Shown in pieces: positions 1 through 64,000 of a stretch of 64,000 bases of DNA; position 1 is the first letter of the stretch; every line of letters begins with the position of its first letter. The stretch spans positions 62,001 to 126,000 of the forward strand of contig QWII01000003.1 of assembly GCA_021405325.1 (NCBI GenBank), in the 5' to 3' direction. The stretch is from Caldilinea sp. CFX5 (lineage in GTDB: Bacteria > Chloroflexota > Anaerolineae > Caldilineales > Caldilineaceae). The notes beneath the pieces were generated by a model. The model did no database searches, was not told the DNA's origin, and saw nothing but the letters and a program-made list of their open reading frames with translations. The position numbers were made by a program, and so were the translations under genes.

Positions 1-224
1 ATAAACCGGCCAGGTAATCAGCCTTACACCTAGTCGGATGGATAGCCGATTCAGCCTTACCATCGGCGAGCGCCTGTTCACGCCACAACAAACAGAAAGA
101 TCCTTGAACAACTCCCCGTTTGACCAGGTTCAAAACGCACCGGATGACTGGGGTATTGAGCGCGTTTTGGCTGTAGGCTAAAAATGTGATTATTACGACA
201 ATGTTCCACAGCAAGGAGGTCATA

Positions 225-590
225 ATGACACGTTCGGTAAAACAAACCCTTGTCTGGACGCCCAGAGTTTTGGGCATCCTCTTTGCGCTCTTTTTGAGCC
301 TCTTCGCCCTGGATGTGTTTGGCACGGGGGCCGGCTTCTGGGCGACGCTGCTCGCCCTGGTGATCCATCTGCTCCCTGTTGGCGTCCTGGTGATTGGCCT
401 GATCTTTGCCTGGCGTTGGGAATGGGTGGGGGCCGCCCTTTTCTTGGGCTTTGGCATTTGGTATCTCGCCACCGCCTGGGGACGCTTCCCGATTGCGGTC
501 TATTGGGTGATCGCGGGGCCGGCCTTCCTGGTGGGAATCTTATTCCTCATTGACTGGTTGTATCGGGTAGAGTTGCGGTCGCCGGCTTGA
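225..590 (+). CDS. Small integral membrane protein (DUF7670-like)
   Basis: A 121-residue protein with about four hydrophobic segments covering nearly its whole length, and an N-terminal PRVLGILFALFLSLFALDVF stretch typical of a small uncharacterised membrane family that I believe is catalogued as DUF7670. The start at 225 is preceded by a strong AAGGAGGT site; an upstream in-frame ATG at 186 has none. It lies 16 bp before the C_GCAxxG gene and may be the first gene of that run. Bases 1-224 hold no gene I can support; a 47-codon frame at 38-181 has no recognisable content. Function unknown. Confidence 0.8.
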   Translation: MTRSVKQTLVWTPRVLGILFALFLSLFALDVFGTGAGFWATLLALVIHLLPVGVLVIGLIFAWRWEWVGAALFLGFGIWYLATAWGRFPIAVYWVIAGPAFLVGILFLIDWLYRVELRSPA

Positions 591-606
591 GCGTCAGGAA
601 CAACCC

Positions 607-1668
607 ATGACAACGAACAAACCATTAACGCAAAACACGGGAGCCGCTGTTGCCGTGGTTGCTGCATCAAGTCAACAAGGGCTTGCCGGATCTCCGTTTA
701 GTGCGAATGATTTAGACCCTAAATTCAAGTGGGCGTATCGCAACAGGGGTCTGCTCAACCTGCTAAAAATGGGCCATTGTGCGCCCACCGTGATACAGAC
801 AATTCTCGATCTGACCGCAACAGAGCAGGAATGGCTGGTCAAGTTGGCGGCCGGCATGCCAGGGGGGATCGGCAATACCGGCTTTGAATGCGGCGGCCTC
901 ACCTCCCCTTTGGTGCTATTGGGCCTGCGTTATGGACTAGGTGCGCCAGAGCAGGGGCTGCCCTTGATCTTCTACAAAGGTCATGATTATCGTCAGCGCT
1001 TTTGGGCGCGTCATGGCACGCTCTGCTGTAGTGCGATCCTGGGTAACGCGCGCTTTCCCTGCCGTTGCATTGGCGTCGTTCGCCACGTGCCCGAACTGTA
1101 TGCCGAGACGATTGCCAGCGATAGCCTACAGACCATTCCTGACGCGCAACAGGAGGCGTACCGCCAACTGTATGAGTACATGACTGGGAACGGTTTTCAC
1201 TGTGCTCATGCTGTGTTGCAGCAGGTAGATGCCCTGCGACCAATCAGCCGGGAATTGCTCGATGGCGCCGCCGCCTTTATGGGGGGCACCATCTTCATGG
1301 GCATGACCTGTAGCGCATTGACCGCCGGCGTCATGGCAGTCGGGTTGCGGCTGGGTGAAATTGAAAATAACCCGCTGCGGGTGGCGCGCATGTTGGCGCT
1401 CATGAGTATCCGCGGCAATGCTTTTGCGGACAACATTAACAAATTTAACCGTACGATGAATATTGGTAACAAGCTGGCGCACTGGTTCACTAATGAATTT
1501 GGTTCGACGCAGTGCCGCGCCATCACCCAATGTGATTTCGCGTGCGCGGCGGGTGTTTGTCAATATAAGGAAAGCGGTTGTATCACAAAGTGCAAGCTGA
1601 TTGCGAAAAAAGTTGCCCAGCAGGTTCAGCATACTATCGAATTAGAAGGAGTTGAATTATCACAATAA
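607..1668 (+). CDS. C_GCAxxG_C_C family protein, internally duplicated
   Basis: A 353-residue cysteine-rich protein of the C_GCAxxG_C_C (split-Soret-like) family, thought to bind a metal or redox cofactor. Two copies of the module are visible. The first, at about residues 57-165, has GHCAPT, GFECGGL and a CCSAI/CRCIG pair. The second, at about 190-340, has FHCAHAV, GMTCSAL and a C-terminal run of seven Cys. About 18 Cys in all. There is no signal peptide or clear membrane segment. The ATG at 607 has a GTCAGGAAC site upstream. It is followed after 25 bp by the pyruvyltransferase-like gene. Family assignment is good; the biochemical role is unknown. Confidence 0.75.
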   Translation: MTTNKPLTQNTGAAVAVVAASSQQGLAGSPFSANDLDPKFKWAYRNRGLLNLLKMGHCAPTVIQTILDLTATEQEWLVKLAAGMPGGIGNTGFECGGLTSPLVLLGLRYGLGAPEQGLPLIFYKGHDYRQRFWARHGTLCCSAILGNARFPCRCIGVVRHVPELYAETIASDSLQTIPDAQQEAYRQLYEYMTGNGFHCAHAVLQQVDALRPISRELLDGAAAFMGGTIFMGMTCSALTAGVMAVGLRLGEIENNPLRVARMLALMSIRGNAFADNINKFNRTMNIGNKLAHWFTNEFGSTQCRAITQCDFACAAGVCQYKESGCITKCKLIAKKVAQQVQHTIELEGVELSQ

Positions 1669-1693
1669 TTGCTTTGCAAGAAAGGAGGGGGGT

Positions 1694-2926
1694 ATGGTTG
1701 CGCCCAAGGTACTCTGCATTGGCTACAATGGCGCCAACAACACCGGCGCCGAGGCGCTCCTCCTGGCCGACATTGAGGACATCCGGGCCGTACTTGGACC
1801 GGCGGCGCCGCTGACTGTGCCGTCGCTCAACGTGCAGAATTTGCGCCGTTATCTGCGCGAAGGTCCCAATCTGCACATTGTCCCCCTGCCGATGATCTTC
1901 CCGCTGACGGTGCGGCGGCTGGTGCAGGAGCATGATCTGATCCTGCTGGTGGAAGGCAGCGCCTACATGGACACCTGGACCGATGTGCTGCTCTGGTATT
2001 TTCTCTGGGCGACCCGCTGCGCCCATGCCCAGCACAAGCCCTGTCTCGCCTATGCGGTGGACGCCGGCGCCATGTCCACCTTGAACCAACGCCTGACACG
2101 CCACATTGCCAGCGAGACGGACTACATTATTGCGCGTTCCCAAGCCGCCGTGGATCGGTTGCGCGCTTGGGGCGTAACTGCGCCCATGATGGCGACCGCG
2201 GACAATGCCTTCAACTTTTGCCCGGCGCCGGCCGATACCGATTTTGTGCAGCGGTGCTGGCCGGCAGTAACCAACGGGGCGGTCGGCCTTGCACTGGTCG
2301 ATTTCTATCGCTGGCCGATAGTGATTCGCCCATGGGGTCGACCGGAAAATTGCTATCGCTGGCCCTATTACTTTTCCTGCTCGCCGGAGCGCCGCCAAGC
2401 GAGTCGGGAGCTGGCCGCTGGCTATGCCGCGCTGGCCGACCAGATGATCGCCCAATACCATAAAGCAGTGGCGCTGATTTGCATGGAGCAATTGGATGAG
2501 CCGCTGGCCCGTGCCGTGTTGGCGCGGATGGTTCATGCTGACCACGCCCACATCTTTTCGGCGCGGGCGTACAACGCTTCGCAAATGACGCTCCTCCTGC
2601 GCAGCTTGGATCTCTTGATCACGTCACGCTATCATGCTTGTGTCCTCTCGCTGGCCGTCCAAGTGCCGCAGATGGCTGTGGGTCACGATTTGCGCCTCAA
2701 GAGCATCTATGCTGAGTTAGGGTTAGGCGACACGTTTTTCATCCCGCCCGATTCACCGGCGTTGTTCACCACGATCCAGGAGCGGGCAGAACGGTTGTTA
2801 ACCAATCCTTGCCCAATCAAGGAGCTTCTGCACCGCGGCTATGTGGACCATCTGGCCAAAGCCCGGCAAAATCGCCAGTTGTTGCGGGACTTTGTCCAGG
2901 CGCATGGCTGGAAGGCGGCGCTATGA
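1694..2926 (+). CDS. Polysaccharide pyruvyl transferase family protein
   Basis: A 410-residue cytoplasmic protein. The N-terminus (CIGYNGANNTGAEALLLADI) and the central LITSRYHACVLSLAVQVP segment are hallmarks of the polysaccharide pyruvyl transferase (CsaB/WcaK-like) fold, which transfers ketal pyruvate from PEP to sugar acceptors. The ATG at 1694 follows a very strong AAAGGAGGGG site and is preferred over an upstream ATG at 1652 inside the preceding gene. The stop overlaps the next start (ATGA), so it is translationally coupled to the reductase/ligase. With no glycosyltransferases nearby, the acceptor is unclear and may not be a classic polysaccharide. Confidence 0.8.
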   Translation: MVAPKVLCIGYNGANNTGAEALLLADIEDIRAVLGPAAPLTVPSLNVQNLRRYLREGPNLHIVPLPMIFPLTVRRLVQEHDLILLVEGSAYMDTWTDVLLWYFLWATRCAHAQHKPCLAYAVDAGAMSTLNQRLTRHIASETDYIIARSQAAVDRLRAWGVTAPMMATADNAFNFCPAPADTDFVQRCWPAVTNGAVGLALVDFYRWPIVIRPWGRPENCYRWPYYFSCSPERRQASRELAAGYAALADQMIAQYHKAVALICMEQLDEPLARAVLARMVHADHAHIFSARAYNASQMTLLLRSLDLLITSRYHACVLSLAVQVPQMAVGHDLRLKSIYAELGLGDTFFIPPDSPALFTTIQERAERLLTNPCPIKELLHRGYVDHLAKARQNRQLLRDFVQAHGWKAAL

Positions 2927-5742
2927 ACAACGTTGTCCTCTTAACCGGCGCCGGCGGCTTTCTCGGTTCGCAGATCGCCCGGCAGCTTATCCGCACGACC
3001 GATTGCACCATTATTGCCCTCGTCAGAGCGACCGATGGTGCGGCCGCGACCCGGCGCTTGGCCCGCGCCTGGTGGGATTGGCCGGAGACGCGCAACACCA
3101 TTGGCGACAGAGTACAGGTTCTTTGCGGCGATGTTGCTGCGCCTGACCTTGGGTTGGACAAGGCTTGCTATGATGACTTGACGCGCCAGGTCACGCATAT
3201 CATCCACGCCGCGGCGGATTTGGGTCTCAACGCGCCGATTGACGAACTGCGCAAGACCAATGTCCAGGGAACAGCCAATGTGTTGGCCTTTGCCCGCGCC
3301 ATTCACCGTGATCACGGCCTAGCCCGTCTTGCCCATGTCTCCAGCGCCTACGTTGCCGGGGGCCGGCGTGGCGAAGTGCCGGAAAACGCGCTCACGGACG
3401 AATTTGGCTTTTCCAGCGCCTATGAGCTGAGCAAGTACGAAGGTGAACGGTTGGTGGCCGCGGCTAAAGCAGAGCTGCCCATCTCCGTGTTTCGCCCCGG
3501 CATGATTGTCGGCGCGGCGGCTACCGGTGTGATTAAGACCTTCAACACCATTTACTTTCCCCTGCGTCTCTACCTGACCGGGGCGCTGCGGCTGTTGCCC
3601 GCCAATCCGGCACTGCGGGTCAACCTTGTGCCGGTGGACTATGTGGCGGCGGCAATTACCCGCCTCACCTTCACACCGGAAGCGGCTGGCTTAAATTTTC
3701 ACCTGGTTGCGCCCTATGAGGCGTTGCCCAAGGCTGACGAACTGGTGGAGCAGGTCAGAGAGTGGGCGCGTCTGCAGCTCAACCTGCACCTGCCCAAGCC
3801 GATCTTCCTCCCGCTGCCGCAATGGCTCACTCGTGGCCGCTACCGTCCCGATGGCGCCAAGCCGAGCAAAGCCCAGAAGAAGCCGGGGCTGTTTGACGAT
3901 CTGCGCGCCCTCGCCCCCTATTTTAATGAGCAGATCGCCTTCCGGCGCGACAACGTGGATCGGCTGCTGGGGCCTTATGACTTCCAGTGGCGCACCATTT
4001 TGCCCCATCTGCTTGCGTACGCCGTCTATATGGGCTTTATGCACCGCTCCGAGCGGACGGTTCACGAGCAGATCCTGCACCGGCTGGGGACAAAAAGCCG
4101 CCGCATCACCTATTACGATCTGGTTGAGGGGCAGTGCGTGCCGCACAGCGCCACGGAAGTGCGCAGCGATATGTTGGCCGCCGCCGGCGCCCTGCGCGCC
4201 TTGGGCATTCAACCGGGCGACCGGGTGGCTCTAGTGGGATTGAACAGCACCCGCTACCTGACGTTGGATGTGGCCATCGGTCTGGTGGGGGCCGTAAGTG
4301 TGCCGCTCTACTACACCAGCCCGCCGTCCGAAATTGATGCGATCATGGCGGCCAGCGGCGCCCGGTTGCTTTTTGTCGGTGCGCCCAAGCTGTTGGCCCG
4401 CCTGTGCGAACTGCGTACAGAAGCGCCGGTGATCTCGTTCTGCCGTGAAACATCTGCGAAAAACGACGTGCGCCCGATGATGGCCTGGCCAGAGTTCTTG
4501 GCGCTGGGTGCGGGCAGCAATGGGCCAACGACGGCGCCGGTTGGTTTTGGCGATCTGGCAACCTTGCGTTACACCTCAGGGACGACTGGTCAACCCAAGG
4601 GCGTTACCTTCAATCATGGGCATCTGCGCTGGATGGGCGAGTGCATCGCCGGCCTGATGCCGTGGCAGACGCGCAATCGCGCCATTGCCTATCTCTCCTT
4701 CTTGCCGCTGAACCATGTGGTCGAAGGGATTCTCGCCACCTACTCGCCTTACTATCTGCCGGCCCCGGTGGACATCTATTTCTTGGAAGATATTTATGCC
4801 GTGGCCCGGGCCCTGCCGCGCATCCGCCCCCATCTCTTTTTCGCTGTACCACGCATCTATGAAAAGGTGTGGGAGGGCTTGCAGAAAAACTGGTTGGGGC
4901 GCTTTTATCTCGACCGAGAGGAAGGCATTGTAAAGCGGCTCCTCCGTCCGTTGCTCCGTTGGCGGCTGTTGCGGCAGGCCGGCTTTGACCGCTGCACCCA
5001 ACTGATGGTCGGTTCCGCCGCAGTGAGCGAGGGATTGTTGCGCGCCTTTCACGACCTGGGCATTGAAATCCATAATGCCTATGGTCTGACCGAAGCGCCG
5101 CTCGTCACGATAAATCGGGCGGGCGCCAACCGCATTGGCACGGCGGGTGAACCGTTGCCGGAGACTCAGCTTCAGATCGCCGCCGATGGCGAAGTGCTGG
5201 TGCGTGGCCCACAGGTGACGACCGGTTATTTTGACCAAACCATAGAACAACCCAGCCAGGCCGGTTGGCTGCACACCGGCGACCTGGGCGCAGTGAACGC
5301 CGAAGGGCGGCTGGTGATCCTGGGGCGCAAAAAAGAGCTGATCAAAACTGCCTATGGCAAATATGTCCACCCCGCCAAGATCGAGGGGTTGCTCAAGGCC
5401 ATCCCCGGCGTCGCTGAAGCATTGCTGGTCGGTGAAGGCCGGCCCTATGGCAGCGCGTTCTTGTGGATTAACGCCGATGCTTGTGACCAACGCATGGCCG
5501 CAGCGCTGGATACCGCCATTGGGCAGATCAACAGCCAACTCTCCCACCCGGAACAGGTGAAGCGCTGGGCGATCCTCACCAATGATCTCTCGGTCGAAGG
5601 GGGCGAACTTACGCCTAATCTCAAACTGAAGCGACTAGCGGTGGTGCGTCGCTTCCAGGCGCTCGTGGACGCGCTGTATAGTAATGGCGCCATCTCGGCG
5701 AATGTTCTACATTGTGGTCAGGCGGAAAGGGAGGTGGCATGA
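2923..5742 (+). CDS. SDR thioester reductase / acyl-adenylate ligase fusion
   Basis: A 939-residue two-domain enzyme. Residues 1 to about 370 form an extended SDR of the male-sterility/thioester-reductase type: dinucleotide loop TGAGGFLGS near residue 8 and catalytic YELSK near 167. Residues about 390-930 form an AMP-dependent acyl ligase: YTSGTTGQPKG near 550, YGLTEAP near 719, GWLHTGDLG near 781 and a C-terminal KTAYGKYV lysine. No phosphopantetheine carrier motif is visible, and the order is reversed relative to carboxylic acid reductases (A-T-R). It probably activates a fatty acid and reduces an acyl thioester; substrate and product are inferred. The start overlaps the upstream stop by 4 bp, and its stop overlaps the next start the same way. 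Confidence 0.85.
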   Translation: MNNVVLLTGAGGFLGSQIARQLIRTTDCTIIALVRATDGAAATRRLARAWWDWPETRNTIGDRVQVLCGDVAAPDLGLDKACYDDLTRQVTHIIHAAADLGLNAPIDELRKTNVQGTANVLAFARAIHRDHGLARLAHVSSAYVAGGRRGEVPENALTDEFGFSSAYELSKYEGERLVAAAKAELPISVFRPGMIVGAAATGVIKTFNTIYFPLRLYLTGALRLLPANPALRVNLVPVDYVAAAITRLTFTPEAAGLNFHLVAPYEALPKADELVEQVREWARLQLNLHLPKPIFLPLPQWLTRGRYRPDGAKPSKAQKKPGLFDDLRALAPYFNEQIAFRRDNVDRLLGPYDFQWRTILPHLLAYAVYMGFMHRSERTVHEQILHRLGTKSRRITYYDLVEGQCVPHSATEVRSDMLAAAGALRALGIQPGDRVALVGLNSTRYLTLDVAIGLVGAVSVPLYYTSPPSEIDAIMAASGARLLFVGAPKLLARLCELRTEAPVISFCRETSAKNDVRPMMAWPEFLALGAGSNGPTTAPVGFGDLATLRYTSGTTGQPKGVTFNHGHLRWMGECIAGLMPWQTRNRAIAYLSFLPLNHVVEGILATYSPYYLPAPVDIYFLEDIYAVARALPRIRPHLFFAVPRIYEKVWEGLQKNWLGRFYLDREEGIVKRLLRPLLRWRLLRQAGFDRCTQLMVGSAAVSEGLLRAFHDLGIEIHNAYGLTEAPLVTINRAGANRIGTAGEPLPETQLQIAADGEVLVRGPQVTTGYFDQTIEQPSQAGWLHTGDLGAVNAEGRLVILGRKKELIKTAYGKYVHPAKIEGLLKAIPGVAEALLVGEGRPYGSAFLWINADACDQRMAAALDTAIGQINSQLSHPEQVKRWAILTNDLSVEGGELTPNLKLKRLAVVRRFQALVDALYSNGAISANVLHCGQAEREVA

Positions 5743-6293
5743 ACATGGTAGTGCGGCTGCTCCAGTGGCATACGCCCACCTTTGTCAAAAAATGGGCCTT
5801 GCACGACCTGTTTGTGGCGACGGCGGCGGCCTTCGGTTGCACGGCGCCAGCGCTTAACGGGCGGTCCTACCGTGAATGCTTGCGCCTGTATGCCCAGTTT
5901 ACCCAAAGCCAGGTCGAAGCCATGATCCGCGACGGGCGTGATCTAGCGGCAGTCAAGGAACGCCTCTATGCAAACGCCTTTCAGTTGGGCCAAAAATATG
6001 CCCGCTTGCTGCGCATCCGTAACCAGGCCGCGATGAGGGTGATCGGACGCCTCCTCTATGCCATCCTTGACATTGACTTTCAGAGCAATGCTCAGGGAGA
6101 GGTGGTGATTCGCCGCTGCTATTTCAGCCGCTTCTACACCGGCCCGATCTGCCAGGTCATGTCGGCCATGGATCGTGGTCTCTTTGCCGGCTTGTCGGAC
6201 GGCGGCCAGTTGCGCTTCGCTGCACGGATCACCGAGGGCTCGCCTTGTTGTCTGGCGCACTTTACGTTGCTGGCGGCGGGATCGATGCGGTAG
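5739..6293 (+). CDS. Possible ATC-hydrolase-like protein
   Basis: A 184-residue protein coupled to the preceding gene by an ATGA overlap, with GGGAGGT upstream. The C-terminal half (RCYFSRFYTGPICQVMSAMD, then GSPCCLAHF) resembles the spaced Cys/Asp pattern of the L-2-amino-thiazoline-4-carboxylate hydrolase family. In many genomes that family is simply a fold of unknown substrate. The N-terminal half is helical, rich in Arg and Gln, with no signal peptide. Its strict coupling to the reductase/ligase suggests an accessory role in the same pathway. The family call is tentative. Confidence 0.6.
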   Translation: MNMVVRLLQWHTPTFVKKWALHDLFVATAAAFGCTAPALNGRSYRECLRLYAQFTQSQVEAMIRDGRDLAAVKERLYANAFQLGQKYARLLRIRNQAAMRVIGRLLYAILDIDFQSNAQGEVVIRRCYFSRFYTGPICQVMSAMDRGLFAGLSDGGQLRFAARITEGSPCCLAHFTLLAAGSMR

Positions 6294-6300
6294 GAGGATG

Positions 6301-6527
6301 AACACTACAACAGATTCGGAAAGGAGCGGATTTGCAGTCTCGTAGGGAATATTTCGGGACAGCCCACAACATTCTATTCATGAACGTTACGAAAACAAAG
6401 CGGTAACTGTAGGTCATCGCCGCCGGCGTGACAAGTTCCAAGGATTACCGAAACAATTCGCTAACCTTCATCAATAGAATGAACATCCCGTGACTAATCC
6501 GCTCCTTTCCGAATCCGTTGTAGTGTT
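6301..6527. repeat. Long inverted-repeat element, copy A of a two-copy family
   Basis: A 227-bp palindromic element. The outer arms are 6301-6332 and 6496-6527 (32 bp, one mismatch), inner arms are 6372-6393 and 6457-6479, and a 56-bp hub lies at 6401-6456. The hub is identical, in inverse orientation, to 25012-25067, whereas the outer arms of the two copies are unrelated. No transposase and no clear target duplication. It separates the five-gene run from the flavoprotein gene and could fold into a very long hairpin in RNA. Confidence 0.85.
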
Positions 6528-6563
6528 GGCTGCTACAGATAACCCTCGTCGGGAGGAGGCAAG

Positions 6564-7850
6564 ATGAAACAGGCCATTGTCGTCGGCAGTGGGGCCGGCG
6601 GGGCGACGGTAGCGAAGGCGTTACAGGGTGACTTTGCGGTGACGGTGCTGGAAGCCGGCAACGCCTTTCAACCGTTTGCTTGGGAGTTGTCAAAGTTGGA
6701 ATGGTTGAAAGAGCGCGGGTTGCTCTTGGATGAGCGGATGATTCAGCTACTCTTTCCCGCCATGCGCATTCGCAAAACGCCCGACATGATCTTGGTCAAT
6801 GGCCAGGGCTTGGGCGGCACGACCACCATCTGCACCGGCAACGGCTTGCGCATGGATCAAGACTTGCAAGCGCTGGGCATTGACCTGGATGCGGAGTTTG
6901 CCGAGATCAACCAGGAAATCCCCGTTAGCACCGTGCATCAAAAACGGTGGCACAAACAGACCCGATACTTGTTTGAAAGCTGCCAGGAACTGGCGCTCAA
7001 CCCGCAGCCCACGCCCAAGATGGGCGACTACACAGCGTGTATCAGTTGTGGGCGGTGCGTCTTTGGTTGTCCACAGGGGGCCAAGTGGGACAGTCGCCGC
7101 TTCTTGCAGGTGGCGATTGAGCATGGGGCCGCGCTCCAAACCGGATGTAACGTCGAGCGGGTTATGATTGAAAATGGCAAAGCCACCGGCGTCGTCGCCA
7201 GAAAAGGGTTGCGACGACGCTTCTACCCAGCGGATCTGGTAATCCTGGCGGCAGGGGGGCTGGGCACGCCGGTCATTTTGCAGAATTCGGGTATACCTTG
7301 CGAACCACGCCTGTTTGTGGACCCGGTGCTCACCGTGGCGGCGGTTGTGCCCAATGCCTGGCAGTGCAAAGAGATCCAGATGCCCTTTGTCGTCCAGCGT
7401 GAACACTTCATCCTCTCGCCCTACTTTGACTATTTGAGCTTCTTCTTTAACAGAGCCTGGCGCCATCTGGCCAAAGACATGCTGGGAATGATGATCAAGT
7501 TGGCGGATGCCAACGTAGGGTCGATTTCCCGGCGAACGGTCGCGAAGAAGCTCACCGCTGCGGATCGGGAAAGACTGAGCGCAGGCGTCGATCTCTGTAA
7601 GCAAATTTTCCGCCGTTTTGGCAGCAAAGATGAAGACATTTTGCTGGGTACGATCAATGCTGGTCACCCCGGCGGGATGTTGCCGTTGACCAGCACCGAG
7701 ATCGAGTCGTTTCATCCGGCGCGGTTGCCGGCTAATCTCTATGTGGCGGACGCCACCTTGCTGCCCCGATCGCTGGGCAATCCTCCCATCTTGACGATCA
7801 TCGCCCTGGCGAAACGGGTCAGTCAAGTGTGTAGGGAAGTCTGGTCGTGA
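6564..7850 (+). CDS. GMC-type FAD-dependent oxidoreductase with Cys cluster
   Basis: A 428-residue flavoprotein. The N-terminus carries an FAD-binding GSGAGGATVA loop and LVNGQGLGGTTT. Residues 159-169 hold four Cys (CISCGRCVFGC), followed by P-x-GAKW, seen in GMC-family alcohol/steroid-type oxidoreductases. The C-terminus has GHPGGMLPL and LYVADATLLPRSLGNPP, typical of the GMC C-terminal domain. It follows the inverted-repeat element with a GGGAGGAGG site, and probably belongs functionally to the reductase/ligase cassette. Oxidation of a long-chain alcohol or aldehyde is a plausible but unproven role. Confidence 0.85.
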   Translation: MKQAIVVGSGAGGATVAKALQGDFAVTVLEAGNAFQPFAWELSKLEWLKERGLLLDERMIQLLFPAMRIRKTPDMILVNGQGLGGTTTICTGNGLRMDQDLQALGIDLDAEFAEINQEIPVSTVHQKRWHKQTRYLFESCQELALNPQPTPKMGDYTACISCGRCVFGCPQGAKWDSRRFLQVAIEHGAALQTGCNVERVMIENGKATGVVARKGLRRRFYPADLVILAAGGLGTPVILQNSGIPCEPRLFVDPVLTVAAVVPNAWQCKEIQMPFVVQREHFILSPYFDYLSFFFNRAWRHLAKDMLGMMIKLADANVGSISRRTVAKKLTAADRERLSAGVDLCKQIFRRFGSKDEDILLGTINAGHPGGMLPLTSTEIESFHPARLPANLYVADATLLPRSLGNPPILTIIALAKRVSQVCREVWS

Positions 7851-7863
7851 GTGTACTGTTCCG

Positions 7864-8439
7864 CTACCTGATGTAGGTTAGCGAGAGCGCCAGGGCAGGC
7901 AGGAGTCCTGTCAGCGCGATGAGAAGCCCTGGCGCCAAGCGCAGCCGCTGGACGACACAGACAGAGAGAATGATGAGCGCGAGAATCCATAGACAGATGG
8001 CGATGAAGACCACCCACCAAATGGGCGCGCCGTGCATTCCGGCCAGCGTAATCGCCCAGGTCGCCAGGATCAAAACGGTGGTGGGAAGGGTGAAACCAAA
8101 CGCGTACGCAGCGAACTGCCGCGGCATATCGCCCCTGCCACCCAGGACAGGCGCCACCAGGGCAATGATGCCCGCAAAGAGTACCGCTTGTGCAAAGTCG
8201 ACCGGAATCTGCAAGATCGCACTCACCAGCCATCCTTTCGCCACGGGAATCGCGAGAAACGGCGGCGGGACGACGGGGACGCCGGTCGCATCAAAGTAGA
8301 GTTGCTTCATCATCGCAGTGAAGCTGTGCAACAGCAAGCTCACAACACCGAACAGCACTTTGTGCGGATGCTCATCCAGCGCGACCAGGGCTTGTCGTGG
8401 CTTGATGATCAGCAACCCCACCAGTCGAAGGTACATCAT
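7864..8439 (-). CDS. Yip1-like multi-pass membrane protein
   Basis: A 191-residue protein with five or so hydrophobic segments. Its N-terminus (LIIKPRQALVALDEHPHKVL) looks like the start of Yip1-family proteins, small membrane proteins of unclear function in bacteria. The ATG at 8439 follows GGAGGAGC. The reading frame overlaps the end of the preceding CPBP gene by 68 bp, unusual for this operon, so a small frameshift in that gene's 3' end cannot be excluded. It is the last gene of the five-gene minus-strand run and converges on the GMC gene, with 13 bp between the stops. Confidence 0.7.
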   Translation of the reverse strand: MMYLRLVGLLIIKPRQALVALDEHPHKVLFGVVSLLLHSFTAMMKQLYFDATGVPVVPPPFLAIPVAKGWLVSAILQIPVDFAQAVLFAGIIALVAPVLGGRGDMPRQFAAYAFGFTLPTTVLILATWAITLAGMHGAPIWWVVFIAICLWILALIILSVCVVQRLRLAPGLLIALTGLLPALALSLTYIR

Positions 8440-9322
8440 GCCGCTCCTCCAATTCCTGCAATCCGGCCAACTCCTGATAAAGCGGTGGCCGTGCGATCTG
8501 CTCCCGGTTGGCGACGACAACTGCGACCACAACGAGCCACAGCGCGGCGGCCAGCATGAGGTAGTAGGCAATGAGGGTCACTCCTGTTGCCGGCGGCAAG
8601 AAGATCGTGAACGTGCAGGCAGCCAGGCTCCCATGCATGAGGATCGCCACAAGCAGGCTCTCCGTCCGGTCGTAGACCCACACCATGAGTACCCGAAAGG
8701 CCGGCAGCACCAGCCCGTAAAAGACCAACGGCGGCAGAAAGAGCGACCAGGCGATCGCACCGGACGGATTGACCGTTGACCAGTAGGTGACAGGAACATG
8801 CCACACCGCCCACATGGCGCCCACGATAAGCGCGCTGGTAAGGACACTGTGGCGTTGCCTTAGTTCGGGCACGGCAAATCCCGTCCAGCCCAGCTCCTCC
8901 AGAATTCCCCCGATCAGCCCCACTTGGATGCCCATCAGCACAAGGGCAACTTTGTTATCCGTCGTGACGATAGCAGGGAGGAGATCAGGCGAAAACCGCG
9001 ACAGAACGAGAAGGATTGGTGTCACCAGGAGCGGTGTGGTCAGGAGCGCGACGGCATACCAACGCGCGCCCACCCGCCACTTGAGCAACCGCGCGCCAAA
9101 GTCGCGCAGCCCTGTCCTGCCATAGATGAGGCCGGTCAACAGCAACCCCGCCACGCTGGGGCCGGCAAACAGCGCCAAGGCTGTGATCGGCGAAGCGATG
9201 ATATTGAGCGGCAATCCTTCACGGGCAACGGCAACAAGGACGCCGCCCGTTGAGATCGCGAATGTCACGGCGAAGTAAGTCAGCACCGCGTGCCGCTTGA
9301 TCAAAATCTTCATGGTCGTCAT
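8372..9322 (-). CDS. CPBP family intramembrane metalloprotease, paralogue 1
   Basis: A 316-residue multi-pass membrane protein of the CPBP/Abi (CAAX protease and bacteriocin-processing) family. The motifs are EELGWTGFAVP (the usual EExxxR Arg position is Thr), WHVPVTYW and ILMHGSLAA, which supply the predicted Glu/His metal ligands. The second ATG (9322) is chosen because it gives spacing of 6 bp from AAGGAG and the MTT start of its neighbours. The C-terminus is about 20 residues longer than in the paralogues and overlaps the Yip1-like gene. Substrate unknown. Confidence 0.85.
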   Translation of the reverse strand: MTTMKILIKRHAVLTYFAVTFAISTGGVLVAVAREGLPLNIIASPITALALFAGPSVAGLLLTGLIYGRTGLRDFGARLLKWRVGARWYAVALLTTPLLVTPILLVLSRFSPDLLPAIVTTDNKVALVLMGIQVGLIGGILEELGWTGFAVPELRQRHSVLTSALIVGAMWAVWHVPVTYWSTVNPSGAIAWSLFLPPLVFYGLVLPAFRVLMVWVYDRTESLLVAILMHGSLAACTFTIFLPPATGVTLIAYYLMLAAALWLVVVAVVVANREQIARPPLYQELAGLQELEERHDVPSTGGVADHQATTSPGRAG

Positions 9323-9349
9323 CATTTTCTCCTTGCTGACTCTATCGCG

Positions 9350-10249
9350 TCAGCGACTGGCTACATGTATGCCCTGATAAAGCGGTTGCCGTGCGCGCTG
9401 CCCACGGTTGGCCAGCGCCACCGCGGCGACAACGATCCACGTCGCGGCGGACGAAACGAGCAGATAGATCAAGAAGGGCGCCCCTGCCAGCGCCAGTGGA
9501 CCGAGGATCAACATGCTGGCCGTGAGACTGGCGTGCATGAGCATCGCCACCAGCAGGCTGCCACCCGTCCGCTCATAGAGCCACACCAGCAGCAGCCGGT
9601 AGGCCGGCAGTCCGCCGACCAGCAGATCGACGGCGCGCACGGTCAGAAAGAGGGCCAGGGGAATTCCGCCGATGTTGCCGCCGCTCATCCAGAAGACCAC
9701 GCTGAAATGGTACGCGCCCCATAGCACCCCTACAATGAGCGCCGTGGTGAGGGCGCTGTAACGCAGCCGCAGTTTAGGCACGGCGAACCCCGTCCAACCC
9801 AGTTCCTCCAAGAAGCCGCCCCCGATCAGCCCGTAGGCGACACCCATCACCAGACGGGACGCCTGGTCGCTGGTGGTGAAGATGCCGGGGAGGAACGCCG
9901 GAGAGAAGAGCGCGAGCGGCAGGAGCGCGGCCAGATACAAGAGCGGAGCGGTCAGCAGCGCGACCATGTACCAGCGCACACCCACCCGCCACCGCAGCAA
10001 CCGAGAGAGCAACTCCCGCAGTCCCGCCCGGCCATCGACCAGGCCGGTCAACAGCACGCTGGCGATGCTGGGGCCGGCCAGCCACGCCAGCATCACGAAC
10101 AGGGACAGCCGTTCGACTTGTTCACCGACGCCCGGGATTGCGCCCGGTCCGCCGATGAGCAGTAAGATGCCGATCCACGAGATGGCGAATGCAAGAACAA
10201 AGAAGGTCAGCACTGTGTGCCGTTTGATGAAAGTCTTGATAGTCGTCAT
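9350..10249 (-). CDS. CPBP family intramembrane metalloprotease, paralogue 2
   Basis: A 299-residue paralogue with the same MTTIKTFIKRHTVLTFF start, catalytic FLEELGWTGFAVP, GAYHFSVVFW and MLMHASLTA. The start at 10249 (MTT) is placed 5 bp after AGGAGG; the ATG at 10252 would be too close. It lies 56 bp from the upstream paralogue and 27 bp from the downstream one, consistent with one transcript. As in its neighbours, Thr stands where the family usually has the EExxxR arginine. Probably a membrane protease, but activity is inferred. Confidence 0.85.
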   Translation of the reverse strand: MTTIKTFIKRHTVLTFFVLAFAISWIGILLLIGGPGAIPGVGEQVERLSLFVMLAWLAGPSIASVLLTGLVDGRAGLRELLSRLLRWRVGVRWYMVALLTAPLLYLAALLPLALFSPAFLPGIFTTSDQASRLVMGVAYGLIGGGFLEELGWTGFAVPKLRLRYSALTTALIVGVLWGAYHFSVVFWMSGGNIGGIPLALFLTVRAVDLLVGGLPAYRLLLVWLYERTGGSLLVAMLMHASLTASMLILGPLALAGAPFLIYLLVSSAATWIVVAAVALANRGQRARQPLYQGIHVASR

Positions 10250-10305
10250 CATGTCCTCCTTGCTAACGAGATCTGCACAGGCCGCGCCTGCTGCGTAGCG
10301 GATGG

Positions 10306-11214
10306 TCAACGCGGCATAAGTTGGGGCGTTCCGCTGTTGACGGGCGGCTGGTCTGGTCGCAAGAGCTGTCTGCGGTTGACCAAGAAGACCACCGCGACGA
10401 TGAGCCAGAACACGGCTGCCGTCACAAAATCACAGATAAAGTTCGAGATTCCCCCGAGCGCCTCCGGCTCGTAGATGATGTTGGCCGCCGTGAGACTTGT
10501 GTGCATGAGGATCAGCAGCAGCAGGCTTTGGGTACGGTCATAAACCCACACCATCAGCACCCGAAAGGCAACCAAGGAGCCAACAAGGAAGCTGAGTGTT
10601 CTGACGGCGATGTAAACCGCCGGTGAGAACGGCGCCGAGTACGCGACGCTGGGCATGATGACCATCGGCACGATATGCCAGACGCCCCAGAGAACGCCGA
10701 TGATAAGCCCCGTGGCAATAACACTGTAGCGCTGCCGCAACCGGGGGGTGACAAACCCTGTCCAACCCAGTTCCTCGCAGATGCCGGTCACTACCGCCGA
10801 GGCGAGGCCCAGGAGCAGTCGAGCGAGCTTGTCATCTCTGGTGAAGATGCCGGGGAGATAGACCGGAGAGATCAGCGTAAGCGCCATGAGCACCGCCAGG
10901 ATGATGAGCGGCGCCAGCAGGAGTGCTAGCGCATACCAGCGGGCGCCTACGCGCCACCTGCTCAGTCGGGAGCGAAGCTCGCGCAAGCCCGCCTTACCAT
11001 CCACAAGGCTGATCAGCAACAGGCCGGATAGGCTTGGGCCCAGCAGCATTGTTATGATCGCTACCGGCAGCACAGCCTCTATCTGCTCCTTGGTGCTTGG
11101 TATGCCGCCGGCAAGGCCGAGCATCACCAGAACTGCACCCCAGGAGATGGCGAACGTAAGTGCGTAGTAGGTGAGCAGCGCGTGCTGCTTGATAAAAGTC
11201 TTGATGGTTGTCAT
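10306..11214 (-). CDS. CPBP family intramembrane metalloprotease, paralogue 3
   Basis: A 302-residue paralogue starting MTTIKTFIKQHALLTYY after AGAGGAG. Motifs: ICEELGWTGFVTPRLR, GVWHIVPMV and ILMHTSLTA. About eight hydrophobic segments. It is recognisably related to both neighbours over its full length, which supports tandem duplication, but it has diverged most in the second motif. The C-terminus is rich in Arg and Pro. No dedicated substrate, such as a bacteriocin precursor, is visible nearby. Confidence 0.85.
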   Translation of the reverse strand: MTTIKTFIKQHALLTYYALTFAISWGAVLVMLGLAGGIPSTKEQIEAVLPVAIITMLLGPSLSGLLLISLVDGKAGLRELRSRLSRWRVGARWYALALLLAPLIILAVLMALTLISPVYLPGIFTRDDKLARLLLGLASAVVTGICEELGWTGFVTPRLRQRYSVIATGLIIGVLWGVWHIVPMVIMPSVAYSAPFSPAVYIAVRTLSFLVGSLVAFRVLMVWVYDRTQSLLLLILMHTSLTAANIIYEPEALGGISNFICDFVTAAVFWLIVAVVFLVNRRQLLRPDQPPVNSGTPQLMPR

Positions 11215-11241
11215 AACGTTCTCCTCTCTGACACGAGAGAG

Positions 11242-12129
11242 TCAGCGATTTGCAACACCCATTTGCTTGTAAAGCGGTGGGCGCGCGATCTGCCCGCGGT
11301 TGGCTACGGCGACCGCGGCCACGACGATCCACAATAGGGCGGCGAAGATGAGGTAATAGAGTATGCGGGGCGCCCCTGTCGCCAGCGGTACGAGGATGGC
11401 GGTTGTGCAGGCGGTGTGAATTGCGTGCATCAGCATCGCCACGAGCAGACTCTCCGTGCGGTCATAGACCCATACCATCAGCACCCGGTAGACCGGCAGC
11501 ACCCCGACCAGGAAGAGGAATTCAGGCAGAAAGAGCGCCAGCGAGAACGCACCCGCAGAATCGCCGCTTCCCCAGATGTACACCAGGCTGTGCCACGCGG
11601 TCCACAAGAGGCCCACGATCAGCCCGGTGGTAAGGATGCCGTACCGCCGCCGCAGCCGGGGAATGGCGAACCCCGTCCAGCCTAACTCCTCCAAGAAGCC
11701 CACCACCAGCCCGATAGCGATACCGGTCAGCAGCAGGCTAACCTTATCGTCCGTCGTGACGATGGCGGGAAGAAATAGCGGAGACGTGCGCGCAAGCGCC
11801 AAGAGGATCGCCGTCGCCAAGAGCGGGGTGGTCAGCAGCGCCACCGCGTACCAGCGGGCGCCTACCCGCCAGCGGCACAACCGGGAGAGTAACTCAGCCA
11901 CACCTACCCTACCAGTGACGAGCGCGGTCAACAGGAGGCCGGCGACACTGGGGCCGCTGAGCATCACCAGGATCGCGACCGGGAGCAGCAGCATAGCTTG
12001 CGCGCTGGGACTGGGGATTGCCCCCGGTCCGCCAATCACCACCAAGATGCCGCCCCAGGAGAGCGCAAACGTGAGCGCGAAGTAGATCGGTAAGGAGTGT
12101 TTCTTGATGAAAGCCTGAATCGTCGTCAT
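11242..12129 (-). CDS. CPBP family intramembrane metalloprotease, paralogue 4
   Basis: A 295-residue protein, first in the minus-strand CPBP run. It starts MTTIQAFIKKHSLPIYF after AGAAAGGG and carries FLEELGWTGFAIPRLR, TAWHSLVYIW and MLMHAIHTA. Its ending (ANRGQIARPPLYKQMGVANR) is nearly the same as that of paralogue 2, marking the true family C-terminus. The upstream 12130-12548 region has a terminator for the gene before it and an 8-bp tandem repeat, so the CPBP operon promoter should lie within about 12130-12190. I could not pick out convincing -35/-10 boxes. Confidence 0.85.
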   Translation of the reverse strand: MTTIQAFIKKHSLPIYFALTFALSWGGILVVIGGPGAIPSPSAQAMLLLPVAILVMLSGPSVAGLLLTALVTGRVGVAELLSRLCRWRVGARWYAVALLTTPLLATAILLALARTSPLFLPAIVTTDDKVSLLLTGIAIGLVVGFLEELGWTGFAIPRLRRRYGILTTGLIVGLLWTAWHSLVYIWGSGDSAGAFSLALFLPEFLFLVGVLPVYRVLMVWVYDRTESLLVAMLMHAIHTACTTAILVPLATGAPRILYYLIFAALLWIVVAAVAVANRGQIARPPLYKQMGVANR

Positions 12130-12188
12130 CGGATGCCCCTTTCTGACGTCTAGCAGTTGTCACCTTGCTTGCACCATTGGCCCTACGC

Positions 12189-12223
12189 TAAAAGAAAACC
12201 CCCAGCAGGGGTTCCTGCTAGGG
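12189..12223 (-). terminator. Rho-independent terminator
   Basis: Read on the minus strand: CCCTAGCAGG, a four-base loop, CCTGCTGGGGG and then TTTTCTTTT. This is a classic hairpin plus T-tract. It would end transcription from the PLAT-like gene at 12549 before the CPBP operon begins at 12129. Confidence 0.75.
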
Positions 12224-12434
12224 TCCTGTGGTTTGTATCACCAGGCAATCCTGCTGACGGGAAGCGGCAAGCCCGCTGGTTGTCGTACGCTAGCAGGTGG
12301 GCAACGGCGCAAGGGCTGTTCCCCTCAGCTTATCACAAATATCACCCCGCGACACTGGTGATCTGACCAGAAATGGCTCTGACCAGATGGCTAGTACATG
12401 ACGGCGTAAATAAACCCATAGTTGCCAATGAGAT

Positions 12435-12480
12435 AGTGAGACAGTGAGACAGTGAGACAGTGAGACAGTGAGACAGTGAC
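12435..12480. repeat. 8-bp tandem repeat (AGTGAGAC)n
   Basis: Five perfect copies of AGTGAGAC followed by a partial AGTGAC. It lies in the non-coding 12130-12548 interval, downstream of the PLAT-like gene and upstream of the CPBP operon. The unit is not a multiple of three and shows no coding continuity. A slipped-strand variable locus is likely. Confidence 0.9.
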
Positions 12481-12548
12481 TGACTTACTGTCCTACTGAC
12501 CGACTGGCTTACTTAGGCCGCTCTGTACTAGTTATAGGCAATTCAGCT

Positions 12549-12974
12549 TCAGACACCCCCGTGGAGATAGCAATACAGGCCAGACCATGGACTCAGCCAT
12601 AGATGTTCAGCGCCGTGCAGGGCGTCATAATCTCTTTCGCCGGCGCCGCGCGCCGGGTTCACATGGACTTCGACAGATTCGAGGTTCCATTGATCGTTTT
12701 GATCGTTGGGGGCGAAGCGAATGTAAACGGGAAAATTAGCCAATTCTTCGGTGTGGAGGGCATAGGGTGCGCGCGGGTCATTATCATCGGCATGGTTGAT
12801 ATTGGCGCCTTCCCCCAACGTAAAGGTTTGTCTGCTGTTACGCGCAAAGTCGTTGCCGGCCGTGGCGAGACAAAACTCCCGCCCACCAATGCCAAGATAG
12901 ACACAGCCGGCGGTCTCAGCGCCCGGTCGATCGCCGGTGATAATTTTTACATCGATTCTTGTGATGATTGCCAT
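12549..12974 (-). CDS. PLAT/LH2-domain-like protein
   Basis: A 141-residue protein. The N-terminal part (VKIITGDRPGAETAGCVYLG, then GGREFCLAT) matches the beta-strand pattern of PLAT/LH2 domains, which bind lipids or partner proteins and usually read 'VkvtTGd..gAGTda.Vyi.l.G'. The C-terminus is acidic and Trp-rich, with no signal peptide. The ATG at 12974 follows GGGAG; a longer frame to 13040 lacks a site. It stands alone, with the terminator at 12189-12223 downstream. The role is unknown; the domain call rests on pattern only. Confidence 0.65.
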   Translation of the reverse strand: MAIITRIDVKIITGDRPGAETAGCVYLGIGGREFCLATAGNDFARNSRQTFTLGEGANINHADDNDPRAPYALHTEELANFPVYIRFAPNDQNDQWNLESVEVHVNPARGAGERDYDALHGAEHLWLSPWSGLYCYLHGGV

Positions 12975-13258
12975 CTTGCACTCCCTTTGTTTTTTATGCA
13001 ACTCGTTTACCGGAGGATGTTTGTAGGCATTACGCGACAACGCAGCAGAAGTTTTTCGTCGCCAAGCGTGAGCGGAATATCCATATACGCACTCGCTTTG
13101 AGCCTATCACAGCAATCAACCTAATCAACCAGTCGCCTGGCGTGTTTTCACCCCGGTCAAGAGGATAGCAGTGTTGTACTCGAATAATTTGTCTGAACAA
13201 AATAGCAATTTTTAGATTCATGATGGCAGACGATATAATGCTCTAACTGCGGGGAATC

Positions 13259-13348
13259 GTAACTACCGAGCCTTCCCGCTCTGAGCCAGTCCATGACTGG
13301 CGACCCAATCGCCAGTCATGGACTGGCTCAGAGCGGGCTTAGTAGTTA
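13259..13348. mobile_element. 90-bp hairpin element with 9-bp target duplication
   Basis: Flanked by direct repeats CGGGGAATC at 13250-13258 and 13349-13357, a probable target duplication. The ends are GTAACTA / TAGTTAC. Inside, 13275-13303 and 13309-13337 form a perfect 29-bp stem with a 5-base loop. It encodes nothing and is non-autonomous (MITE-like). It sits just upstream of the histidine kinase and could influence that promoter or its leader RNA. Its sequence is unlike the 91-bp element, but the layout (outer ends, unpaired linker, inner stem) is the same. Confidence 0.8.
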
Positions 13349-13398
13349 CGGGGAATCACCCGTCAACGCCGCCGTTTTACCAAGGACAGAACAACGCC

Positions 13399-16194
13399 AT
13401 GCGTTCGCATAGCCGACTACGCAACTTCTTTGCCCGCCGCAACGGTGAAGAGCGATGGGCGCATCCCATCACTGCTATCGAGTCTTTCGTCCCCCTGCTT
13501 CTGGCTACCCACGGGGTGATTCTCCTGTTTTGGCTTGGTAACACGCAGCCTTGGCAGTGGTTAATCCTGGGTGGGCTATTTGTGCCCGGCGCGTTACGCC
13601 TGGCGGGATGGTATGAATTTGCGTACCTTTCCTACGGGCGCGCACTCTATATTCTCCTTGCCACCTGGCTGCTGATGTACAGTACAGGCGGCGCTGCCAG
13701 CACCTTTTTGCTGTGGAACTTTGTGTTGGTGGCGGTCTACCCGATCAGCTTGCGTTTCCCCCTTGCCCCGCTACTGCCACCGGTTGTCGCCGCGGGCTAC
13801 CTTCTGTTATTCCTGGCTGGGCCAGTGGCGGCGTTGTCCCGCGTGACCCTCCTTTCTCACACCTTTCTGCTCTGTTTTACCGGCTGGCTCACCTACCGAT
13901 TAGGGACAAGCTTACAGCGCCAAGCGCAAACTTATTGGCAGGCAGTCGAAGCGTTGGCAAAAGAGCGAAGCCAGTTGCATGAGCAGATCGATTTCAATCA
14001 AGCGGTACTGAATTCCCTTTCCGCCCACATTGCCGTGCTGGACAAAGAGGGCGTGATCATTGCCGTCAACCGGGCCTGGCAACGCTTTGCTACGCAGAAT
14101 GGCAGCCCCTCAGCGGCAGCGACGGGCGTTGGGGCCAACTACCTCGCCGTCTGTGATAAGGTCACGGGGGAAGACGCGGTGGAAGCCGCAACCGCTGCCG
14201 CCCGGATTCGCGATGTGATAGCGGGGCTGCTGGATCACTATAGCTTCGAGTATACCGGTCATTCCCCAACCGAGCAGCGTTGGTTTCTCTTCCATGTCGT
14301 ACCCTGGATGGATGGCGCCGGCGGTGCGGTGATCAGCCATACGAATATCACAAAACGCAAAAGGGTCGAGGAGGCGTTGCGCCAGAGCGAAGTACGTAAC
14401 CGCGCCCTGGTGGAAGCGATTCCGGATGCGATTGGCCGCTTTCAGCGGGACGGCACCTGTTTAGATATGCGCGCGCCCAGCAACTTTGCCATGACCGTGC
14501 CGCCGGCCGTCGCCATCGGCAAAAAGCTGACGGACTATTTGCCGCCCGCTGTCGCACAGCCGAATATGGACGCGTTCAAACAAGCGTTGGCCACCGGTGA
14601 ATTGCAAATGGTTGAATATCAACTGGCGGACGCTGGCGGGGTGCAAGTGCGCGAGGCGCGCATCGTGCCCTATGCGAAGGATGAAGTGATCACCATTGTC
14701 CGTGACATTACCACCCGGCGCTTAACCGAAGAGGCGCTGCGGCAGAGTGAAGCGCGCAATCGCGCCTTGTTGGAAGCCATCCCCGATGCGGTGGTGCGTA
14801 TCCACCGGAGCGGCGTCTATCTTGATGCCAAAGACCCAGCCGATTTTGTGCCGATCGTGGCGGCGGAACAGGCAGTCGGTAAGCATGTGCGTGATGTGTT
14901 GGAAGCGCCATTGGCGCAACAATTTTTGGCTGTCGCCCAGCAAGCGCTGGACAAAGATGCGCGCCAGATGTTTGAATATGAACTCAAGGTCGGTGAGCAG
15001 GTGCGGGCGCGTGAGGCGCGTGTGGTGCCGGTGGGCGAAGATGAAACGATCTTCATCTTGCGCGATATTACCGAACGCAAGCAGGCCGAAGCGGCGTTGC
15101 GGCAGAGCGAAGAACGCTACCGCACCCTGGCCGAGGTAAGCCCTGATGCGATCCTGGTCAATCTGGATGGCCGTTACGTCTATGCCAATAGCGCCGCCGC
15201 GCGCACCTTGGGCGCCAAAGATCCGCAGGATCTCATTGGACGATCACCTTTCGACTTCCTCGCACCCGAAGACCACAACATCGTGCGCGAACGGGTCCGA
15301 CGGGTGATCGAGGACCAGCACATTGCCCCGCCGATGGAACTCTTGGTGCGGCGGCTAGATGGGGTGCAGGTCTATGTGGAGGTCGCAGCCGCGCCAAGCA
15401 TCTGGAATGGCCGACCGTGCGTTCAGGTGGTGCAGCGCGATATCACTGGGCGCAAACAAAGCGAAGCCGAACAGGCCCGCTTGCATACCGAAGTCATTCA
15501 ACAGCGTACCCAATTGCGCGCCTTGACCGCGCGTCTGGCCGAAGTCCAAGAGGAGGAGCGCAAAGCGTTGGCGCGCGAACTGCATGATCAGGTGGGGCAG
15601 AACCTTAGCACGTTAGGGTTACAGCTAAAAATCATCCAGACGCACCTAGAAACTCAGTTGCCGGAAGCTGGACTAACCCTGCCGTTGCTTATCGATACCC
15701 AGGCATTGGTGAAGCAGATCACCGGACAGGTGCGCAATGTCATGGCGGAGTTACGTCCTCCGCAGCTTGATGACTTTGGCCTGCCGGCAGCGCTGGAATG
15801 GTACGCCAACCGCGTGGCCAAGCAGGCCAGCTTTACAGTGCAGATGGAAGCTGAAGCGGATCTGCCACGTCTGTCGACCGCGATCGAAAATAGCTTATTC
15901 CGCATTGCGCAAGAAGCCATCACCAATATTATGAAATATGCGCAGGCCACCCTCGTTGCGATCAACGTCGAGGCCGATGGCCAGCAAGTTACCCTCACCA
16001 TTGCCGATAATGGCCGTGGCTTCGATTTGACCGCGTTGAAGCGCGCAGGCGAGCGCGCAGGCTGGGGCTTACTTTCCATGCGTGAACGGGCTGAGGCCTT
16101 AGGCGGCTATTTGACGATTGACTCGCTTCCTGGCGCCGGCACGCGCATCCAGGTTGTAATCCCATACCAGCGGTCACAAGCGAACGGCGCCTAG
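13399..16194 (+). CDS. Membrane-bound multi-PAS sensor histidine kinase (NarL-partner type)
   Basis: A 931-residue protein. Residues about 20-175 are hydrophobic with five or so membrane segments. A coiled segment follows, then four PAS-like modules starting near residues 197, 337, 457 and 576, where the second and third are close repeats (ALVEAIPDAIG and ALLEAIPDAVV). A HisKA_3 box has ARELHDQVGQ with the phospho-accepting His near 729. The HATPase has EAITNIMKYA, ADNGRGFD and GWGLLSMRERA. The ATG at 13399 is chosen over 13318, which lies inside the hairpin element. This kinase class phosphorylates NarL/FixJ regulators, and four such receivers follow on the same strand. Confidence 0.9.
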   Translation: MRSHSRLRNFFARRNGEERWAHPITAIESFVPLLLATHGVILLFWLGNTQPWQWLILGGLFVPGALRLAGWYEFAYLSYGRALYILLATWLLMYSTGGAASTFLLWNFVLVAVYPISLRFPLAPLLPPVVAAGYLLLFLAGPVAALSRVTLLSHTFLLCFTGWLTYRLGTSLQRQAQTYWQAVEALAKERSQLHEQIDFNQAVLNSLSAHIAVLDKEGVIIAVNRAWQRFATQNGSPSAAATGVGANYLAVCDKVTGEDAVEAATAAARIRDVIAGLLDHYSFEYTGHSPTEQRWFLFHVVPWMDGAGGAVISHTNITKRKRVEEALRQSEVRNRALVEAIPDAIGRFQRDGTCLDMRAPSNFAMTVPPAVAIGKKLTDYLPPAVAQPNMDAFKQALATGELQMVEYQLADAGGVQVREARIVPYAKDEVITIVRDITTRRLTEEALRQSEARNRALLEAIPDAVVRIHRSGVYLDAKDPADFVPIVAAEQAVGKHVRDVLEAPLAQQFLAVAQQALDKDARQMFEYELKVGEQVRAREARVVPVGEDETIFILRDITERKQAEAALRQSEERYRTLAEVSPDAILVNLDGRYVYANSAAARTLGAKDPQDLIGRSPFDFLAPEDHNIVRERVRRVIEDQHIAPPMELLVRRLDGVQVYVEVAAAPSIWNGRPCVQVVQRDITGRKQSEAEQARLHTEVIQQRTQLRALTARLAEVQEEERKALARELHDQVGQNLSTLGLQLKIIQTHLETQLPEAGLTLPLLIDTQALVKQITGQVRNVMAELRPPQLDDFGLPAALEWYANRVAKQASFTVQMEAEADLPRLSTAIENSLFRIAQEAITNIMKYAQATLVAINVEADGQQVTLTIADNGRGFDLTALKRAGERAGWGLLSMRERAEALGGYLTIDSLPGAGTRIQVVIPYQRSQANGA

Positions 16195-16599
16195 CACACG
16201 ACCCTAGTAAAAAGTGTTACTTCCTGGCGCACGTTGGTATAGTACTAGTATCCCAGAAGTAGGACTTCTCTGCCGGTGTTATTTCGGAAATGTACAAGTT
16301 GCTGCTGCGCTGCCATTGGCTGCGCAACGACTATAGTAACGGCCGCCCAATACCGCTCACATAGCCGTTGCGCACGGATTGTATCGTTAAGTGCAATTTG
16401 ATGGGCGCTGGTAATTCAGTTGGCAAGGAGGGAACTTGCAACTGTGTGTACTACGGTAACAAGTTTGGCCATCGTTTAAAAGCCGGAAAGTTTGATAGTC
16501 GGGGTAGGGTTTATTGGGCGTCTCTGCCTACAAGCAACAATGGAGTCTCTGGGCGCCGTAACGATTCGGCTGAACAGGTCTGGGAAAGGAAGGAACGTA
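16195..16599. other. 405-bp non-coding interval between kinase and regulator
   Basis: No gene can be supported here. A short hairpin (AGAAGT / ACTTCT, 16255-16269) lies 60 bp past the kinase stop and lacks a T-tract. The length suggests that the first regulator has its own promoter, but I cannot identify clear promoter boxes. Confidence 0.5.
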
Positions 16600-17253
16600 G
16601 TGCAGATTCAGGTCTTTCTCGCGGACGATCATGGCATATTACGTCAGGGGCTAACGTTATTGCTCAAGTCACAGCCCGATATGACTGTGATTGGCGAAGC
16701 CGACAATGGGCATGATGCCGTGCAGCAGGTGCGTAAACTGCGCCCGGATGTGGCCGTCATCGACATTGCTATGGCTGGTCTCAATGGCATTGAAGCGACG
16801 CGTAGCATCCGGGCCGACTGTCCTGCCACCCAAGTCGTCATTCTCTCCATGTACAAAACCAGCGAGTATATCTTTCGCGCCCTCAAGGCCGGCGCCCGCG
16901 GCTATGTGGTGAAAGAAGCGATTGGCGATGAATTAATTGAAGCGATTCGGACGGTTCATGCCGGTCGCCGTTATCTGAGCGCTGCCGTCTCTGATGAACT
17001 GGTGGAGGATTATCTGATTCAACGCAAAGGCGACCTTGCCGACGATCCGCTGGAGACGCTCTCTGTGCGCGAACGCGAGGTGTTGCAGTATGTGGTCGAA
17101 GGCAAATCGAGCGCCGAGATTGCCGACTTGATCAGCCTCTCGCCCAAGACCGTGGAAAGCTACCGCAGCCGCCTGATGCAAAAACTGGGCGTCCACGATC
17201 TGCCGAGTCTCGTGAAGTTTGCCATTCAACATGGCATTATCACCCTGGAGTAG
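16600..17253 (+). CDS. NarL/FixJ-family response regulator 1
   Basis: A 217-residue regulator starting at a GTG with GGAAGGAAC upstream. The receiver has LADDHGILRQG, phospho-Asp in RPDVAVIDIAM, Ser in ILSMYK and conserved Lys in GYVVKEA. The C-terminal LuxR-type helix-turn-helix reads LSVREREVLQYVVEGKSSAE and continues KTVESYRSRLMQKLGV. The usual MP after the phospho-site is replaced by MAG. It is the most complete of the four regulators and the likeliest output of the kinase upstream. The DNA target is unknown. Confidence 0.9.
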   Translation: MQIQVFLADDHGILRQGLTLLLKSQPDMTVIGEADNGHDAVQQVRKLRPDVAVIDIAMAGLNGIEATRSIRADCPATQVVILSMYKTSEYIFRALKAGARGYVVKEAIGDELIEAIRTVHAGRRYLSAAVSDELVEDYLIQRKGDLADDPLETLSVREREVLQYVVEGKSSAEIADLISLSPKTVESYRSRLMQKLGVHDLPSLVKFAIQHGIITLE

Positions 17254-17430
17254 CTGCGGTACACGACAGCGGATGAAGGCGGCAACGGATTAGCTTGGTA
17301 CACAAGATCAGTGAATCCAACTTTCCCTACATCGTTTTAGTAAGAATACCTGGCAGCGGAATGCATCTTTTGTGGTACGATTGACTGTGGCGGGTGGCTC
17401 TGATCGGGTGGGAAGAAAAACAAGGCGGCG

Positions 17431-17826
17431 GTGAGCATAAAAATTTTCCTGGCGGATGACAATACTGTGTTCCGCCGGGCCTTACGTACACTACTAACTA
17501 TGGAACCGGACTTGACTGTTATCGGCGAAGCAGCCAATGGGCGCGACGCGGTGGCGCAGATTCTGCGGCTTGGCCCCGACATCGCTGTTCTCGATCTGGT
17601 CATGCCGGAACTGGATGGACTTGAAGCAACCCGCCAGATCCGCCAAAACGCACCCGCAACTCAGGTAATTATGTTAACGATGTATGGGGCAGCGGTCTAT
17701 GGGCAACGCGCTTTGGACGCCGGCGCGCAAGGCTATGTGACCAAAGAATGCGCCAGCACAGAATTGGTGACAACCATCCGCTCTCTCTATACCGGATCCC
17801 GCCCGATTACGCCTCATTCCTTCTAA
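17431..17826 (+). CDS. Receiver-only response regulator 2
   Basis: A 131-residue receiver: LADDNTVFRRA, phospho-Asp in GPDIAVLDLVMPELDG, Thr in MLTMYG and Lys in GYVTKECAS. It starts at a GTG. It stops straight after the receiver (RPITPHSF) with no DNA-binding domain, and the sequence after 17826 shows no in-frame or shifted LuxR helix-turn-helix. It closely resembles the receiver of regulator 1, so a truncated duplicate that now acts as a phosphate sink or CheY-like protein is plausible. Confidence 0.85.
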   Translation: MSIKIFLADDNTVFRRALRTLLTMEPDLTVIGEAANGRDAVAQILRLGPDIAVLDLVMPELDGLEATRQIRQNAPATQVIMLTMYGAAVYGQRALDAGAQGYVTKECASTELVTTIRSLYTGSRPITPHSF

Positions 17827-17935
17827 CATTCCCTACATTAATCTACCCATTCTCCCGCTATTCTTTGCCTATTTCTAGCCTTACCCTATAAAGACACTGG
17901 GTGATTATGGCGCTGTTATAGGTCATAACCGCATT

Positions 17936-18026
17936 CGCTCATCTACAGAAAGTGTGAGGTTTCGACCCGCCACACCTGTCAGGTTTCCAAAACCTGACAG
18001 GTGTTCACACTTTCCGTAGATGAGCC
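17936..18026. mobile_element. 91-bp non-autonomous element, copy 1, with 9-bp target duplication
   Basis: Bounded by AACCGCATT at 17927-17935 and 18027-18035. The outer arms, 17937-17957 and 18005-18025, pair with one mismatch, and an inner 13-bp stem ACCTGTCAGGTTT is at 17974-17986 / 17990-18002. A 15-base unpaired linker is present on the left side only. It is identical base for base to 19764-19854. No coding capacity. Its right end supplies an ATG (18020) that opens a frame into regulator 3, but no ribosome site supports its use. Confidence 0.92.
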
Positions 18027-18217
18027 AACCGCATTTTGTTGACCGGTTTGATCTTGCTGAGTTTGATCTTGCTGAGGAGGATTGCGTTTTGGCAATGACC
18101 TTTGCGCGCAAAGCCGCCTGCGGCATCGAAAGCGCCTTGGCCTGGCAGGCTGCTGACCCAACGATGCTCGTTGCCGAAAAAAGTCAACCGGCGTACCAAA
18201 AAAGGACGAAGCGATTG

Positions 18218-18685
18218 ATGAGCAAAAAAAACTACTATCGCGTCCTCGTCGTGGATGATCAGGCGGCGGTGCGCAGTGCACTCAAAGCTATGCTCTCCGT
18301 GACTGACGATCTGCAACTGGTTGGGGAAGCGGCTGATGGCGCAACGGCGATCAAGGTATGCAAAGAAGTCCAGCCTGATCTGATCCTGATGGATGTTTTG
18401 ATGCCGATCATGAATGGGGCCGATGCCACCAAGGCGATTCGCACCCAATCGCCGCAGGTTGCGGTCTTAGCATTGACCAGTTTTCTAGAACCGGAGTTGG
18501 TGCAGGGCATGATGAATGCCGGGGCCATGGGCTACTTGCTCAAAAATGGGTCGGCTGATGACCTGGCCGAGACGATTCGCGCCGCCTGCGCCGGCAACGC
18601 CGTTTTCGATCCGGAAGCGTACAAAGCTTTGTTTTCCTCGGTTGCGCAACCGGTGCCGCAAGCCCCCGCGCACCCAATGGATTGA
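18218..18685 (+). CDS. Receiver-only response regulator 3
   Basis: A 155-residue protein: VVDDQAAVRSA, phospho-Asp in QPDLILMDVLMPIMNG, Thr in ALTSFL and Lys in GYLLKNGS. After the receiver there is only a Pro/Ala-rich tail, so no DNA-binding domain. The ATG at 18218 (MSKKNYYRVLVVDD) is chosen; a frame opened at 18020 inside the mobile element would add 66 residues without resemblance to anything. The stop is 13 bp before the CBM48 gene, suggesting co-transcription. Confidence 0.85.
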   Translation: MSKKNYYRVLVVDDQAAVRSALKAMLSVTDDLQLVGEAADGATAIKVCKEVQPDLILMDVLMPIMNGADATKAIRTQSPQVAVLALTSFLEPELVQGMMNAGAMGYLLKNGSADDLAETIRAACAGNAVFDPEAYKALFSSVAQPVPQAPAHPMD

Positions 18686-18698
18686 GAGGTTGACCATC

Positions 18699-18995
18699 AT
18701 GATTCAACGCAGCAAAACCAAGAACGGCGACCAGATAAAGGTGACGTTTACCCTGCCGAACGATCACGCTCACCTACCGCAAGCCGTCGTTGGTGATTTC
18801 AACCAATGGGATCCGACGGCGCACCCAATGAAACGGCGCAGCAACAACACCTATAGCGCAACCGTAACATTGGCAACAGGGCGACGCTATGCCTTTCGGT
18901 ATCTTTGTGAAGGTAACCATTGGTGTGATGAGGTCAACGCCGATGCTTACGAGCCGAATGTTTTTGGCACGCAAAACTCGATTTTGCTGACCTAA
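18699..18995 (+). CDS. Free-standing CBM48 (isoamylase N-terminal / glycogen-binding) protein
   Basis: A 98-residue single-domain protein. AVVGDFNQWDP, the ATVTLATGRRYAFRYL beta strands and a final NADAYEPNVFGTQNS are typical of CBM48/AMPK-beta glycogen-binding domains, normally attached to branching or debranching enzymes. Here it stands alone, with no catalytic domain, in a frame different from the regulator that ends 13 bp upstream. It may bring a partner to glycogen or sense alpha-glucan. That it sits among response regulators suggests a link between carbon storage and the kinase, which is an inference. Confidence 0.85.
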   Translation: MIQRSKTKNGDQIKVTFTLPNDHAHLPQAVVGDFNQWDPTAHPMKRRSNNTYSATVTLATGRRYAFRYLCEGNHWCDEVNADAYEPNVFGTQNSILLT

Positions 18996-19039
18996 CAAGC
19001 CTTGCTAACGACAAGCGCGGATGGACGCGGAGAAATGAT

Positions 19040-19693
19040 ATGAATCAAGGAGAGCGCATTCGCGTCATGCTCGTCGATCATGACGCTGTCATTCATAGTG
19101 GGTTAAAAACATTGTTGTGCGACTACGAAGATATCCAAATCATGGTGGAAGCTGCGGACGGCGAAGAGGCGGTTCGTCTATGCACCCTCTACCGCCCCGA
19201 TGTCATGCTCATGGAAATGATGTTGCCGCGCATGAATGGCCTTGCGGCTACCCGCGTCATTCATGCGCGGCACCCCAACATCCAGGTCGTCATGTTTACC
19301 AACACGGCCAACTATGCGCTGATCCGAGAGGCATTGACGGCCGGGGCAACGGGTTATTGGCTCAAGAATGCCTCCTCTGAGGAGCTGGTCAAGGCGATCC
19401 GCCATGCCCACCGCGGCTATACGACCCTCTCGCCTGAGGTCACACAGACCCTATTGCATGGCGCGCTTGAGCATAAGCTGCCGGTTGGGTATGACCTGAC
19501 CAGCCGCGAGCGGGAGGTCCTCAAGTTACTGGTCGCGGGGATGAACAACTGCGCTATCGCTCAATCATTGACAGTAAGCCGCTCTACCATTAAATTTCAT
19601 GTGAGCAACATTCTCGCCAAACTACATGCCAAGACGCGCACCCAAGCAATTGCCCTTGCCTTGCGTCATAACCTCGTTGCACAGGCGCAGTAG
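19040..19693 (+). CDS. NarL/FixJ-family regulator 4 with Glu at the phosphorylation site
   Basis: A 217-residue protein with a receiver and a LuxR-type helix-turn-helix (LTSREREVLKLLVAGMNNCA, then STIKFHVSNILAKL). Aligned with its three neighbours, the phospho-Asp is replaced by Glu59 (GAA at 19214-19216, in RPDVMLMEMMLP). The acidic pocket is D-H-D rather than D-D. Thr (MFTNTA) and Lys (YWLKNAS) are kept. Glu often mimics the phosphorylated state, so this regulator may be active without the kinase. GGAGA precedes the ATG region. The 365 bp after it hold the second 91-bp mobile element and no other gene. Confidence 0.9.
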   Translation: MNQGERIRVMLVDHDAVIHSGLKTLLCDYEDIQIMVEAADGEEAVRLCTLYRPDVMLMEMMLPRMNGLAATRVIHARHPNIQVVMFTNTANYALIREALTAGATGYWLKNASSEELVKAIRHAHRGYTTLSPEVTQTLLHGALEHKLPVGYDLTSREREVLKLLVAGMNNCAIAQSLTVSRSTIKFHVSNILAKLHAKTRTQAIALALRHNLVAQAQ

Positions 19694-19763
19694 CCCTCGT
19701 ACTAAACTCATCTACTGCGCCAGACCAACAAACAAAACGGCGCAGCACATGCAGAGTAGGAAT

Positions 19764-19854
19764 CGCTCATCTACAGAAAGTGTGAGGTTTCGACCCGCCA
19801 CACCTGTCAGGTTTCCAAAACCTGACAGGTGTTCACACTTTCCGTAGATGAGCC
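19764..19854. mobile_element. 91-bp non-autonomous element, copy 2, with 8-bp target duplication
   Basis: Identical to 17936-18026 and in the same orientation. It is flush with GTAGGAAT direct repeats at 19756-19763 and 19855-19862. It lies 70 bp after the stop of regulator 4. The surrounding bases 19694-20058 show no gene. Identical copies 1.8 kb apart imply recent movement, or conversion between copies. Confidence 0.92.
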
Positions 19855-20058
19855 GTAGGAATAAGTGTAGAATGAAGGAAAAGGAATTTACCCAAGAAGC
19901 CGCCATAGTTATGAATCGGCAGAAAGCTTCACCGCAAGTGCAAGCGCTTGACGAGACGGACGACTACCTTACTGCGCCATAGCGTCACACCCCAGCAATA
20001 TCAGTATCTTCTCACCTTGGGCTACCTGCAAATTCCCAGTCGGCTGTATGCAAACTAA

Positions 20059-21045
20059 TCACGAATGACTGCAATCAATGCCCGCCCGCTTGAGCACCCG
20101 CAGCGCCCGCAGTGTAACCCATTTGCTCGCTTGGCCCTTTGCTTCAATATCAACCAGCATCTTGCCGTTGAGCGAACGTTCCATGCGCCAGCGTCCCTGC
20201 TGGTCTTGTTTGCTTAAAATGAACTGTAGCGCGTGCCCCAACCGTGGATCGTCGCCATAGCCCAGATCGACCAGCGCGGCCGTCGTCTCCAACATATCGC
20301 TCTGATAACTGAGGGGGAAGCCGAACTTGTGCCAGGAGGAACTCACCCGTTCGATGTAGGGATAGTCGGCGACGGCCGGATCACGGCTCAACAAGAACGC
20401 GGCGCCCACGTCGATGGCGGCTTGAATGGCTTCCGTGCGCCGCTCGACGGGGATGGCGCTCAAACCGCGCAGCGCCTTGGTCGCACCCCAGCCACAGGGT
20501 TGACCGCTGTTCACCCCACAAGCAAAGCCAGGGCCGGCGGTGCCCGATTTGTAGTACTGCACTTCGCCTACGCCGGTGATGGCGCGGCACTGCCAAGCCA
20601 GCGCGCCTTGCACGCACGGGTCGTCCAGGCGACCGAGGCGGATCAGGGCGTAGAGCAGTTCGCCGTTGTGACAGTGGACGGCCTTGCTCGGTACAGGACG
20701 GGGCATCAGCGCAGCAAAGGCGCCGTTGGCGGCAAGGTTGGTGTGCAGCAGATAGTCGCAGCCGCGTTGGACCCGTTCGTCGTTGGGGTCAGCGCCCAGG
20801 TCAGCCAACATCATGATCTGCCACGGCGTGGAACGATAGCCATTCTCCTCCTGCGGCCCGCCCCAGGAGCCGTTCGGCGCCTGGGTGGCCAGGATCTGCG
20901 GCACGGGGCCGGTCGTCATGATTGCGGCCTGCGCCTGCCGTACTTCCGCATCAGCCGGGGGGCGATCCAGCAGATCGCGCAGGGCAAAGTAGCGCACCCC
21001 TGGATTGATTGGATCGAGTTCCAGCAACCAGGTCAATGCTTGCAT
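20059..21045 (-). CDS. Alpha-alpha toroid (prenyltransferase/squalene-cyclase-like) repeat protein
   Basis: A 328-residue soluble protein with repeats typical of the terpenoid cyclase/prenyltransferase toroid fold: NGSWGGPQEE, QGALAWQCR and QDQQGRWRMER, separated by about 45-60 residues. The cyclase DxDD acid motif is absent, so cyclase activity is doubtful. Several Cys (residues in HCHNGELL, GFACGVNSGQPCGWG) could bind metal. The ATG at 21045 follows GGGAGG and lies 17 bp after the DUF4342 stop, so the two genes form an operon. Relatives in other genomes are mostly called hypothetical. Confidence 0.65.
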   Translation of the reverse strand: MQALTWLLELDPINPGVRYFALRDLLDRPPADAEVRQAQAAIMTTGPVPQILATQAPNGSWGGPQEENGYRSTPWQIMMLADLGADPNDERVQRGCDYLLHTNLAANGAFAALMPRPVPSKAVHCHNGELLYALIRLGRLDDPCVQGALAWQCRAITGVGEVQYYKSGTAGPGFACGVNSGQPCGWGATKALRGLSAIPVERRTEAIQAAIDVGAAFLLSRDPAVADYPYIERVSSSWHKFGFPLSYQSDMLETTAALVDLGYGDDPRLGHALQFILSKQDQQGRWRMERSLNGKMLVDIEAKGQASKWVTLRALRVLKRAGIDCSHS

Positions 21046-21062
21046 CACTGTAGCCTCCCGTG

Positions 21063-21317
21063 TCACCCGTCAACCTTTTCCACGACAATCGAGCCATGTG
21101 TCACGAACGCGGCAATCGCCCCAATCGCGGCCAACTGCGGCGCCAATAGCACGCCCACCACCCCCAGCGTGAGGGGAATATCAATGAGGGTTCGCCCCTC
21201 CTCGTTTTTGATCAAGATCCGGCGGATGTTGCCTTCATGCATCAACTCTTTGATTTGAGTGATCAACTTATCACCATCAATGGCGAATTCCTCGGTGCGA
21301 ATTTTTTCGTCTGACAT
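21063..21317 (-). CDS. DUF4342 family small protein
   Basis: An 84-residue protein. It has a charged N-terminal half (EEFAIDGDKLITQIKELMHE), the family signature RRILIKNEEGRTLIDIPLTL, and a hydrophobic Gly/Ala-rich C-terminal segment that may insert into membrane. The ATG at 21317 follows AAAGGAGAT. An extension to 21386 has no ribosome site. It precedes the toroid protein in the same operon. Function unknown. Confidence 0.8.
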   Translation of the reverse strand: MSDEKIRTEEFAIDGDKLITQIKELMHEGNIRRILIKNEEGRTLIDIPLTLGVVGVLLAPQLAAIGAIAAFVTHGSIVVEKVDG

Positions 21318-21434
21318 GATCGATCTCCTTTCAGTACCGATTCCCTCTTCACTCAATAAGGCGTTTTCAAAAAGTAAAATATCCAAACGATTTCTTTGAA
21401 TATGCCTAACAGCGGTAGAATTGTCCTCCTGACT

Positions 21435-22691
21435 TCACGTTCGCCACCCCGTTGCCAGCCGGCGCCAACTGAAGGCTGCGGTCGAAAGCAGATTGTCGCT
21501 ACGGAAGAAGCGACCCGCCAGCACCACGAAGAAGGCTGTAGTGGCGGCCAACCCGCTCAAACTCAGCGCCAGTTGCCAGAGCGGGACGCTGGTCACGGCC
21601 AGCCGCGCGACCATGGCGTTGGGCGCGGTGAGGGGGAAGAGACTCAATGTCACCGCCAGGGCGCTATGCGGCGCTTCGGCAAATTCACTGGCAAAGAGCA
21701 GACCGGGCAGCAAAAAGGCCACGACCAACCAGGTCATTTTGTTGCCTTCCCGCGTTGTCGGCGCCAAGGCGCCGCCCATAGCCATCAGCGAACCATAGAG
21801 GAAGTAGCCGGCCACAAGGTAGAACAAGGCCCAGATGAAGAAACTAGGGGGAAAGGTGAGCGCGGCGAGCGTCGGCCAGGTCCCGGCTTGCAACGCCAAG
21901 GCCGAGAGACTGCCCAGCCAGGCCAGCACCTGGATCAAGGTCACGACGCCATAGCCCACCAACTTGCCCGCCATCAACTCACGCGGGTGCAGGCTGAGTA
22001 ATAAAAGCTCGGCAGTGCGGTTCTCTTTTTCGGCGGTGACGCCTTGCAAGAGGTAGCCGCTGCCGATCATCAAAATCATATAAAAGATGGTCGGCAGATA
22101 TTGGGCAATAAGTAGCGTTAACGTCTGTGCCTGCGGCCCGGTTGGCGGCGGCTGGAGGCGATGCTCGGTGAGGAATTGGCCGGGGGTGGGATCGCGCAGG
22201 GCGGCGACCAGTTGGGCATCGCCAATGAGGTTGAAGTTGATGATGTCGCTCAACACCCAGGCGTTGGCGCTGCCGAAGGTTAACCCCATCGCCGCCCCGC
22301 TGCGCATAAGTTGATAATCGCGCTCATAGACCGTCACTGCGCCACGAGCCAGATAGTCGGCGGGGATGTAGACATATTGGGCAATTGTCCCAGCAGCCAA
22401 GGCGACCCGCGCCGCCGTTTGGTCAGGGAAACGGGTAAAGAGATCCGCCGGGAAGCCGGGCGGCAACTTGTTGATCAACCCCGCCGCGTCCACCAAGCCG
22501 ATGGCCGGCAAATTCAGCGGCGCCGGCGCCTCCGCCGCGCTTCGTGCGCTCTCCGCCGTGCTACCGCTTAACTCGTTATAGGTGAGCAGAGCGAGCATCA
22601 CCACCGGCAGGAGCAAGGTAGTGATCCAGAATGAGCGTTTCTGCACAGTTGTTTTGATGGCATGTTTGGCGACCAACCAGCTATTGCGCAT
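21435..22691 (-). CDS. ABC-2 type exporter permease (NatB-like), second copy
   Basis: A 418-residue permease: one N-terminal membrane helix, a large extracytoplasmic loop (about residues 60-175), then five or six C-terminal helices with the ENRTAELLLLSLHPRELMAG motif of ABC-2/NatB permeases. It starts MRNSWLVAKHAIK, like its neighbour at 22796. It is third in an ATPase-permease-permease run, and the two permeases probably form a heterodimer exporting Na+, a drug or a peptide. The substrate cannot be inferred from sequence. Confidence 0.88.
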   Translation of the reverse strand: MRNSWLVAKHAIKTTVQKRSFWITTLLLPVVMLALLTYNELSGSTAESARSAAEAPAPLNLPAIGLVDAAGLINKLPPGFPADLFTRFPDQTAARVALAAGTIAQYVYIPADYLARGAVTVYERDYQLMRSGAAMGLTFGSANAWVLSDIINFNLIGDAQLVAALRDPTPGQFLTEHRLQPPPTGPQAQTLTLLIAQYLPTIFYMILMIGSGYLLQGVTAEKENRTAELLLLSLHPRELMAGKLVGYGVVTLIQVLAWLGSLSALALQAGTWPTLAALTFPPSFFIWALFYLVAGYFLYGSLMAMGGALAPTTREGNKMTWLVVAFLLPGLLFASEFAEAPHSALAVTLSLFPLTAPNAMVARLAVTSVPLWQLALSLSGLAATTAFFVVLAGRFFRSDNLLSTAAFSWRRLATGWRT

Positions 22692-22716
22692 CGTTCACCC
22701 TCCGTAACGATTCAGC

Positions 22717-22776
22717 CAGAAACCAGGTTTTTCACCGATGAGTACGGTCACTTGCCAAAGAAAAACCTGGTTTCTG
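22717..22776. repeat. Inverted repeat with AGAAACCAGG arms
   Basis: The 17-bp arms, 22717-22733 and 22760-22776, are perfectly complementary (CAGAAACCAGGTTTTTC) around a 26-base loop. They lie in the 104-bp gap between the two permease genes. The arm core AGAAACC(A/T)GGTTT recurs at 39290-39325. There is no T-tract for simple termination, but a stable mRNA hairpin could lower expression of the second permease. Confidence 0.8.
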
Positions 22777-22795
22777 CACCTAACCTGAATAGATA

Positions 22796-24004
22796 CTACC
22801 CTCCTTGGTGGAGCAAGGTCGCCAGCGCCGTCCTGACCGTAAGCGGTTGCCCATAGCGCAACATACCGGCCCGAAAGATGCGCGCCGCCACCCAGATCAT
22901 CGCCAACGCCGCCCCCACCAAAAGCAGCCAACTGACCCCCAATTGCCAGAACGGCACGACGCTTAATCCCCAGCGCAGGGAAACGGTCACAAAGGCTGTC
23001 AGCGGGAAAAAGGTCAAGAGCAAGACGACCGGGTGACCGGGATTTTCAAAGAGGAGCGCCAGGGCAAAGAGCGGCAGCCCAAAGAGCAGGTTGAGCAGAC
23101 CGGCCACCTGCTGCCCCTGTTGCAAATCGGTCACGGCGGCGCCGATGGCAATCATCAGACCGGCCATCAGCGTGTAAGCCGGCAAGAAAAAGAGGGCCAT
23201 CACACCGAGGTAGCCCCAGGGGACGACGGCTGCTTGTAAGAGCGACAGATACGGCGCCGCCGCCAACAGCCCCACCACCACGGCGATGACGTAGACCAGC
23301 AACTGGGTCAGCGTCGCAGCCAAGAGACCGAGGCTCTTGCCGCCAATCAGTTGCTGCGGCGTCACCGACGTGACCAAGACCTCCATGGTGCGATTCTCCT
23401 TTTCGTCCGCCACGATCCGCAACAGGTAGCTGGCCGCCGCCATGGTGACAAAAAAGAACAAGAAGCTGGCCGCCACCGGCAGAATGATATTGATCAGCCC
23501 CGCTTCGCTGAACTCGCGCCCGCTCACCACATCCTGGACAGTGATCGCGGCGCCGGCCAGTACTCGCGTTTGAATTGTCGGCGGCAAGTTCCGACTAAGG
23601 TTTTGGCGCACAAAGTCATTAAATTGCCCCCAAGCTGCCGCACTAGGCGGATCTGTCAGATAGTAGAGGTCGGTTTTCAACGTCGCCAAATAGTCAACGG
23701 GGAGGACAAAGACCGCCTGGACTTCCTGCCGTTCCAGCGCCGCTTGCGCGGTCGCCGCATCGGGGTAGGCGCGCAACTCGATCCCTTGATCAAGATCAGG
23801 CGCCGTGACGGCTTCTGCTGTCAACACGCCGGCCTGATCGACATAGCCCAGCGGTAAACGGCTTTCGCTCCACATCTGTGCCAACACGGCCAGCGTAATC
23901 AAGAGGGTAATCCCCAGCGGCACCGCCAATGTGCCGAGCAGAAACCCGCGCCGGGCGACCACGCTCCGGTATTCGTGCTGGGCCACCAACCAAAAGTTAC
24001 GCAT
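22796..24004 (-). CDS. ABC-2 type exporter permease (NatB-like), first copy
   Basis: A 402-residue permease with an N-terminal helix (RRGFLLGTLAVPLGITLLIT), a large outer loop, and a C-terminal block of about six helices including DEKENRTMEVLVTSVTPQQL. The start at 24004 (MRNFWLVAQHEYR) overlaps the ATPase stop by a few bases and matches the paralogue's MRN start. Longer starts lie inside the ATPase gene. It forms a transport unit with the genes on either side. Confidence 0.88.
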   Translation of the reverse strand: MRNFWLVAQHEYRSVVARRGFLLGTLAVPLGITLLITLAVLAQMWSESRLPLGYVDQAGVLTAEAVTAPDLDQGIELRAYPDAATAQAALERQEVQAVFVLPVDYLATLKTDLYYLTDPPSAAAWGQFNDFVRQNLSRNLPPTIQTRVLAGAAITVQDVVSGREFSEAGLINIILPVAASFLFFFVTMAAASYLLRIVADEKENRTMEVLVTSVTPQQLIGGKSLGLLAATLTQLLVYVIAVVVGLLAAAPYLSLLQAAVVPWGYLGVMALFFLPAYTLMAGLMIAIGAAVTDLQQGQQVAGLLNLLFGLPLFALALLFENPGHPVVLLLTFFPLTAFVTVSLRWGLSVVPFWQLGVSWLLLVGAALAMIWVAARIFRAGMLRYGQPLTVRTALATLLHQGG

Positions 24005-24935
24005 GGGCGCCCCCATTCGGCACAGCGCTCTCCTGTCCGCCCCCGCTGCCCTGCACCACCTGGATGAAGATGTCATCCAGCGACGGTTCCGCCAATTCAA
24101 AGCGTTCGATCTTGGTATGGGGGCAAGCCGCTACGCTTTGGAAGACTTGCTGCGGGTCGGCGCCTACGGCTAAAGTCAAATGCCAGGCGCCATTTGCGCG
24201 CCGCGCTTCCTGCACGCCGGGCAAGTGCGCAAAGTCGCCCTGGCCGACGATGGTGATGGCGTTGCCGGCAAAGTTGCGCTTGATCGCATCGACCGCGCCA
24301 TACAATACCGTGCGCCCGTCGGCGATCAACACAATGCGGTTGCAGAGCGCTTCCACCTGGTACATCTGATGGGTGGACATGATGATCGCCTTACCCGCCC
24401 GCCGCTGCTCGTCCAACACCTCCTGCACCAATCGTGTGTTGACCGGGTCGAGACCGGAGAATGGTTCGTCGATGACGATCAGATCCGGCTCGTGGAGCAA
24501 GGTGGCGATCACCTGGGCCTTTTGCTGCATCCCCTTGCTCAATTCCTGAATCTTTTTGGTACGGTGCTCGGCCAAGTCAAAACGTTCCAACCAGCCGCCC
24601 AGTCGGTTGCGCGCCGTCTTTTCGTCCAGCCCTTTGAGGGTGGCCAGATAGATCAGCGTCGGTTCGAGTTTCTGATCCTTGTAAAGCCCGCGCTCTTCCG
24701 GCAGATAGCCAATGCGCCGTTTTTTGGCCAGATCGAGGGCGCCGCCAAAGACCGCAATTTGCCCGGCGTCCGGCTGGAAAATATCCAGCATCATGCGGAT
24801 CGTCGTCGTCTTACCGGCGCCATTGGGGCCAAGCAACCCAAAAATCTCCCCCGGTTCGACGGCAAACGAGACATCGGCGACCGCCTGCACGGCGCCAAAG
24901 CGTTTGGCTACATGGGCGACTTCGACAATAGCCAT
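23997..24935 (-). CDS. ABC exporter ATPase (NatA-like)
   Basis: A 312-residue ATP-binding subunit: Walker A GPNGAGKTT, signature LSKGMQQKAQVI, Walker B LIVIDEPFSGLDP and the switch His in STHQM. The C-terminal 75 residues form the extra domain seen in NatA/DrrA-type ATPases. It is first in the three-gene exporter operon. The ATG at 24935 follows GAGAGGAGC. The inverted-repeat element at 24956-25129 ends 20 bp upstream, so the promoter must lie in or across that element, or expression depends on the mannosidase transcript. Confidence 0.9.
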   Translation of the reverse strand: MAIVEVAHVAKRFGAVQAVADVSFAVEPGEIFGLLGPNGAGKTTTIRMMLDIFQPDAGQIAVFGGALDLAKKRRIGYLPEERGLYKDQKLEPTLIYLATLKGLDEKTARNRLGGWLERFDLAEHRTKKIQELSKGMQQKAQVIATLLHEPDLIVIDEPFSGLDPVNTRLVQEVLDEQRRAGKAIIMSTHQMYQVEALCNRIVLIADGRTVLYGAVDAIKRNFAGNAITIVGQGDFAHLPGVQEARRANGAWHLTLAVGADPQQVFQSVAACPHTKIERFELAEPSLDDIFIQVVQGSGGGQESAVPNGGAHA

Positions 24936-24955
24936 TATGCTCCTCTCTCGTGTAT

Positions 24956-25126
24956 TAGTGTTCTGTCAGCTAACTCTTGATCGGTAGTCAAGGCTTATGA
25001 AGGGTAGCTACTTGTTTCGGTAATCCTTGGAACTTGTCACGCCGGCGGCGATGACCTACAGTTACCGATTCATTTACGTAACTCTCATAAGTCTTTACTA
25101 CCGATCACAACCTATTTCACAAAACA

Positions 25127-25129
<3 letters not shown>
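24956..25129. repeat. Long inverted-repeat element, copy B
   Basis: The outer arms are 24956-24966 / 25119-25129 (one mismatch), inner arms are 24978-25000 / 25085-25107 (two mismatches), and the central 25012-25067 is the exact reverse complement of the 56-bp hub at 6401-6456. Inner arms differ from those of copy A but remain self-complementary. Its last three bases form the TAG stop of the mannosidase gene, so the element lies flush against, and probably redefined, that gene's end. It fills the gap before the exporter operon. Confidence 0.85.
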
Positions 25130-28297
<3,168 letters not shown>

Positions 28298-28298
28298 A

Positions 28299-29201
28299 TC
28301 AAGCTTGCTCCATCGTGTGGACCAGCAGCAGGGGGCAACTGGCGCCGCGCAATACCTTATTGGCCACACTGCCATAGACCCAGCGGGCGAGACCGCTGCG
28401 ACCATGCGTACCCATGACGATCAGATCGGCATGGTTGCTCATGGCGCAAATCGCGCGATCCGGATCATCGACCATTACGCGGTAATCGCAGGCGACACCG
28501 GCGGCGGTTACCCGCGCGGCAACCCCTGCCAAATACGCTTCGGCCTGGCGCCGCCACTCGGCAAAGGTCGCTTTGGCGGCGGTTTCATCTTTGAAGAGCA
28601 GGCGTTGACTGCCTTCATCCAGTTTTTGAATCACCTGCACCAACAGGATCTGGGCCTGGTTGGCCAAGGCCAGCGCTTGGGCCTCCGGCAGGGCTTGTTC
28701 GGCGGTCGCCGAACCATCCAGCGGTAGCAAGATGGTCTGTGGTTTGTCCTGTCGCGGTTTGGTGGTTTCACGCACCAAAAAGACCGGGATCCGGGCGCCG
28801 TGGATGACCCGCTCGGCCACGCTGCCCAAGGCCCAACGCACAAAGCCCGAACGGCCATGACTGCTCATGGCGACCAGATCGATCCCTGCCGTTTGCACCA
28901 GGTTGAGGATGACCCCGGCGGCATCGCCCTCAATGACGTGCGTGACGACCGCATAGCCGGCCGCTTGTAGCTTGGCTTGCTGCGCTTGCAAATAGGCCTG
29001 CATCTCGTTCCGCACAGGCGTGATCAGATCCGTCAACGGAAATTCCGGCCCGGCCGCGGCATAGCGCCAGCTTTCGATGACACTCACCAGGCACAGTTCG
29101 GTTTGCGCCGGCGCCGCCAACCAACCAATGTGGTCCAACACATGTTCCGCCAGTGGTGAGCCATCAAGGGGAATTAGAATTTTGTGATAGTGAGTAAACA
29201 T
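28299..29201 (-). CDS. Tandem-domain universal stress protein (UspA family)
   Basis: A 300-residue protein of two Usp domains (about 1-145 and 153-295). Each begins with a KILIPLDGS or TILLPLDGS strand and carries an ATP-binding loop: SSHGRSGFVRWALGSVAERV in domain 1 and GTHGRSGLARWVYGSVANKV in domain 2. ATP-binding Usp proteins act in stress survival. It is transcribed immediately before, and translationally coupled to, the mannosidase, an unusual pairing. The ATG follows AAGGAGAGG. Confidence 0.9.
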   Translation of the reverse strand: MFTHYHKILIPLDGSPLAEHVLDHIGWLAAPAQTELCLVSVIESWRYAAAGPEFPLTDLITPVRNEMQAYLQAQQAKLQAAGYAVVTHVIEGDAAGVILNLVQTAGIDLVAMSSHGRSGFVRWALGSVAERVIHGARIPVFLVRETTKPRQDKPQTILLPLDGSATAEQALPEAQALALANQAQILLVQVIQKLDEGSQRLLFKDETAAKATFAEWRRQAEAYLAGVAARVTAAGVACDYRVMVDDPDRAICAMSNHADLIVMGTHGRSGLARWVYGSVANKVLRGASCPLLLVHTMEQA

Positions 29202-29292
29202 AGCAATCCTCTCCTTACTCTGCGGTCCGGCCTGCGCCGCAACTGACCAACAACGATTCTTTGCTACTGCTCCCTTTTGCCCACAAGTAGTG

Positions 29293-29940
29293 TCATCCAG
29301 GCGTCAATTTGGGGTGTTCCTGGACAAAACGCACCGTCACCGTCAAGCCAACGACGCTAATGATCGCCCCCAACACCAAGGCATAGAGATAGAGCGGCAG
29401 ATCAACCCAGAAGCTGACGAGCAACGCCACGAAGAAGAGCGCGGCGTAGCCAACCAACCGGCGCTCGCTGCTCCGATACCCCCAAAAGCCCAAGAGCGCG
29501 ATCACCAGCAGCCAGAGCGCCAGCGGCAGGTAGCGATCCAGCCAGCCACGAAGCCAGGCAGGTGGACCGCCTGTGCTGAGGGCAAAGAGCAGCAGGCCGC
29601 CTAAGAAAAACAGCCCCAGCACCACAAAGGCAAGGGTGCGCCGTTTGGTCATCTGTGCTGGTGGTAGATCGCCCGGACGCAGACGAGGCGCCGTGATGGC
29701 TTGTTTCAGTGCTAACAGGAGCGGGTAGAGGATGGCAGGGATGATGCCGATCAAGGGGGTTTCCAACCACTCGGCCACCCCCATCAGCAGCAGAAGCGCT
29801 CCCAGATAGAGATCCCAGAGGCCATCTTCGTAATAGACCATGTACAGCCTGTCTGTCGCCACCTTGTCCTTGAACAGAAAGGCGAGCAGCAGCAGCGCCA
29901 ACAGCACAACAAAAATGAAGATTGACATAAAGGGCCACAT
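29293..29940 (-). CDS. Multi-pass membrane protein, unknown function
   Basis: A 215-residue protein with six or so hydrophobic segments in pairs and a short basic loop (APRLRPGDLPPAQMTKRRT). The ATG at 29940 has GGAGG five bases upstream, and the next ATG (29928) is also possible. I do not recognise a family. It lies 91 bp upstream of the UspA gene on the same strand and may share its transcript. The region 29941-30150 upstream holds no gene I can support. Confidence 0.7.
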   Translation of the reverse strand: MWPFMSIFIFVVLLALLLLAFLFKDKVATDRLYMVYYEDGLWDLYLGALLLLMGVAEWLETPLIGIIPAILYPLLLALKQAITAPRLRPGDLPPAQMTKRRTLAFVVLGLFFLGGLLLFALSTGGPPAWLRGWLDRYLPLALWLLVIALLGFWGYRSSERRLVGYAALFFVALLVSFWVDLPLYLYALVLGAIISVVGLTVTVRFVQEHPKLTPG

Positions 29941-30150
29941 AGACGCCTCCAATCCAAACGGTTACGCGCTGCAAAGCCAATAGCGCAACACTGTCGTCGG
30001 CAGCCAATGGTTGCTGTACAGCGCGCGTCAACCTGTGTGTATCTTCATTTTATCTTTTTATTGTAGGCTGACATCAGCCACTAAGAGAGTTTTGAGGCTA
30101 GTTAGGTGGTCAGGTTGGTTGGGGCTTTGCTTGTAGCGTAGGCGGCAAAG

Positions 30151-30492
30151 TTACGGCTGTGGCGTTTTCGATGAAGATAGTTCACCAAATCCAGTGAGGA
30201 TGACGGGCGGTCGATCAGGAAATTCGACGACCAATTTCAAATTGCCGCCCATTGCCTCAATATAAGTGCGTAAGGTGGAGAGTAACAGATCTGAACGTTT
30301 TTCGATACGTGATACATTCTCTTGTTTAATGTGCAGAATTTCCGCTATGCGTTCTTGTGTTAGCGCGTGGGCTTTGCGCAAATCCTGTAGCGTGAGATAC
30401 TGTTCCTTTAACTCCTGCGCACGTTTTTGAATCTGGGCATGCTCTTCGTCAGAAAAAGTGTCCCATACTTCTTGTAGTAATTTACCTTTCAT
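30151..30492 (-). CDS. higA: HigA-like antitoxin (XRE helix-turn-helix)
   Basis: A 113-residue protein with a helix-turn-helix at about residues 40-95: LTLQDLRKAHALTQERIAEI and KQENVSRIEKR. The N-terminal helix may contact the toxin. It lies 16 bp downstream of the toxin gene, the toxin-first order of HigBA modules. The ATG at 30492 follows GGGAGAAC. Expected to neutralise the toxin and repress the operon. The C-terminal tail (GELSSSKTPQP) is probably disordered. Confidence 0.85.
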   Translation of the reverse strand: MKGKLLQEVWDTFSDEEHAQIQKRAQELKEQYLTLQDLRKAHALTQERIAEILHIKQENVSRIEKRSDLLLSTLRTYIEAMGGNLKLVVEFPDRPPVILTGFGELSSSKTPQP

Positions 30493-30508
30493 GACGTGTT
30501 CTCCCTTT

Positions 30509-30853
30509 CTAATCAGCCAGATGTTCGTCAAAACGCTCATCCGCTTTCCTAATTAAGATCCGATAAAACCGTCTCTCATTTGTACCTGACTTATCCCCAG
30601 CGACAAGCAAAATCGCTTTTCGGGTCGGGTCAAAGGCATACGCAACTCGCCAGACGCCATTATCTGCTCTAAATCGTAGCTCCTTCATATTTGCATGACG
30701 TGAACCATTGAGCGTATCGGAATACGGACGCTTTAATTCTGGCCCAAATTCTTCAAGTAACTCAATTATGGCAGCCAGCTCTAACTTGACTGGTTGCGAT
30801 AATTTTAGAAACTCCGACTTAAAGGCCGGATGTAGATCAACAGTCCAAGCCAT
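30509..30853 (-). CDS. higB: HigB/RelE-like toxin (Gp49-type)
   Basis: A 114-residue basic protein. It contains ELRFRADNGVWRVAYAFDP and AILLVAGDKSG, typical of the Gp49/HigB branch of RelE-fold mRNA interferases, which cleave mRNA on the ribosome. It sits directly upstream of the helix-turn-helix antitoxin. The start has no strong ribosome site and is followed upstream by AT-rich DNA (30854-31115) with no gene; the operon promoter and antitoxin operator should be there. The AT-rich flank and isolated module suggest horizontal arrival. Confidence 0.85.
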   Translation of the reverse strand: MAWTVDLHPAFKSEFLKLSQPVKLELAAIIELLEEFGPELKRPYSDTLNGSRHANMKELRFRADNGVWRVAYAFDPTRKAILLVAGDKSGTNERRFYRILIRKADERFDEHLAD

Positions 30854-31115
30854 AATCTATTATACCCTAAAAGGCATATGCTCCCAAAAGCATAACTTTC
30901 AATTTATTATACAAAGCAACTTGTTATGAATGGCAGCAGTTCTGATTCGATTAGAACATATGTAAAGCTGGCGTACTTTGAAGCCGATTAAAATAACGCT
31001 TTGCTTACGATGATATTAAGGCTCCTATTATACAAGTGGGGCGTCTATTGTCAAACAGTTTTGCGGTTGATCGTTGCATTTTGTGACAAGAATCGGTTGA
31101 GCAGCAAGAACCTGG

Positions 31116-31679
31116 TCAATCCACACCGATTGTAAGAGAGGGGCGGAGCGACAATCCTAAAAATTTGTCCAATTGCCGAAGCACCGCCGCCGCGCTCTCC
31201 TCCGGTGTATTTTGATCAGTATCCACGGTCGCTTCCGGTTGCAACGGCGCTTCAAAAGTGGCGTCAAAACCGGGAACATGGTGCGCCGCACCGGTGGCCG
31301 CGCGGGCGTAGATGCCTTTGGGGTCGCGCTGCTGACAGGTCGCCAACGCGCAGTGGACGTAGACCTCGCCAAAGCGGGCGATCTGGTGACGGGCGCGCTG
31401 GCGATAGGCGCGGCGATTGGCCGTGGCGGCAATCAAAACATTAATGCCATTGCGCACCAACCACGCCGCTAAATCCGCCAGCGCGCCGTAGAACCAATCG
31501 CGTTCTTCGGCGGCATAGGTCGGCTGCGGCGTCAAGATCGTGCGCAGCTCATCCGAATCGAGCAGGAATGTCTGAACACCGGAGTCGGCCAGTTGGCGCT
31601 GCACAGCCCGCGCCAACGTCGTCTTGCCGGCAGCGGGGAGGCCGGTAAACCAGAGAGCGAAAGCATCGTTGGTCATCAT
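31116..31679 (-). CDS. cysC: Adenylylsulfate kinase-like protein
   Basis: A 187-residue P-loop kinase: LWFTGLPAAGKTTLARAV, FLLDSDELRTIL, and FGEVYVHCALATCQQRDPKG, which follow the APS kinase pattern. The P-loop reads GLPAAGKTT instead of the usual GLSGSGKST. No ATP sulfurylase or reductase gene is nearby. The ATG at 31679 overlaps the stop of the phosphotransferase by one base; ATG 31676 is equally possible. The coupling suggests that the two work as a pair, perhaps on a substrate other than APS. Confidence 0.75.
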   Translation of the reverse strand: MMTNDAFALWFTGLPAAGKTTLARAVQRQLADSGVQTFLLDSDELRTILTPQPTYAAEERDWFYGALADLAAWLVRNGINVLIAATANRRAYRQRARHQIARFGEVYVHCALATCQQRDPKGIYARAATGAAHHVPGFDATFEAPLQPEATVDTDQNTPEESAAAVLRQLDKFLGLSLRPSLTIGVD

Positions 31680-32764
31680 CAATCTTCCCAATACTGATTC
31701 ACTGCTTGCCACTGGAACGCCTCGGTCGTCAACAGGCGCCGGGCAAAGGTCAACAATTGGCGGCGGACCGTGTCCGATTGCGTGGGATACCAGTGCGGAT
31801 TGGCCAGCACCAAGGCGCGCCAGGCAAACCAGGGCTGGATGACACGCAGTAGCTCAGGATCAGGGCGCCGGGCAAAATAACTCTCCCAAAAGATACGATG
31901 GAGTTGGGCAAAGGGGCCAGTTAGCGAGCCAAAGGCTTGGAGCGAAAAGAAGAGGTAGTTGATCGCCATACAACTGACATCATCCGCCGGCTCACCCCAT
32001 TCGCCGCGGCTGCGATCCAGCAGTTGAAACGCAATCTCATCCTGAAAGAGCACATTAAAGGGATGAAAATCGCCATGCACCTGGGCCAGCCGGTGGGTCA
32101 ACGGTTTCAAACGCCAGCGCCAGCGGTTGGCCGCCTCTTCGATGGCCCGCAGATCGTCGCTGGTAGCCAGGGCAAAATCAGTGGGGTAGCTATCGGTCAG
32201 CCCCATGATGCCCTCACCGTGGCCGATGAGATCGCGCAGCCGGCGGCGCCAGAGCAGCGGATCGTCATGCTTCACGGCATGGATTTCGGCGAGATAGGTT
32301 GCCAGGATGCGCGCTCGGCTTAGATCGCGTTCCTGACAAATCCGCTCATCGCGGATGCGGATCAGATCGTCGGCGTAGACCGTGCCGGGCGCATAGCGCG
32401 TCAGCAAGAGCAACTCCTGGATCTGTCCTGCCGGTTCTAATTCCCCGTCAACGGTCAACGCGACCCGGTCGAGCGCAGCGACATGGTTGGGTAACCGGTT
32501 GAAGGTGGCATGATTCAGCCACACCTCCGCCGCCCGATCGGCATCGCGCTCGCGGCCAAAGCCATTGCGGGTGATTTGATGGAGGACAACCTGCTCCAGA
32601 GCGCCATCACGCACAAAGTCAATACGCAACGGTTGGCCGTAGCCCAACGCCTTCAGCGCGGTCGCGCCCGTGGAACCGCCCAACGTTTGCACCTGCTGCA
32701 CCTGGATCGGCGCCGCCAACAGGCGCGTGAGATAGCGTTCAATGGCCGCTTGCGTGAGTTGCAT
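31679..32764 (-). CDS. Aminoglycoside phosphotransferase (APH)-fold kinase
   Basis: A 361-residue protein kinase-like phosphotransferase. The catalytic loop AQVHGDFHPFNVLF and the metal-binding LLDRSRGEWGEPADDV are intact. The N-lobe has LGGSTGATALKAL. APH-fold enzymes phosphorylate small molecules as varied as antibiotics, choline and homoserine, so the substrate is open. The gene is fused end to start with the P-loop kinase downstream; single proteins joining an APH domain and a P-loop kinase domain exist in other bacteria, which supports a joint function. Resistance is not implied. Confidence 0.8.
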   Translation of the reverse strand: MQLTQAAIERYLTRLLAAPIQVQQVQTLGGSTGATALKALGYGQPLRIDFVRDGALEQVVLHQITRNGFGRERDADRAAEVWLNHATFNRLPNHVAALDRVALTVDGELEPAGQIQELLLLTRYAPGTVYADDLIRIRDERICQERDLSRARILATYLAEIHAVKHDDPLLWRRRLRDLIGHGEGIMGLTDSYPTDFALATSDDLRAIEEAANRWRWRLKPLTHRLAQVHGDFHPFNVLFQDEIAFQLLDRSRGEWGEPADDVSCMAINYLFFSLQAFGSLTGPFAQLHRIFWESYFARRPDPELLRVIQPWFAWRALVLANPHWYPTQSDTVRRQLLTFARRLLTTEAFQWQAVNQYWED

Positions 32765-32782
32765 GACGCTCCTACCTTTTTA

Positions 32783-32853
32783 GGGGCATCCCCACTGCAG
32801 GTTCCCAGCTTACAGGGTGCCGCAGGCGGGTATTTGTGTCGTGAGGATGCCCC
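32783..32853. repeat. Inverted repeat downstream of the LysM gene
   Basis: Outer arms GGGGCATCC (32783-32791) and GGATGCCCC (32845-32853) enclose a GC-rich segment with weaker internal pairing. It occupies most of the 114-bp gap between the LysM stop and the phosphotransferase start. No T-tract follows on the minus strand, so it is not a clear intrinsic terminator. Confidence 0.55.
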
Positions 32854-32878
32854 ATCCCTTGTTATGTGTGACCCCGCT

Positions 32879-33487
32879 TTACCATTGTGGGATCAGCAAC
32901 CACTGGCCGGCATAGATCCGGGTCGAGGTGAGGCCGTTGTAGGCCATAATCGCGTGTACCGTGGTGCCATACCATTGGGCGATCTCCGACAGGGTGTCGC
33001 CATAGCGCACCTGGTATTGGATCACGCCGGGCGCCGGTGGCGTATACCCTGGAATGCGCAGCCATTGATCGACATAAATTGTGGTCGAAGGCAGGCCATT
33101 GGCATTGATGATCGCTTGCACCGTGGTGCCATAGCGGCGGGCCAGGCGATAGAGCGTATCGCCGGCGCGCACCTGATACCACCAGTAGTCAGCGGGGGGC
33201 GGCGGCGCACCAGGGATATAGAGCCGCTGCCCAACATAGATCGTGGTCGAGGTTAGACCGTTATAGGCCATGATCGCATCCACCGTAGTGCCAAAGCGCC
33301 GGGCGAGCCGGTAGAGGGTATCGCCCGCTTTGACGATGTACACGGTGTCAGCGAGCGGCGCAGTCACGGCCGTTGATGTTGGTGCAGCCAACACCGGTTG
33401 TGCCGGCAGGAGCAACCCTGCGCCTACCAGAACCCCCAGCAACAACGCAATACTTACACTGCTACGAAGCATTCGTGGCGTTTTCAT
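32879..33487 (-). CDS. Secreted triple-LysM protein
   Basis: A 202-residue exported protein. Residues 1-34 are a signal peptide (basic start, hydrophobic core, cut after LAA). Three LysM repeats follow at about 48-92, 101-147 and 156-200, each with the pattern Y.V..GDTL..(L/I)A...GTTV.AI...NGL.S..IY..Q.L.IP. LysM binds N-acetylglucosamine in peptidoglycan. No catalytic domain is present, so it is a wall-binding or scaffold protein. Repeats 1 and 3 share the VDAIMAYNGLTST/VHAIMAYNGLTST stretch, indicating duplication within the gene. Confidence 0.92.
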   Translation of the reverse strand: MKTPRMLRSSVSIALLLGVLVGAGLLLPAQPVLAAPTSTAVTAPLADTVYIVKAGDTLYRLARRFGTTVDAIMAYNGLTSTTIYVGQRLYIPGAPPPPADYWWYQVRAGDTLYRLARRYGTTVQAIINANGLPSTTIYVDQWLRIPGYTPPAPGVIQYQVRYGDTLSEIAQWYGTTVHAIMAYNGLTSTRIYAGQWLLIPQW

Positions 33488-33600
33488 ACATCGTTCTCCC
33501 TTCCGATGATACGCCGGCCCTTGTACGAAGCGCTTCCCCCAATGGAGAATAAAACAGGGCGGCAGTCATCGCATACCTGCGGGTGGGAGTCGCCAGCCTG

Positions 33601-33661
33601 AAGACCGCTTACGCGTGGGATGGCGCTCAATTTTGGCGCCATCCCACGCGTAAGCGGTCTT
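33601..33661. repeat. Perfect 26-bp-stem inverted repeat
   Basis: The arms 33601-33626 and 33636-33661 are perfectly complementary around a 9-base loop. Flanks show no target duplication. It sits between the LysM start and the TetR stop in a 447-bp gap (33488-33934) with no other feature I can support. The stem is much longer than a usual terminator, and a short TTT follows only on the plus side. Confidence 0.85.
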
Positions 33662-33934
33662 TATGTCCATTGTTGTCAACGATGACCGGATGTCAATCCA
33701 TCTCACCCTACCTTAATTCTACACCTGTCAACACGATTCTACACTGGTCAATCGTCCGGTTTTGTTCCTGGCCAAAGGGGGAGGGAACCAACGCAGGACA
33801 ACCGCAGCCTAGCCCAGGGCGACATCCAGCAACATCATGAGCGTAAGTCGGCAAACCACTGCAGTACGTTCATTGTCATTCCGCAGCCTCATCAGCGAAC
33901 CGGTGAGAATCAGTAGACCGCCGTTCGTGATACT

Positions 33935-34570
33935 CTAGCGTATGCGGAGATGCGCAACGATGGTGCGCAGACCACGGCTGATCCGTTCAGGTGAGAAACC
34001 GCGTTCCGCACGCTGGAAGTGGAAGAGTTGGGCATTGACTGGCGCTAAAATGGCATCGGCTACATATTCCAGATCGAGATCGGCGGCAATTTCGCCGGCC
34101 TTCACCGCGGCGCGCAACAGACCAATGACGGTGGCATGTTGCCAAAACTGCGGGGCGACCTTGTGATCGAAATAGGGCACGCCTTGCCGTTGCGCTTCCA
34201 GCAGCAACGGTGTATCCACATCGGTAAACTGAACCAATTCGTCCAAAAAAGCATCCAGTTGTGTCAGTGGGGACACATGGTCAGCCGTCATCCGGCGCAA
34301 CAGCGCTAAGATCTTGTTCTGAAACTCCGCGATCTGTTCATCCATCACCGCCAGGCATAATTCGCCTTTGTTGGCAAAATGGCGATAGAAGGTGCCACGC
34401 CCGATGGCCGCCGCCTGCACAATGTCGGCAATGTTGACCGCGGCCGGACCATGTTCGGTAAAGAGCCGTTGCGCGGTGGCAATGATGTGGCGGCGGTTGG
34501 CGACGGCATCCTTCCGACCTGATTTGCCTGCACTCTCTTCCGGCGTCAGTAAGTCGATTGCTTCATTCAT
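33935..34570 (-). CDS. TetR-family transcriptional regulator
   Basis: A 211-residue regulator. The helix-turn-helix at residues about 26-72 reads RRHIIATAQRLFTEHGPAAV and GRGTFYRHFANKGEL. The remainder is a divergent ligand-binding domain. The ATG at 34570 (MNEAIDLL) is chosen; a frame to 34600 also exists and neither has a clear ribosome site. It is divergent from the LLM oxidoreductase operon. Two matching palindromes in the shared region (34601-34616 and 34635-34650) are the likely operators, so it probably represses itself and the redox operon. Confidence 0.9.
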   Translation of the reverse strand: MNEAIDLLTPEESAGKSGRKDAVANRRHIIATAQRLFTEHGPAAVNIADIVQAAAIGRGTFYRHFANKGELCLAVMDEQIAEFQNKILALLRRMTADHVSPLTQLDAFLDELVQFTDVDTPLLLEAQRQGVPYFDHKVAPQFWQHATVIGLLRAAVKAGEIAADLDLEYVADAILAPVNAQLFHFQRAERGFSPERISRGLRTIVAHLRIR

Positions 34571-34593
34571 AGACAATGCTAACACAAAGGCTG

Positions 34594-34650
34594 TTGACAA
34601 ACGGACGATTGTCCGTTATGATTATAAGGATAAAACGGACAATCGTCCAC
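34594..34650. promoter_or_regulatory. Divergent promoters with two TetR operators
   Basis: Plus strand: TTGACA at 34594-34599, 17-bp spacer and TATGAT at 34617-34622, a near-consensus sigma-70 promoter for the LLM operon. The palindrome ACGGACGATTGTCCGT (34601-34616) fills that spacer. A second copy, ACGGACAATCGTCCAC, is at 34635-34650. Minus strand: TATAAT at 34626-34621, with a weak TGGACG 17 bp upstream inside operator 2, pointing to the TetR gene. Binding at either site would block both promoters. Confidence 0.85.
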
Positions 34651-34775
34651 TTTAGCGATTGTAAAACAAAATTAAAAAATCGCAACTAGCCATAGTATAC
34701 CAGATGTGTTGCCGATATTGGCTAAAGCGAAGCGCTTTCCGACATTGATCTAGCAGAGATATATGGAGAACAAGC

Positions 34776-35666
34776 ATGAAAATCAGTTTACAGGTAGTGC
34801 AGTTCAATTGGCCGGGCAGTCCGGCTAATATCGGCGCCAAACTGGCCGCGATCGGTAAAACGGCGGATGCTGCCGGCTTTGAGAGCATTTGGGTGATGGA
34901 TCATTTCTTTCAGATGGACATGGCGCAGATGGGGTTGGCGCCCACCGACCCAATGTTGGATAGCTACACGGCGCTCAGCTATCTGGCGGCCGTGACCCAA
35001 CGCGCACGACTTGGCGCAATGGTCACTGGCGTCAATTATCGCCACCCCGGCCATCTGGTCAAGATTGTTACAAATCTGGATGTGTTGTCTGGCGGACGCG
35101 CCAATCTAGGCATCGGTGCGGGCTGGTATGAACGGGAGGCGCGCGGCTTGGGCTTCCCCTTTCCACCGCTCAAAGAGCGCTTTGAACGGCTGGCGGAGAC
35201 GCTGCAAATCGCCAAGCAGATGTGGTCGGGCGAGGTCAAGCCCTATCAGGGCAAGCATTACCAACTGGCGGAGCCGATCAACAACCCCCTGCCGCTTTCC
35301 CGACCCCACCCGCCGATCCTGATTGGGGGCACGGGCGAAACCAAGACGCTGCGCTTGGTCGCCCAATATGCCAATGCCTGTAATTTCTTCACCTTTATCG
35401 GCAACGCTGAGATCGCCAGAAAGCTAGATGTCCTCAAGCGCCATTGTGAAGAAGTGGGCCGCCCCTATGCGGAGATTGAACGCACGGCGTTGGGCCAGAT
35501 CTATCTTGGCGCAGGCGGGATGTCACCGGCGGATGTGATCGGAATATGTCGCGGGCTGGCCGCTGTGGGGATTCAGCATTTCATCTTCAGCATGGCCAAT
35601 GTGCATGAGCTTACGCCGCTCGAAGTCATCGGGCGCGAAGTAATTCCGGCAGTCGCCGGCTTCTAA
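34776..35666 (+). CDS. LLM-class F420-dependent oxidoreductase
   Basis: A 296-residue TIM-barrel enzyme of the luciferase-like family that uses F420 (or FMN). Evidence includes MKISLQVVQFNWPG, GFESIWVMDHFF, TQRARLGAMVTGVNYRHPGH and LGIGAGWYEREARGLGFPFP, characteristic of F420-dependent LLM proteins. The ATG follows ATGGAGAAC. First gene of a three-gene operon under the TetR-controlled promoter at 34594-34622. It probably reduces or oxidises an organic substrate that may also be the TetR ligand. Confidence 0.9.
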   Translation: MKISLQVVQFNWPGSPANIGAKLAAIGKTADAAGFESIWVMDHFFQMDMAQMGLAPTDPMLDSYTALSYLAAVTQRARLGAMVTGVNYRHPGHLVKIVTNLDVLSGGRANLGIGAGWYEREARGLGFPFPPLKERFERLAETLQIAKQMWSGEVKPYQGKHYQLAEPINNPLPLSRPHPPILIGGTGETKTLRLVAQYANACNFFTFIGNAEIARKLDVLKRHCEEVGRPYAEIERTALGQIYLGAGGMSPADVIGICRGLAAVGIQHFIFSMANVHELTPLEVIGREVIPAVAGF

Positions 35667-35691
35667 AGGTTTCAAAGGTGGTGAAGGAGAA

Positions 35692-36657
35692 ATGAACATG
35701 GCAGTAACCACAACACTGGGGCGCAGCGACCTCGAGGCGCCCCGTCTTGGCGTGGGTGCGATGACCTGGGGCGACCCTAAGGGGTTAGCGCGCTTGAATC
35801 CAGCCAAATTGTTCTATGGCGGCGCGCATGGGGCCGAGGAGGAGCAGCGCGCCTTTGCAACGAGCGTGGCGGCGGGCGTGACTTTGTTTGATACGGCAGC
35901 GATGTACAGCAACGGCGCATCCGAGCAGCGCTTGGGCGAATTAGCCCGTGGCCAGGCGGTTCTGATCGCGACCAAGTTTCCCCCCAGCCCTTTTTCCCGC
36001 ACGGAAGCGCTGCCGCCAGCGCTTGACGCCAGTCTGGCGCGTCTGGGCAGGAATACCATCGATCTCTACCAACACCACTTCCCCTCCCGCTGGGTCTCCA
36101 TCCCGAAACTGATGGCTTTGATGGCCGATGCCGTTGAAGCGGGCAAGGTGCGGGCCGTCGGTGTGAGCAACTATTCAGCGGCGCAGATGCGGATCGCGCA
36201 CGCGGCGCTGGCCCAACGGGGGATTCCGCTCGCCTCTAATCAAGTCGAGTATTCGCTTTTGCACCGCCAACCGGAAACCAATGGTGTGCTTGACGCCTGT
36301 CGCGCGTTGGGGGTCACGCTCATTGCTTACCAACCGCTGGCGAGCGGCGCCCTCACCGGCAAATATTCGTCAGGAACCAGGCCCACCGGCTTCCGACGCT
36401 TCATGCCCTACTTTCGCCAGAAAAATTTGGCGGCTATCACGGCGGTGGTGGCGTTGTTGCGTGAGATTGGCGAGCGCTATGACAAGACCCCTGCGCAGGT
36501 GGCGCTGCGCTGGCTGATTGAAAACCCGCAGGTGTTGCCCATCCCCGGCGCCAAGAATGGCAAACAGGCGGCCAGCAATGCGGGCGCGCTCTCATTCAGT
36601 TTGGCGCCAGCGGAGATCGAGGCGCTTAATCAGGCGACACTGGCCTGGCGCGCCTAA
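35692..36657 (+). CDS. Aldo/keto reductase
   Basis: A 321-residue NADPH-dependent aldo/keto reductase: FDTAAMYSNGASEQRLGE (Asp, Tyr), LIATKFPP (Lys) and LYQHHFP (His) give the catalytic tetrad. VRAVGVSNYSAAQM and the C-terminal VLPIPGAKNGKQAASNAGAL form the cofactor-binding parts. The ATG follows GAAGGAGAA. It lies 25 bp after the LLM gene in the same operon. Substrates are likely aldehydes or ketones; the exact one is unknown. Confidence 0.9.
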   Translation: MNMAVTTTLGRSDLEAPRLGVGAMTWGDPKGLARLNPAKLFYGGAHGAEEEQRAFATSVAAGVTLFDTAAMYSNGASEQRLGELARGQAVLIATKFPPSPFSRTEALPPALDASLARLGRNTIDLYQHHFPSRWVSIPKLMALMADAVEAGKVRAVGVSNYSAAQMRIAHAALAQRGIPLASNQVEYSLLHRQPETNGVLDACRALGVTLIAYQPLASGALTGKYSSGTRPTGFRRFMPYFRQKNLAAITAVVALLREIGERYDKTPAQVALRWLIENPQVLPIPGAKNGKQAASNAGALSFSLAPAEIEALNQATLAWRA

Positions 36658-36685
36658 ACGGCAACAAAAATCGGAGTGACAGACA

Positions 36686-37318
36686 ATGCAAATTTTGATT
36701 ATCGGTGGCACGGGCGGCACCGGCCAGCAACTGATTCGCCAGGCCCTGGAGCAGGGGCATAAGGTGACGGCGCTCGCGCGCAACCCAAGTGCTTTTGCCA
36801 TCAACCATGCGCGTTTGACCATCGCCCAGGGTGATGTGTTGAACGTAGATTCACTAGCACAGGCAGTCGCCGGCCAGGATGCTGTGTTGTCTGCGCTGGG
36901 CGTGAAAGGCTTTGGCGGTTTTCGTCAGATTACCCTCTATTCGGAAGGAGGGCGCAATATCATCCGGGCGCAGGAGCAACAGGGGGTGCGGCGCTTCATT
37001 TGCGTCACCTCCGGCGGCGTCGAGGACAACGATCCAGGCTTCGGGCTGATCTACAAGCTGATCTTCAAACCGCTGCTGCAAAATGCCTACAACGACATGA
37101 AACGTTTTGAGGTGGAAGTGCGCGCCAGTTCACTGGATTGGGTGATCGTCCGGCCTACACAACTGACCGATGCGTCGAAGACAGGCAATTACCGCGTTTC
37201 GCCCCGCTTCGCGCCACCGGGCGGGACGCAGATTTCCCGGGCCGATCTGGCCGATTTCATGTTGAAGCAATTGACCGACACTCACTATGTGCATGGCACG
37301 CCGACGTTAGCGTACTGA
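36686..37318 (+). CDS. NAD(P)-binding atypical SDR (NmrA-like)
   Basis: A 210-residue Rossmann protein with GGTGGTGQQL at residues 7-16, VTALARNP, a DAVLSALGVKG loop and DWVIVRPTQLTD, typical of atypical short-chain dehydrogenases (NAD(P)H-binding, BLVRB/NmrA-like). There is no clear YxxxK pair. Third gene of the TetR-controlled operon and 28 bp downstream of the aldo/keto reductase. It ends 9 bp before the convergent opp operon with no terminator in between. Confidence 0.88.
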   Translation: MQILIIGGTGGTGQQLIRQALEQGHKVTALARNPSAFAINHARLTIAQGDVLNVDSLAQAVAGQDAVLSALGVKGFGGFRQITLYSEGGRNIIRAQEQQGVRRFICVTSGGVEDNDPGFGLIYKLIFKPLLQNAYNDMKRFEVEVRASSLDWVIVRPTQLTDASKTGNYRVSPRFAPPGGTQISRADLADFMLKQLTDTHYVHGTPTLAY

Positions 37319-37327
37319 ATAACCACT

Positions 37328-38239
37328 TCATCCTTGTGTTTGTGCCCGTGGATTTGCCACTTCGTCAAAACCCAGATGGACTAAATAGAGGGCGAGAAAG
37401 AGCAACATCAATGTCAACACCGGCGCCAGCCACCACCACCAGAGGTTTTGCAACACGGCGCCATAACTGAGCGACCAGTAGATCATCATGCCCAGCGTCA
37501 TTTCGCGCTGCGGCCCCAGTCCCAAAATGGATAAGCCGGACTCGGCCAGGATGGCGGCGATAAAGGCGTTGACAAAGTTGGCGCCCAGCCATTGCACCAT
37601 GTGCGGCATTAACTCGCGGAAGATGATCTCCAGCCCGGTCATGCCGGACATGCGCGCCACTTCGACAAAGCCGCGCTCTTTCAAGCTCAACACTTGGGCG
37701 CGCACCTGGCGCGCCGGCCAGGCCCAGGCAAAGCTGCCGATGATCAAGGCCATGGTCGGCACGCCGACGCCCCGCACCAGTGAGGCGATCAAGATCAAGA
37801 AGAGCAACGAAGGCACGGAAAGGAAGACATCGACCAGCACACGTAGAAGTGCATCCACCAGGCCGCCAAAGTAGCCGCTGACAAAGCCGATCAGCGCGCC
37901 GATCAGCGTACCCAGTGTCGCCGCAATCAGCCCGACTTGCAAGGATTTGGGGATCGCCTCGCCCAGTTGGATGGCGATGCTGCGCCCCACTGAATCGGTG
38001 CCAAGCCACGCCTCTGCGCCAGGGGGCAAGCGGGGTGGAAAGCTGCCGGTGCTGCGCAGCGCCGGGTCGGTGAGCAGGTTCGTGATCAAAGCGGCCAAGG
38101 CCAGGGTCAGAAAAATAGCCAGGCCCACCATAAACTTGCGGTTCTGGACAAGTTGCGCCACAAAACTGCGATGCTCCGGCACCTGCTCCTCATATTCCTC
38201 TGCGACGGGTGGCGCGACCGGCATTGTCGTCATGGTCAT
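37328..38239 (-). CDS. oppC: Oligopeptide ABC transporter permease (OppC-like)
   Basis: A 303-residue permease with an N-terminal cytoplasmic tail, one helix and then a binding-protein-dependent transport domain with the EARMSGMTGLEI-type coupling loop (FVEVARMSGMTGLEIIFREL). The ATG at 38239 follows GGAGGAAA and overlaps the OppB stop (ATGA). Much longer frames upstream run through OppB and are not real. Last gene of the operon. It imports short peptides or related solutes with the four genes upstream. Confidence 0.92.
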   Translation of the reverse strand: MTMTTMPVAPPVAEEYEEQVPEHRSFVAQLVQNRKFMVGLAIFLTLALAALITNLLTDPALRSTGSFPPRLPPGAEAWLGTDSVGRSIAIQLGEAIPKSLQVGLIAATLGTLIGALIGFVSGYFGGLVDALLRVLVDVFLSVPSLLFLILIASLVRGVGVPTMALIIGSFAWAWPARQVRAQVLSLKERGFVEVARMSGMTGLEIIFRELMPHMVQWLGANFVNAFIAAILAESGLSILGLGPQREMTLGMMIYWSLSYGAVLQNLWWWWLAPVLTLMLLFLALYLVHLGFDEVANPRAQTQG

Positions 38240-39252
38240 TTTCCTCCTGCTGGCTGATAGCGGATACGCGGATCGATAAAGGGGTAAATGATGTCGATCA
38301 GGAAATTTGCGCAAGCCACCGAGATGACGATCATCAAAACGCCGCCCTGAATCACCGGAAAGTCCAACCCTTTGATCGAGTTGAAAATCAGCCAGCCCAC
38401 GCCTGGATAGGCAAAGATCACCTCCGTGACCAGCGCCCCGCCGACAATATTGCCCATCGAGATCGCCAGCCCCGTCACCTGGGGCAGCAGGGCGTTGCGA
38501 AAGGCGTAGCCCCAGAGAATGCGCCCCCCTTTGATCCCCATCGCTTCGGCGTTGAGGATATAATCTTCCCCTTTCAATCCGGTGATCAAGCTGCGCATAC
38601 TGAGAAACCACCAGCCCAACGAGACCAGCACAATGCTCAAGGCCGGCAACATGGCGTGGTGGATCACATCAAAGGCAAAGGCCCAGGTCAGCCCCGGGGT
38701 GACGCCCAGCGAATAGGCGCCGGAGAGAGGAAAGATCGGCCAGCGAAAGGCAAAGAGAAAGACCAGGATGATGGCCAGGATGTAATAGGGCGTGGTATAG
38801 AGCACCAGCGCTACCGGCACCAGCGCCTGGTAGAGCGGCGATTTTCCCCCGCGCCACCCTACCACGGCGCCGATCACCGAACCGAACGCCCAACTGATAA
38901 GGGTCGTCACGGTGAGCAGACCAATGGTCCAAGGCAGGGCAGCGCGCAGCAGTTCGCCGACATGCGAGGGGAAACTGCTAATCGAATAGCCCAAGTTGCC
39001 GCGCACCAGTTCGCGCAGGAAGTTGAGATATTGCACCCACAGACTCTGATCCAGACCAAAGATCCGTCTGTATTCATCGATCAGATCGGTGGCGCCCAGG
39101 CTGCCGCCCATGGCCGCCAACTTGAGAAAGATGGCGCCCAACGGGTCGCCCGGCACCAGCCGCGGCACAAAGAAGACGACGGTGATCGAGATAAAAACCG
39201 TCGCCACCAAGATGACGACACGCGCGCCAAGATAACGTAAATAGGCGACCAT
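38236..39252 (-). CDS. oppB: Oligopeptide ABC transporter permease (OppB-like)
   Basis: A 338-residue permease with an N-terminal helix (RVVILVATVFISITVVFFVP), the PGDPLGAIF box and the coupling segment YILNAEAMGIKGGRILWGYA. The ATG at 39252 is used. A TTG at 39279 would add nine residues resembling a sequencing-adapter translation, but the bases are not adapter sequence. It lies between the binding protein and OppC, forming the pore with OppC. A hairpin at 39290-39325 precedes it. Confidence 0.92.
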   Translation of the reverse strand: MVAYLRYLGARVVILVATVFISITVVFFVPRLVPGDPLGAIFLKLAAMGGSLGATDLIDEYRRIFGLDQSLWVQYLNFLRELVRGNLGYSISSFPSHVGELLRAALPWTIGLLTVTTLISWAFGSVIGAVVGWRGGKSPLYQALVPVALVLYTTPYYILAIILVFLFAFRWPIFPLSGAYSLGVTPGLTWAFAFDVIHHAMLPALSIVLVSLGWWFLSMRSLITGLKGEDYILNAEAMGIKGGRILWGYAFRNALLPQVTGLAISMGNIVGGALVTEVIFAYPGVGWLIFNSIKGLDFPVIQGGVLMIVISVACANFLIDIIYPFIDPRIRYQPAGGK

Positions 39253-39289
39253 GCAATTGATCCTATCGCGTATACACAAAAGCTCGGAC

Positions 39290-39325
39290 GGCAGAAACCT
39301 GGTTTCTGCCAGAAACCAGGTTTCT
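39290..39325. repeat. Double palindrome with AGAAACC(A/T)GGTTTCT units
   Basis: CAGAAACCTGGTTTCTG (39292-39308) and AGAAACCAGGTTTCT (39311-39325) are each near-palindromic and are also reverse complements of each other. They sit between the binding-protein stop and the OppB start. The unit is the same as the arms at 22717-22776. This hairpin could stabilise the upstream mRNA and set the high ratio of binding protein to permease. Confidence 0.8.
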
Positions 39326-39344
39326 TTCGCGCTACGGTCTCACG

Positions 39345-41165
39345 CTACCGGGTTGCCGGCTGAATACCGCCCACCCACTCATTCGTACCGGGCTTGGGGT
39401 AGCCGGTGATGACCAGGTTAAAGGTGGCCCACCAACTGACCGGCATATTCCACGGGTTCTCCGCCGAGGGCCAGCCCGTCCAATAGGTGGTGCTAAAGGG
39501 CACCAGCGCCGGCGCTTGCACCAGCGGAATCACAGGCAGATCGTCATCCAGAATGGCCAGCGCCTGGTGGAAGAGTTCGATGTTCTTCGCCTCGTCACTG
39601 GGGGGTGTCTTCCCCATTTCATCGACGATCTTGTCAAAGTCCGGGTTGTTGTAGCGGAAAGAGTTGCGCTCGTACCAGGGCGCCGGTTGGCCCAGCGGGA
39701 CATAGTACTTGCCATGGAACAGCTCCAGGTTGTCATAGATGTATCCAGGGCAGAAAGAATGGAGCTTGATGCCATAGTCGCCACGCAAGATGGTATCAGC
39801 CAACGGTCCACCAGACATAGGCTGCACCTCGACCTTGATGCCGCCTTTGGTTAACTGATCGGCCAGAATCGCCGAGACCTTCATCTCTTCGGTCGAGTCG
39901 GCCTGCACCAGATATTTCAAGCTGAGTTCTGTACCATCGGCGCCGGCCCAGATGCCGTCGGCGTTCTTCTGATAGCCCAGGTTGGTGAAGATTTCCTCAG
40001 CCTTGGCCGGATCATAGGCATCGGTCGGATACTTGTCACGCAAGTCTTGCACTGCATCAAAGTAAGGCTTGAGACCATCGTAGAAGGGCCAGATGCCCCA
40101 ACTGGGGACAGTCGTCCCTTCATAGGCCAGGTTGACAATGCCTTGGCGGTCGATCAGATAGGAGAGCGCCCAGCGCATCTCTTTGTTGTCCCACGGCGGC
40201 GTGGCATTCTGCACCATCAACGGTCGCGGGCAGGGGTCGAGCCAGGCATAGGGGGCTTCCTTGCTCCAGGCGCTGACATTGGGGTTGCGCCGCGCCACCT
40301 CCTGGAAGGAACCCAACGAGAGGATCCCGATAAAGGGCGTGTCGATCTCGTCCGCCGCCAACGCCAGGGCAACGTTGGTCTCCGGGCCAACATATTGGAA
40401 ATTGATGGTCTTGGGCGCGGGCAATTTGTCAAAGACCGTTTTGCCCCACCACTCCTCGTTGCGCACATAGGTCATGGCGTTCTCCGCCGCGGTCTTCAAC
40501 GTATAGGGACCGGTGCCAATCGGGTTGGAGCTTTTGAAGGTGAGCGGGTCTTGCCCTTCCCAGACATGCTTGGGCAGAATGGTGATACCGCCCCAAATGC
40601 CCACCGCCGGGAAAGCCTCACGGTTGAGGTGGAAGCGCGGGTTGGGGTTGACCAAATTGAACTTGACGGTCAGCGTATCAACCGCCTCCACGGAGGCCAC
40701 GGCCTTGTTGGCTTCCGCCGCCCAGGTCATGCCCGGATTGTTCTTGAGCAGATCATAGGTAAAGAGTACATCGTCAGTGGTAAAGGGCTGGCCGTCACTC
40801 CACTTGACGCCATCGCGCAAGTTGACGGTGATGCTGGTGAAGTCAGCGCTATATTCGTAGCTCTCCGCCAGCCAGGGGATATACTCACCGGTTTGCAGAT
40901 TCTGATAGAAGAAATACTCATAGATCAACTGATGGATGCCCGTGTTGGAGCGGCTGACGCCAGGCGCATAGATGTTCAGATTGGTCGGATCGGCGATGCG
41001 ATCGCCAATCGCAATATTGAGCGTCTCGGCTCTGGCTTGCTGTTCCGCCGTGGTGACGCCGGGCGCGCCAGTCGGCATGGGCTGGCACGCGACCGCCGCC
41101 AGTAAGACAAAGACGGTTGCCACGTAGATCCACTGTTTCCATTGCTTACTCGGCAACATACGCAT
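39345..41165 (-). CDS. oppA: Peptide ABC transporter substrate-binding lipoprotein (family 5)
   Basis: A 606-residue lipoprotein. The N-terminal YVATVFVLLAAVAC is a lipoprotein signal with Cys at residue 27. The mature part has the SBP family 5 layout, including VNLRDGVKWSDGQPFTTDDV and SNPIGTGPYTLK. It binds oligopeptides or similar solutes outside the membrane. It overlaps the end of the upstream ATPase gene by 20 bp. GGAGA precedes the ATG. Its position between ATPases and permeases is less usual than first or last place. Confidence 0.92.
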   Translation of the reverse strand: MRMLPSKQWKQWIYVATVFVLLAAVACQPMPTGAPGVTTAEQQARAETLNIAIGDRIADPTNLNIYAPGVSRSNTGIHQLIYEYFFYQNLQTGEYIPWLAESYEYSADFTSITVNLRDGVKWSDGQPFTTDDVLFTYDLLKNNPGMTWAAEANKAVASVEAVDTLTVKFNLVNPNPRFHLNREAFPAVGIWGGITILPKHVWEGQDPLTFKSSNPIGTGPYTLKTAAENAMTYVRNEEWWGKTVFDKLPAPKTINFQYVGPETNVALALAADEIDTPFIGILSLGSFQEVARRNPNVSAWSKEAPYAWLDPCPRPLMVQNATPPWDNKEMRWALSYLIDRQGIVNLAYEGTTVPSWGIWPFYDGLKPYFDAVQDLRDKYPTDAYDPAKAEEIFTNLGYQKNADGIWAGADGTELSLKYLVQADSTEEMKVSAILADQLTKGGIKVEVQPMSGGPLADTILRGDYGIKLHSFCPGYIYDNLELFHGKYYVPLGQPAPWYERNSFRYNNPDFDKIVDEMGKTPPSDEAKNIELFHQALAILDDDLPVIPLVQAPALVPFSTTYWTGWPSAENPWNMPVSWWATFNLVITGYPKPGTNEWVGGIQPATR

Positions 41166-42201
41166 TTTCTCCTTTCACATGTTCCTGGTTCCGCACAAAC
41201 AAACGATCCATTGCTTCCGGCGCGACGACGGGATGTTCCTGATAGAGATAACAGGCCGCCGCCCGGTGGGGGTCACTCTGGAAGAGCGGCGGGAGTTGCG
41301 CCACACAGGGAGCAAAGGCATGGGGACAGCGATTCGCAAAGCGACAGCCCTGTCCTGCGGTCGCATGCTGCCCAATGGCGGAAGCGGGCGGCTCTTCCTC
41401 CCACTGGTGTTCGGGGTTGGGTGACGGGATCGAACTGACCAGCAGTTGCGTGTAGGGGTGCTGCGGCTGCTTGACCACCTGCTCCACATCACCCACTTCG
41501 GCCACCATGCCGCTGTAGAGAACGATCAGGTTGTCGCTGATCTGGTAGGCGGTGGTGAGATCATGGGTGATGTAGATGATGGAGATGCCAAAGTCCTGAT
41601 GCAAGCGGCGAAAGGTATCCAAGACCGTTGCCCGCAACGAGGCATCGATCATCGAGACCGGCTCGTCGGCGATGATCACTTTGGGCTTTACCAGCAGCGC
41701 CCGCGCCACCATCAGCCGTTGCCGCTGGCCGCCGCTCAGTTGATGGGGATAGCGGCCCAACGTCTCGCCGGGGCGCAACCCAACGGTTTGTAAGGTTTCC
41801 TCGATCAACTGCCGGCGTTGCACGCTGGTCGTCGCCAGGTTGAACTTCTGGATCGGCACTTCCAAGACATGATCCACTTTGTAAAAGGCATTGTAGACGC
41901 CAAAGGGATCTTGAAAGACAACCTGGACATCGCGGCGGAAGGCGTGAAGCTCGGCCGGCGTCAACTGCGGGAGCGGTTTGTCTCGATAGCGCACTTCGCC
42001 CGTCGTGGGGGTTTCCAGCCCTAACAAGAGGCGCGCCATGGTACTCTTCCCGCTCCCGCTTTCCCCGACCACGCCGGTGATCGTCGGCTGTTCCGGGGTC
42101 ACAGTCAGGCTAAAGTTCTGGAGGGCCACCACTTGCGTCTTGCGCACGAGGCCGCTGCTGAAAATTTTAGTAATCCCTTTTGCTGCCAGAAGCGCGCTCA
42201 T
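41146..42201 (-). CDS. oppF: Oligopeptide ABC transporter ATPase (OppF-like)
   Basis: A 351-residue ATPase: Walker A GVVGESGSGKSTMARLLL, signature LSGGQRQRLMVARAL and Walker B KVIIADEPVSMIDASLR. The C-terminal oligopeptide-transporter region has Cys in GQGCRFANRCPHAFAPC, a motif that can bind an Fe-S cluster in some Opp/Dpp ATPases. Its start overlaps the OppD stop by 4 bp. It pairs with OppD to power the importer. Confidence 0.92.
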   Translation of the reverse strand: MSALLAAKGITKIFSSGLVRKTQVVALQNFSLTVTPEQPTITGVVGESGSGKSTMARLLLGLETPTTGEVRYRDKPLPQLTPAELHAFRRDVQVVFQDPFGVYNAFYKVDHVLEVPIQKFNLATTSVQRRQLIEETLQTVGLRPGETLGRYPHQLSGGQRQRLMVARALLVKPKVIIADEPVSMIDASLRATVLDTFRRLHQDFGISIIYITHDLTTAYQISDNLIVLYSGMVAEVGDVEQVVKQPQHPYTQLLVSSIPSPNPEHQWEEEPPASAIGQHATAGQGCRFANRCPHAFAPCVAQLPPLFQSDPHRAAACYLYQEHPVVAPEAMDRLFVRNQEHVKGENAYVAE

Positions 42202-43220
42202 GCGGCTGTCGCTCCTTTCTCCTGAGGCGTCTGACTGCCGTCGCCGTCGCCGGTTGGCGCCGGTACATCAAGCAGATGACAGGCGGCGCGATGCTGGGTA
42301 CCAACGGTTTGCAGCGCCGGCGTTTCCACTTTACAGCGCGCCATCGCATAAGGACAGCGGGGGTGAAAGATACAGCCGGGGGGCGGCTTGAGCAACAGGG
42401 GAGGATAGCCCTGAATCCCCCGGAAGACATCCTTCTGCTCCAGCGAGGGCAGGCTGGCCATGAGCAACTGGCTGTAGGGATGCTTGGGTTGGGCAAAAAG
42501 AGTTTTGACCGGCCCTTCTTCAGCCAGCTTGCCGGCATACATCACCCCGACGCGGCTGGCAAATTGCGCCATCAAGCCCATGTCATGGCCGATCAGGATC
42601 ACCGCTGACCCTAGCTCCGCCTGCACCTTGCGCAGGGTCTGCATGACATGGCGCTGCACGACCACATCGAGGGCGCTGGTCGGCTCATCGGCGATGATCA
42701 ACTGGGGCTGGAGGCTAATGGCAATGGCGATACAGACGCGCTGCTTCATGCCGCCGCTCAGTTGATGAGGGTAGAGATCGGCCACACCGGGGCGTAGTCC
42801 CACGCGTTGCAGCAGGGCGTCGATCCGTTCCCGCTCCTCCGCCGCCGACAGGACGACGCCGTGACTGCGCAGCCCATCGGCCATCTGTTGCCGCACGCGA
42901 ATCACCGGGTTGAGCGAGTTCATGGCGCCCTGGCTGATCAGCGCGATCTGCGCCAGCCGCACCTGCCGCATCTGCTCGTCATTATATGCCATCAGATTTT
43001 CGCCATTGAGCCGAATTTCTCCGCCTTCAATGCGACCGGGCGGCCGGATCAAGCGCAGGATCGAATAGGCCACGGTTGACTTGCCGCAGCCCGACTCGCC
43101 GATGAGGCCATAGCGCTCGCCGGCTGCGAGGGTGAAGCTGACATCATCCACCGCCTTTACCGGCCCGCGCGGCGTCTGATAGTAGGTGCGTAGGTTGTTG
43201 ACTTCAAGCAGTGATTGCAT
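42198..43220 (-). CDS. oppD: Oligopeptide ABC transporter ATPase (OppD-like)
   Basis: A 340-residue ATPase: Walker A GLIGESGCGKSTVAYSIL, signature LSGGMKQRVCIAIAI and Walker B LIIADEPTSALDVVVQ. The C-terminal FHPRCPYAMARC motif carries clustered Cys. It is the first gene of the five-gene minus-strand operon (D-F-A-B-C order), so the promoter should lie upstream of 43220. The following 371 bp (43221-43591) contain no gene I can support and no clear promoter boxes. Confidence 0.92.
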   Translation of the reverse strand: MQSLLEVNNLRTYYQTPRGPVKAVDDVSFTLAAGERYGLIGESGCGKSTVAYSILRLIRPPGRIEGGEIRLNGENLMAYNDEQMRQVRLAQIALISQGAMNSLNPVIRVRQQMADGLRSHGVVLSAAEERERIDALLQRVGLRPGVADLYPHQLSGGMKQRVCIAIAISLQPQLIIADEPTSALDVVVQRHVMQTLRKVQAELGSAVILIGHDMGLMAQFASRVGVMYAGKLAEEGPVKTLFAQPKHPYSQLLMASLPSLEQKDVFRGIQGYPPLLLKPPPGCIFHPRCPYAMARCKVETPALQTVGTQHRAACHLLDVPAPTGDGDGSQTPQEKGATAA

Positions 43221-43591
43221 AGGATCGATTCTTAAACTATATCGCTGTCATTGAGGCACGGAATGATTAGGGTGGTGACTTCGGTCCAGATGGCGCCAGA
43301 CGCCACACTTCCCTGCCTGGCCGGGCGCGACCGCGCACCAATGTTCACAGGCGGTACACTGAATATGGCCTTTTTACAGGGGACGACTCAGGATGGCTGC
43401 ATGAAACATGGTTGCCCTCCGCAACGATCAACCGGTGTTGCACCGACTTTGCCCCAGGTGCATAGTTCCTCACTTTTTTAGCATACACTACACCCATCCC
43501 GGGGACACCAGTCATCTGGGGTGGCTGTAAACTGGTCAAGCGGGCAGTTTTGCCGGCTCTCCAAGCCAGCGCCGCTGCTCCTTTACCGCAT
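43221..43591. other. 371-bp non-coding interval
   Basis: Between the opp operon start and the RNA-binding protein stop. No recognisable gene. It should hold the opp promoter. Bases around 43505-43550 (ACCAGTCATCTGGGG, then CTGGTCAAGCGG) resemble 57705-57745 loosely, perhaps a decayed dispersed repeat. Confidence 0.4.
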
Positions 43592-43852
43592 TTACCAGAC
43601 TTCGGCGCGCTCAACCTCGGCTAACTCCACGCGCAAGGTACGTCCCATAAATGGATCACCGTCCAATGCCTTGACGGCAGCCTCGGCATTTTCACGGCGA
43701 TCCATTTGAATAAAGGCGTAGGCGTGCGGGTGGTCGGGCGTCGTTGCGGTAAAGAGATCGACTGCCCCAATAGGACCAAACGGCTCGACGAGCGCACGCA
43801 CTTCCGCCAATGTGACCTCATAAAGGAGATTGCCAACATAGAGTTCTGTCAT
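43592..43852 (-). CDS. RRM-type RNA-binding protein
   Basis: An 86-residue single RNA-recognition motif: RNP2 ELYVGNLLYEV at residue 3 and RNP1 HAYAFIQMD at about 48, with the usual beta-alpha-beta spacing. Bacterial single-RRM proteins of this kind are known from cyanobacteria and Chloroflexota and may act in cold response or RNA chaperoning. It is monocistronic, with a start at 43852. The aromatic residue in RNP2 (Tyr5) and RNP1 (Tyr, Phe) for base stacking are present. Confidence 0.9.
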   Translation of the reverse strand: MTELYVGNLLYEVTLAEVRALVEPFGPIGAVDLFTATTPDHPHAYAFIQMDRRENAEAAVKALDGDPFMGRTLRVELAEVERAEVW

Positions 43853-43924
43853 GATCCCCCTCTTTTCGCTGTGCCTGTGTAACGGTTCAGGTATAGGCGC
43901 CGGCTATCCTTCCTGGAGGAGGCA

Positions 43925-43977
43925 ATGAGTATCTGGTCATCCAGAACGGTTCCTGCCTCTTCCAAGAAGATACTCAT
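43925..43977. repeat. Short inverted repeat (ATGAGTATCT arms)
   Basis: Perfect 10-bp arms at 43925-43934 and 43968-43977 around a 33-base loop, 24 bp left of the element at 44001. It lies in the non-coding 43853-44071 region. Whether it is part of the neighbouring element cannot be told from one copy. Confidence 0.55.
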
Positions 43978-44000
43978 GCGCGGTTGTGCACCACAGCCGA

Positions 44001-44074
44001 TGAAAATAACAGGGATTCCGCAGATTCCACAGATTTCTCTCAGGTTTTCATCTGCGGAATCCCTGTTATTTTCA
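44001..44074. repeat. 25-bp-stem inverted-repeat element, paired with 54253-54335
   Basis: The arms 44001-44025 and 44050-44074 are perfectly complementary (TGAAAATAACAGGGATTCCG is the first part). It is homologous to the element at 54253-54335. At two arm positions the copies differ (T/C and C/T) and the change is present in both arms of each, so pairing is kept. Similarity continues about 20 bases outside the stem (GTGC.CCACAGCC). The last three bases are the stop codon of the phosphoribosyltransferase/hydrolase gene. Confidence 0.85.
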
Positions 44075-45538
44075 GGGTGGGGTATCCTCGCCCTGAATCG
44101 TTACGTTCCTGCCTTCGCTGACCATTGCCGGCGTGCCGGTTGTCGTGGGCGCTGCCGTAAAGGAACGGCAGAACCAGTCGCGCGCCAACTGGGCCACGGC
44201 GGCAAGCGTACCGGGTTCTTCAAAGAGATGGCCGGCGCCCGGTATAATCTCCAACTTGGCCCGGCTGCCCAGGTGCGCCAATGCTTCTTGGTTCAGCGCA
44301 ATTACCGGGTGGTCAGCCCCACCGACCAGCAGAAGCGTGGGCGCTTTGACTTGGGCCAATACCGGTAACGCCAGATCCGGGCGACCGCCCCGCGCGACGA
44401 CGGCCGCAACCACATCGGCCCGTTGGGCGGCGGCAATCAGCGCCGCGGCGGCGCCCGTGCTGGCGCCGAAATAGCCAATGGGGCAGTGCTGGGTCTGTGG
44501 TTGCGCTGCCACCCAATCGGTGGTTGCGACCAGTCGCTCGGCGAGCAGCGCAATGTTAAAGCGCAACTGGCGGGTGTCGAGATCGATGCGCTCTTCCCCG
44601 GGCGTGAGGAGATCAAAGAGCAGGGTCGCCAGACCGCCTTCCTGTAAGGTTTGGGCGACAAAGCGATTGCGTGGGCTAAAGCGACTGCTGCCGCTGCCAT
44701 GCGCAAAGAGAACAAGCCCTTGGGCGTTGGGTGGAATCACGAGATCGCCCGCCAGGGTCACGGCGCCGGCCGCGATCTGAACCGGCCAGCTTTGAATGGG
44801 TTGTTTCGCGGAGGTCGCCATCGTCTTCTCCTTTTCTGCTTGATGGTAGTCGGCTGCCGCCTGCGCCAGCAAGCTACGCACCTCCTCATCGCTCGTGGCG
44901 CCAAAATCGGCAAACCAGAGACCGACCGCCCAGAAGGGCTCCGGTTGCAACAGACAGACGACTTCATCCACCTCCTGTTCTAACGCGGTACAAGTCTCCG
45001 GCGGCGCCACGCCCACGGCGACAATCAGTTTGGCCGGTCGTTGGCTGTGCAAGGCGGCGATGGCGGCGCGTATCGTTGCACCGGTGGCCACGCCGTCATC
45101 GACCAGGATCACCGTTTTGCCGCGCACGACTAGTGGCGGCCGTTCCCCGCGATAGAGCCGTTCCCGGCGCGCCAATTCCTGTTGTTCTTGGGCAACAACG
45201 GCGTCGATCATTTCCTCATCAATGTCCAGACTCCAGACCACATCGTCATTGAGGACGCGTGTCCCGCCGGAGGCAATGGCGCCCAAGGCCAATTCCGGTT
45301 GCCCCGGTGCACCCAGTTTGCGCACGACAAAAACATCCAGCGGCGCCTGGAGGGCTTGGGCAATGGCATAGGCCACCGGCACGCCGCCGCGTGGCAAGCC
45401 CAAAACCAAGACATCGGAGCGCCCGGCATAAGCGGTCAGTTGTTCGGCCAACAACTGGCCGGCTTCCGTCCGGTCGCGCAACCGGCGTTGCCGGCTATCA
45501 CGTAACGGCTGAAAGAACATATCATATAGGCCCTGCAT
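44072..45538 (-). CDS. Phosphoribosyltransferase / alpha-beta hydrolase fusion
   Basis: A 488-residue fusion. Residues 1 to about 215 are a type I phosphoribosyltransferase with the PRPP loop VILVDDGVATGATIRAAI. Residues about 240-465 are a dienelactone-hydrolase-like alpha/beta hydrolase: LFAHGSGSSRF, nucleophile elbow GYFGASTGAAAAL (Ser), Asp in LLVGGADHPV and His in IPGAGHLFEEP. The fusion is known from other bacteria with no firm substrate. The ATG at 45538 follows AAAGGAGCG. Its last residues and stop come from the inverted-repeat element at 44001-44074, so the tail (NVTIQGEDTPP) may be secondary. Confidence 0.88.
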   Translation of the reverse strand: MQGLYDMFFQPLRDSRQRRLRDRTEAGQLLAEQLTAYAGRSDVLVLGLPRGGVPVAYAIAQALQAPLDVFVVRKLGAPGQPELALGAIASGGTRVLNDDVVWSLDIDEEMIDAVVAQEQQELARRERLYRGERPPLVVRGKTVILVDDGVATGATIRAAIAALHSQRPAKLIVAVGVAPPETCTALEQEVDEVVCLLQPEPFWAVGLWFADFGATSDEEVRSLLAQAAADYHQAEKEKTMATSAKQPIQSWPVQIAAGAVTLAGDLVIPPNAQGLVLFAHGSGSSRFSPRNRFVAQTLQEGGLATLLFDLLTPGEERIDLDTRQLRFNIALLAERLVATTDWVAAQPQTQHCPIGYFGASTGAAAALIAAAQRADVVAAVVARGGRPDLALPVLAQVKAPTLLLVGGADHPVIALNQEALAHLGSRAKLEIIPGAGHLFEEPGTLAAVAQLARDWFCRSFTAAPTTTGTPAMVSEGRNVTIQGEDTPP

Positions 45539-45557
45539 GGGTCGCTCCTTTACTTGG

Positions 45558-45875
45558 TTAACCCTTGACGACGTCAAGGGTCTCCAGTTTGCGGGGGGGA
45601 ACCTTGGCCGGTTGATAGCGCTCCCAGCCAAACCGCTGCGCTTTGCGCTTGACCTCCTGATAGGCAATCACCGTGCCGTAATCGCCGACGGCCACGACTT
45701 CATCCTCGGCCTGCCACCCCTCATTATGCTGAATGACAAAATGAAACATCGCCTCCACTTCGTCATTGGGATAATTTTCCAGGGACTTGGCCCAGGGCAA
45801 GCCAAAGTTAAAGGGTAAGGCAATTTGCGATTCTTCGCTTCTACTCTTATTGATGAATTTGTAGTATTGACCCAT
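45558..45875 (-). CDS. Hypothetical protein, 105 aa
   Basis: A soluble, charged protein that I do not recognise (MGQYYKFINKSRSEESQIAL start; GDYGTVIAYQEVKRKAQRFG later). It has no signal peptide, membrane segment or Cys. It lies 19 bp upstream of the phosphoribosyltransferase/hydrolase gene on the same strand, so the two are probably co-transcribed. The ATG follows GGAGGCAA. The region 45876-46074 upstream holds no supported gene. Confidence 0.7.
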   Translation of the reverse strand: MGQYYKFINKSRSEESQIALPFNFGLPWAKSLENYPNDEVEAMFHFVIQHNEGWQAEDEVVAVGDYGTVIAYQEVKRKAQRFGWERYQPAKVPPRKLETLDVVKG

Positions 45876-46074
45876 CGATTGCCTCCATCGTTGCTAAAAT
45901 GCCCGCATCAGGCATTCTGCTTACGACACCAATAACAATGAAACTGAGTAGGGGCGCAAATTTCGGTAGGGCGGCTCACTTTCCTACCCTGCAACCATCC
46001 GCATTGTTCCGGCGCCGTGCGTATCACCCTGATTGGCCATTACCGCAGGCTGACTGGGTAATCGCTGTCGTCCA

Positions 46075-46464
46075 TCAACCCTCCTCCGCCTTGCCAAAGA
46101 GTTGTCGCTCTTCCAACCACGGCTTTAGCACCAGGTGGGCGCCCAACAAAATCAGCAGGATCGCCAAGCCGGGCAGATCGACGCCGGCCAGTTCGCCGAT
46201 GCCGGTGGCCAGCGCAATGATTCCCAAGACCGTGGTAAAACCGCTCATGCGGATCTGGTTGCGATAACGGGCAATATTCAGCCCCAATAGAATCAGCCCG
46301 ACGCCAATCGACCAATAGCCCTCATTGACCCGCTCCGGCGGGACAAACGCCTGACAACCCAACATAATCAAGAACAGACCCCAAGCAATCGACTCCAAGC
46401 GCTTGTTGAGCATTACTTTGGCATTCGCTTGTGGCGTGGGAACAGTTATTGGTGATGTCGACAT
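46075..46464 (-). CDS. Small membrane protein, four TM segments
   Basis: A 129-residue protein. Residues 27-120 hold four hydrophobic segments, including the YWSIGVGLILLGLNIARY and GLAILLILLGAHLVLKPWLE strands that resemble the LiaI/LiaF-type transmembrane region. The N-terminal 20 residues are polar. The ATG follows AAGGAGAAAC. Stand-alone. The family is only roughly assigned; function unknown. Confidence 0.7.
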   Translation of the reverse strand: MSTSPITVPTPQANAKVMLNKRLESIAWGLFLIMLGCQAFVPPERVNEGYWSIGVGLILLGLNIARYRNQIRMSGFTTVLGIIALATGIGELAGVDLPGLAILLILLGAHLVLKPWLEERQLFGKAEEG

Positions 46465-46488
46465 ATTGTTTCTCCTTGTATGCGCAGG

Positions 46489-46785
46489 TCAAATCGCTAG
46501 ATAACGATCTACTCTTTTTATACTACACGATTTCACCTTCAGCACGAGTGTATTGGCCAGCCTGGAGTCATGACCATGGCCCAATGACCCCAGCGCTTCG
46601 GCGATTTGCAGCAAGTCGGTGATATAGAACACGGGAAAGCCGAACTTCCACCAAACCCCTACCAAGAGCGCCAACACCAGCAGACGTAAGCCGACCCACG
46701 TCAGCGCCCAATTCGTTTCACCCAACAACGTGATGAGCAGGCTAGAAATCACGGAATTGCTGGCCGCGTGGACCCATGCTACCAA
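46489..46785 (-). pseudogene. CPBP protease C-terminal remnant
   Basis: About 98 codons. ELVAWVHAASNSVISSLLI resembles the last CPBP motif (VAWVxHAxxN) followed by the usual final helices (WVGLRLLVLALLVGVWWKFG). The catalytic EExxxR and second His motifs are missing, and the frame is closed by a stop 14 codons upstream of the motif. There is no ATG or ribosome site in the right place. This is best read as the 3' end of a lost CPBP gene, distinct from the intact copies at 8-12 kb and 49 kb. Whether anything is translated is doubtful. Confidence 0.6.
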
Positions 46786-46913
46786 TTCTTGGGGATCGGT
46801 TGGCCCAGGGAAGAAGGGGCGCTACTTGGCTAATCGGCGGCGGTTGGTCTTGCGCTTGAACAGGTAGACCAGGCTGTGATTGAGCCAAAACGATAGACAA
46901 ATCATTTTAACCT

Positions 46914-46959
46914 CGCACACGCGGAGTTCGCACGCCCATGTGCGAACTCCGCGTGTGCG
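46914..46959. repeat. 20-bp-stem inverted repeat
   Basis: Perfect arms at 46914-46933 and 46940-46959 (CGCACACGCGGAGTTCGCAC) with a 6-base loop. CTTTTATTTG follows on the plus side, so it could terminate plus-strand transcripts. It lies downstream of the secreted protein at 47062, but no T-tract exists in that direction. The region 46786-47061 holds no other supported gene. Confidence 0.8.
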
Positions 46960-47061
46960 GCTTTTATTTGATTTATCTATGAGTAGCGTGACGAGCAAGG
47001 TGAGCTTGTTAGCCATCTTATCTCACGGAGTTTCTTGACGAAAAATTCGTCGCAGCCCAGC

Positions 47062-47448
47062 TTATTCGCTTACAGCGATAATGCTGCATCTACCTGGATA
47101 TGCGGTGAAGATAGAATCATCAGTGATATACAACTGGACGGTCCGATGTGCATTATATGCATCTCGCAACAACGAAAGCATCGCTCGATCAGGATCAACT
47201 GCACGCTTTGTAGTGATATAGTTGGTATCACACTTTACCCCAGCGGGAAGTGAAAAACCGTTCTTTATTTTAATTTCCATGTTGCCGTTCAGATGACCAA
47301 TGGGTGCTCCAACACCGATAATGGCGATGCTTTCTATCTGAACAGGATTCGTTAAGGCTATACCGCTAGGTGTGGTTTGCGAGAAGACGTTTTGTGATAA
47401 CGCCAGCATCGCAAGGACTGCAATGATGATTATAAATAGCTTCTTCAT
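47062..47448 (-). CDS. Small secreted protein, AT-rich gene
   Basis: A 128-residue protein. Residues 1-24 are a strong signal peptide (MKKLFIIIIAVLAMLALSQN, cut after FSQ). The mature domain has two Cys (in VKCDTNYIT and GRCSIIAV) placed to form a disulfide, around RDAYNAHRTVQLYITDD. It resembles small exported proteins of unknown function seen in gammaproteobacteria. The gene is clearly more AT-rich than its neighbours and lies among broken genes, suggesting horizontal acquisition. The ATG follows TAGGAGGAAC. Confidence 0.75.
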   Translation of the reverse strand: MKKLFIIIIAVLAMLALSQNVFSQTTPSGIALTNPVQIESIAIIGVGAPIGHLNGNMEIKIKNGFSLPAGVKCDTNYITTKRAVDPDRAMLSLLRDAYNAHRTVQLYITDDSIFTAYPGRCSIIAVSE

Positions 47449-47529
47449 GACTGTTCCTCCTAAAATTTGTCGATACTCAGATTTACACGTTGCATTCTGC
47501 TTTCTGCCCTTGTTTTAGTTTACCCGATG

Positions 47530-47628
47530 AACTAGCTAGTTTCTGTTGCGAAATGCACGCTGCACACTGGTGTTCCTTCCGAAGCGCTAGGTGTACAAAC
47601 TGAATTTCGCAACAAGAACTAGCTAATT
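47530..47628. repeat. Inverted-repeat element (CTAGTT..TGTTGCGAAA arms)
   Basis: The arms 47530-47554 and 47604-47628 pair at 22 of 25 positions around a 49-base centre with weak pairing only. The arm end CTAGTTCTTGTTGCGAAA is the same as at 56313-56330, although the centres are unrelated. It is in a 351-bp gap (47449-47799) with no supported gene. Confidence 0.8.
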
Positions 47629-47799
47629 AATCACAAACGAGCCAGCAAATCCTTACCGGTGAACGCCTGTAAAGATGTTAACTGTTTCTATTATACAACA
47701 GAATCAATCATGACAAACTAGCCAGACAGCGAGTCCTTCCCCTGGTCAAGCATCTAGTTCACGGTTAACGCTATGGGCGGAACAAATGTAGAGATCGAA

Positions 47800-48441
47800 T
47801 CATCCTGCCGCACCACGCCACTCTGGCGTTCGGCAAGCGGCGTGCCTGTGCTTTTTCCAGCGAGCGTGAGGATGTAGTTCATCGACCACGGTCGGATCGA
47901 TCCCGTCGAGCAGGCGCACAAAGACCACTTTGCTGGCGTCCCAGACAATGCGCAGAATGGCAACGGCGATCAGCAGGCCGATCACCACCACCGCGCCCAG
48001 ATAGGCCACCGGCTGAGGATGCCAGAGACGTTGCAGCGCTTCGTAGCCGGCCGTCACCGCGCTAAACAGAATGATCAACACGATCACCACCCCCGCCAGA
48101 TCTTCCACTTTGCCATAGCCATAGGTAAAGCGGCGGGAGGGGCAGCGGCGCGCCAGGGCGAAGGCGATCCAAAGGGGAATGGCGGTTGTGGCATCGCCCA
48201 AGTTGTGGATTGTATCGGACAATAGGGCGACGCTGCCGGAGAAATAGACAATGACGACCTGCAACAGGGCCGTGATCATCAAACCGACGAACGACCATTT
48301 GATCGCCCAGATGCCCCGTTCGGTGGTGGCCAGGCCGGGATCGACAATGCCGTGGGTGTGGCCATGGGCGCCACTATGGTCATTATGGTTGTGATCATCA
48401 TGGGTGTGATTGCCAGCGGATCGTTGTGAGTTCTGCGTCAT
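47800..48441 (-). pseudogene. CDF cation-efflux transporter with internal deletions
   Basis: Opens as a normal cation diffusion facilitator: His-rich leader (HTHDDHNHNDHSGAHGHTHG), SVALLSDTIHNLGDATTAIP with metal ligands, RRFTYGYGKVEDLAGVVIVL. Family members then have about 60-65 residues covering TM4-TM6 and a second HxxxD site; here VVVIG jumps straight to LLIAVAILRIVWDASKVVF. A second gap removes most of the C-terminal cytoplasmic domain after DPTVVDEL. The rest (HARWKKHRHAACRTPEWRG) looks like a short leftover with a changed end. Frame is kept, but transport is very unlikely. 213 residues against about 310 expected. Confidence 0.75.
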
Positions 48442-48455
48442 AGGGAACTCCTCGC

Positions 48456-48926
48456 TTAACTCTTCATGCCGGCCAGCGTAATCCCTTCAATAAAAAAGCG
48501 CTGGGCCAGAAAAAAGATCAGGACGGTGGGCAACATGGCGGTCAGCGAAGCCGCCATCAAATAGGCCCAATTGACGTTGTAGGTGGCGCGGAAAAAGTTC
48601 AGCCCCAGCGTGATCGTGTAATAGGCCTGGTCATGCAGGTAGATGAGGAGGCCAAGAAAGTCATTCCAAGTGGCCTGCAAGGTGAAGACGGCGACGGTCG
48701 CCAGCGCCGGCGCGACCAGCGGCAGCAAAATATACCAGATGGTCTGGAGGGTGCTGGCCCCGTCGATGCGGGCGGCGTCTTCCAGATCGGGCGGCAAGGT
48801 CAGAAAAAATTGGCGCAGCAGGAAAATGTAAAACGGACTGCCAAAAAAGGCCGGCACAATCAGCGGCAGGAAGGTGTTGATCCAGCCGAAGCTGTTAAAG
48901 AGCATATAGAGCGGCACCATCGTCAC
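48456..48926 (-). pseudogene. MalG-type sugar ABC permease, N-terminally truncated
   Basis: 156 codons from a GTG: VTMVPLYMLFNSFGWINTFL, the coupling loop LEDAARIDGASTLQTIWYIL and the C-terminal FFIEGITLAGMKS are typical of MalG-like permeases, which are normally near 280 residues. The first 120 or so residues and two helices are missing. The partner permease, binding protein and ATPase are absent. Upstream, an unrelated 34-codon frame begins at 49027 with a ribosome site (AAAGGAC) and stops at the truncation point, consistent with a deletion that joined two genes. Confidence 0.8.
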
Positions 48927-49063
48927 CGGATAGGGCAGATGGCCAGCGTAAATAGTAGCCAGGGTATGCCAAAGAACGCCACAGCTTGCCAGCGTGACAA
49001 AGGCTGTAGATGTAGCTTGGCTGTCATAAACGAAGTCCTTTCGCGCAGCACGATTTGTATCTG

Positions 49064-49150
49064 ATAGGAGTTACGCAGTTGACGGGCGCTACCAGAGACC
49101 TGTCAGGTTTCGCAAACCTGACAGGTCTTGTCCAACTGCGTAACTCCTAT
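49064..49150. mobile_element. Inverted-repeat element sharing its inner stem with the 91-bp element
   Basis: The outer arms 49064-49081 and 49133-49150 are perfect 18-bp complements (ATAGGAGTTACGCAGTTG). The inner stem at 49096-49110 / 49114-49128 contains ACCTGTCAGGTTT, identical to the inner stem at 17974-17986. A 14-base left linker and a 4-base right linker are unpaired. The direct repeat TATCTGA is at 49058-49064 and 49148-49154, possibly a target duplication that overlaps the ends. Confidence 0.8.
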
Positions 49151-49208
49151 CTGACAACGGATGTGCCTGACAACGGCTGCCGTTGCCGAAGTCTGGCGTC
49201 TTCATGCT

Positions 49209-50030
49209 TCAGGCGGAAGATCGCGCCGTTCCGGCGCCGGCGGGCTGATCGGCGCGGCGCTCCCACACGCGGAGTAAAATCACGAACCCAATGAGTAGTG
49301 TCACTTGCAGCCAGTTTTCATGCCCCTGATACAAGAACAGGATGACTGTACCTGATGACTGGTGCGCCAACATGGCGGTGAATAGATTCTGCGCCGAGAG
49401 ATTGAAGAGCGAGTCAATCATAAAGGAGAGCGCGACCATGGCTACCGCCCCATAGAGGGTCGGTTCCAGGCCGAAGGTCAGGTTCATGGGTTGATGCCAG
49501 AGCCACCATAACAGCCCCACCACCAAGCTACCTAGTTCTCGCCCGCATTTTGCTTGTAAGCTTCCCAGGGCAAAGCCGCGCCATCCCGGTTCTTCAAACA
49601 AGGGACTGGTAATCAAGGAGGCGATGAAATGAACGACCATGACCGGCCAGACCCAAAGGCCCAATGTGTCGGGTCCCGGATTGATGAGACGAAAGGTGGC
49701 TTCCCTCCCCAGGAGAAAGTACCCCACATTGCCGACTAGAGTGATCACCGGCAACGCAAAAATCGCCGGCAGGAACCAGCCGCTCTTGGCCCCACGTAAC
49801 CTAATCTGCCCCAAGATTTGCTTGACACTGATCGCTTGCTGTGACAGCTTTTCCAGGATCACCAGTGATAGCAGTGGTCCGAGGGCGCCCAGCGTCGAAA
49901 AGAGGTAGACCACCGGCGTGATCTGCCCACTCTGGTAAAGACGCGCCATGAGAAACCAGGCCGTCCAGGAAATGGCAAAGGCGAAAATGTAGAAGAAAAC
50001 GATCTTGTACTTGTGAATAACCTGACGCAT
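49209..50030 (-). CDS. CPBP family intramembrane metalloprotease (canonical motif)
   Basis: A 273-residue membrane protein with LFEEPGWRGFALGSL (intact EExxxR), WLWHQPMNLTF and MLAHQSSGT. Unlike the four tandem copies at 8-12 kb it keeps the catalytic-motif Arg, so it belongs to a separate subgroup. The ATG at 50030 (MRQVIHKYK) follows AGAGGTC, and a longer frame overlaps the methyltransferase gene. It lies 16 bp downstream of that gene and is probably co-transcribed. Confidence 0.88.
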   Translation of the reverse strand: MRQVIHKYKIVFFYIFAFAISWTAWFLMARLYQSGQITPVVYLFSTLGALGPLLSLVILEKLSQQAISVKQILGQIRLRGAKSGWFLPAIFALPVITLVGNVGYFLLGREATFRLINPGPDTLGLWVWPVMVVHFIASLITSPLFEEPGWRGFALGSLQAKCGRELGSLVVGLLWWLWHQPMNLTFGLEPTLYGAVAMVALSFMIDSLFNLSAQNLFTAMLAHQSSGTVILFLYQGHENWLQVTLLIGFVILLRVWERRADQPAGAGTARSSA

Positions 50031-50046
50031 TTGACCTCTTTCGCGC

Positions 50047-50823
50047 CTACTTCCGGCCGACGAACAGTCCATAGCCCATCTGCTCTATCACGTCCGCAGG
50101 CGCATTGAACATCTCTCGCAGAGAAGGTCTGACCGCTGGCTTTGTGACATACAAACGAATGAAACGGCCCCAAGCGCGCAGCGACCAGCGCCAGCCAACC
50201 CACTGAATGCGATCTTTGATCTCCTGGCGGGGAACAAGCGGGTGGAGGCGCACGACCTGCTCCTGCAACGCCGATTCAGCCCAAAGTGCCTGCCAGGTTG
50301 CCACGGTCGGCACGGCGGAACCAAGTGCGGCCTGAGCCCGTGCCACGAGTGCAGGCGACGCGGCGTCGGTAAAGAAGGTCTCATTCAGCCCCACGTAGCC
50401 GCCGGGCTTAGTCACACGGATGCACTCATCAATCGCTCGCCGTTTATCGGCGACGAAGGCCAGCACTGATTCGCAAAGGACTACGTCAAAGCGGTTCGCG
50501 GCAAAGGGCAGATCGAGTACATTGGCCACTTGGAACTCGACCAACTCCGCAACCTGTTCCTCGCGTGCGCGTTGACGCGACCATTCGATCATTTGCGCTG
50601 AGATGTCTATGCCGACGACATGACAATGGTATTTCTTGGCAATATAAGCGGGGCCGACACCAATGCCGCAACCCACATCAAGAACTTCGCTGGCGGCTTC
50701 CATGTGGCATAGCGACAGAAGTTCATCGGTCGCCGCAAAGCCGCCGTTGTGTTTGGTGACGCCGACGTAGGCTTGCATGTCGAGATAGCCGATGCCTGGT
50801 TGTTCAATCTGTTGAATCGCCAT
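50047..50823 (-). CDS. Class I SAM-dependent methyltransferase
   Basis: A 258-residue methyltransferase: motif I EVLDVGCGIGVGPAYIA near residue 47, acidic VVGIDISAQMIEWSR, and motif FDVVLCESVLAFVADKRRA, followed by VTKPGGYVGLNE. The C-terminus has a helical extension that resembles those of sterol/tocopherol-type methyltransferases. The ATG at 50823 follows GGAGAT. First of a pair with the CPBP protease gene. Substrate unknown. Confidence 0.88.
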   Translation of the reverse strand: MAIQQIEQPGIGYLDMQAYVGVTKHNGGFAATDELLSLCHMEAASEVLDVGCGIGVGPAYIAKKYHCHVVGIDISAQMIEWSRQRAREEQVAELVEFQVANVLDLPFAANRFDVVLCESVLAFVADKRRAIDECIRVTKPGGYVGLNETFFTDAASPALVARAQAALGSAVPTVATWQALWAESALQEQVVRLHPLVPRQEIKDRIQWVGWRWSLRAWGRFIRLYVTKPAVRPSLREMFNAPADVIEQMGYGLFVGRK

Positions 50824-50888
50824 CGCCTTATCTCCTCTATTCCACTGCTGACGATCAAAACAAACATTCGCTCGTTTCATCGAACGTT

Positions 50889-51296
50889 CTACTCAGGCAG
50901 GATGCCATCGCTATTGTCAATAAGGCGCGCGATCTTCCAAGCGCTGCCAGCTTCACGCTTCACAATAAACACTGATTTCCCTGCACTCATGATTGGCTTG
51001 CCGCCAGCTTTCGGGGTTGCTGTCAGCGTATAGGTGGACCAAAAGTATCCCCAATCACCGGACGCTTCGGCTTCCATCAACCTGCTTTCGCTCTTAAAAT
51101 GAAACTCCTTTAGCACCGACTGATAGAGTGAACGAATCGCATCTTTGCCAATCACGGCCGGCTGATCCTGGGGCATCAACACAGGTTCCTCTGCATAGAG
51201 AGCAAGGAGTGAGTCGGCATCGCCAGTAAGCCAGCCGGAACGCCAATCGGCGGCGAGTTGCTTGATCGCGTCTATATCATCATTCCGTCCCTTCAT
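50889..51296 (-). CDS. SnoaL/SgcJ-like (NTF2-fold) protein
   Basis: A 135-residue NTF2-fold protein: IKQLAADWRSGWLTGDADSL, LYAEEPVLMPQDQPAVIGKD and a C-terminal KSVFIVKREAGSAWKIARLI are characteristic of the SgcJ/EcaC and DUF4440-type family, which serve as isomerases, cyclases or binding proteins. No catalytic residue can be assigned. The ATG follows AAAGGAGCC. It is 65 bp upstream of the methyltransferase on the same strand. Confidence 0.85.
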   Translation of the reverse strand: MKGRNDDIDAIKQLAADWRSGWLTGDADSLLALYAEEPVLMPQDQPAVIGKDAIRSLYQSVLKEFHFKSESRLMEAEASGDWGYFWSTYTLTATPKAGGKPIMSAGKSVFIVKREAGSAWKIARLIDNSDGILPE

Positions 51297-51528
51297 CGTT
51301 GGCTCCTTTGCTGTGTCATTCTTTCCGATGATATTCCAGACGACAAGGCCATTGGGGTCAAGTTCACATCCTGTTATGGCAGCGGCGGCCCACCGCGCGT
51401 GTAGGTTGTCTCATTCAAAACCGCCAGCCAATCAAAATCAGTAAAACTTTGCCGAGTGAGGGGGAAATAACTTCAATCACTTTCCCACAAAGGCAGAACT
51501 TGGAATTAACCGGATGGTTGACTTCCTT

Positions 51529-52218
51529 CTACCGCACAAAGAGCGATGAGATAAAGAAATTGATCAGAAAGGCCGCCAGCATCGTCAGCGCGGCGGCCCA
51601 ACCCGGAATCTTTTGCACCCGGCGGATCGCCAGCGTGCCGAGGACGATCATCCAGCCATATTGCAGCGTGATATAGACGCCAAAGACATAAGCATTCCAG
51701 ACCACGGCAATGGTCGGACCAAGTTCGCCACGCATGGCGCCCTCCCAAAAGTAGTCGTGCCGGAAGAGCCAACTAAGCGGTATGCTGAGCAGCCATTCAC
51801 TCGTCGCGCCAATTACGAGATTAGGTACAGTTGTAGCAAAGGTTATGGTGTTGACCATCTGCTCAAAGGTCCCTTGGCCATGCCACAGCTTGCTCAACAA
51901 CTGGGCCACCCCCGGCGTGATCACCAACCCCAATAGCGCCAACAGCGGCATCAAGGCGGCAAAGATCGCCACCCAATGCTCCAGCCCAATCACCAGCCGG
52001 CCAAAGCCGGCAATAAAGGTCGGATCGAAGAGATAGGGCCGCGTGCCTAGCCAATCATAACCAAAGGCTTGATGCAAGAGCATGTTGCCCCACACCTGCA
52101 ACACCGGCAGGCCGGCCAGGATCACTGCCCAGCGCACACTTCGTTCTTGCGCCAGGGTGGCCAATGTTTTGTTGGGGTGTGCGATGATGCCCCAGAAGTA
52201 GTGAAGAAACTGGTTCAT
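51529..52218 (-). CDS. Yip1 family membrane protein
   Basis: A 229-residue protein with five hydrophobic segments after a cytoplasmic N-terminus (FWGIIAHPNKTLATLAQERS), the typical opening of bacterial Yip1 domains. Segments include GLVITPGVAQLLSKLWHGQG and a final AALTMLAAFLINFFISSLF. A second Yip1-like gene is at 7864. It appears monocistronic, with no recognisable partner. Function unknown. Confidence 0.8.
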   Translation of the reverse strand: MNQFLHYFWGIIAHPNKTLATLAQERSVRWAVILAGLPVLQVWGNMLLHQAFGYDWLGTRPYLFDPTFIAGFGRLVIGLEHWVAIFAALMPLLALLGLVITPGVAQLLSKLWHGQGTFEQMVNTITFATTVPNLVIGATSEWLLSIPLSWLFRHDYFWEGAMRGELGPTIAVVWNAYVFGVYITLQYGWMIVLGTLAIRRVQKIPGWAAALTMLAAFLINFFISSLFVR

Positions 52219-52594
52219 GGTCTATTCTCACTACACGGCAGGCACACTGCGCGGCGCTCCTTTACTGGACTTGCCTGCACCCAGTTCTTTCATTGATACA
52301 CACCATAGCCTCAATGAATCAATATAACATTGTCTGTTGTATTCTTCACCGGTCAGCGGGATAGGTAGTACACTGGACGAAGAGCTAGTTTAGCCTTTTG
52401 TGGGCGCCGCGCCGCTGCAATTCAAACCGGCGAACACGAAAAAAATCACACCCCCAAAGCCGAGCAGCGTCAGGCTGACCCCAGAAACGCAAAGCTGATT
52501 TTCATTGTTTGCGGTGAACTCCGCTCATGTGACCTGTTTTGTCAAATACGTTGTGACCGGTAGTAAAAGACCGACCTTCTATGGAGGCAAGCCA
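52219..52594. other. 376-bp interval without a gene
   Basis: No supported gene, terminator or repeat on either strand. It probably contains the promoter for the Yip1 gene reading leftwards and the 3' untranslated end of the small barrel protein. Confidence 0.4.
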
Positions 52595-52876
52595 TCATTC
52601 GCACAGCCAGATCTCATTCTGGCCGCCGGGTTCGGTGATCGCATGCCAGCGCTTGGTGAAGGCGGCGCCTTCCGGCGTGACAAACCAGGCGTTCCAGCGC
52701 GCTTCCAGTTCGGCCATGTCGGCAAACTCGATTTCAAAAGCCACGGTGTGCAACGGCCCATAATGGGAACGGTAGACACGGGCATTGAAACCGACCGACC
52801 CCTCTTTCAGCATGGTGATCGCTTCGTCCAGATAGTCATGTTTGACCACAAAGGTGCGCCGATTGACGTAGGTCAT
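52595..52876 (-). CDS. Small dimeric alpha/beta-barrel-like protein
   Basis: A 93-residue protein, MTYVNRRTFVVKHDYLDEAI onward, with beta-alpha-beta pattern and TVAFEIEFADMAELEARWNA, that looks like an NIPSNAP/ABM-type ferredoxin-fold barrel. Such proteins often act as monooxygenases or binding proteins, but no active residue can be named. The ATG at 52876 follows GGAGGTAC. The upstream sequence is a decayed esterase, so the gene appears alone. Confidence 0.7.
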   Translation of the reverse strand: MTYVNRRTFVVKHDYLDEAITMLKEGSVGFNARVYRSHYGPLHTVAFEIEFADMAELEARWNAWFVTPEGAAFTKRWHAITEPGGQNEIWLCE

Positions 52877-52926
52877 AAGTACCTCCATCTCTTGTTTTGT
52901 GACTTGCCGGGTCATCCTCACCCCGG

Positions 52927-53180
52927 CCGCCAACGATGCGGAACGGCATCGCGCCATAGAAGGGCGGATTGTCCGGGTCAGGCGCGGCTGCCGTGGCCAA
53001 TTGAACCCACCAAATAGTCACATCGTCGAGGTCACTGACCTCCTTGGGCAACTCCTTCAAACTTTGTACTACTTTCAGGTCGCCCGGCAACGCTTCCGGA
53101 GAAAAATCCCACGCCCCACCCGTCGCTGCAACCACGCTGAATACGTTAGGATACTTGAGCGCCAGCCGCATGGAAGTGGT
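52927..53180 (-). pseudogene. Serine esterase (esterase D/enterochelin-esterase type) internal fragment
   Basis: About 85 codons: TTSMRLALKYPNVFSVVAAT, then WVQLATAAAPDPDNPPFYGA and MPF. These match the stretch that follows the GxSxGG nucleophile elbow and the later PNPDNPPFY segment of putative esterases. The nucleophile Ser, catalytic Asp and His, and both ends are missing. The frame runs on into unrelated sequence on either side. It abuts the arsM operator, so the break may date from arrival of the arsM unit. Confidence 0.75.
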
Positions 53181-53198
53181 ATTGGCTTGAATTGACAT

Positions 53199-53250
53199 AT
53201 TGACAAATATCGATACATCGTGTATGCTGTGTATATCGATATTTGTCAAT
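53199..53250 (+). promoter_or_regulatory. arsM promoter with long palindromic operator
   Basis: TTGACA at 53200-53205, a 17-bp spacer and TATGCT at 53223-53228 form a good sigma-70 promoter reading into arsM. TTGACAAATATCGATA (53200-53215) and TATCGATATTTGTCAA (53234-53249) are perfect 16-bp inverted repeats, one over the -35 box and one at the expected transcription start. This layout suits an ArsR/SmtB-type repressor responding to arsenite. No arsR gene is in the window, so the regulator must act from elsewhere. Confidence 0.8.
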
Positions 53251-53291
53251 GTAATTTGGTGAACAAAAATCTCATAAATAGGGAGAATCTT

Positions 53292-54215
53292 ATGAACATC
53301 GGACACATGACCCCGGAAGAAGTCCGTGAACAGGTACGCGAACACTATGCCACCCGTGTCCGCACGGCCAGTTCCTGTTGTGGACCGGCCAGCGCCGCCA
53401 GTTGTTGCAGCTCGTCCGCTATCGACTTGGCGACGACCGGCACTTGGGGAGCCGCCCTCTATAGCGCCGCTGAACTCACCCAAGCGCCGGCCGAAGCGAC
53501 TAATGTCTCCTACGGTTGCGGCAATCCCACTGCATTAGCCTCATTGCGTCCCGGTGAAATCGTCTTGGATCTCGGCTCCGGCGGCGGTCTTGACTGCATT
53601 CTGGCCGCCCACCAGGTCGGCGAACAGGGCTTTGTCTATGGCGTGGACATGACCGACGAAATGCTCGACCTGGCGCGCCGCAACGCCCAGAAAGCGCACA
53701 TCACGAATGTCGAGTTTCACAAAGGTGCGATTGAAGCGCTGCCCCTGCCCGACGAAAGCGTGGATGTGATCATCTCCAACTGTGTTGTCAACCTCTCACC
53801 GGAGAAAGGTCAGGTGCTGGGCGAGGCGTTCCGTGTTCTGCGGCCAGGTGGCCGGCTGGCCATCTCCGATGCCGTGATCGACGGCGAGCTGCGCGACCTG
53901 CCCATCAGTGAAGCGCAATTGCGCCAGGCGTTGAGTTGGGCCGGCTGCATCGCCGGTGCGCTGACGATTGACCAGTATAAGCACAATCTGGCTGCGGCCG
54001 GTTTCGAGAAAATCGACGTGCAGATTGAGCAGCGCTATTCAGTAGAGGCATTGGGGGTAGCGCCGGACGTTGTCACCCAGTTGTTGCCCTTGGCTTGGGC
54101 TGAAAAGGTCGCCCGCCGCTTCACCAGTTCCATGATCTACGCCTACAAACCGGCCGCTGTGACCATCGCTGACGCCAATCCCAGTGACCTGACCGGGATA
54201 GAGGCATTAGGATAA
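53292..54215 (+). CDS. arsM: Arsenite S-adenosylmethionine methyltransferase
   Basis: A 307-residue enzyme that methylates As(III) for detoxification. Motif [37 protein letters not shown] and [13 protein letters not shown] are the ArsM pattern. The arsenite-binding Cys are present: C76 (SYGCGNP), C164 (SNCVVN) and C219 (WAGCIAG). Cys pairs C29-C30 and C38-C39 in the N-terminal region are common in bacterial ArsM. The ATG at 53292 follows GGGAGAATC; an extension to 53220 would cross the promoter. It stands alone without arsR, arsB or arsC. Confidence 0.93.
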
Positions 54216-54252
54216 TGCCAATTGCACAAAGTTGTTTGTCAACCATCTGCCC

Positions 54253-54335
54253 TGAAAACAACAGGGGTTTCGCAGATTTCAAAGCTTTATATTGCAAATT
54301 CATCTGTATAATCTGCGAAATCCCTGTTGTTTTCA
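54253..54335. repeat. 26-bp-stem inverted-repeat element, paired with 44001-44074
   Basis: The arms 54253-54278 and 54310-54335 pair with one G-T wobble. It is homologous to the element at 44001-44074, in inverse orientation, including flanking CCACAGCC sequence on one side. Positioned 38 bp after the arsM stop, so it may end or stabilise that transcript. The downstream region to 54454 holds no other gene. Confidence 0.85.
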
Positions 54336-54454
54336 CTGGCTGTGGCGCACAATGGTGCATGGCTACTTCCGGGAAGCTTGGACGCTAGCTTGTCGGTACG
54401 CGCTTCTCGGAAGATGGCAAAATCCGTTTGTTCATCCACTAAGTTTGTCGCTGA

Positions 54455-55306
54455 TCAGCGCTCGGCCCAGCGTGTGGGCAAATCAAACGCATAGACCTTA
54501 TAGTCAAATGCGGGGATAAACCCAACATGCCGGGCGACAGCGAGCGAGGCGTGGTTATCAACATTGCAATGCCAGAGTGGGGCGCGCCCTTTGGCCAGAC
54601 AGTCGGCGACACAGGCGGCTGCCACCGCTGTCGCCAGACCATGGTTGCGATAAGCGCGGGCAGTGGCGACGCCCAGTTCAACGATTGAGCCGCTGGCATA
54701 GACGGTGAGGCACCAACTGGCAATTTCCTGCTCACGGGCAATGTAGTAGCCCACTCCATGCGCCACCAAATCTTCAAGCGCCGACCAGAACGAATAGATC
54801 CAGGCCAGCACTTGTTCGATGTTGCCCAGTTCGCCATGATCGAGCAAGGCGAGGTCAAACGGGTGCAGGGTAAAGCCGGCGGGCAAAGGTGGCGGCGCCG
54901 GCGGCTGGGTTCCCAATCGGTGAAAGCGACGGTGCAGTTGGCTAAACCTGATTTTTGTTTGCCATTGGGCGAGGCTATTTTCCCAAGTAGTGGGTATATG
55001 TAAATTCAAGCTTGGCACGCCCTTGGCGCCTGCCAGTGGCGCAAATTCGTGCTGGAGCAACCAGGGAAAGGCGTGTTGGAACACCTGATCCGTAGGATCA
55101 CCGGCGAATAGGATCGCCTCCATCTCATTCCATACCACGGCGGTGCGCGGTTGCCTGGGATCGTCGGCGTAGACTCGACCATGAGTGTTGCCATCCAAGA
55201 TTGAGTCGATCACCAGGTTGTAGCGCAGCGGGGTAAAGAGCGCACGCACCGGCTCATAGTCGGCGCTGGATAGTCTGTGCAGCAAGGTTGATTCGTGATT
55301 GCTCAT
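54455..55306 (-). CDS. GNAT family N-acetyltransferase
   Basis: A 283-residue protein whose C-terminal half is a GNAT domain: SIVELGVATARAYRNHGLAT is the acetyl-CoA-binding region and APLWHCNVDNHASLAVARHV GF-type motif B follows (in two parts). The N-terminal half is a second, diverged acetyltransferase-like fold. Its stop is 24 kb from any known target; substrate unknown. It lies 17 bp downstream of the CDF transporter gene on the same strand, so the two share an operon. Confidence 0.85.
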   Translation of the reverse strand: MSNHESTLLHRLSSADYEPVRALFTPLRYNLVIDSILDGNTHGRVYADDPRQPRTAVVWNEMEAILFAGDPTDQVFQHAFPWLLQHEFAPLAGAKGVPSLNLHIPTTWENSLAQWQTKIRFSQLHRRFHRLGTQPPAPPPLPAGFTLHPFDLALLDHGELGNIEQVLAWIYSFWSALEDLVAHGVGYYIAREQEIASWCLTVYASGSIVELGVATARAYRNHGLATAVAAACVADCLAKGRAPLWHCNVDNHASLAVARHVGFIPAFDYKVYAFDLPTRWAER

Positions 55307-55323
55307 TGGTTGAAGGCGTAACC

Positions 55324-56253
55324 TTAGCCTTTGGCGAAAGACAAGTCAGCTTGTGCCGCCATTGGCGCCCTGGACGGCGCCTCACTCCTGAGTGGCGCAG
55401 CATCGACATGGATGACACAGTAGTGACAGGCGGTCGCCTGCTGTACACGTGCGCGCACTGCCTCGGCGATGCGATCGGCTTCTTCAATCGGTAGCCCGCG
55501 TTGCACGGTGATGTGCATGCCGGTGTGAACGGTGTCCGGCCCGATATATTCGGCCCGCAGATCATGCACATCCAGCACCCCGTCAACGCTGCGCGCCAGC
55601 GCTTCCACCTGGGCCAAGAACGCCGGCCCCGGCGACTGGCCCAGCAAAAAGCAAAGATTTTCGCGGAAGAGCTTTACGGCATTCACGGCAATAATGGTGG
55701 CCACGACCAGCGCCGCAATCGGATCGGCGATGGGATAGCCCCAGAGGACGAACAGGGTGCCGATCAGGGCGGCCAGCAGCCCCAGTTCATCATTAACCAA
55801 CTCCATGAATTGCGCCTTGGCCGCCGCGCCGCGTTGTTTCTGCCGGAACAAGCCAACCAACGGCGCGGCAGCAATGACCATCGAGGCCACCAGCACCCCC
55901 AGCGCCAGCGGCACATTCTGATAGGTCACTTCAGTCGATTGGAAGAGGCGAGGAATGGCTTCCTCATATAACTTATAACTGGTAAAGGAGATAAATAGTG
56001 TCGCTGCCACCAGCGCAGCCACATTTTGCGCCCGGCCATAGCCGAACATGTGTACCGCATCGGCCTCTTTATGCGAGTAGATGACGGCGACCAGGAGGAA
56101 GCCGGCGATGAAAATGTCACTGAGGGTGTGGAGCGCCTCGGCCAGGAGCGCCATCACCCCGGACAGCCAGTAGACGGCCAGCTTCAAAGCAAAAATCGCA
56201 ATATACAAAGCCAGGGTCAGCCGCAGGCTGCGCATCTCTTCGGCTGCTTGCAT
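55324..56253 (-). CDS. CDF family cation efflux transporter
   Basis: A 309-residue membrane transporter for divalent metals (Zn2+, Fe2+, Co2+ or Mn2+). LLAEALHTLSDIFIAGFLLV and ELVNDELGLLAALIGTLFVL carry the HxxxD and DxxxD-like ligands, and FGYGRAQNVAALVAATLFI follows TM2. A C-terminal cytoplasmic domain (HTGMHITVQRGLPIEEADRI) is intact. The second site has Asn-Asp instead of His, so metal preference may differ from Zn. The ATG at 56253 follows GGAGGAC. It contrasts with the broken CDF gene at 47800. Confidence 0.9.
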   Translation of the reverse strand: MQAAEEMRSLRLTLALYIAIFALKLAVYWLSGVMALLAEALHTLSDIFIAGFLLVAVIYSHKEADAVHMFGYGRAQNVAALVAATLFISFTSYKLYEEAIPRLFQSTEVTYQNVPLALGVLVASMVIAAAPLVGLFRQKQRGAAAKAQFMELVNDELGLLAALIGTLFVLWGYPIADPIAALVVATIIAVNAVKLFRENLCFLLGQSPGPAFLAQVEALARSVDGVLDVHDLRAEYIGPDTVHTGMHITVQRGLPIEEADRIAEAVRARVQQATACHYCVIHVDAAPLRSEAPSRAPMAAQADLSFAKG

Positions 56254-56310
56254 ACTGAGTCCTCCTGCCACCGGATGGAACAACACAGAGTAGGCCAAAC
56301 CAAAGCATTA

Positions 56311-56441
56311 ACTAGTTCTTGTTGCGAAACGCATCAATTAACCGCAAAGGCGCGAAGAACGCAAAGGGTTGCTATGGAATTCTTTGCGTTCTTCGCGCCT
56401 TTGCGGTTGATTTTGACCCTTTCGGAACAGAAACTAACTAG
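56311..56441. repeat. Nested inverted-repeat element with 27-bp inner stem
   Basis: The inner arms 56340-56366 and 56382-56408 are perfect 27-bp complements around a 15-base loop. The outer ends 56311-56330 (ACTAGTTCTTGTTGCGAAAC) and 56420-56441 pair imperfectly and match the arms of the element at 47530-47628. So two elements share ends but carry different centres. It lies between the CDF start and the M24 peptidase stop. Confidence 0.85.
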
Positions 56442-56506
56442 ACGACAACCCTTGATCGGTTCACGCAATGCTTGCCCTGTAAGGACGCAACACGCAACAC
56501 GTATCG

Positions 56507-57625
56507 TCAGCGCAGCGCGCGCGGATAATCGGTAAGCACCGTTGACCCCGCCTCGCCCACCACGACCGTGTCTTCCACCCGCACCCCCCACGGACCGGTG
56601 TACAACCCACAATTGCCCACAGCGATCACCACGTTGGTCACTAGGGGCGGCGGCGCTTTCTCCCCGTGGAAGTAGGCATGGCCCGGCGGCAGCGGCGCTT
56701 CTTCAAACTCAATGCCCAAGCCGTGAATCGGCGGCCCAAAGATATGCTCGCCATGCCCCGCCGCTTTGAGTACGCCATGAATGGTTTGCTCCAGTTCCAC
56801 CATGCCGACGCCGGCTTTGACCTTGGCAATGGTGGCCTGTTGTGCCTCCAGAAACAGATCATAGGCGGCCTGTTGGGCGGCGGTTGGCGCACCGGCGCAG
56901 ATCGTGCGGCAAATATCCGCGCTGTAGCCATTGACAATGGGGTGCAGGTCGATCATCACCAGGTCGCCATTTTGCACGGGGCGCTGGGTGGGCAGCCCGT
57001 GGGCCAGATTGGTGCGCGGCCCCGTGGCGACATAGGTGCGCCAGAAGCCTTCGGCGCCGGCCTGGCGCAGGGCATACTCACCTGCCGCCGCGATTTGACT
57101 TTCACTCACCCCCGGCTTGACGGCGGCAATGGCGGCTTTCATGCCGGCCACGGCCACCTGGGCCGCGCAGGCAATGCGTTCGATCTCAGCAGCCTCCTTG
57201 ACCATGCGCAATTCAGAGAGAATGTGGGTGCAATCCGCCACCGTCACCCCCGCTGGTTTGGCATGGGGATGGGTCAGCATCCCCAACATGGATTGGGTGA
57301 GGAAGGTATACTCCAGCCCCATCACGCCCTGGCCAATGCCAAAATGGTCGAGGTAATGCGCAATCGAGTGAATCATGCCCACTTCATCTTCAAACCCAAC
57401 GATGTGGTCGAAATGGGCGAGCGCCTTCACGTCCGTTACATCGGTGTTCGGCACGCCCAACGCAACTTGCCCCCTTTGGGTGATCATGGCGTATGCACAA
57501 AGACGGCCATCGCCAGTCAGATAGAACATATTGGCCGGTTTGGTGAGAAGCAGCACATCCAGGCCGGCCGCTTTCATCAAGCTGCCACATTTGTTCAGGC
57601 GTTCCTGATAAGGAGAGACGTTCAT
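56507..57625 (-). CDS. M24 family Xaa-Pro aminopeptidase-like protein
   Basis: A 372-residue cytoplasmic peptidase. The N-terminal creatinase-like domain (about 1-135) is followed by a pita-bread catalytic domain. Metal ligands: Asp in VMIDLHPIVNGYSADICRT (two Asp), His in PIHGLGIEFEEAP, Glu in the same segment and Glu in VRVEDTVVV. It removes an N-terminal residue before proline or cleaves X-Pro dipeptides. The ATG at 57625 follows GAAAGGAGACC. Monocistronic. Confidence 0.92.
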   Translation of the reverse strand: MNVSPYQERLNKCGSLMKAAGLDVLLLTKPANMFYLTGDGRLCAYAMITQRGQVALGVPNTDVTDVKALAHFDHIVGFEDEVGMIHSIAHYLDHFGIGQGVMGLEYTFLTQSMLGMLTHPHAKPAGVTVADCTHILSELRMVKEAAEIERIACAAQVAVAGMKAAIAAVKPGVSESQIAAAGEYALRQAGAEGFWRTYVATGPRTNLAHGLPTQRPVQNGDLVMIDLHPIVNGYSADICRTICAGAPTAAQQAAYDLFLEAQQATIAKVKAGVGMVELEQTIHGVLKAAGHGEHIFGPPIHGLGIEFEEAPLPPGHAYFHGEKAPPPLVTNVVIAVGNCGLYTGPWGVRVEDTVVVGEAGSTVLTDYPRALR

Positions 57626-57768
57626 CTTTGGTCTCCTTTCATCCTTTTACTTCACAAACGCTAGCCATATACCCTAAGCCTACTACCAAAACAATGCCAA
57701 CAAACCGGTCATCTGGGGCGTTTCTCCCCTGGCCAAGCGGCCAAGCTTTTAGCGATGTCCTTTAGGAT

Positions 57769-57927
57769 TTATTGTGCCAGCTCAGTATGGCCATAGCCTT
57801 TGGCAAAAAACAACGCCCCATCGCGCACAATCGCCACCGTGGCGCCGGGGATGTGATCCGTCGCCACTTCTTGCGGAAGCGTGACGAGCAGAATGAACTT
57901 GACGGTCGTTGCTGATGGTGCGTTCAT
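57769..57927 (-). pseudogene. Truncated beta-lactamase-like serine hydrolase
   Basis: A 52-codon frame with a good start (GGAGGTGAG before ATG at 57927) ends in TAA at 57769-57771. The segment DHIPGATVAIVRDGALFFAK GYGHTEL (two parts) is the N-terminal start of class C beta-lactamase-family serine hydrolases, normally 350 residues or more. The SxxK active site that should come about 40 residues later is absent. The remaining gene has been lost; the 57628-57768 sequence beyond shows nothing in any frame. Confidence 0.7.
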
Positions 57928-58028
57928 CTGTCTCACCTCCGGAATTGGGGCAATGCTGGCGGGCCTATCCTGCTGTTAAAGATTATGCGCCTCACCCATC
58001 ACCAGCCCGCGTAGATCGGTCGCGTCGA

Positions 58029-60509
58029 TCAGCGGGCGATGGCCGGCAGATACAGATCCTGCAGTTCCGCAACCACTGTAACCGTCAGTGTGACCGTGTG
58101 GGTGAGGGCGTTGTCGCCGGCCTCGATCACCAACGGATAGGTGGCTGGGAGGCTATCAGGCGCCGCGGCCAGGGTCAACCGCGCTGCTTGCCCCACCAAC
58201 GCCGGATTGGGATCGATGGTCACAGTGAGGGTGCTGGGCGGGTTGATGGCCCGCAACGTTACGGTGCTGCTATAGCCGGCGCGGCTGTGCAGGGTGATCT
58301 GGCCGGTGCGCACGCGAGCCGGCGCCAGCAGCCAGGTGCGCGGTTGAAGCTCCAGGTCAAAGTCCGGCGCCGGCGAGAGCCGCCACAGTTGCTTGTTCGC
58401 CGCCAGCCACGTATGGTTGTGGGCGTCGACTTCCAACCGCTGCACCTGCGTAGCGGCCACGGGCAAAGGCGTACGCGTTACGCCGGCTTCATCCTGGCGA
58501 TTGACCTCGTCGATCCAGCGACCACCGGCTTCAGGCACATAGCGCGACCCAACATACCAGACGGCGCCATCGGGGGCCACCGTCCACAGTCGATTACGAT
58601 GGGGCGCGGCCTGTAGCGCGGCCAGATGCGCGGCAACGACATTGTCAACGGCCTCGGTCGTGTAGCTATTGTCGGGCGCGATTAGCCCGACGACCCCGCC
58701 GGTGCTGTTGCAGCGGTCGTTGGGCGCCTCCAGTACATAGAGCAGACCCGCCTTATCCACCGTCAGATCACAGACGCTCTGCGCAAACTCAAAAAAAGGC
58801 CGCCACTGACCGTCGCGATATTGGTAGAGATTGGCCGAATTGCCATACCAGAGCCGACCTTGGGCATCGACCGCCACAGTTCCCCCGGCATCGATTCCCC
58901 CGGCATCGGTTCCCCCATTCCCCGCGCTGCCATCCTCTGTAGGGGCGAGTGGGTAATCCCGCCAGCGGTCATCGGCGAAATCAGCCGGCGTGCCGTTGTC
59001 ATCGAGCGCCAATACGCCGTGCGTCTGGGGCATACCTGAATAGCCGCGGCTGTAGGCCAGCCAGAGATGGCGCTCATCTTGCGCAAAGATATCGTTGATC
59101 GCGATCTGGGTATCGGCTGCCGGCAACGGAATTTCGAGTACCGCGCCCTGGTGGTCGCGGCGCAGGGTGGGGCTGTAATGCCAGCCAAAGCGCCACAAAT
59201 AGCCCCAGGCCGACAGCAGATCACCGCCCGGTGTGCGTTCCCACGCTACTACCACTGGGTATTCGTAAGCCGGCCTGCTCCACACATCGTCCGCCAACGG
59301 CACACTGCCTTGGTCGTTCATCGTTTGGAGTGCGCCTGCACTGTAAGGAAATTTATCATAACTATTCAACCAGAGGACGCCATCGCGGTCGACCAGGATG
59401 TCGGCAATGGTCGGATAGGCCACCGTGTCGGCGAAATCATGGAGCGCGCCATCCGCTGTACGCAGCCAGCCCGGGCCGATGGCCGTGATGCCCCCGGCGT
59501 CGGCCAGCAAGGCGGTCACCGGCGGCAGGCGGTTGAGTGCAATGGGCCTTGGGGTTGGCTCAACTTTGGCAATGGCGGCGACGAAATTGGCGTAGGGAAA
59601 GTCGCGCGATGTCAGGCCAAGCCAAACGCCATCGTCGGGCGCAATGGCAAAAGTGGTCAGATCGCCGCCAAACAGGAGGTAGCGCCAGAGATCAAGTGGT
59701 GTCCAGCCATCATGCGTCCACTGGTACAACTGGTGGGTATTGTAATCATTTCTGGCCAGCGCCCAGACGTTGCCTGCACGATCGGTGCGCAGCCGGTCGG
59801 GTTGCGGCTGGACCCCGGCGGGCGCGCGGTCGAGCCACTGGCTACCGGTGTAGATCAGGAAGTCCACCCACACCTCGCCGTTGACCACTGTCCAGAGCGG
59901 GTTCGGCATTGGCGTCTGCACAAGGCGCGCGTAGTCGCTCGCCACCGCCACGGCGCGGTTCGGAAACCAGGTCCAACTGCCGTCCGGGTTGCGGCGGCTA
60001 ACGCGGCCGGCGGGCAGCCCGTGGCTGAGCCACAGCGTATTGTCCGCGCCCACGGCAATGCCATCCACCAACGTTTGGTGGAGACCGCTGTTGGCCGGGG
60101 TAAAGTGTGTCCAGGCGCCCGTCGCATCCAGCCGGCTGAGGCCACCGTCCCCGCCGAACCAGCGGTTGCCGGCGCCATCGACGGCCGCGGCCAACACCAC
60201 CCTGTGGGGTAGGCGATCCACGACTGTGTAACGCCGGTACGTCCCTTGTGCCTTATCCCAGCGCACAACACCGCCGGTCGCGCCGATCCAGAGGGCGGGG
60301 CCGTCGTCGGCCAGGGCATACTGGGGTGCGCCCCAGGTGGTCCAAAGTGGATTCGTGGGCAGTTGGCTGGCCGTGGCCGGCGCTACCGGCCGGTCAGTCA
60401 GTGGCGGCTCATCCGCCAGCACCGCCGGCTGGCGCCAACGTGCGCCGGCCAGCAGCAGACCAACGACCAACAGGAGCGTGATGGTAACGCGCAACGGGTG
60501 AGCTTGCAT
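58029..60509 (-). CDS. Secreted beta-propeller protein (two-component-sensor-like repeats)
   Basis: An 826-residue exported protein. Residues 1-32 are a signal peptide. From about residue 55 to 690 there are repeated blades with the W(I/F)G..GGL.R.D pattern (ALWIGATGGVVRWDKAQG, NRWFGGDGGLSRLDATGAWT, TLWLSHGLPAGRV), like the periplasmic propellers of hybrid sensors. The C-terminal 110 residues are an Ig-like beta domain. The last residues are DLYLPAIAR, an ending often seen on exported Chloroflexota proteins. A Gly-Gly-(T/I)-Asp-Ala repeat lies near residue 545. No kinase domain or membrane anchor. Confidence 0.85.
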   Translation of the reverse strand: MQAHPLRVTITLLLVVGLLLAGARWRQPAVLADEPPLTDRPVAPATASQLPTNPLWTTWGAPQYALADDGPALWIGATGGVVRWDKAQGTYRRYTVVDRLPHRVVLAAAVDGAGNRWFGGDGGLSRLDATGAWTHFTPANSGLHQTLVDGIAVGADNTLWLSHGLPAGRVSRRNPDGSWTWFPNRAVAVASDYARLVQTPMPNPLWTVVNGEVWVDFLIYTGSQWLDRAPAGVQPQPDRLRTDRAGNVWALARNDYNTHQLYQWTHDGWTPLDLWRYLLFGGDLTTFAIAPDDGVWLGLTSRDFPYANFVAAIAKVEPTPRPIALNRLPPVTALLADAGGITAIGPGWLRTADGALHDFADTVAYPTIADILVDRDGVLWLNSYDKFPYSAGALQTMNDQGSVPLADDVWSRPAYEYPVVVAWERTPGGDLLSAWGYLWRFGWHYSPTLRRDHQGAVLEIPLPAADTQIAINDIFAQDERHLWLAYSRGYSGMPQTHGVLALDDNGTPADFADDRWRDYPLAPTEDGSAGNGGTDAGGIDAGGTVAVDAQGRLWYGNSANLYQYRDGQWRPFFEFAQSVCDLTVDKAGLLYVLEAPNDRCNSTGGVVGLIAPDNSYTTEAVDNVVAAHLAALQAAPHRNRLWTVAPDGAVWYVGSRYVPEAGGRWIDEVNRQDEAGVTRTPLPVAATQVQRLEVDAHNHTWLAANKQLWRLSPAPDFDLELQPRTWLLAPARVRTGQITLHSRAGYSSTVTLRAINPPSTLTVTIDPNPALVGQAARLTLAAAPDSLPATYPLVIEAGDNALTHTVTLTVTVVAELQDLYLPAIAR

Positions 60510-60772
60510 GGGTTATGCTCCTTTTTGGGCAAGATCGGCGCTTATCTTCTCAATCACCCGTGATGATAGATTGGACCGCACCAAGCTCTTGCTCCGGTGT
60601 AGGACGAAGATCGATCCGCACCCTCCACAATAACACAACCCCACAACACAGACACTCGCTATGCGGACAGGGTTTGGACTGGACAGATGGCGAGTTCGCC
60701 GCGCGAAATGGGTGTGCGTACAAAAACAGACGGCATACCCAGGCTTGCCGCTTCTTCGCAAGCTTTTTCTTC

Positions 60773-62023
60773 CTATTTTTCCGGCGACTGCTGTAATTGA
60801 TAGATCAGGCGCTCCGAGTTCATGTCGAATTCGTTATCTCTCGTCATATCGAGCATCAGATTAGCGCGTATGCCAAGCCTTGGTGTGCATTCCTGACGAA
60901 TGGCCGCCAAGAAGCGATACTGACCTTTCTCCAGCCCCAAGTGTTGCGCCAATACGCCTTCGAGTTCAGTGAAGTTGCTCTCGAGATAGGTTGGCGAAAG
61001 GATGGCGAGGGTGTACCGGCTTTCCAAAACTGCACGCTCCATCTCTAGCACCAGCGGACGACCGAGACGGAAGCACTTGTAGTCGATGCAGACGCGCAGG
61101 CCATTAGCCTCCAATCGAGGAACTAGTGTATTCCGCACCCAACTCTTGTCTGGCTCTTGATGTCGATAGCTGAGGAATACGTCATATACGTAGCTGTCCG
61201 ACAGAGGCGCTACAGCGGGTATTGGCGCTTTGCCACCCAAATAGAGTGCGACGGGGAAATTCTCTTCAACTTCAGCCTTGAAGATGGGATGTTGGTTCGG
61301 CTGATCGGCAGTGACTCTGGGCTGCAGGTAGTTGAAAAGATCGAAAATACGGATGACACCACCGGAGCTGATTGCGCCACCGCGTAGACCTGTCAACAGG
61401 TGCTGTGTGAAAAGACTATTTTCCGCACCGGGCATCACATACGAATATTCTGTGCTACGCGACGATGCCAGGATCACTCGCCCGCGGCCCTCTGCGAGTT
61501 TTGCAAAATAGCTTTCGGATAGCCCCGTCTTGAACTCAAGCTCGACAGGATCCTTGGTCTGACCAATGCCGCCGGCATGGCAGCAATCGAAGACCACGAC
61601 CATTTTGCGGGCGGGAATACGCCGCAGTGCTTCGGTCATTTCTTGACTAGAGATGGCTGTCTCTGCCACCAATCGGGGCGGTGTGCTAGAGAAGTCCAGT
61701 TTTGCATCGACTGGTAAGATGTACTCACCAGCATCTGCTCCAGATTCGATACGCCCGCCATGACAAGAGAGGTAAAGTAGCACACTAGAGTCTACTGTGG
61801 TCTGCTGGGCTAACTCGTTCAGCTTGTTCCTTATCGCAGCCTGGCTTGCATCTGTGTCCAGCAGCGTAAACGTATTGTCGGGCGAATACCCACATAACTG
61901 TTCGTCTACCAGCACATTGCGTATTTTCTCAACATCCTTCAAAACCGCAGGTGGGAGTCCACGGACGTTTTGGTAGTTCGCGATTCCGACGAGTAAGGCG
62001 TAGCCGTTATTGATGCTTATCAT
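60773..62023 (-). CDS. Caspase-like peptidase (C14) with C-terminal TIR domain
   Basis: A 416-residue protein. Residues 1 to about 245 are a caspase-fold domain: ALLVGIANYQNVRGLPPAVL, catalytic His in LYLSCHGGRIE and Cys in VVVFDCCHAGGIG. Residues about 275-410 are a TIR domain: YVYDVFLSYRHQEPDKSWVR, LRVCIDYKCFRLGRP and LSPTYLESNFTELEGVL, keeping the Glu used by NAD-cleaving TIRs. The ATG at 62023 follows AAGGATTG and is 8 bp after the lipoprotein stop, so the two are one operon. Caspase plus TIR is a known bacterial defence/signalling architecture; activity here is inferred. Confidence 0.9.
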   Translation of the reverse strand: MISINNGYALLVGIANYQNVRGLPPAVLKDVEKIRNVLVDEQLCGYSPDNTFTLLDTDASQAAIRNKLNELAQQTTVDSSVLLYLSCHGGRIESGADAGEYILPVDAKLDFSSTPPRLVAETAISSQEMTEALRRIPARKMVVVFDCCHAGGIGQTKDPVELEFKTGLSESYFAKLAEGRGRVILASSRSTEYSYVMPGAENSLFTQHLLTGLRGGAISSGGVIRIFDLFNYLQPRVTADQPNQHPIFKAEVEENFPVALYLGGKAPIPAVAPLSDSYVYDVFLSYRHQEPDKSWVRNTLVPRLEANGLRVCIDYKCFRLGRPLVLEMERAVLESRYTLAILSPTYLESNFTELEGVLAQHLGLEKGQYRFLAAIRQECTPRLGIRANLMLDMTRDNEFDMNSERLIYQLQQSPEK

Positions 62024-62031
62024 AACAATCC

Positions 62032-63705
62032 TTATTGGCACGTCCATCGCGTGTCAGTGTCACGCCACGAACCAAAAATATTATATTTGTTTTGTTGAGT
62101 GCTAAGGCCAAGACCTTTGACTTGGGTTCCAAAATAGTTTTTGGTCTGAGTGCTGCCCTTCAGCCAGTACACCACGCCATCGCTGTCAGCGGCGCTCTGC
62201 TGTTGTGTGGTGGTTTTGCTATCGATGTAGATATCCCGGTACGTACAGGTGACTGGCGGAGGAACTGTAGAGTACTTGATATACGAGAGCCTTTGATTTA
62301 CTGCATTCCCCGTCACACTAACGCCGGTTTTGACCGAAGTCTCCAAGCGCCAATAGTAGAAATGCTTGACGCCGCCAGCTACGGTAGGATCGATCACAAA
62401 AAACACGACATAGTTGTCACTGGCGCTGCGTGGTGGATCCATCCATTCAATACTTATGGCTAGATTCTCAGGATCAGCATAGAGAAAATGTAGGAAACCA
62501 TCGGTAATCGGCTCTTCAGCCAACGAAGGGAGCTCACCCTTGGCATCGTACTCGGCGACCCACTGCAGAAACTCCTCAAACCCGATTTTCTGCTTGGAGG
62601 CGAGTTGGGCTGCCGCGCGCGGATCGGTTGCGGCCTGGAGCAAGAGCGCAAAAGCTGTTGGCGAATTGTAAAGCTCGGAGTAAAGGATGATTGTCTCTTG
62701 GAGTAAATTCTTAGGGGGGATGATGACGCTCTTTATGATCTCTGACTGTACAAAGTCTTTGACGGCAGGTAAGAAATCATCTGGGCTATACCCAAACCCT
62801 TGCTCCCACCTCCATGTGAGCCATTGGGCAATGCTGGGCCTGACGCCTTTAGTCTCTATGTATTCAGTGTGGCTGCTTATAAGATCATCAATCGATAACC
62901 CCAATTGTTCAGACAGTACATTGACCAGGATGACAGCCGAAGGGATCGCCGCAATGTCTTCAAAGGTCTCGAAAACATCCTCTGCGAAGATTGCCTGCTG
63001 ATAGGTTGTTTCGGTGTTTCTGAACAACGCTTCTGCTTCTTCGTTAGTCAATTGACCGTTAGCATTGGCTTCAGTGATTTGTGCTTTTACCATGTCAAGC
63101 GCCGTGCTATAGAATGTTTGTACATCCCAGTTGATTTCCTGCAGCAGGTTTTCCAATGTTGGAACCCGATTATTGTAGGCAGCCATATATGTGACCCTCT
63201 GTCTACGGAACGTAGAGAAGCTATTGAGTGGTGTGTTTTCCAAGAGTGTGTTGTACAAAATAGGGTAGAGCGGAATGGACGCAAATTCCTCACCAGTAGA
63301 CTGAATCGCTTCAAAACAGACTTGGGCGGCTCTTAGATAATTCTCTCCAGCATCCTTTGCAAAGCTGAGGACTTCGAGACGAAAGCGGTGACCATCTTCA
63401 TTGGTATATTCGACAATAGCCACGGTTGCTCCTGGAAACACATCCGATGGGCTTACCTCGATTGTCTGCGACTCAAGCGGAGTGAGGGTAGGCTGTCTTG
63501 GATCACAGCGCGAAGGTTGCACTCCGGTGAAGGTGAATGGTGTGTCGGAAGCAGGTGGCGCCTCATTCGCGTCTGCGGCTGGAGCAGCAGCTTGTTCGTC
63601 GGCCGGCGCAGCCGCCGGTTGGCCTGCTGGAGCACATGCGGCAAACAGAATGACGACAAGCAGAACAATGAGCGATTTTTCTGCAAAGCATCTTTGGCGT
63701 TTCAT
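62032..63705 (-). CDS. Large lipoprotein of unknown function
   Basis: A 557-residue exported lipoprotein: LIVLLVVILFAACAPAGQPA gives a lipobox with Cys near residue 24, then an Ala/Pro/Glu-rich disordered linker to about 55. The rest is a helical and then beta-rich domain (FRRQRVTYMAAYNNRVPTLE in the helical part; a C-terminal YWLKGSTQTKNYFGTQVKGL with single Trp-Cys end). I do not recognise the family. The ATG at 63705 follows a perfect TAAGGAGGT. It is in an operon with the caspase-TIR gene and probably acts as a surface sensor or anchor for that system. Confidence 0.85.
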   Translation of the reverse strand: MKRQRCFAEKSLIVLLVVILFAACAPAGQPAAAPADEQAAAPAADANEAPPASDTPFTFTGVQPSRCDPRQPTLTPLESQTIEVSPSDVFPGATVAIVEYTNEDGHRFRLEVLSFAKDAGENYLRAAQVCFEAIQSTGEEFASIPLYPILYNTLLENTPLNSFSTFRRQRVTYMAAYNNRVPTLENLLQEINWDVQTFYSTALDMVKAQITEANANGQLTNEEAEALFRNTETTYQQAIFAEDVFETFEDIAAIPSAVILVNVLSEQLGLSIDDLISSHTEYIETKGVRPSIAQWLTWRWEQGFGYSPDDFLPAVKDFVQSEIIKSVIIPPKNLLQETIILYSELYNSPTAFALLLQAATDPRAAAQLASKQKIGFEEFLQWVAEYDAKGELPSLAEEPITDGFLHFLYADPENLAISIEWMDPPRSASDNYVVFFVIDPTVAGGVKHFYYWRLETSVKTGVSVTGNAVNQRLSYIKYSTVPPPVTCTYRDIYIDSKTTTQQQSAADSDGVVYWLKGSTQTKNYFGTQVKGLGLSTQQNKYNIFGSWRDTDTRWTCQ

Positions 63706-63837
63706 AGAATACCTCCTTAGATTTTGTACACTTTGCATGTACTGGTGCAAGCTTGGGGTGCAACGCGCGCACCGTACACTTTTTGTTCAACAAAACACGC
63801 CAGCGAATTTGTCATAGCGCGATAGGTGCGTTGCCCG

Positions 63838-64000
63838 TTACTGAGCGCAACGAAACCCAAGATCTGGGCTACGGTCGTCCGGTGACCATGGAGCAGATCG
63901 GGTTGCGATTGCGGGATCGGCGCGTTCCATTTCACTCGTCGCCAAATAACTAAGATACGAATAGCCGCGCTGATAGAGGGTGGACACCTTGACGATCCCA
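63838..64000 (-). CDS. SUMF1/formylglycine-generating-enzyme-like protein, C-terminal part
   Basis: The last 53 or so codons of a gene that enters from the right edge and ends in TAA at 63838-63840. The tail ATRSAPWSPDDRSPDLGFRC matches the closing 'R....p......GFRCa' of FGE-sulfatase/SUMF1 domains, which in bacteria often sit next to, or are fused with, caspase or NACHT modules. It lies 132 bp upstream of the lipoprotein and on the same strand. Only the end is visible, so the full architecture and start are unknown. Confidence 0.7.
   Translation of the reverse strand, partial: GIVKVSTLYQRGYSYLSYLATSEMERADPAIATRSAPWSPDDRSPDLGFRCAQ

Follow-up and report, generated by a model that had tools for sequence, protein, structure and literature searches.

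The animal apoptosome consists of APAF1, with a CARD-NBARC-WD40 architecture, and a CARD-caspase, while in the TIR-caspase type of Thoeris separate TIR and caspase-like proteins are joined by a nucleotide signal. Among bacteria, STAND NTPase-FGS (nSTAND1) conflict systems with duplicated adaptor domains, as well as operons of a bDLD3-caspase and an AP-ATPase, are described in the accessible part of an eLife paper of 2021 (Kaur et al., PMC8195603). A census of prokaryotic caspase homologues, in its accessible part, links TIR, WD40, FGE-sulfatase and NACHT to bacterial metacaspases (PLoS One 2012, PMC3501461).

Here, we analyse one end of a 64,000-nucleotide stretch of DNA from Caldilinea sp. 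CFX5, which is called the window. The sequence appears to contain an end of a cell-death-type bacterial signalling locus. Relatives of its caspase-TIR protein usually adjoin a probable membrane receptor that carries a TIR as well, and here a rare surface lipoprotein would stand between the two. With moderate confidence, we read the three genes as a single operon, encoding a conflict system of membrane receptor and caspase that would act by recruitment. The features are as follows.

60773..62023, minus strand: caspase-TIR, 416 aa, characterized by Pfam domains, family and conserved residues
62024..62031, minus strand: 8-bp gap between the lipoprotein stop and the caspase-TIR ATG
62032..63705, minus strand: predicted lipoprotein, 557 aa, with hydrophobic N-terminus, lipobox and a faint C-terminal likeness to the proteins in the same slot of other loci (slot proteins)
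63706..63837, minus strand: 132-bp gap between the FGE-like end and the lipoprotein ATG, with AAGGAGGT before the lipoprotein
63838..63999, minus strand: likely FGE/SUMF1-like C-terminus, from a custom profile, of a gene cut by the window edge

The caspase-TIR protein and its family

Pfam places Peptidase_C14 at residues 15-263 (E 5.5e-19, 69.2 bits against a cut-off of 21.4) and TIR_2 at residues 290-414 (E 1.1e-17) in a 424-aa reading of the gene. Translation likely begins with the ATG at 62023, and an alternative ATG further 5', at 62047, overlaps the lipoprotein stop. According to the alignment, His88, Cys147/Cys148 and Glu355 are retained; that is, both the His-Cys dyad of Peptidase_C14 and the Glu at the catalytic position of TIR NADases are present. 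The chain contains no further Pfam domain, such as a nucleotide sensor, and PADLOC returned partial matches only. The earlier note on this DNA had described such a caspase-TIR fusion, 8 bp from a lipoprotein gene and with a SUMF1/FGE-like C-terminus 132 bp upstream on the same strand; the fusion and the spacing are borne out, and the C-terminus is likely, as discussed below.

Judged from sequence, caspase-TIR is a strongly conserved family of about 412 aa. At an E-value of 1e-3 or better, it has 1324 relatives, and precomputed Pfam annotation gives both domains in 119 of the 120 best matches. His88, Cys147 and Cys148 are kept in all 119 aligned caspase-TIRs, the window included, and Glu355 in 118 of them. 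Seven plasmids match at 1e-40, one of them across most of the length, and no phage record matches at E 1e-20. In the tree of caspase-TIRs, drawn without four short or broken sequences (L026, L029, L032 and L033), the window clusters with metagenome proteins (P0003-P0006), and consequently its position is uninformative about the type of sensor; five changes on this tree are needed to explain the three sensor labels.

A recurrent TIR-nSTAND1 partner

For the comparison of loci, 80 of the 137 relatives in the scan were retained, the partial matches L083-L089 and the contig-end locus L115 being left outside. In 25 of 34 caspase-TIR loci (23 of 32 once L029 and L033 are set aside, as no TIR is seen on their caspase gene), a TIR-nSTAND1 gene is located no more than 5 kb away, compared with none of 46 loci in which the caspase gene carries no TIR, a weak control drawn mostly from other phyla. 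Some TIR occurs within 6 kb in seven of the control loci, none of them a TIR-nSTAND1. Since 27 genomes of 3.8-10.3 Mb contain 7-33 nSTAND1 matches each, weak ones counted, chance adjacency is estimated at a few per cent. A second TIR gene is absent within 7 kb in four of the 34 loci (L022, L026, L030 and L032), of which L026, L030 and L032 sit at contig ends, and among four further loci with wide flanks L121 and L122 have none in 12-18 kb. The TIR-nSTAND1 protein, which recurs as the partner of caspase-TIR, was missing from the earlier note.

Based on Pfam, the sensors of these partners are WD40-type propellers in 13 loci (L001, L002, L003, L008, L009, L010, L012, L013, L016, L017, L019, L020 and L031) and FGE domains in six (L007, L015, L021, L025, L028 and L034); L008 and L001 are loci of Cylindrospermum and Calothrix, respectively. 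A TM-like helix follows nSTAND1 in 22 of 26 linked partners, and K/R residues are more numerous before the helix than after it in 20 of these 22, with two ties. The partners are therefore probably membrane receptors, in which the helix with its positive-inside charge mostly precedes the terminal WD40 or FGE sensor. As for the partners counted as helix-less, L018 and L033 end right after nSTAND1 and L023 has a 132-residue tail, while L012 does have the helix on direct inspection and was counted wrongly, another profile match having shifted the domain end. The helix was also considered as a hallmark of the caspase-TIR system and rejected, because the helix is shared by 17 of 19 nSTAND1 proteins from elsewhere (20 comparison regions with 19 scorable proteins, L141 among these carrying a TIR).

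The two kinds of proteins co-vary. For 20 pairs, the Mantel r is 0.68 (reached in 0 of 5000 permutations) and the cognate TIR identity is 32.4% vs. 30.3% (1 of 5000); with only the 15 Chloroflexota and cyanobacterial pairs, the values are 0.53 (5 of 5000) and 33.4% vs. 32.4% (92 of 5000), respectively. L029 and L033 were excluded from both tests, and part of the co-variation may be explained by shared descent.

The TIR domains of receptor and effector differ in the NADase Glu, which is found in none of 23 receptor TIRs, compared with 118 of 119 caspase-TIRs. Such retention would suit signalling within a single protein, akin to the TIR-caspase branch of Thoeris: an NAD-derived signal produced by the protein's own TIR would switch on the caspase, and the neighbour would have no more than a regulatory part. 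However, TLR TIRs, which are scaffolds, are the best PDB matches of this TIR, and in the alignments to them they carry the Glu too; the residue is therefore not diagnostic. In addition, the absence of this Glu from the partner TIRs suggests a role in assembly, and the lack of a nucleotide sensor or other additional Pfam domain in the caspase-TIR chain also speaks against signalling of this kind, which we consider improbable.

The FGE-like gene end

The gene at the window edge is represented by 53 codons and a stop, ending DDRSPDLGFRCAQ. These 53 residues have no match in Pfam (including PF03781) or among PDB sequences. With a profile built from seven FGE proteins of related loci, however, they rank 9th of 2652 C-termini, below only the seven profile members and L050, a caspase-FGE protein by Pfam, and an equally high score is reached by 1 of 2000 shuffles. 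The end is thus likely an FGE domain, a reading that rests on a short fragment. Neither a terminator-like nor a promoter-like site is listed in the 132-bp gap.

The order found here, that is, receptor-FGE, extra gene and caspase-TIR, occurs in four of the FGE loci (L007, L015, L021 and L025). Therefore, a TIR-nSTAND1-TM-FGE receptor is the probable product of the cut gene, and the lipoprotein would occupy a variable accessory slot. It could be argued that an ordinary sulfatase-maturation or other FGE gene lies beside the lipoprotein and that caspase-TIR is an unrelated neighbour, as the fragment is short and without a Pfam match, and the N-terminal part of the protein falls off the window. Nevertheless, TIR-nSTAND1-FGE adjoins caspase-TIR in six loci, four of which agree with the window in order and tight spacing, which makes this explanation very improbable; the suspicion that the SUMF1 gene belongs to an unrelated operon is weakened for the same reason.

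The lipoprotein

The lipoprotein gene starts with the ATG at 63705, preceded by AAGGAGGT, and its stop ends at 62032. Judged by hydropathy and eye, the protein has a signal peptide and a lipobox: the N-terminus is hydrophobic, followed by a lipobox-like FAAC, which is VAAC in the sole homologue found (P0002; 60%), located on a 2760-base contig. No Pfam family exceeds its cut-off. A scan of genome contigs yielded 14 pattern matches and no relative, and the matches in 400 Chloroflexota genomes, 15 in 14 of them, are weak, short and confined to model positions 1-120. The attempt to reach the function through orthology was consequently dropped, and the structure model from two sequences (mean pLDDT 37.5) is unusable for fold search. 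Recurrent pairing of lipoprotein and caspase-TIR, which the earlier note had named as support, is thus not found, while its interpretation as a signalling or defence locus, with caspase-TIR as effector and the lipoprotein plausibly on the sensing side, is supported. Whether homologues of the lipoprotein never adjoin caspase-TIR is a question that hardly applies, because it is nearly an orphan.

Then, could the receptor/caspase-TIR pair be real and the lipoprotein an unrelated passenger, lying between them by chance? The scarcity of homologues agrees with this, and so does the GC content of the gene (0.497, compared with 0.577 for the window). On the other hand, the gene is 8 bp from caspase-TIR, and AAGGA, the ribosome-binding site, overlaps its stop, which suggests translational coupling. 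Exported-looking proteins are encoded immediately 5' of caspase-TIR in L014, L024, L027, L120 and L123, although the slot proteins of L007, L015, L021 and L025 have, unlike the lipoprotein, no signal peptide by hydropathy. Furthermore, a profile of the slot-protein C-domain, built with the lipoprotein excluded, ranks the lipoprotein 7th and P0002 5th of 2652, with 1 and 0 of 1000 shuffles reaching their scores, respectively. It should be noted that this resemblance was first spotted by eye, so that the tests are after the fact, and that hhalign gives a non-significant link between the lipoprotein and slot-protein profiles (probability 1.4-1.5%, E 0.035). The C-terminal likeness to the slot proteins of other loci is therefore suggestive and unproven, and a chance passenger seems to us rather unlikely.

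Proposed mechanism and implications

The observations behind the operon reading comprise the genes of the window with their order and spacing and, for the relatives, conservation, linkage, residue pattern and hydropathy. From them, we infer the following course, from receptor identity in the window and membrane topology to recruitment, activation and outcome. The receptor would be single-pass, with TIR and the nSTAND1 NTPase inside, a TM helix, and the FGE sensor (C-type-lectin-like) outside. The lipoprotein, in its slot, would be attached to the outer face of the membrane, the side on which the sensor lies, and may serve the FGE sensor as an accessory in ligand capture or as a co-receptor. 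Upon recognition, the NTPase would switch and oligomerise, and the Glu-less receptor TIRs would form a scaffold to which caspase-TIR is recruited via TIR-TIR contacts. Crowding would render the caspase active, and cell proteins would be cleaved, such that the cell is killed or stalled. The Glu-keeping TIR of caspase-TIR may also consume NAD+ after assembly.

If this is right, an unusually conserved bacterial caspase effector would be named and given a membrane-receptor partner, and a TIR-to-caspase recruitment step is predicted. It would also suggest that sensing of the cell exterior is a general property of nSTAND1 receptors, and bear on how the TIR, NTPase and caspase components of innate immunity and apoptosis in animals were once brought together. 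More tentatively, and as a possibility that we hold rather doubtful, Toll-like-receptor topology could be united here with apoptosome logic: an envelope-sensing, single-pass TIR-nSTAND1 receptor with a dead TIR would recruit the caspase by contacts between TIR domains, and exported accessories, this lipoprotein among them, would tune recognition by the outer sensor. In bacteria, caspases would in that case be recruited directly by TIR domains.

Comparison with known systems

The locus type may be regarded as a variant of the STAND/FGS conflict systems (PMC8195603). As far as the accessible part of that paper describes them, those systems share with the loci here an nSTAND1 or NACHT with an FGS sensor, an N-terminal EAD or effector (TIR and caspase are among those named), a second EAD copy on the effector, and a preference for multicellular bacteria. 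Here, however, the shared domain is TIR, and a single, strongly conserved type of protein, caspase-TIR, is the fixed partner; the receptor TIRs have lost the Glu, and some loci have an accessory gene in addition. A TIR-nSTAND1/caspase-TIR pair of this kind does not appear in the accessible part of that paper, nor does a pairing of caspase with a TIR receptor in that of the census (PMC3501461).

As in Thoeris of the TIR-caspase type, TIR and caspase-like domains would work together, but they are in one chain here rather than in separate proteins, with a TIR receptor in addition. With the bDLD3-caspase/AP-ATPase operons and the apoptosome, the loci have in common a STAND NTPase and a caspase linked by a common adaptor: in the relatives, TIR is present on both NTPase and effector, and the window shows the effector copy. 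The differences are that TIR replaces the death-fold adaptor, nSTAND1 replaces the AP-ATPase, and the NTPase is probably part of a single-pass membrane receptor.

Three adjacent genes occupy the right end of the window.

Genes at the right end of the window
63838-63999, minus strand: FGE/SUMF1-like protein, last 53 codons (profile from related loci)
62032-63705, minus strand: lipoprotein, 557 aa (reading frame)
60773-62023, minus strand: caspase-TIR, 416 aa (Pfam caspase and TIR domains)

Since the 132-bp gap between the FGE-like end and the lipoprotein holds no terminator-like sites, and the AAGGA that precedes caspase-TIR shares bases with the stop of the lipoprotein (a gap of 8 bp), the three genes are likely read as one transcript. 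The FGE-like end, which has no match in a Pfam search, is backed by the related-locus profile, and the lipoprotein has no Pfam family above cut-off. The GC content of the lipoprotein gene is 0.497 versus 0.577 for the window, equally low in 3.2% of 1.6-kb windows, and recent acquisition is possible. An 826-aa protein (58029-60509) with a hydrophobic N-terminus (by eye) and a weak propeller repeat (Reg_prop) is also encoded on this strand, 263 bp downstream of caspase-TIR; at 44072-45667, a phosphoribosyltransferase is fused to a dienelactone-hydrolase-like protein.

In a search of 5.8 billion proteins, 7997 candidates were scored, and 1324 caspase-TIR relatives were found at E 1e-3 or better. 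Among the best 120 of them, with identities of 57-89%, 113 are 405-425 aa long and 119 contain both caspase and TIR models (precomputed Pfam), the exception, database protein P0058, being a fragment without the caspase model. The mean column identity is 72% for 29 rows picked from these 120. Residues were counted on 119 sequences, that is, the window protein and 118 of the 120 (two outside 395-480 aa were left out). The caspase dyad, His88 and Cys147, is present in all 119, and the NADase-position Glu355 in 118; the TIRs of TLRs carry a Glu aligned with it.

Then, which genes accompany caspase-TIR? A scan of genome contigs kept 80 of 137 loci, split into 34 caspase-TIR loci and 46 controls, whose match lies essentially outside the TIR. 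A TIR-nSTAND1 gene is located within 5 kb in 25/34 caspase-TIR loci (within 2 kb in 24/34) and in 0/46 controls, while some TIR occurs within 6 kb in seven controls. As in all the controls, the caspase gene itself is without TIR in loci L029 and L033, and leaving these out gives 23/32 and 22/32, respectively. Both caspase genes, which appear truncated or frameshifted, stop before the TIR, yet still adjoin a TIR-nSTAND1 gene. Most controls belong to other phyla (some nSTAND1 match in 13 of 14 control genomes, over cut-off in three), so the background within each genome makes a better reference. Based on 7-33 nSTAND1 matches per genome, weak ones counted (27 genomes, 3.8-10.3 Mb), chance adjacency is estimated at a few per cent.

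Among the remaining nine caspase-TIR loci, TIR-nSTAND1 is 6.5 kb away in L018, a TIR-FGE gene is 93 bp from caspase-TIR in L011, and TIR genes with BNR/sortilin-like ends are 4.2-4.7 kb away in L014, L024 and L027. No second TIR was found within 7 kb in L022, L026, L030 and L032, the last three at contig ends. Among five further loci taken with wide flanks (L120-L124), TIR-nSTAND1 adjoins caspase-TIR in L124, and a TIR gene in L120 encodes a TM-like helix; a second TIR is absent from the flanks of L121 and L122 (12-18 kb), and the flank of L123 ends with its contig. In L023, caspase-TIR is followed by two tandem TIR-nSTAND1 genes, both with short C-termini.

Behind nSTAND1, Pfam places WD40-type propellers in 13 loci (L001, L002, L003, L008, L009, L010, L012, L013, L016, L017, L019, L020 and L031) and FGE in six (L007, L015, L021, L025, L028 and L034); L005 has a GUN4-like end below cut-off. 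Hydropathy scans place a TM-like helix directly behind nSTAND1 in 22/26 linked partners, and after the NTPase in 17/19 nSTAND1 proteins elsewhere in the same genomes. In 20 of the 22 partners, K/R residues are more numerous ahead of the helix than behind it (two ties). Therefore, judged by hydropathy alone, nSTAND1 proteins generally resemble receptors that cross the membrane once and expose their sensor on the outside, and nSTAND1 sensors in general may lie outside the cytoplasm.

The TIR proteins of L014, L024, L027, L012 and L120 have a single TM-like helix, and their C-terminal region is either BNR/sortilin-like or unassigned, a layout resembling that of Toll-like receptors. In L014, L024 and L027 this gene is followed by a protein of about 1000-1190 aa, an exported-looking protein and caspase-TIR. 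The large protein has weak FTP/PepSY matches in L014 and L027; the exported-looking one carries LysM in L027 and, judged by eye, in L014 too. In the Thiothrix loci L021 (4209-5024) and L025 (3824-4657), a 271-277-aa gene, caspase-like by eye, lies directly upstream of TIR-nSTAND1-FGE.

The window gene order matches that of L007, L015, L021 and L025, where TIR-nSTAND1-FGE, an extra gene (101-269 aa) and caspase-TIR follow on one strand. A third relative, encoded directly behind the receptor in L028, links the extra proteins of L015 and L007; a profile built without this relative detected it at E 6e-4 among 7943 ORFs. This family has eight database proteins and, in a structure model, a predicted C-terminal jelly roll; the L025 protein is a weaker relative, and that of L021 is unlike the others. 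The window lipoprotein, whose likeness to the family was first spotted by eye, ranks 7/2652 against the C-domain profile (reached by 1/1000 shuffles), and its sole known homologue, P0002, ranks 5/2652 (0/1000); against the N-domain profile they rank 16 and 59, and hhalign of the lipoprotein with these proteins is not significant. The lipoprotein thus appears faintly like the family. Exported-looking proteins directly ahead of caspase-TIR in L014, L024, L027, L120 and L123 have no match to it. We regard the lipoprotein as a likely candidate accessory of the system.

At the Glu position, receptor TIRs carry I, V, T, A, L, F or S, and E in 0/23, so the receptor TIR is probably a scaffold; the TIR of caspase-TIR may be active. 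Receptor and caspase-TIR distances co-vary (Mantel r 0.68, 0/5000 permutations, 20 pairs; r 0.53, 5/5000, in 15 Chloroflexota and cyanobacterial pairs). TIR identity is 32.4% for cognate versus 30.3% for non-cognate pairs (1/5000), and 33.4% versus 32.4% (92/5000) in the 15 pairs. Shared descent may account for part of both the co-variation and the TIR likeness.

We present here anatomy and comparative genetics, from which we infer each functional step. The FGE domain would sense outside the cell, perhaps with the lipoprotein, and the NTPase would then switch. Receptor TIRs would form a scaffold that recruits and crowds caspase-TIR, so that proteins are cleaved and the cell dies or stalls, perhaps with a loss of NAD+ as well. 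As a whole, this explanation is one we favour by a modest degree.

The excerpted text of PMC8195603 (eLife 2021) describes nSTAND1-FGS proteins, lists TIR and caspase among N-terminal domains, and reports adaptors duplicated so that NTPase and effector each carry one, as well as operons that combine bDLD3-caspase with AP-ATPase. Neighbouring ground is covered, in the excerpts available, by its 2020 forerunner (PMC7159879), PMC10907252 (PNAS 2024, hypermutated sensors), a cyanobacterial retroelement paper (PMC7517822) and a 2012 census (PMC3501461). Among the titles and abstract openings found in an open-licence library, which covers a minority of subscription papers, none pairs caspase-TIR with a TIR-nSTAND1 receptor, although such a report may exist elsewhere. 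Against this background, and as far as those excerpts go, the caspase-TIR/TIR-nSTAND1 system could be regarded as a variation on the described STAND-FGS kind.
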